This document shows, piece by piece, positions 1 through 23,214 of a stretch of DNA of 23,214 nt. Source of the stretch: a virus; IMG/VR virus record IMGVR_UViG_3300022227_000035, positions 1 through 23,214 of that record; one strand, given 5' to 3'. Both the position numbers and the translations under genes were made by a program. Positions within the stretch are counted from its first letter, which is position 1. Each line of letters opens with the position of its first letter. The notes below the pieces were generated by a model that saw nothing but the letters and a program-made list of their open reading frames with translations, made no database searches and was not told the origin of the DNA.

Positions 1-1
1 T

Positions 2-469
2 ACTCAAACGTCAGGATCTACAACTGAGACTAAAACAACTGGTAATAAAACTCACACAACAAAAAAAGAAAACAAAGGAAATACAACAACAATTACAACA
101 AGTGAAACTCAAGAATCAGGTGGTGAAATGACAGAGTATAAAAGTGAAGAAAAGAAAATAGGTAATGCCAAGTATGGTGGTTTAACAAAAAAAGAATATT
201 ATGAAGGTAAAACTTTGGTAGGTATGGATCAATCAACTGGAAAGGAAATGGTTAATGTAAGTAAAGGGGTAATGGTAACCAGAAATACGTCGAGAATTAG
301 GGAAGAAGGTAAGGAGCAAGGATTATCAAATACAGAAATTGATGCAAATGTAAAAAAATGGAAGGTAGAATCTGGTTTATATACAAAGACACAAGGATCT
401 GGCGGACATGATGTTTATAAACAAAAAGGAGAGTGGTCCACTACTGACATAACAAGAGAATATAGATGA
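2..469 (+). CDS. Unrecognised hydrophilic protein, 3' end (5' end outside window)
   Basis: The frame is open from the left edge of the window to the TGA at 467-469, so the gene probably begins upstream. An ATG at 128 preceded by AGGTGG (118-123) is an alternative start giving 113 residues. The first 42 visible codons are very rich in Thr with Ser, Lys and Gly, like a disordered linker. The rest is Lys/Glu/Gly-rich, with no membrane segment, signal peptide or motif I can name. It ends 15 bases before gp5, on the same strand, so it is likely co-transcribed with the baseplate genes. T4 has gene 53 upstream of gene 5, but I see no recognisable gp53 similarity. I do not assign a function; a virion or baseplate-associated role is inferred from position only. 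Confidence 0.6.
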   Translation, partial: TQTSGSTTETKTTGNKTHTTKKENKGNTTTITTSETQESGGEMTEYKSEEKKIGNAKYGGLTKKEYYEGKTLVGMDQSTGKEMVNVSKGVMVTRNTSRIREEGKEQGLSNTEIDANVKKWKVESGLYTKTQGSGGHDVYKQKGEWSTTDITREYR

Positions 470-473
470 TAAT

Positions 474-477
474 AGGA
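474..477 (+). promoter_or_regulatory. Ribosome binding site of gp5
   Basis: AGGA lies 7 bases before the ATG at 485 in a short A-rich spacer. It is the clearest Shine-Dalgarno-like site in the window and supports the start chosen for gp5. Confidence 0.55.
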
Positions 478-484
478 ATAAAAA

Positions 485-2374
485 ATGGCTAGAGAAACAC
501 ATAGTCCACACGGACCAGTAAATTTTACAGGTCCAAGCAATAGGCCTAAGGCTAATGCATTATACATTGGCAAAGTTAAACGTACAAATGATCCACAACG
601 CATGGGTCGTGTGCAGATATTTGTTAAAAACTTTGGAGGTATTGAACAAAATCCGAATACATGGGTTTGGTGTAGAATGTTATCTCCTTTTTATGGTGTT
701 ACACCTGGAGACTTGTCTGTAGCAGGTACAAGTGACTGGAGTAAAACACAAAAATCATACGGTATGTGGATGCCACCACCAGATTTAGATACTAAAGTTG
801 GTGTAATGTTTGATCAAGGAGATCTTTCACAAGGGTATATTATTGGATATCCAATGGATCAATATATGAATAATATGATTCCTGGCAATCCATCTTCAAC
901 ATTAAAGAAAATTGATAGTGAATCACCTGATTATGATGCACAATTGGTTAAGTTAAAAGTTCCTAATGCTCCTGTTACTGAATATAACAAATCAAATCCA
1001 GATCTTAAGGCTATAGATGCAACTGAAAAACCATTGCATCCATTTGTTGATATATTAATAGACCAAGGGTTAGCAAGTGATAATATTAGAGGTAATACAT
1101 CATCATCTGCAAGACGAGAGACTCCGTCTCAAGTGTTTGGCATATCAACACCTGGTCCAGTAGACTTTTTTGGGCAAATTTCAGATGCTAAACAAGGTAA
1201 TATTCATGGTTCACTTATGGATAAAGAAAGACGTGTAACCGGAAGAGCCAATTCTAGGCAAGGTGGTCATACATTTGTTATGGATGATGGTACTCCACAA
1301 GAAAGTCTTGGAGGTAGAATTCAAGGATTTCATAATAACGAGTTAATACGATTGCGTACACGCACAGGACATCAAATTGTGATGCATGATACAGACGGAT
1401 TGATTTATATTGGATCAGCAAATGGCAAGGCATGGATGGAATTTACAGCAGATGGTAAGATTGATATATTTGCTGGTGATTCTGTTAGTGTACACACTAA
1501 AACAGATTTTAATTTTAAAGCAGATAGAGATGTAAACATTGAAGCAGGTAGAAATATTAACATGAAGGCAGAAGGAACATGGAAAAAAGACGCCAATGCT
1601 TATCATGATGAGAAGTTAGACGATGTATCAACTGGTGCAATTAGATTAGAGTCAATGGCAGAAACAGAAATTAAAGTTGGCGGACATGGATTTATAGAAG
1701 TAAATCAAGATTTTAAAATGGAATCAGTACGTGGACACATAGATATTAGAGCAACGCAAGTGGCAAAAACTGTAGATGATGTGGTACAACCAAGAAAAGA
1801 TGTAAGAATACACGCAACAGGAGATGTTGACATACTTGCAGGTAATTCAGCAAACGTTGATGATAGCTTAACATCAAATATAAACTTACAAGCAGTTACT
1901 GATGACGATAATGTTGTAGGTAACTTTAATTTAAAAACGTCAGGTAAAGTAAGTGTTGATAGTGTGCTTGACACGTCATTAAAAAGTACAGCAAAATTAC
2001 AAGTATCAAATGCTGGTACAGATATAGATGGAGGAGATATTAATTTAAATAGTGGTACAGTTTCGGTTACAACAGCAGGTGCATCTGCTACGGCAGAACA
2101 AGCCACAATTCCACCATTACTAACTCATGATTTAGTTAATACTGATACCCAATATGTATTTCCATATAATACAACCAGCAAAACACCAACATCAGCACGT
2201 GGTGATACATTAAAGTTAAAGAGTATTATGAAACGTATGCCAATTCACGAAGCATGGACAAAGCATGAAAATAAAACTAGAGACACAGTAAATTTAGATC
2301 GCACAGATAGAGAATATTTAGAACCAAGTAAAGAACAAAAAGAAGCAAATGATTTGAGTAAAAGAGTGGAGTAA
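485..2374 (+). CDS. 5: gp5-like baseplate hub and tail spike protein, without lysozyme domain
   Basis: Central hub and membrane-piercing spike of a T4-like baseplate, expected to be a trimer below the tail tube. Residues about 25-125 form the gp5/VgrG-type OB-fold: NDPQRMGRVQIFV near 35-47, a Trp/Pro-rich core, and the closing GYIIGYP at 117-123. Residues about 180-270 hold the conserved linker of marine homologues (SSSARRETPSQV near 206). From about 300 to 540 there are alternating short beta repeats (DVNIEAGRNINMKAEG type), as in the gp5 C-terminal triple-stranded beta-helix. The tail, about 580-629, is charged with a PIHEAWTKHEN motif. At 629 residues it is similar in size to T4 gp5 (575), but the internal lysozyme domain is not visible between the OB-fold and the helix. 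The PAAR gene follows by 7 bases and should supply the tip. Assignment is strong; loss of lysozyme is judged by eye. Confidence 0.9.
   Translation: MARETHSPHGPVNFTGPSNRPKANALYIGKVKRTNDPQRMGRVQIFVKNFGGIEQNPNTWVWCRMLSPFYGVTPGDLSVAGTSDWSKTQKSYGMWMPPPDLDTKVGVMFDQGDLSQGYIIGYPMDQYMNNMIPGNPSSTLKKIDSESPDYDAQLVKLKVPNAPVTEYNKSNPDLKAIDATEKPLHPFVDILIDQGLASDNIRGNTSSSARRETPSQVFGISTPGPVDFFGQISDAKQGNIHGSLMDKERRVTGRANSRQGGHTFVMDDGTPQESLGGRIQGFHNNELIRLRTRTGHQIVMHDTDGLIYIGSANGKAWMEFTADGKIDIFAGDSVSVHTKTDFNFKADRDVNIEAGRNINMKAEGTWKKDANAYHDEKLDDVSTGAIRLESMAETEIKVGGHGFIEVNQDFKMESVRGHIDIRATQVAKTVDDVVQPRKDVRIHATGDVDILAGNSANVDDSLTSNINLQAVTDDDNVVGNFNLKTSGKVSVDSVLDTSLKSTAKLQVSNAGTDIDGGDINLNSGTVSVTTAGASATAEQATIPPLLTHDLVNTDTQYVFPYNTTSKTPTSARGDTLKLKSIMKRMPIHEAWTKHENKTRDTVNLDRTDREYLEPSKEQKEANDLSKRVE
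2368..2371 (+). promoter_or_regulatory. Ribosome binding site of PAAR gene
   Basis: GGAG runs up to the TAA stop of gp5 (2372-2374), with a 10-base spacer to the ATG at 2382. This arrangement suggests translational coupling of the spike and its tip. Confidence 0.4.
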
Positions 2375-2381
2375 ATACAGT

Positions 2382-2657
2382 ATGCCAGCAATACAAAGAA
2401 TGACAGATGCAAATGCCGGAGGAGGTGCTATTACTACAATACCTCAAAGTACTGTAAAAGCCAATTCATTGGTTGTTGCAGTTGATGGTTCTAAAGGTAC
2501 AGGACATGGTATAGGATTACACGCCAATCTTGCCTGGGACACACAAGGTGGGAATTCTACTGTTAAAGCAGGTGGAATTGCAATTAACACTACAGGTAAT
2601 ACAGATACTTGTGGTCATGCTAGAGTAGGAGGTTCGGGAGACGTAAACGTAGGATAA
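2382..2657 (+). CDS. 5.4: PAAR-like spike tip protein (gp5.4-like)
   Basis: A 91-residue protein of the PAAR family, which caps the blunt end of the gp5/VgrG beta-helix with a sharp metal-stabilised cone. Visible family features are Gly-rich turns (GGGAI at 13-17), the strand TVKANSLVVAVDG at 24-36, STVKAGGIAIN at 59-69, and the C-terminal TDTCGHARVGGS near 74-85. Candidate metal ligands are His42, His47, Cys77 and His79. Three His and one Cys match the iron/zinc site known in this family. T4 gp5.4 is of similar length (about 97) and also follows gene 5. The gene starts 7 bases after gp5 and ends 1 base before gp25, so coupled translation is likely. There is no C-terminal effector extension, so it is a plain structural tip. 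Confidence 0.88.
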   Translation: MPAIQRMTDANAGGGAITTIPQSTVKANSLVVAVDGSKGTGHGIGLHANLAWDTQGGNSTVKAGGIAINTTGNTDTCGHARVGGSGDVNVG

Positions 2658-2658
2658 T

Positions 2659-3153
2659 ATGGCAAAAGTAAAATTAGTAAAAACAACAACAAGTGATAAA
2701 GTAGTAGAACCAAGTAGACTTAAAACTTACATTGGGTTTTCTACTGTTAATAGAGACTTTGATAGTAATACATTGTATGATTATGAATTAGCAAGGACTG
2801 ATTTGTTGAATAGTTTGTATATTAAAAAGGGTGAAAAGTTAGAAAATCCTGATTATGGTACAATTATTTGGGATTTATTGTTTGAACCTTTTTCATCTGA
2901 TGTATCAAAAGCAGTAGAAGAAGATATGATTTCAATAGTTGAACAAGATCCTCGATGGAGGTTAGATACTCTTAGAATACAACAAGAAGAACATGGACTT
3001 CTTATTGCTTTAGAAATAACTTATGTACCATATAATATAGGTGAAAATTTATCACTTATGTTTGACCAAGATGCAGGTTTAACAGTAGAATCATCGGCTC
3101 CAACTAATAATGTAGATGTTTCTGCAACAGGTGAAGTGGCACCAACATACTAA
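2659..3153 (+). CDS. 25: gp25-like baseplate wedge protein (GPW/gp25 family)
   Basis: Inner wedge component related to T4 gp25 and to phage P2 gpW-type baseplate proteins; it sits next to gp6 and is linked to sheath initiation. The family core is visible at residues 44-78: an ARTDLLNSLYIKKGEK helix/turn followed by NPDYGTIIWDLLFEPF, the region equivalent to the conserved Glu-Pro-(Arg/Phe) motif. A second conserved part follows (EQDPRWRLDTLRI near 95-107, then the beta strand LLIALEITYVPYN). It has 164 residues against 132 in T4. The extra length is an N-terminal Lys-rich segment and a Ser/Thr/Val tail after about residue 140. The start is 1 base after the PAAR stop, with AGGA at 2651-2654 as a close-spaced ribosome site. 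In T4 gene 25 lies far from gene 6; here they are adjacent. Confidence 0.9.
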   Translation: MAKVKLVKTTTSDKVVEPSRLKTYIGFSTVNRDFDSNTLYDYELARTDLLNSLYIKKGEKLENPDYGTIIWDLLFEPFSSDVSKAVEEDMISIVEQDPRWRLDTLRIQQEEHGLLIALEITYVPYNIGENLSLMFDQDAGLTVESSAPTNNVDVSATGEVAPTY

Positions 3154-3170
3154 TAATATACGCATATTAT
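3153..3170 (+). repeat. AT-only inverted repeat after gp25
   Basis: ATAATAT and its exact reverse complement ATATTAT are separated by the 4-base loop ACGC, just after the gp25 stop. The 7-bp stem contains no G-C pair and is not followed by a U run, so it is a poor classical terminator. It could be a weak attenuator, an RNA-processing site, or chance in AT-rich DNA. Confidence 0.3.
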
Positions 3171-3176
3171 ATTTAA

Positions 3177-3184
3177 AATAAATA
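3177..3184 (+). promoter_or_regulatory. Candidate T4-type late promoter upstream of gp6
   Basis: AATAAATA matches the NATAAATA late-promoter element known for marine T4-like phages (T4: TATAAATA), recognised by the gp55-type sigma factor. It lies in the widest intergenic gap of the window (41 bases). With T4 geometry the start site would be near 3190, leaving a leader of about 5 bases before ATG 3195. AT-richness makes chance matches common, so confidence is moderate. Confidence 0.45.
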
Positions 3185-3194
3185 CGTATAGAAC

Positions 3195-6100
3195 ATGGCA
3201 ACAACAGATAGACAAAACTCATTACTGATATCTCAAGATTGGCAGAAGATTTATAGATCTTTCCAACAAGCGGATTTTTTATCATATGATTTCGATACAA
3301 TACGTAGAACAATGATTCAATATCTGCGTTCAAACTATCCAGAAGACTTTAATGATTACATTGAATCAAGTGAATATATTGCACTTATTGACTTGATTGC
3401 ATATTTAGGACAAAATTTAAGTTTCAGAGTAGATCTTAATGCAAGAGAAAATTTTATAGATACTGCTCAAAGACGAGATAGTATTTTACGTCTTGCACGA
3501 TTATTAAGTTATGTGCCAAAAAGAAATATTTCAGCGGCTGGATTGCTTAAAATTAATAGTGTTTCAACAACAGAATCAGTGACAGATTCAAATGGATCAG
3601 ACTTATCAAATACTTTGATTAGTTGGAATGATCCTACAAATTCAAATTGGTTTGAACAATTTATTACTATAATAAATGCATCTTTATCAGGTACACAAAA
3701 ATTTGGGTCTCCTGCTATTAGAGATTTAATTGGTGGAGTTACAACTCATCAATATAAATTTGCTACAACTAATATAGATCTTCCAATTTTTAAATTTAGT
3801 CGTGCTATTAATTCTCAGCAAATGCAATTTGAATTGGTTAGTGCAACAACTAGGAATCAGAATTACATTTATGAAGAATCACCAATACCTGGTAATAGAT
3901 TTGGATTTTTATATCGTGCTGATGGACAAGGTAATGCATCTTCTAATACAGGATTTTTTACAATGTTTAAACAAGGATCGTTAGGCTTTAGTGAGTTTAC
4001 GGTTACTGATCCGTCACCAAATACAATTGTATCTATAGATAAAAATAATGTAAACAATTCCGATGTTTGGTTATATGATTTAACAGAGTCTGGTACATTA
4101 GATAATGCTTGGACCAAAGTTCCTGCAGTTACAGGTAATAATGTAATTTATAATTCTGTTAGTGAAACTATTAGAAAATTGTTCAGTGTAAACACAAGAG
4201 CAAATGACCAAATAGATTTAGTTTTTGCTGATGGTGTGTTTGGAGATAATCCAAAAGGTCTTTTCCGAGCATATTATAGATCTAGTATAAATCAAACTTA
4301 TACAATAAGACCAAAAGACATGAATAATGTTTCTGCGTCATTTGTTTATGCGAATTCAAAAGGACAAACTAACACATTAACAGTTTCAATGAGTCTTCAA
4401 AATACAGTTGATAATGCAACAGTAACTGAAAGCAATGCAGATATTAAAGCAAATGCCCCTCAGGCTTATTATACAAATAACAGAATGACTACTGCGGAAG
4501 ATTATCAAATAGTTCCTTTAACACAATTCCAAGGAATTGCAAAAACTAAAGCAGTAAATAGGACTGCTTCTGGTATTTCTCGTTATTATGATTTAATAGA
4601 TCCAACTGGAGCATATTCTAGTACAAATATTTTTTCAGATGAAGGTATTGTTTATAAAGAAGAAGCAACATCGTCTACACAATTTTCATTTACATCAAGT
4701 GGTGATATACAAAATGTTATAAAAAATACAATAGAACCATTATTAAAATCATATGCTATTAAAGATTTTTATTATGGTAGTTATACACGTCAAAGTACAG
4801 GAACAGCATACACTTGGAATTTAAGTTCATCTGCCACAAACGCATATACAGGTTACGTTTTAGAAACTGGAGCATTAGCGGTAGGTGATTACACTACAAC
4901 AAATTTAAAATATTTAAAAGTTGGTTCATTGTTAAAATTTGAACCACCAACTGGATATCATTTTATGGACAATGGTACATTAATGGCGGGAGCCGTTGGG
5001 CATAGCGGATCATCATCAGTACTATGGACTAAAGTTAGTAAGGTTGTTTTAGATGGATCAAATTATGGAACAGGTAATTTAGAAGATGGAACAGGTCCTA
5101 TTACCTTAGTTGATAAAGTACCTACTGATTCAATTTTAACTGAAATTATACCTGCATATAGTTCTGATTTGTCGGTTTCAATTGAGACTACGGCAATTTC
5201 TTATATAAAAGATTATACTACATTTGGATTAACATTTAATATAGATACTGGTGTTTGGCAATTAATTGTTGAAGAAAATTTAAATCAAGATGCAACTTTT
5301 GATTTAAGTAATCAAGGTGATACTACAGAAACAAATTTAGATGCTAGTTGGGTATTACAGTTAGTAGCAACAAATAATGTTTATACAATTAAGTATAGAT
5401 CCCTTAGATATGTGTTTAGATCAGCAAGTAAAAATAGATTTTTCTTTGATGATGATCAAAAAATCTTTAATGCAACAACAGGTAAAATAGTAAACGACCA
5501 AATAAAAGTTTTAAAATTTAATACTATGCCTGATAGTACAGTTCAACTTACAGAAGATTATTCTTTTGCTATTGTTGGTAACAGAGTTTTAAGCACTGGT
5601 TATAATGATACTAGAGAAGTATATGTTTCATTCAGAGATTCAGATGACGATGGTGCAGTTGATAATCCAGATTTGTTTGATTCAATTGTTGCTCCATCAA
5701 CAAATGTGTCTGAAAAATATGTGTACTTTAAAAAAGATATAACAAAAGCATCAGACTATTACGATACTATTGCAAGTTCTGATATTGTTAGAGCATCAAC
5801 AGATAGTGCTGTTACACTTACAGATTATGTTAATGGACAAGTTTTTCATTTCTATAGTCAAGGTACCATTAAGCAATATGATTCATCAATAGGTGCTTTA
5901 GTAGATGTGAGTTCAACATATAAAGCAGTTGTTGGTAGAGATAGTTTAAATTATAATTATGAACACGCCGCAAGGTATGATCGTAGAATAGATCCATCAG
6001 TAAGTAATTTAATTGATTTACATATTTTAACTACTGCATATGATACAGAATATAGACAATGGATTCAAAATGGGCAAATAGGAAGTGAACCAACTGCTCC

Positions 6101-6683
6101 AACTACATCAAGTTTAAGAACATCATATAATCCAACCTTGTCTGAATATAAAAATGTTTCAGATGAGATTGTATATCGACCAGTAAAATATAAAATGTTA
6201 TTTGGTCCTAATGCAGATAATACATTACAGGCTACATTTAAGGTTATTAAAAATTCTGACTTAACAATTACTGATAATGATATTAAAACTTCTGTAGTAG
6301 GTGCTATTAATCAATATTTTGCATTAGAAAATTGGACTTTTGGTGATTCGTTTTTTTATACAGAATTAGCAACATATATTCATAATACATTGGCTCCAAA
6401 AGTGAGTTCGGTTGTTATTGTTCCAAATAAAGAAGATACAGTATTTGGATCATTATTCCAGATAGAATCAAATAGTAATGAAATATTCATTAGTGGTGCT
6501 ACTGTGAGTGATGTAGAAATTATATCATCTATTTCACAAGGAAATTTAAGAGCAAGTGGTACAGTAGTAACATCATCTACTTCTTCAGCAACAACAACTA
6601 CAGCAACATCGGGTGGGTCGACAGGAACGTCTACTACAACTACAACATCAACAACTACAACATCAACATCTTCGGGGTACTAA
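3195..6683 (+). CDS. 6: gp6-like baseplate wedge protein, enlarged
   Basis: Forms the dimeric inner ring of the T4-like baseplate that holds wedges together and relays the trigger for sheath contraction. The N-terminal 130 residues carry the typical gp6 region: SYDFDTIRRTMIQYLR, then YIALIDLIAYLGQNLSFRVD, DTAQRRDSILRLARLLSYVP. The C-terminal conserved part (about 985-1120) includes YRPVKYKMLFG, NWTFGDSFFYTELATYI and NEIFISGATVSDVEII. The middle is all-beta with Thr/Asn/Ser-rich strands. At 1162 residues it is far longer than T4 gp6 (660). An acidic DSDDDGAVDNPD loop at 815-826 resembles a calcium-binding loop. The last ~40 residues are almost only Ser, Thr and Gly. No Shine-Dalgarno site precedes the ATG; a late-promoter motif does. 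Assignment is strong from both termini and position before the giant gene. Confidence 0.9.
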   Translation: MATTDRQNSLLISQDWQKIYRSFQQADFLSYDFDTIRRTMIQYLRSNYPEDFNDYIESSEYIALIDLIAYLGQNLSFRVDLNARENFIDTAQRRDSILRLARLLSYVPKRNISAAGLLKINSVSTTESVTDSNGSDLSNTLISWNDPTNSNWFEQFITIINASLSGTQKFGSPAIRDLIGGVTTHQYKFATTNIDLPIFKFSRAINSQQMQFELVSATTRNQNYIYEESPIPGNRFGFLYRADGQGNASSNTGFFTMFKQGSLGFSEFTVTDPSPNTIVSIDKNNVNNSDVWLYDLTESGTLDNAWTKVPAVTGNNVIYNSVSETIRKLFSVNTRANDQIDLVFADGVFGDNPKGLFRAYYRSSINQTYTIRPKDMNNVSASFVYANSKGQTNTLTVSMSLQNTVDNATVTESNADIKANAPQAYYTNNRMTTAEDYQIVPLTQFQGIAKTKAVNRTASGISRYYDLIDPTGAYSSTNIFSDEGIVYKEEATSSTQFSFTSSGDIQNVIKNTIEPLLKSYAIKDFYYGSYTRQSTGTAYTWNLSSSATNAYTGYVLETGALAVGDYTTTNLKYLKVGSLLKFEPPTGYHFMDNGTLMAGAVGHSGSSSVLWTKVSKVVLDGSNYGTGNLEDGTGPITLVDKVPTDSILTEIIPAYSSDLSVSIETTAISYIKDYTTFGLTFNIDTGVWQLIVEENLNQDATFDLSNQGDTTETNLDASWVLQLVATNNVYTIKYRSLRYVFRSASKNRFFFDDDQKIFNATTGKIVNDQIKVLKFNTMPDSTVQLTEDYSFAIVGNRVLSTGYNDTREVYVSFRDSDDDGAVDNPDLFDSIVAPSTNVSEKYVYFKKDITKASDYYDTIASSDIVRASTDSAVTLTDYVNGQVFHFYSQGTIKQYDSSIGALVDVSSTYKAVVGRDSLNYNYEHAARYDRRIDPSVSNLIDLHILTTAYDTEYRQWIQNGQIGSEPTAPTTSSLRTSYNPTLSEYKNVSDEIVYRPVKYKMLFGPNADNTLQATFKVIKNSDLTITDNDIKTSVVGAINQYFALENWTFGDSFFYTELATYIHNTLAPKVSSVVIVPNKEDTVFGSLFQIESNSNEIFISGATVSDVEIISSISQGNLRASGTVVTSSTSSATTTTATSGGSTGTSTTTTTSTTTTSTSSGY
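6575..6679 (+). repeat. Low-complexity ACA/ACT tract encoding Ser/Thr tail of gp6
   Basis: Repeated ACA, ACT, TCA and TCT codons give a C-terminal tail of almost pure Thr and Ser with a short Gly island (SGGSTG). It is expected to be disordered. A similar Thr-rich segment is at 2-127 in the first gene of the window. Confidence 0.7.
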
Positions 6684-6686
6684 TAA

Positions 6687-9600
6687 ATGGCCACGGTGTC
6701 TAGAACAACCACTAAACAACTTCCTGAAGTATTTCAAACCGAAAGAAATAAAAAGTTTTTAAATGCAACATTAGATCAATTTACTCAAAAAGGTGAATTA
6801 GAAAAGATTAGTGGGTTTGTAGGGTCGAAAAAAGGACCAAGTTATAAATCTACTGATACGTATTTTACAGAAAATACTGATGATAGGCAAAGTTATCAAT
6901 TAGAACCAAGTGTAAATTATAAAAAAGATGATGGTACAATTGATTATTATGCATCATATGTTGATCTTATTAATCAAATAGAATTCTTAGGTGGTAATAA
7001 AACTAATCATCATCGTTTATTTGAGCAACAATCTCATTCTTGGGCACCCCCAGTTGATATCGATCCTTTAATAAATTATAGACATTATTATTGGTTACCA
7101 GAAGGACCTTCTGTTGTTCAAGTTGATATTACAAGGCCAGGAAGTATAAGCACAATAAAAGTAACCAGTAATGGTTCTAGTGGGTATAATTTTTCAGGAT
7201 ATAATGGTGATAATCCTGTATTAACATTATACAGAGGTAATACTTATAAATTTGAAGTTGATGCTAAAGGACATCCATTTTATATTAAAACATCTAAAAT
7301 TGACGGATCGACTTTACAATACGAAACTGATTATGTTACTAATCAAGGACAAGATGAAGGTACAGTAACGTTTTCAGTACCTGAGTCAGACGCAAGTAGT
7401 TCTTTACCTGATATATTGTTTTATTCTTGTGGTAATCATACTTCAATGCAAGGATCAATTGTTATCGAAGACTTAGAAGACGGATTTACTACTGTTGATA
7501 TAACCACAGAAGTTTTAGGTAAAAAAGAATATACTACACCTAATTCTGTTGTATTTGAGAATGGATTAAAAATAAAATTTGCTGGAACAATACCAGCAAA
7601 TTATAAAAATAAAGAATTTTATGTTGAAGGTGTTGGTGATCAGATTGTATTAATGTCAACAGATAGAATGATCGTACCTGAAACTTACAGTACGACTTCT
7701 GCTACAATAGTTTGGGATGCCGATGGTACAGAAAATTTTGATGAGAATCCATGGGATGCTGGCTTTGATGTGCCAAAATCAAAAGACTATTTTACTATAA
7801 ACAGAAATAGTAAAGATTTTAATGCGTGGTCTAGATCTAATAGATGGTTTCATGAAAGTGTTTTAACAAATACTGCAACATACAATGGACATACCGTATC
7901 TTTAGATCAAACAAAAAGAGCCAAAAGACCTATTATACAATTTGAAGGTAATATACAATTATACAATTATGGTGAAAAGGGATTGCCGCCAGTTACTGCG
8001 ATAGAAACAAATTCATCTGATGCATTTTCGTTTGTAAATGGTCAACTAGGATATTATATTGATGGTGTTGATCTTAAAAAAGGTGATAGAGTAATTTTTC
8101 AAAATGATTCAGATACTACTGTTAAAAGTAATATCTATGAAGTTGATTTTGTTACACTAAATGATTCAACTACTGTTTTATATTTAGACTTAAAATTAGA
8201 AACGATAGGTCAAACTGGTCATACAGTAATTGTTAAAAATGGAACAAAAGGTAAAGGTAAACAATATAGATTTGATGGTACAAGTTGGGTCGAATGTCAA
8301 CAAAAGACAAAAGTTCAACAAACACCTTTGTTTGATCTTTATAATAATTCTGGTGTTTCTTTAAATGATTCAACTACATATCCTGCTTCATCATTTTCAG
8401 GTAATACATTATTTGAAGTAGCACAATCAACGTCTGGAACTACTGATACAGAATATGGATTAAAAATTAAGTATGAAAATTTTGGTACCGTTGCTGACAT
8501 AACTTTCAATAATACAATTGCTACAAAAAGTATAACTTATCTAGATTCAGCAACAGCATCAAAAGTTAAAATTAATACTGAATCTGCTTATTATAAAAAA
8601 AATATAATTGATGTTGAAGTAGGAGTTGATAGTACAGTTTATACCACAGTAACTACATCACTTGGAAATATGTGGACTAAACAAAAAAGTAAAACAAAAC
8701 AACGTATCATTGATGTTATTGATGTAAGTGATGAATTAAAGTCATTTAAAGTTAAAACATACGATAACGCATCTTCAGTAGTAGATTTAGAATTAACAGT
8801 ATTTGTAAACAATGTAAAAAAGACACTAACAACAGATTATACATTAGAAACTAAAGGTGATGATATTTTTGTAAAATTTGTTAAAAGTAGAACTATAGGA
8901 GATAAAATTGTTTTTGAATCTTATGCTCCTTATAATTCTAAAAATGATAATGGATATTATGAAGTACCAGATAATTTAGAACGTAATGGATTGAATAGTC
9001 CTGTAACTGAAGTAACATTAGGTGAATTAAGTAATCATGTTTTATCTATAACTGATAACTTATCTGAGTTTAGTGGTACACAGCCGGGTAGTGGTAATTT
9101 AAAAGATATTGTAGATAATAAAAAATATGGTAGACGAATTATGCAACATGAAGGGTCGATACCTTTAGCAACGTATAGTTTAACTCATCCAAATGCAAAT
9201 TTTTATTCTGCAACAAAATATGTTGCTAAAGAATATACAAAATTTAAAAATTCTTTTATAAAAGAAATTACTACTAATACCAAAGATGGGGAAATACGAG
9301 ATCAAGTTGATGCTATACTTAAAACTATTTCTGCAAATAAGTCAGAGGAATTTGCATTTTACCATTCAGATATGATTGGTTGGGGCGAGAATTATACTAA
9401 ATTGTCTTATACAGTTACAGATAATAATAATAAAACTTATGGATTAAGTGCTGTATTTGACAAAACTAAATTAAGTGAAAAAGCAGTTCATGTTTGGGTT
9501 AATGATGTTCAAGTTTTATCTGGAACTGATTATAATTTTGACACCACAAGTGCAACATTAACTTTTACATCTACATATACATTTGTTATAGGAGATAAAA

Positions 9601-12600
9601 TTGAAATTCGAGAATATGATTCAACAATTGGAAGTCATGTTCCACCAACGCCAACAAAGTTAGGATTATATCCATCATATGAACCAAAAAAATATGTAGA
9701 TGATACGTACAGAAGTCAATTTAATGACTCAACAGCAGTAACAGTAATTCAAGGGCATGATGGCTCATTAATAAAAGCATATGGTGATATTAGAGATGAC
9801 TTAATTTTAGATTTTGAGAAAAGAATTTATAATAACATTAAAGTTACATTTGATGAAACAAATTTACATGATCTTCATGCTTCTCCAGGTAATTTTAGAA
9901 AGTCACCTTGGACACAAAGTGAATGGGACACTATAAAAAATAGATTATTTTTAGATTGGACTGGTGATTATCAAATTGATTATACAACACATAGTTATTT
10001 TGATTCAGAAGATTCATTTACTTGGAATTATTCAAAAGTAAAAAATAGATTTGATGGAACAATATTAAAAGGTTATTGGCGTGGAATATACAGAACTATG
10101 TATGATACAGATCGTCCACATACTCATCCATGGGAAATGTTAGGATTCTCAGCAAAACCATCTTGGTGGGAAACACGTTATGGGGCGGCACCTTATACAT
10201 CAGGCAATCTTATTTTATGGCAAGATTTAGAAAATGGGTTTATCTATTCAGGTTCACGAATTGGAACTCATAGTCGATATGCTCGTAATGGATTGTCAGC
10301 ATTCATTCCAGTTGATAGTAATGGTGATTTAAGAGCACCAAATGATTTTCTTGTAGATAGAATTATTGCAAATCAAAGTGAAATGAATGACTCATTTGAA
10401 GCAGGTGATGGAGGACCAGCAGAAACATCTTGGATTAGATCGTCTGATTATCCATTTGCTGTACAAATTATTAATGCACTAACTTCACCAGCAAGATATT
10501 TTGGTGTATGTTGGGACACAGCAAGAATATTTAAAAATTCAGTAGAACAATATGTTTATACAACAACAGGAACAGCAGTTCAACCAAAAAATTTTGTATT
10601 TTATGGTGACACATATACAGATGACAATAATGAAACTCAAACATATATGGGTGCAGGTTTGCACGTTTGGATTGTAGAATATCTTAAAGGAAAGAATTTT
10701 TCTTCTTTAACAAATTTTATAACACCGATAAAAAAATTAAGATTAAATCTTTCATATAAATTAGGTGGGTTGTCAGATAAAACAAATTTAAAGGCAATTG
10801 CTGATGCGGTATCACCTGGTTCGAAAAGTAATAGTGTGTTTATTCCACAAGAAGATTATCAATTATTTTTGAATACATCGTCACCTATTGTATCTGCAAA
10901 TTATTCTGGAGTAATAGTACAAGTAACAGCAACTGGGTATAAAGTTATTGGATATGATCCATTAATACGTTCATTTAAAATTTATGCACCAATTCAAACT
11001 CAAGTAAGTGGCAATTTGTCAATTGGACAAACAAGTGATGAATTTTCAAATTGGCAAATTGGCGGATTTTATGGAGCAGGATCTGTTATTAAGAATGATG
11101 GTGTATATTACAGAGTTAATACATCATTTACAGCAGGATCATCATTTGATGAAACAAGTATAACTGAAATAGGTTCAACATTACCTCTTACAGGTGGTGT
11201 AACAGTAGCCAAATACACTACTTTTCATAATACTGTTACTACAGTTCCATATGGTACTGAATATAAAACAGTACAAGAAGTGGCTAATTTTATTCAAGGT
11301 TATGAAAAATGGTTAGTGACACAAGGATTTAAATTTGATGCATTTTCTTCAGAAATGGATACTAATACAGACTGGAGTTTAAGCATTAAAGAATTTATGT
11401 TTTGGTCTACACAAAATTGGGCAGTAGGTACAGTAATAGCATTATCACCGTCATCACAATCTTTAGTATATGAAAACACTTCTGGGGTTATTGATACTTT
11501 GCTTAATCCATATGAAGGATATCTAGTTATGCAACAAGAAGGTATAGGTATTTCTATTAATGATATTAATGTTGGTAGAAATAATAATACACTCACGTTA
11601 TCAACAAGACCAGATTCAGATGGAATATATTTTGCTAAACTTAATGTAGTACAAAAAGAACATATAGTTTTATTTGAAAATTCAACAGTTTTTGCAGATG
11701 TTATCTATGATCCATCTTTAGGATTTAGGCAAGAGAGATTAAAACTTACAGGTTTTAAGACATCAGATTGGAATGGTGATTTGTTTGCACCAGGATTTGT
11801 TTATGATGAAGCAAAGATTGGAGACTGGACAGCATATAATGATTATAATTTAGGTGATGTTGTTAAGTATCAAACCAAATATTATGTTGCTAATCAACGA
11901 CATTCTGGTACAGAAAAATTTATAAACAACCACTGGACTTTAAAAGATTCAGCACCTGCACCAGCATTGTTACCAAACTTTGATTATAAAACTGCACAGT
12001 TTGAAGATTTTTATAATTTAGATACAGATAACTTTGATGAAGGGCAACAAAATTTCGCAAGACACTTAATTGGATATCAACCTAGACAATATCTTGAAGA
12101 CTTAGGTATTGCTGAATCGTCACAATATAAATTCTATCAAGGATTTATAAGAGAAAAAGGTACAATTAATAGTATTACAAAAATGTTGAATGCTCAATTT
12201 AGGGCAGGAGAAACAAATACCTATAATGTTTATGAAGAATGGGCATTTAGAACAGGTAACTATGGTGGCAAACGTACACAAGAAGACATTGAATATAAAT
12301 TGGAATCAGATTCGTTCCATGAAAATCCACAACTTGCAAAATTCTTAATAGGTACTACTTCTAAAGATGCTAGTGACCCTGCTATGCAAATTAATAAAAA
12401 TGATTTAACAATTTTACCAACTGATTATAATGGTGCACCTTTTATAGAATATGATAGTACTGCTAATAATGGAAGACATAGTGCTGATAGTGTGTTTAAA
12501 TTTAGAAATGCAGGCCCAGTACCTTTTGATAAAATTGATTTTACTGCTTTAGATATTAATGATTTAATTACAACACCAAATGTTGGTTTTTTTACAGTTG

Positions 12601-15600
12601 GAGATTATATTTGGATAGCAAAAAATAGATATAAAGTTTGGGATTTATATAGAGTACAAGAAACAGGTATAAGAATTACTCGATATGATAAATTTGAAAG
12701 TGATGGATCTACAGTATTAGGAAACGATCAAGTTCTTATTACAACTAATAAACCACACGGACTGGCAGATTATGATTTAGTTATTTTATCAGATGTACAC
12801 GCAAGTTTAGATGGAATATATCAAATTCCTGAAAGACAAACAATGGATTCGACTGTTTCTGAAAATACACAATTTTCAATCAAGTATTTAGACAAGCCTG
12901 AAGATGATGGATCATCGATGACAAAAGATGGAAAATTATTAAAATTAGTGTCAATGAAATTTGCGGATACATCATCAATTAATACATTTGCTCCACCACG
13001 TGGTTGGCTTAAAGATGATATAGTAACAGTTACAAATGATTATGAAACTAATAGTGCAGGTCGTTGGGTAAATTATGAAAATACATTACCATATATTCAA
13101 AATACATTAACGTACGATTATAATGTTGCTCAATTTAGTGAATTTGGACACGCAATAGCAGGTGATAAATTAGGGTATAATATTTGGATTAGTGCTCCAG
13201 GTGATCAGGGTGGAAAATTATATCTTCATACTAGGTCAGTTTATAGTAGTAATTTTGATAACATATTTGGGATATTTCCATCACATACAAGTGATTCAGC
13301 CGCAAGTTTAACTGGCACACTTACAGTAACAAATGGTAGTACATCAGTTACTGGTGCTGGTACATTATTTGTATCTGAATTAGCAGTTGGAGATAGGTTT
13401 AGAACACCAACCAATAAACGTTATACAGTAGTTTCAATTGAGAGTAATACAGCATTAACTATCGAAGAAGATGGAGATGGTAATGAGGCGTCATCGGCTT
13501 GTAAAAAAACACAATTCGATAGATGGGGACACGCAATGGCATTGGCTTCATCAACAGAAGATAAAATGTTAGTATCTGCACCATTTGCCAGTGGATTTGT
13601 TAAAGTGGTTACATTAGAAAGTGGAGATTTTTCTACAGCACCAACGTATGTAGTAGGTAATACAATTGTTATTACGCATAGTGATGGATCAACAGTGATT
13701 GGTTCAGGAAGAATTAAATCTTGGAATTCATCAACATTTGTAATGGCAATTGAAACAGATACAATTATCGGAGCCGGTTATATGCTAACGTCTACAAGTT
13801 CAGATGGCAGTACAACAACAACAGGTTATGTTGCAGGTGCTGAAACAATATTAGCAGGCGAAGGATATGCTGAAATATTAAACAAAGATTCTTCAGGTAA
13901 CTGGGGGTCAATTCAAACTGTAACAGGAAATCCTCCAGCATCGAATGAAAATTTTGGTACATCAGTTGCAATATCAGGAGACAGTAATTGGGCAATTTTT
14001 GGTGTACCAGGTGCTTCTTCTAATAGAGGTAGAGTAGAAGTTTATAAATTAAACACTACAACAAATTTATATGAGTATAATGCATCAATAACACCAGCAG
14101 ATGCATTGAATGGTGACAAGGTTGGGTATTCGGTAGCCACTAATAAAACTGGTAGTATTATTGCCATTGGTGCTCCATTTCATGCAACAACAGGTTTAGA
14201 TTCAACTAATACAAACGGAGCAGTTTTTGTTTTTTCAAATTCTACTACTGGAACATTCGATCAAATTGGTAAACTTGTTCCTAATACAAAACAAATTGAT
14301 TTAGAATTTGGTTATAGTGTTGCAATGAGTGAAGATGCGTCGTCAGTTATTGTTGGCGCTCCAGGGTATAATCAAGGAACGTCAGATTCAACGTTAGCCG
14401 GTATTACAGATCAAGGAAAAGTATTTTATTTTAAATTAAACACAGAAACATTTACAGCAGATGGGTCGTCAACAGAGTATGCATTAACATTCACTCCAAC
14501 AGATGAAGAAGAAATAGGTTTATATAAAGCAGGAACAGATAGTACAGAAGCTTGGTCCGATGAAAGTACTGTTGATGTATGGAATGTAGATGGATCAACT
14601 GCAAAAATAACATTTGCAAGTGCACCATCACCAAATATAATTTATACTGTATATAGGTGGACTGAACAACAAGGTATTATATCTAATGCTGTAGACGAAT
14701 TTAATAGGTTTGGTGAAAAAGTTGTTTTACATCCAACTTTGAATACTTTAGCAATATCAAGTAAAAATGCAGTATTAAACAAAATAATAACATTTGACAA
14801 ATATCTAGATGATGGATCTACAGTACTTGATGAAACTACTTTTGATATGGGAACAACAAGATTTGTTGACCCACAAAGCGAAGCCGGTAATGTAAGAGTT
14901 TATAGTATGTACGGATCTTATTATGTAATGGATCAATTATTATCATCTAACACTATTGATGTAGGTGATAAGTTTGGAACAGGTGTTGCTATAACAAATA
15001 GATCAGTATTTGTAGGCGCAACAAAAGATGATACTAAAGCATTAGATAGTGGGTTAGTAATAGACTTTGATAAAGGTTCGTCAACCACAGTAGGTTGGGA
15101 AGAAATTTCTTCACAAGATGACTTAATTAATCCGTATAGTATTAAACAAAATTACTTGTATGATACAAATACTAATAGAACATTAGGATTCTTTGATTGG
15201 ATTGACCCAATTAAAGGAAAACTTCCTGGTCCAGCAGATGCTGAATTAAAATTTATAAGTGATCATGATCCTGCTTTGTATAATGAATTAAGTGTTGCTC
15301 TTATAAAACAGGTTAATAAAATTAATCTTGATACTGTTAATCCATGGAGGAGATACCATGTTGGTGAACTTTGGTTGGATACTTCTAAATTAGTTTATCA
15401 ATGGTATGAGCAAGGAACAGCAGAGTACAGAAATACTAATTGGGGTAAGTTATTTCCAGGATCAACAGTTGATGTATATGAATGGGTAGAATCAGATTAT
15501 ACACCTGATGAATGGAGGAATTTAACTAATACTCCCGAAGGTGATGCACTTGGCATCACTGGACGACCTAGATCAACTTTATATTTTAGTAGTGAAGAAT

Positions 15601-18600
15601 ACTGGGATATAGAAACTCTATCTTATAAAACAAAATACTATTACTGGGTACGAGGGACTACAACAATTCCAGATAATAATATACGAAGATTAAGTGCTGT
15701 TACAGTAGAAAATTTAATAGGAAATCCTAAAGATCAAGGTTATGCTTATATGTCTTATATTAAAGATGATGCTGTTTCATATACTAATCTCGAACCATTT
15801 TTAAGTAATACTGATGTTGTGCATCATACAGAATGGAATACTGAATTAGATCCATTGCCAAAACATGACGAATGGATTTTAATTAAAGAGGGTGATCCTG
15901 ATAGTAAAATTAATGCACAACTTAAAACAAAATTAATTGATTCTTTAATTGGGTCTGATGCATTTGATAATAATGTTCCTGATGCAGACTTACCTGTTAC
16001 TCAAAGGTATGGTATTGATGATAGACAATCAATGGTGAAGAATAGAACTACAGTATTAACTGCTGTAATTGAAAATATTAATGAAGTATTAGCCAAACAT
16101 AGAATTGTCTCAACAAGAAATTTAACAACTTTAAATGATGAGGAGAAAGAGCCAACAGCGGCTTCAGGAAATTGGAATATAAAAGTTGATTCTTATACTG
16201 AATTAGGTTACATTAATACTCAGAATACTCCATCACTTATAACAGGCACTAAAGTTTTAATTACAACAGATTCTATGTCAAATGGATATTGGGCAATATA
16301 CACATATAAAAGTGACAGTACTTGGGAGAGAACTAGGATTCAAACTTATGATACTACACAATATTGGCAATACAAAGATTGGTACTTAACTGGGTATGAC
16401 AAAGATACATTAATAAATCATACCATTGCTACTGAAGATAAGTTATTGCTTAATGATAGCAATGTAGAAGTTGATGAAACTGTAAAGATAACAACATCAT
16501 TTGATGGTAAGTTTAGGTTATTATTAAAAACTGATACAGCCACATATAAAGAAATTGGTTTAGGTGATGCTACTATTGAAGTTAAAAAATTAGCATATTC
16601 ATACGAGGATAATGCTTTAGGTTATGATAGTGATACATATGATCAATATAACTGGGATCAACAACCTATTAAAGAATTACGTAGTATTTTAAGTACTGTA
16701 ATTGATAACGTTTATATTGATGATTTAAAACTTGAATGGAATAAATTATGGTTTTTTGCTATGCAACAAATTCTTGCAGAACAATTATATGTTGATTGGA
16801 TTATTAAAACGTCATTCTTAACTGTAGAAAATGATTTTAAATCATTAAGTACAACTTCAACATACAAACCAGATCCATCAGATGCATTACTATCTTATGT
16901 TGACGAGGTTAAACCTTTCCATACAAAAGTAAGACAATATAATGTAAATTACGCAAAGACAGATACGTTTGGATCAGACATAACTGATTTTGACAATGAA
17001 GCATATTGGGATAAACCAACTACGAGTTTTAAAACACCTAATGTTGATGATTCGGCTTTTGATACGCATTATGCTTCACAACCAGGAAAATTATATAATG
17101 ACAATTACACTTATATTGTATCTTCAATTATAATATCAAAAAGTGGGTCAGAGTATACTGAACCCCCAATTGTAACAATTTCAGGTGGTGGTGGATCGGG
17201 TGCTACTGCTACTGCATACGTATCAGATGGAAAATTATCAAAAGTAACTGTAACTAATAGTGGATCAGGATATATTACAACACCAACAGTAACACTTACA
17301 GGTGGTGGTAGAGAAGATTCAGCAGGTATTGCCGCTAAGGTTTATGCTCAAATAGACAATGCTAAAGTAAGAAATATGACAACTACTTTACAATTTAATA
17401 GATTAACAGGTAGTACAGTTATTTCTACAGATACAATTACAGAATGGACAGCATCAACAGACTTTACTGCCGGTCAGAATATTCGTTATAATAACGAAAT
17501 TTATTATATTACAGCAACACATAAATCAGGTACATTGTTTACAGATGCTGTAACGTTAGCAGATAGTTCAACAACAACAAATATAACAGCATACTTGCAA
17601 GAATGGTCAGCAGTTGATTATATTAAAGCACATTATTCAACTACAGCAGGTATGCCTGGTGTACAAGATTCAAGTACAGTAATGTATGGTCAGTTAATGA
17701 CTGGATTAGAATATCCAGGTACACAAGTTCTTGGACCAACGTTTGATCAAGAAGGAGCATACGATATGCATTCATATGGTGATATACCATTTGATGGTTT
17801 AATAATCGATGACGAAGGTGTGCCAACACCATCATATGAATTAGGTTTAGACAAATATGTAGATGGTGTAGGCTTTACAAATAGTTTAGCAGGTACAAAT
17901 CCAGCAAACGTACAAGTAGAAGGAAATCAATTTGTAGATGAGTTTTCAGCATACGCACCAGAAGAAGTGGTTCCTGGAACATCTTTTGATACACTTGATA
18001 TGAAAGTTTATACAAATCCATCAATGGGTTCTCCAATTATGAGAACAAATAGTCATACAGGTGACGGTACAACTACATTATTTGCAATTGGGCAAACACC
18101 AGCAGATGAAGATGCTGTATTTGTTTGGGTTGATGGTAATTTAAGACGTAGATTAGATGCAAATGATTCAACAGTTGACTATACTGTTGGAGCAAATAAC
18201 ACAATTAGTTTTCTTGTAGCACCATTATTAGGGCAACTTATTACAATACAAAGTTTTAGTATATCAGGTTCTAAAATTACAATTAAAAGATCATTTACAG
18301 GAGATGGTACGTCAACAACATTTAATTTGCCAGTACCATACTCGTTAGCAGATTCAACTGTTAATCTTACTAAAACAGCATTTGCAACAGTAAATGGTGC
18401 AACTCAGGCTGTTACAGTACAAGAAGGTTCAGATAGTGCATCAACCGATATTGTGTTTAGTTCAGCACCGGCAAGTGGATCAACAATACAAATTACATTA
18501 TTTGATGCTGATGCTGGTGAACAAACATATTCACAAGTTAATACTCAAACATTAACAGCAGATGGGTCAACGTTAACGTATGCATTATCTCAAACTCCAG

Positions 18601-21020
18601 CAGATTTTGGACCATTGCATAATACAGTAATCGTAGAACGTAATGGCAATAGATTAAATCCACCAGATACTGCATATTACTCAGGCGACGGAACCACATA
18701 CGCATTCAATGTACCAACAGTTATGAATTTAGCCGGAATACCAAACACTTCTGATGTTGAAGTTTATTTAAATGGTGCAAGACAATCTATTAATGAGGAT
18801 TGGTTTTTAAATACTATAGGTGTAACTGCAGACCAAAATGATGAGAATGCTGATGCGATAAATGTTACTTCAGATGCCGCGGTAGTTACTGGGACTGGTG
18901 TTGTATACTTTAATACTAGACCAGCAGATGGTGATGGTATTGCAATTGTTGTAAAAATTGGACATGATTATATTATTGAAGGTTCTAATATTGTATTAAC
19001 ATCGGCAGGAACATTAAATGATGAGATTAGAGTTACATCATTTACAAATCATGATCAACTTGGAATAAGAACTGAATTATTTAAATCATCGTCTTTAGTA
19101 GATGTACAACTCGGTACGTATCAAACATTAATAACTGGTAACCCAGTAACATCTACAGGTACAGTAATTGATACATGGAATAATTCTTTAATTTCATCTG
19201 CTCAATATTTTATATCAGCCACAAATTCTTCAGATGATACAGAAACTACTATGTTAACAGTAACATCAGATGGCACTGATGTAGGTTTAACAAAATTTGG
19301 TACCGTGGTAGCGACCAATGTTGCAAAATTTATGACATACGTCGCAACTGTTAGTTCAGGTGTAGTTACTATAACTGCTACAGCACCAGATAATGTAACT
19401 AAACTTAAAGCACATAGAATGACAATATTAGCAACGTCCTCAACTGCTTCATCACCTTTAAGTTCAAATCAAGAAACGTTTACAAAACAATATACAAGTA
19501 CTGGATCAAATCAAACTACATTATTTGAATTAAGTACTACTGATTATACCGGTGCTGAAATATTTTTAAGCATAAAGGATGGAACAAATACTGAATCTAC
19601 ACAATTAACAATCGCGTATAATGGAACAACACCTTATATTGCCCAATATAATTTGTTTAATGCAGATGGGTCGACAACAAGAAATACGTTTTCTGTAAGT
19701 CATTCAGGAACAACTTTAGCATTAAAAGTAATTAATACCACAACTGGTTCTGTAGGTGTGTTTGGTATTGCAAATAAGTTAGGAACTTCAACTGCAACAA
19801 CAAATGATACTGGAATAGAATTTGTCGGTGCTGTTTCAGTTAGTACATCAGCAGTAGTATTAGATTCTTTTGATTTAACTACTTCTAATTTTGATGGTGC
19901 TTATTATCAAGTTTTAATTAAAACAAGTGGAGGAGAATATGAATTTGCAACAATCCATGTAGCGGCGAAAAGTGGAAATGTAAGTCATGTACAATATGGA
20001 CAAAAATCTTCAGGAACAGTAGCAACGTTTAATGCTATTCTGTTAGGAAATACTGTTCAACTTAAAGCATCCGGTGCCGCACCAGGAAATACTGCTTATG
20101 TGTATAAGTTAGGACTTGATACAGCGGTAGCACAAGTTGATTCTAACAGAGGTGGTTATTATACATTATCACGTACACCAACTAATACAGATTATTTGTG
20201 GGTAACATATAATGGTGAAAAATTAATAGCAGGTGTAACTTACAGTCTAAAAAATGATCAATTATACATACCAAGGTCATCGTATTCAAATGCAGATGTT
20301 ATTACAGTAACATCAATATCAACAACAAAAATAGAAGAAGCAATTGGGTATAGAATATTTAAAGACATGATTAATAGATATCATTATAAGAGAATTGCAG
20401 ATGCTGGTAATACAAAATTAGCAAAAGTACTTGATATTACAGATATAGAAATATTTGTAAATGATGCTTCAGTTTTACCTGAACCAGACCCTAATTTAAA
20501 TGTACCTGGTATTATTTTTATTAATAATGAACGTATTACATACTTTATAAGAGATTTAAGTGAAAATAGTTTAGGACAAATTATGAGAGGTACTTTAGGA
20601 ACAGGTGCTTTAAATACCTATGCAATAGGTACAGATGTAATTGATTCGGGTGCAAGTCAAACAATTCCAGGATATTCTGATACTACTACCATCTGTACAC
20701 ATACAGCAGATGGATTAACAACACAATTTTTATTGTTTGATGCTGATTCAACTACATTTATACCTTTAGCAAGTGGAAATGATTGTACTGTATTTGTTGG
20801 TGGTATAAAACAAACAAGTGGATTTAGTTTTGATGGATCAACAGCATATATTACATTTACAACTGCTCCAATTAGTGGAAGAAAAGTTGAAATAATAAGA
20901 AAAACAGGTAAAGTTTGGGTAAACCAAGGTACATCAACAGCAGGTGACGGAAAAGGATTGCAAGGGGCAACAGGACCAGAAGCAACATTCTTGCTTAATA
21001 ACCCAACTAAACTACCTTAA
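6687..21020 (+). CDS. Giant 4777-residue baseplate/tail-periphery structural protein
   Basis: One uninterrupted frame of 14.3 kb, 3 bases after gp6. It matches, from memory, a family of very large virion proteins in marine T4-like phages placed where T4 has genes 7-11; I do not assign a T4 number. Visible order by residue: N-terminal conserved segment 1-150; cupredoxin-like domain about 155-263; conserved [10 protein letters not shown] (381), [10 protein letters not shown] (about 819), [18 protein letters not shown] (about 1022) and [15 protein letters not shown] (about 1140); carbohydrate-binding-like segments near 1455, 1712 and 3587; FG-GAP-type propeller about 2149-2798 with inserted modules; [12 protein letters not shown] region near 3110; Gly-rich repeat 3486-3558; repeated fibre-type beta modules 3789-4770. 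There are no transmembrane segments, no signal peptide and no long helical tape-measure character. Composition is rich in Thr, Ser, Asp and Asn, typical of extracellular phage beta structure. No clear Shine-Dalgarno site precedes the ATG. A host-contact or baseplate-rim role is inferred. Confidence 0.85.
7140..7475 (+). other. Cupredoxin-like domain with complete type-1 copper ligand set (in giant protein)
   Basis: Residues about 152-263 read as a small Greek-key domain: [15 protein letters not shown], then GHPFYIKT, a variable loop, GTVTFSVPE, and [19 protein letters not shown]. His196, Cys248, His251 and Met254 fall in the positions of the four type-1 copper ligands. The spacing Cys-x2-His-x2-Met is the one known from amicyanin; plastocyanin has Cys-x2-His-x4-Met. 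Copper binding is inferred; the ligands are seen directly. Confidence 0.6.
11050..11175 (+). other. Carbohydrate-binding-like segment 1 (in giant protein)
   Basis: Residues about 1455-1497 show the aromatic pattern W...[19 protein letters not shown] followed by FTAGSSFDE. This resembles the W-Y-G-V-Y-Y layout of CBM5/12-type chitin- or glycan-binding modules. The match is by pattern only and the second Trp is missing. Confidence 0.3.
11811..11948 (+). other. Carbohydrate-binding-like segment 2 (in giant protein)
   Basis: Residues about 1709-1755, [23 protein letters not shown], then HSGT and NNHWTL. This is the best of three CBM5/12-like segments: Trp, paired Tyr, Gly-Asp-Val-Val, Tyr, Tyr-Tyr-Val-Ala and a closing Trp all fall in the expected order for a 40-45-residue module. 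Confidence 0.45.
13306..13480 (+). other. Beta module inserted between propeller blades 1 and 2
   Basis: [31 protein letters not shown] followed by [15 protein letters not shown] is a compact beta module of the kind I associate with marine phage tail proteins. It interrupts the propeller repeat spacing (about 380 bases here against about 170-190 between blades 3, 4 and 5). Confidence 0.5.
14445..14660 (+). other. Fibre-type beta module inserted between propeller blades 5 and 6
   Basis: [21 protein letters not shown] through [18 protein letters not shown] is a copy of the same module type repeated in the C-terminal third (T-x-D-G-s-t ... F/Y-x-L ... P at the front, I-x-F-x-s-A-P at the back). 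It is lodged inside the propeller. Confidence 0.5.
17142..17360 (+). repeat. Gly-rich tandem beta repeat (in giant protein)
   Basis: Two copies of an S-G-S-x-Y-x-x-x-P-x-V-T-[IL]-[ST]-G-G-G unit (residues about 3486-3502 and 3523-3540), each followed by an Ala/Val strand ([15 protein letters not shown]). This is a recognisable surface-protein repeat in marine phages and bacteria and is probably an extended beta spacer. Confidence 0.6.
17442..17575 (+). other. Carbohydrate-binding-like segment 3 (in giant protein)
   Basis: Residues about 3586-3629, [24 protein letters not shown], then HKSGTLFTD. It repeats the Trp-aromatic-Gly-Tyr-Tyr-Tyr layout of segment 2, with the same H-x-S-G-T turn, but lacks the closing Trp. 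Confidence 0.4.
18051..18960 (+). repeat. Four tandem T-G-D-G fibre-type beta modules (in giant protein)
   Basis: Modules start near 18051 ([20 protein letters not shown]), 18289 ([14 protein letters not shown]), 18545 ([18 protein letters not shown]) and 18675 ([13 protein letters not shown]). Three end with a segment such as ISFLVAP, IVFSSAP or VYFNTRP followed by G-x-x-I-x-I; the third runs straight into the fourth. Each is about 45-95 residues, all-beta, diverged at DNA level. Confidence 0.6.
19150..20130 (+). repeat. Three tandem ~95-residue beta domains (in giant protein)
   Basis: Copies at about 19150-19430, 19498-19785 and 19836-20130. Shared layout: a leading L/I-D/E strand, AQYFISATN / AEIFLSIKD / AYYQVLIKT, an acidic turn with TMLTV / TQLTI / ATIHV, a Gly turn, and a closing VTITATAP / LALKVINT / VQLKASGA strand. 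Identity between copies is low, so the duplications are old. Confidence 0.55.
20131..20935 (+). other. C-terminal fibre modules and conserved N-x-E-R-I-T-Y / R-G-T-x-G-T region (in giant protein)
   Basis: Two more diverged fibre-type beta modules (20131-20320 and 20695-20905) flank a segment at about 20329-20655 with [30 protein letters not shown] and YAIGTDVID. This layout is common near the ends of marine phage structural proteins. The protein ends with a Gly-rich tail ([14 protein letters not shown]). Confidence 0.5.
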
Positions 21021-21026
21021 TAAATA
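21019..21026 (+). promoter_or_regulatory. Candidate T4-type late promoter upstream of the 21043 gene
   Basis: AATAAATA overlaps the stop codon of the giant gene (21018-21020). With T4 late geometry the start site would be near 21032, 11 bases before ATG 21043. No Shine-Dalgarno site lies between the motif and the start codon. Confidence 0.45.
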
Positions 21027-21042
21027 CATGATATAATAGCAT

Positions 21043-21705
21043 ATGACAGAACAACAAGATAAAAATATTAAAGAGCAACAAGAAACCCAAAAGAAACCTG
21101 ATGAAAGTCAAGGCATTTTGATTGAGGGTCATATTAAGATATTTGATCCAGAAACAGAAGAAGTTTTTGTAGATAAACGTAATGCTATTCATTATGAGAA
21201 TTTTTCTGAAGCATTAGCAAAATCCATAGCAAATAGAACCGAAGGTTATATTGAAGAAATGCATTTTGGTAATGGAGGTACATCTGTTGATGCTACTGGG
21301 GTTATTACGTACTTAACATCTAATAATTCAGGCTCAAATGCCGCATTATATAATGAAACATACTATAAATCTATAAATGATTTATCGGCGGCAAATTCAG
21401 ATACAACAAGAAATAAATTAGAAGTTAGGCATACATCAGGAAATGTATATTCAGATATTGTTTGTACTTGTTTATTAGATTATGGTGAACCTGCAGGGCA
21501 GTCAGCATTTGATAATACTACAACATTTACAGATTCATACGTATTTGATGAATTAGCATTATATGGATATTCAGATACTGGTGCAGGATTAGGTAAATTG
21601 TTAACACACGTGATTTTTCATCCTGTGCAAAAATCGTTAAACAGATTAATTCAAATAGATTATACAGTAAGAGTACAGTCTTTAACCAACTTCGTGGAAT
21701 CATAA
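21043..21705 (+). CDS. Marine T4-like small virion structural protein
   Basis: A 220-residue protein. The first ~20 residues are Gln/Lys/Glu-rich and probably disordered or helical. Then comes GHIKIFDPETEEVFVDKRNAIHYENFSEALAKSIANRTEG, followed by IEEMHFGNGGTSVDATGVITY. The K-N-A-I-H-x-E-N-x-S-E-A-L-A and F-G-N-G-G motifs are ones I associate with conserved proteins beside the large tail genes of marine myoviruses. The C-terminal half is beta-rich (VFDELALYGY, LLTHVIFHPVQKSLNRLIQIDYTVRVQ). Its place between the giant protein and the fibre gene suggests a baseplate-rim or fibre-attachment component. It might be a divergent analogue of a T4 wedge protein such as gp8 or gp9, but I see no motif that proves this. 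The start has no visible ribosome site but is preceded by a late-promoter motif. Confidence 0.75.
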   Translation: MTEQQDKNIKEQQETQKKPDESQGILIEGHIKIFDPETEEVFVDKRNAIHYENFSEALAKSIANRTEGYIEEMHFGNGGTSVDATGVITYLTSNNSGSNAALYNETYYKSINDLSAANSDTTRNKLEVRHTSGNVYSDIVCTCLLDYGEPAGQSAFDNTTTFTDSYVFDELALYGYSDTGAGLGKLLTHVIFHPVQKSLNRLIQIDYTVRVQSLTNFVES

Positions 21706-21710
21706 GGAGC

Positions 21711-21718
21711 GATAAATA
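21711..21718 (+). promoter_or_regulatory. Candidate T4-type late promoter upstream of the tail-fibre gene
   Basis: GATAAATA matches the NATAAATA late element. The expected start site is near 21724, about 5 bases before ATG 21729. An AAGGAG (21704-21709) lies upstream of the motif, 19 bases from the ATG. It is too far to serve that start in the usual way and would not be in a transcript from this promoter. Confidence 0.45.
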
Positions 21719-21728
21719 GTAAAAAGAT

Positions 21729-23214
21729 ATGGCATATACAATTAACAAAACAGACGGCACAATACTAGCCACAGTAAACGATGGAGTACTTGATACTACA
21801 TCATCTTTATCGCTGATTGGTAGAAACTATCAATCTTATGGTGAAGCATTTAATGAAGATCTAATTAAGTTATTAGAAAATTCATCATCTGCTACAGCAC
21901 CATCATCACCTATAGAAGGTGAACTTTGGTGGGATAAAACAAATGATAGATTAAAAGTTTACACAGGCGTTGCTTGGGTAAATGTGGGTGTAGAAAGTTC
22001 AGCAACAACACCTAGTACAGGATTATCTACTGGTATGCTTTGGAACGATATTACAAATGATCAATTGTATATGTACGATGGATCAGCATTTGATTTAATT
22101 GGTCCAATTTATTCAACAGCAGATGGTGTAGCAGGTGAACAACAAGATTCTATTACAGATAATCTTACAGCAACTCAAAAAGTTGTTGGTATGTATAATA
22201 AAGGTACACGATGGGCAATTAATTCTACAACAGCATTTACGGCCGCGGCAACACCAACAGGTTTTCCAGATGCAACAATAGGACTTGGTCTTAATTTAGC
22301 AACAGGATATAAAATACATGGCACAGCCACTAATGCCGATTTATTAGATAATTTAGACAGTCTATCATTTTTACGTAGTGATGCTAATGATACTACATCA
22401 GGAACACTAGGAGTTCTTAACGACACAGGATTTACAGTAGGTGTTGATTCAGACTTTACAATTTCACAATCTGGTTCAAACACTACATTAAAAAATGCAA
22501 CATCAAACGGTGACATGAAATTTAATATTAACGATGGTGGATCAGATACAGTAGCAATGACAATTGATGGTGCAACTTCAGATGTTATCGTTCATGGTAA
22601 TTTACAAGTTAAAGGTACAAGTGTATCAATGGAAACAACTAACGTAACAGTAGAAGATCCATTGTTAGAATTAAATAGAAGTTCATCAGGTGGTGATATT
22701 GATGCAGGAATTTATATTCAACGTGGAACAAATAATGCCGCAATTCTTTATTGGAACGAAGGTGAAGATAAGTTCAAAGCAGTAACTTCAACTTCAGCGG
22801 CAACAGTAACAACAGTGGTAGATACTGCTCTTGCAGATTTTGCCGTAAAAGATTTTACAGCAAATAGTCTTACACTTACAACAGATTTATCAGTAGCAAA
22901 TGGTGGAACAGGAGCCTCAACGTTAACTGATAACTCAGTACTAACAGGAACAGGTACTTCGGCTATTACAGCAGAAGGAAATTTAACTTTTAACGGTTCA
23001 ACATTTGCAGTAACAGGGGCGGCAACAGTATCTGGATTATTAACAACTGCTACATTAGAAGTAACTAATTTAGGATTTGCTGATTCGTCTATTACTGTTA
23101 CAGGTATTTCAACAGATGGAGCATTAGGTGGTGATGCAAATGGTGTTTACACAAATGCATCTAATAGTTTATTAGTAACAGAAGAAGCAGTTAAAAGGTA
23201 TGTAGATAAAGCAA
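21729..23214 (+). CDS. Tail-fibre-like protein, N-terminal part (3' end outside window)
   Basis: The frame starts at ATG 21729 (MAYTINKTDGTILATVNDG) and stays open to the right edge, giving 495 codons. Residues about 30-60 hold a short helical stretch (SYGEAFNEDLIKLLEN). Two copies of a W-containing module follow: SPIEGELWWDKTNDRLKVYTGVAW (59-83) and TGLSTGMLWNDITNDQLYMYDGSAF (97-121). Next come HGTATNADLLDNLDSLSFLRSD (198-219), a beta stretch with VTVEDPLLELNRS and AGIYIQRGTNNAAILYWNE (326-344), then NGGTGASTLTDNSVLTGTG (391-409), a motif widespread in phage fibres. The visible end, TEEAVKRYVDKA, is also common in fibres before a trimeric domain. It probably forms a trimeric host-recognition fibre attached to the baseplate by its N-terminus. 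The receptor-binding tip lies outside the window. Confidence 0.85.
   Translation, partial: MAYTINKTDGTILATVNDGVLDTTSSLSLIGRNYQSYGEAFNEDLIKLLENSSSATAPSSPIEGELWWDKTNDRLKVYTGVAWVNVGVESSATTPSTGLSTGMLWNDITNDQLYMYDGSAFDLIGPIYSTADGVAGEQQDSITDNLTATQKVVGMYNKGTRWAINSTTAFTAAATPTGFPDATIGLGLNLATGYKIHGTATNADLLDNLDSLSFLRSDANDTTSGTLGVLNDTGFTVGVDSDFTISQSGSNTTLKNATSNGDMKFNINDGGSDTVAMTIDGATSDVIVHGNLQVKGTSVSMETTNVTVEDPLLELNRSSSGGDIDAGIYIQRGTNNAAILYWNEGEDKFKAVTSTSAATVTTVVDTALADFAVKDFTANSLTLTTDLSVANGGTGASTLTDNSVLTGTGTSAITAEGNLTFNGSTFAVTGAATVSGLLTTATLEVTNLGFADSSITVTGISTDGALGGDANGVYTNASNSLLVTEEAVKRYVDKA

What the first reader, a model, noticed from the sequence alone, without database searches (positions are those of the whole stretch)
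7140..7475. Cupredoxin-like domain with an intact type-1 copper ligand set in a phage baseplate protein
Near the N-terminus of the giant protein, GHPF (His196) and [10 protein letters not shown] (Cys248, His251, Met254) present all four type-1 copper ligands in the correct order, with the Cys-x2-His-x2-Met loop spacing of amicyanin. Surrounding strands fit a Greek-key cupredoxin. Retention of every ligand suggests selection for metal binding, for structural stability, redox sensing at the baseplate, or capture of a scarce metal during assembly in the host. Related segments occur in other marine phage proteins as far as I recall, but I know of no demonstrated function.
Basis: partly seen in the sequence, partly recalled or inferred. 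Interest (0 to 1): 0.75.

Follow-up and report, generated by a model that had tools for sequence, protein, structure and literature searches.

The report
Copper-site domain in phage baseplate protein
A giant baseplate protein of a marine virus of bacteria carries an inserted domain built like the copper proteins plastocyanin and rusticyanin, and hundreds of related marine viruses carry it in baseplate or tail-fibre proteins, mostly with all four copper-binding residues kept, so these viruses probably carry metal on the part that meets the host cell.

Summary
Residues ~147-265 of the 4777-aa ORF (window 6687-21020) form a predicted 8-strand cupredoxin; His196, Cys248, His251 and Met254 are its only His, Cys and Met residues. 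All 50 listed PDB fold matches are cupredoxins, and phage-wide profiles match type-1 copper proteins. The domain is a module: 21 sampled orthologues lack it, and cyanophages carry it in unrelated tail-fibre and baseplate proteins.

Among 150 unique sequences at this position, 115 keep all four ligands, 26 have lost all four and 9 are mixed. In isolate phages 18 of 19 copies keep the full set. Ligand-free lineages keep the fold. So the ligand set is maintained across deep lineages, while at this site the fold can serve without metal.

Most likely this is a metal-binding, probably copper-binding, cupredoxin used as a structural or adhesive module on the tail tip. Redox or copper-delivery roles are possible but unsupported. 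Metal binding itself is untested. Literature searches of the held library found no description of it. Best rated as a known fold in a new setting.

The parts
6687..21020 (+). giant virion protein, 4777 aa, at the gp7 place of the baseplate gene cluster
   Evidence: phrog_10938; gene order compared with T4
6687..7115 (+). conserved N-terminal domain (aa 1-143) shared with jumbo phages and with orthologues that lack the cupredoxin
7125..7481 (+). inserted cupredoxin domain, aa ~147-265
   Evidence: AlphaFold2 and Foldseek; clean absence in orthologues
7272..7274 (+). His196, first ligand, in GHPF
   Evidence: 99.1% in the 117-row ligand-keeping set
7428..7430 (+). Cys248, thiolate ligand
   Evidence: 99.1% in the same set; codons TGT 96, TGC 25
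7437..7439 (+). His251, third ligand
   Evidence: 100% in the same set
7446..7448 (+). Met254, axial ligand
   Evidence: 100% in the same set
485..2374 (+). baseplate hub protein, gp5-like (context)
   Evidence: phrog_13211; Phage_base_V
2659..3153 (+). gp25-like baseplate wedge protein (context)
   Evidence: phrog_43; GPW_gp25 just under its cut-off
3195..6683 (+). gp6-like baseplate wedge protein (context)
   Evidence: phrog_10646 and phrog_219

Best explanation
A cupredoxin module has been inserted between the conserved N-terminal domain and the rest of a giant baseplate protein of a marine T4-type phage. It folds as a Greek-key beta-sandwich and binds one metal ion, most likely copper, through His196, Cys248, His251 and Met254. 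The metal ties the first-ligand turn to the last loop and so stabilises the exposed end of the module. The module works as a structural or adhesive accessory domain on the tail tip, in the way Ig-like accessory domains are thought to do in other phages, and not as an electron carrier. Shown here: sequence, predicted fold, ligand conservation, modular distribution, loss pattern. Inferred: metal occupancy, identity of the metal, stabilising role, surface position.
For: Predicted fold: all 50 listed PDB matches are cupredoxins, E 4e-5 to 2e-4. Ligands align with those of azurin carrying a CAAHAAM loop; 31 of 34 PDB profile matches are type-1 copper proteins; NCBIfam rusticyanin 3e-5, plastocyanin and amicyanin models match phage members. 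The four ligands are the only His, Cys and Met of the domain. 115 of 150 sequences at this site and 18 of 19 isolate copies keep all four. Same module in unrelated tail proteins and cleanly absent in orthologues. Ligand-free lineages keep the fold, which speaks for a structural use.
Against: No metal has been measured. TM-scores to known cupredoxins are modest (0.37-0.51). About a quarter of the sampled sequences have lost one or more ligands. The protein is made in the cytoplasm, where free copper is scarce, so loading is unexplained. Surface exposure is not shown.
Confidence: 0.55

Rival explanations
1. The domain binds zinc or another metal rather than copper, loaded in the host cytoplasm, with a purely structural role.
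For: Phage structural proteins fold in the cytoplasm, where zinc is available and copper is not; cupredoxins expressed in E. coli can take up zinc (general knowledge, not tested here).
Against: The axial Met is invariant in the ligand-keeping set and Met is a rare zinc ligand; the detectable relatives are copper proteins.
Confidence: 0.17
2. No metal is bound in the virion. The four residues are a structural motif inherited from a copper protein.
For: Ligand-free homologues persist and keep the fold. Independent losses are few (2-3), so joint loss cannot be shown to exceed chance on the tree.
Against: Conservation spans lineages at about 40% identity and unrelated host proteins. When the set breaks down it tends to go as a whole (26 of 35 deviants have lost all four), as expected if the residues serve one ion.
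Confidence: 0.13
3. The copper site is used actively in infection: redox sensing, electron transfer, or copper-dependent recognition of the host surface.
For: A full type-1 ligand set; location in tail-tip proteins; iron in tail fibres has been proposed to help infection (PMC11705849).
Against: No redox partner or copper gene was found in the window, although it is only a fragment. The site can be lost or the whole domain absent in close relatives.
Confidence: 0.1

Closest known systems
Type-1 copper proteins (rusticyanin TIGR03095, plastocyanin TIGR02656, amicyanin TIGR02657, azurin; Pfam PF00127 Copper-bind)
   Same: Predicted fold, ligand set His/Cys/His/Met, ligands in register, seven-residue C-x2-H-x2-M loop as in amicyanin
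   Different: A domain inside a virion protein without a signal peptide of its own; low sequence similarity; no known redox partner; some homologues lack the site
Pfam PF25489 At5g54830-like domain
   Same: Best Pfam match: 36 of 46 relatives, best 5e-8
   Different: The window sequence itself is under the curated cut-off (16.9 against 27 bits); the function of the Pfam family is not known to me
Cyanophage plastocyanin PetE (auxiliary metabolic gene; PMC3037559)
   Same: A cupredoxin encoded by marine phages
   Different: PetE is a free protein of about 110 aa encoded as a metabolic gene; here the domain is built into tail and baseplate proteins
Iron-binding HxH motifs of tail fibres (T4 gp37, alterophage R22Y; PMC11705849)
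   Same: Conserved metal-ligand residues in phage tail-tip proteins
   Different: Octahedral His site in a fibre; here a cupredoxin site with Cys and Met
PHROGs phrog_677, phrog_9158 and phrog_30742 (tail connector and tail-fibre families)
   Same: They contain the same domain, phrog_677 at positions 302-410 of 412
   Different: Different host proteins; no fold or metal is mentioned in the annotation

Membership tests
Cupredoxin fold | Eight-strand Greek-key beta-sandwich | tested here: met
   Eight strands, pLDDT 84, all 50 listed PDB matches cupredoxins; a prediction, with modest TM-scores
Type-1 copper protein | His, Cys, His and Met ligands in order, Cys at the end of the penultimate strand, His and Met in the last loop | tested here: met
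   Sequence placed on the strands of the model; register with azurin
Type-1 copper protein | Ligands within bonding distance of one ion | not testable with these tools
   No model coordinates are given out
Type-1 copper protein | Bound copper with ~600 nm absorption | not testable with these tools
   Needs protein
Type-1 copper protein | Match to a curated type-1 copper family model | tested here: inconclusive
   No such match for the window sequence; E 3e-5 to 1.5e-4 for some phage members, cut-offs not shown
Type-1 copper protein | Ligands conserved in the family | tested here: inconclusive
   115 of 150 at this site and 18 of 19 isolate copies keep all four; 26 have none
T4 gp7 baseplate wedge protein | Gene place directly after gp6 | tested here: met
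T4 gp7 baseplate wedge protein | Sequence homology to T4 gp7 | tested here: not met
   N-terminal profile E 0.31, no meaningful alignment
Tail-fibre HxH iron site | His-x-His motif | tested here: not met
   The domain has only His196 and His251

The most novel reading that the evidence does not exclude
The copper site is functional in infection: virions leave the cell unloaded, pick up copper from lysed cells or seawater, and the loaded domain then switches the tail tip or is recognised by a copper-uptake receptor of the next host. Marine phages would then both depend on copper and carry it.
Probability: 0.1. Interest if true: 0.88.

Novelty: new variant of a known kind. Interest (0 to 1): 0.6.

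Why it matters
If the site is filled, abundant marine phages carry a metal cofactor on the tail tip. That would make the tail a metalloprotein assembly, tie phage stability or adsorption to trace-metal supply, and add copper to the present discussion of iron in phage tails. It is directly testable with cultured cyanophages that carry up to four copies (P-SSM2). The ligand-free sister lineages provide natural controls. It also gives a fold to phage domains now listed as tail fibre, Peptidase S8, YHYH or unknown.

Tried and rejected
Single-sequence PDB search of the N-terminal 331 aa found nothing; profiles were needed. The two best PDB profile matches (protein G and a protein-G-like stretch of a cerato-platanin-like entry, both with a tag-like end) were set aside as artefacts. 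Homology of the giant to T4 gp7 was tested and not found. The N-terminal profile has no PDB match. Cellular origin: the genome-contig scan gave only four contigs of marine MAGs; three of them were seen to carry the same giant-protein context, so they are probably phage DNA. A test of joint ligand loss on the tree lacked power. Nine literature searches were made, six of them pairing cupredoxin, plastocyanin-like or copper with phage, cyanophage, tail or virion; none found a report of this domain. The library lacks most subscription papers and all preprints.

Full report
What is there. The window is an entire IMG/VR record of 23,214 bases with the baseplate genes of a T4-type phage: hub (485-2374), a 91-aa protein at the PAAR place (2382-2657, no Pfam match), gp25-like (2659-3153), gp6-like (3195-6683), then a 4777-aa giant (6687-21020). 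The order is that of T4 genes 5, 5.4, 6, 7, with gp25 added. The nearest isolates by the gp6-like protein are jumbo phages such as Atu_ph07 (37% identity) and RaK2. The giant belongs to phrog_10938.

The four residues. They are the only His, Cys and Met residues of the domain. C..H..M occurs once in the giant, against 0.0007 expected.

Fold. An AlphaFold2 model from 46 relatives has mean pLDDT 84, with most core blocks above 90, and eight strands. His196 lies in the turn between two strands, Cys248 ends the penultimate strand, and His251 and Met254 lie in the last loop. All 50 listed PDB matches are cupredoxins: laccases, rusticyanin, amicyanin, azurin with a CAAHAAM loop, nitrite reductase. 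TM-scores are modest (0.37-0.51). Sequence profiles agree: the ligands align with those of azurin, and 31 of 34 PDB matches of a phage-wide profile are type-1 copper proteins. NCBIfam rusticyanin, plastocyanin and amicyanin models match some phage members. The best Pfam family is PF25489 (36 of 46 members, best 5e-8).

A mobile module. Orthologues of the giant in 20 sampled phage contigs and in Agrobacterium phage Atu_ph07 lack the domain. The window and L300 correspond up to GPSVVQV/GPEVTEI and again from [37 protein letters not shown]; the exact gap edges in the alignment were adjusted by eye. In cyanophages the same domain sits at the C-terminus of the baseplate-tail fibre connector (S-SSM4, P-TIM68), at the C-terminus of a protein annotated as a subtilisin-like protease (S-H9-1), in several tail-fibre proteins (P-SSM2, Bellamy, S-SCSM1), and in a podovirus (P-SCSP2). 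P-SSM2 has four copies. A tblastn search of isolate phages found 221 records with a match, 217 of them named as Synechococcus, Prochlorococcus or cyanophage records. A scan of IMG/VR gave 273 confirmed loci for the domain.

Conservation and loss. 150 unique sequences at this site were compared. 115 keep His, Cys, His, Met. 26 have none of them. Nine are mixed: first His lost alone (six: FCHM four times, MCHM, KCHM), Cys lost alone (HGHM, one contig whose near-identical sister keeps it), LCYL and HSQT. In the 56 unique sequences listed from the scan whose patterns lie outside the domain, 53 keep all four. A tree built without the domain places the losses in a clade of 19 rows (support 98), a clade of three (100), and a clade with partial loss, among lineages that keep the set. 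Because independent losses are few, joint loss could not be tested with power. In the ligand-keeping lineages the four positions rank 8th to 20th of 108 columns, and both synonymous codons are used for His and Cys. In the ligand-free lineages position 251 is Asp in 24 of 26, and the fold residues F169, P177, G184, Y187, F189, Y246 and G256 are invariant. Their model is also a cupredoxin, with AcoP and rusticyanin among the best matches. In isolate phages 18 of 19 copies keep all four ligands; the RN05-S copy has lost His, Cys and His but kept Met.

What it does. The pattern fits a metal site that is maintained by selection in most lineages, inside a domain whose fold has a use of its own. I take the use to be structural or adhesive: the copies are in tail-tip proteins, the module is inserted in unrelated proteins, and it can be absent or ligand-free. 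Copper is favoured over zinc by the invariant axial Met and by the relatives; this is inference. How copper would reach a protein made in the cytoplasm is unknown.

Known or new. The fold and ligand set are known. No paper found in the held library describes cupredoxin domains in phage tail or baseplate proteins, and the PHROG and UniProt names seen do not mention it. Cyanophage plastocyanin is known as a separate metabolic gene (PMC3037559). Iron-binding HxH motifs in tail fibres are a parallel proposal (PMC11705849). I rate it a new variant of a known kind.

Noticed in passing
window 6687-21020, aa ~2466-2516 and three further stretches: FG-GAP_2 repeats, a beta-propeller type usually seen in surface proteins, Pfam 3.7e-17.
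   Followed up: no
window, aa 1714-1740 of the giant: Carbohydrate-binding module CBM_5_12, 5.7e-06, just above its cut-off; a homologous phage protein is annotated as chitin-binding type-3.
   Followed up: no
window, aa 3461-3556 of the giant: Gly-rich repeats ([18 protein letters not shown]) that also match several stretches of P-TIM68 gp086, the giant protein at the same gene place.
   Followed up: no
L279, L258, L254, L286 and relatives: In the ligand-free clade the third ligand position is Asp in 24 of 26 and the loop has a new conserved form (NDINxxG), so the loop seems to be under selection without metal.
   Followed up: partly
L052, L215, L216, L217 (also L074): A clade that has lost the first His (GFNF/GFKF) but mostly keeps C-E-H-H-x-x-M; possibly a three-ligand site or a stage of decay.
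   Followed up: no
BFVD matches A0A481Z6J5, A0A481YVH3 and others: Proteins of Pithovirus and Marseillevirus metagenome genomes named beta-sandwich protein match the predicted fold (E 5e-9 to 4e-8).
   Followed up: no
window 2382-2657: 91-aa Gly-rich protein between the hub and gp25-like genes, at the T4 PAAR (5.4) place, without a Pfam match.
   Followed up: no
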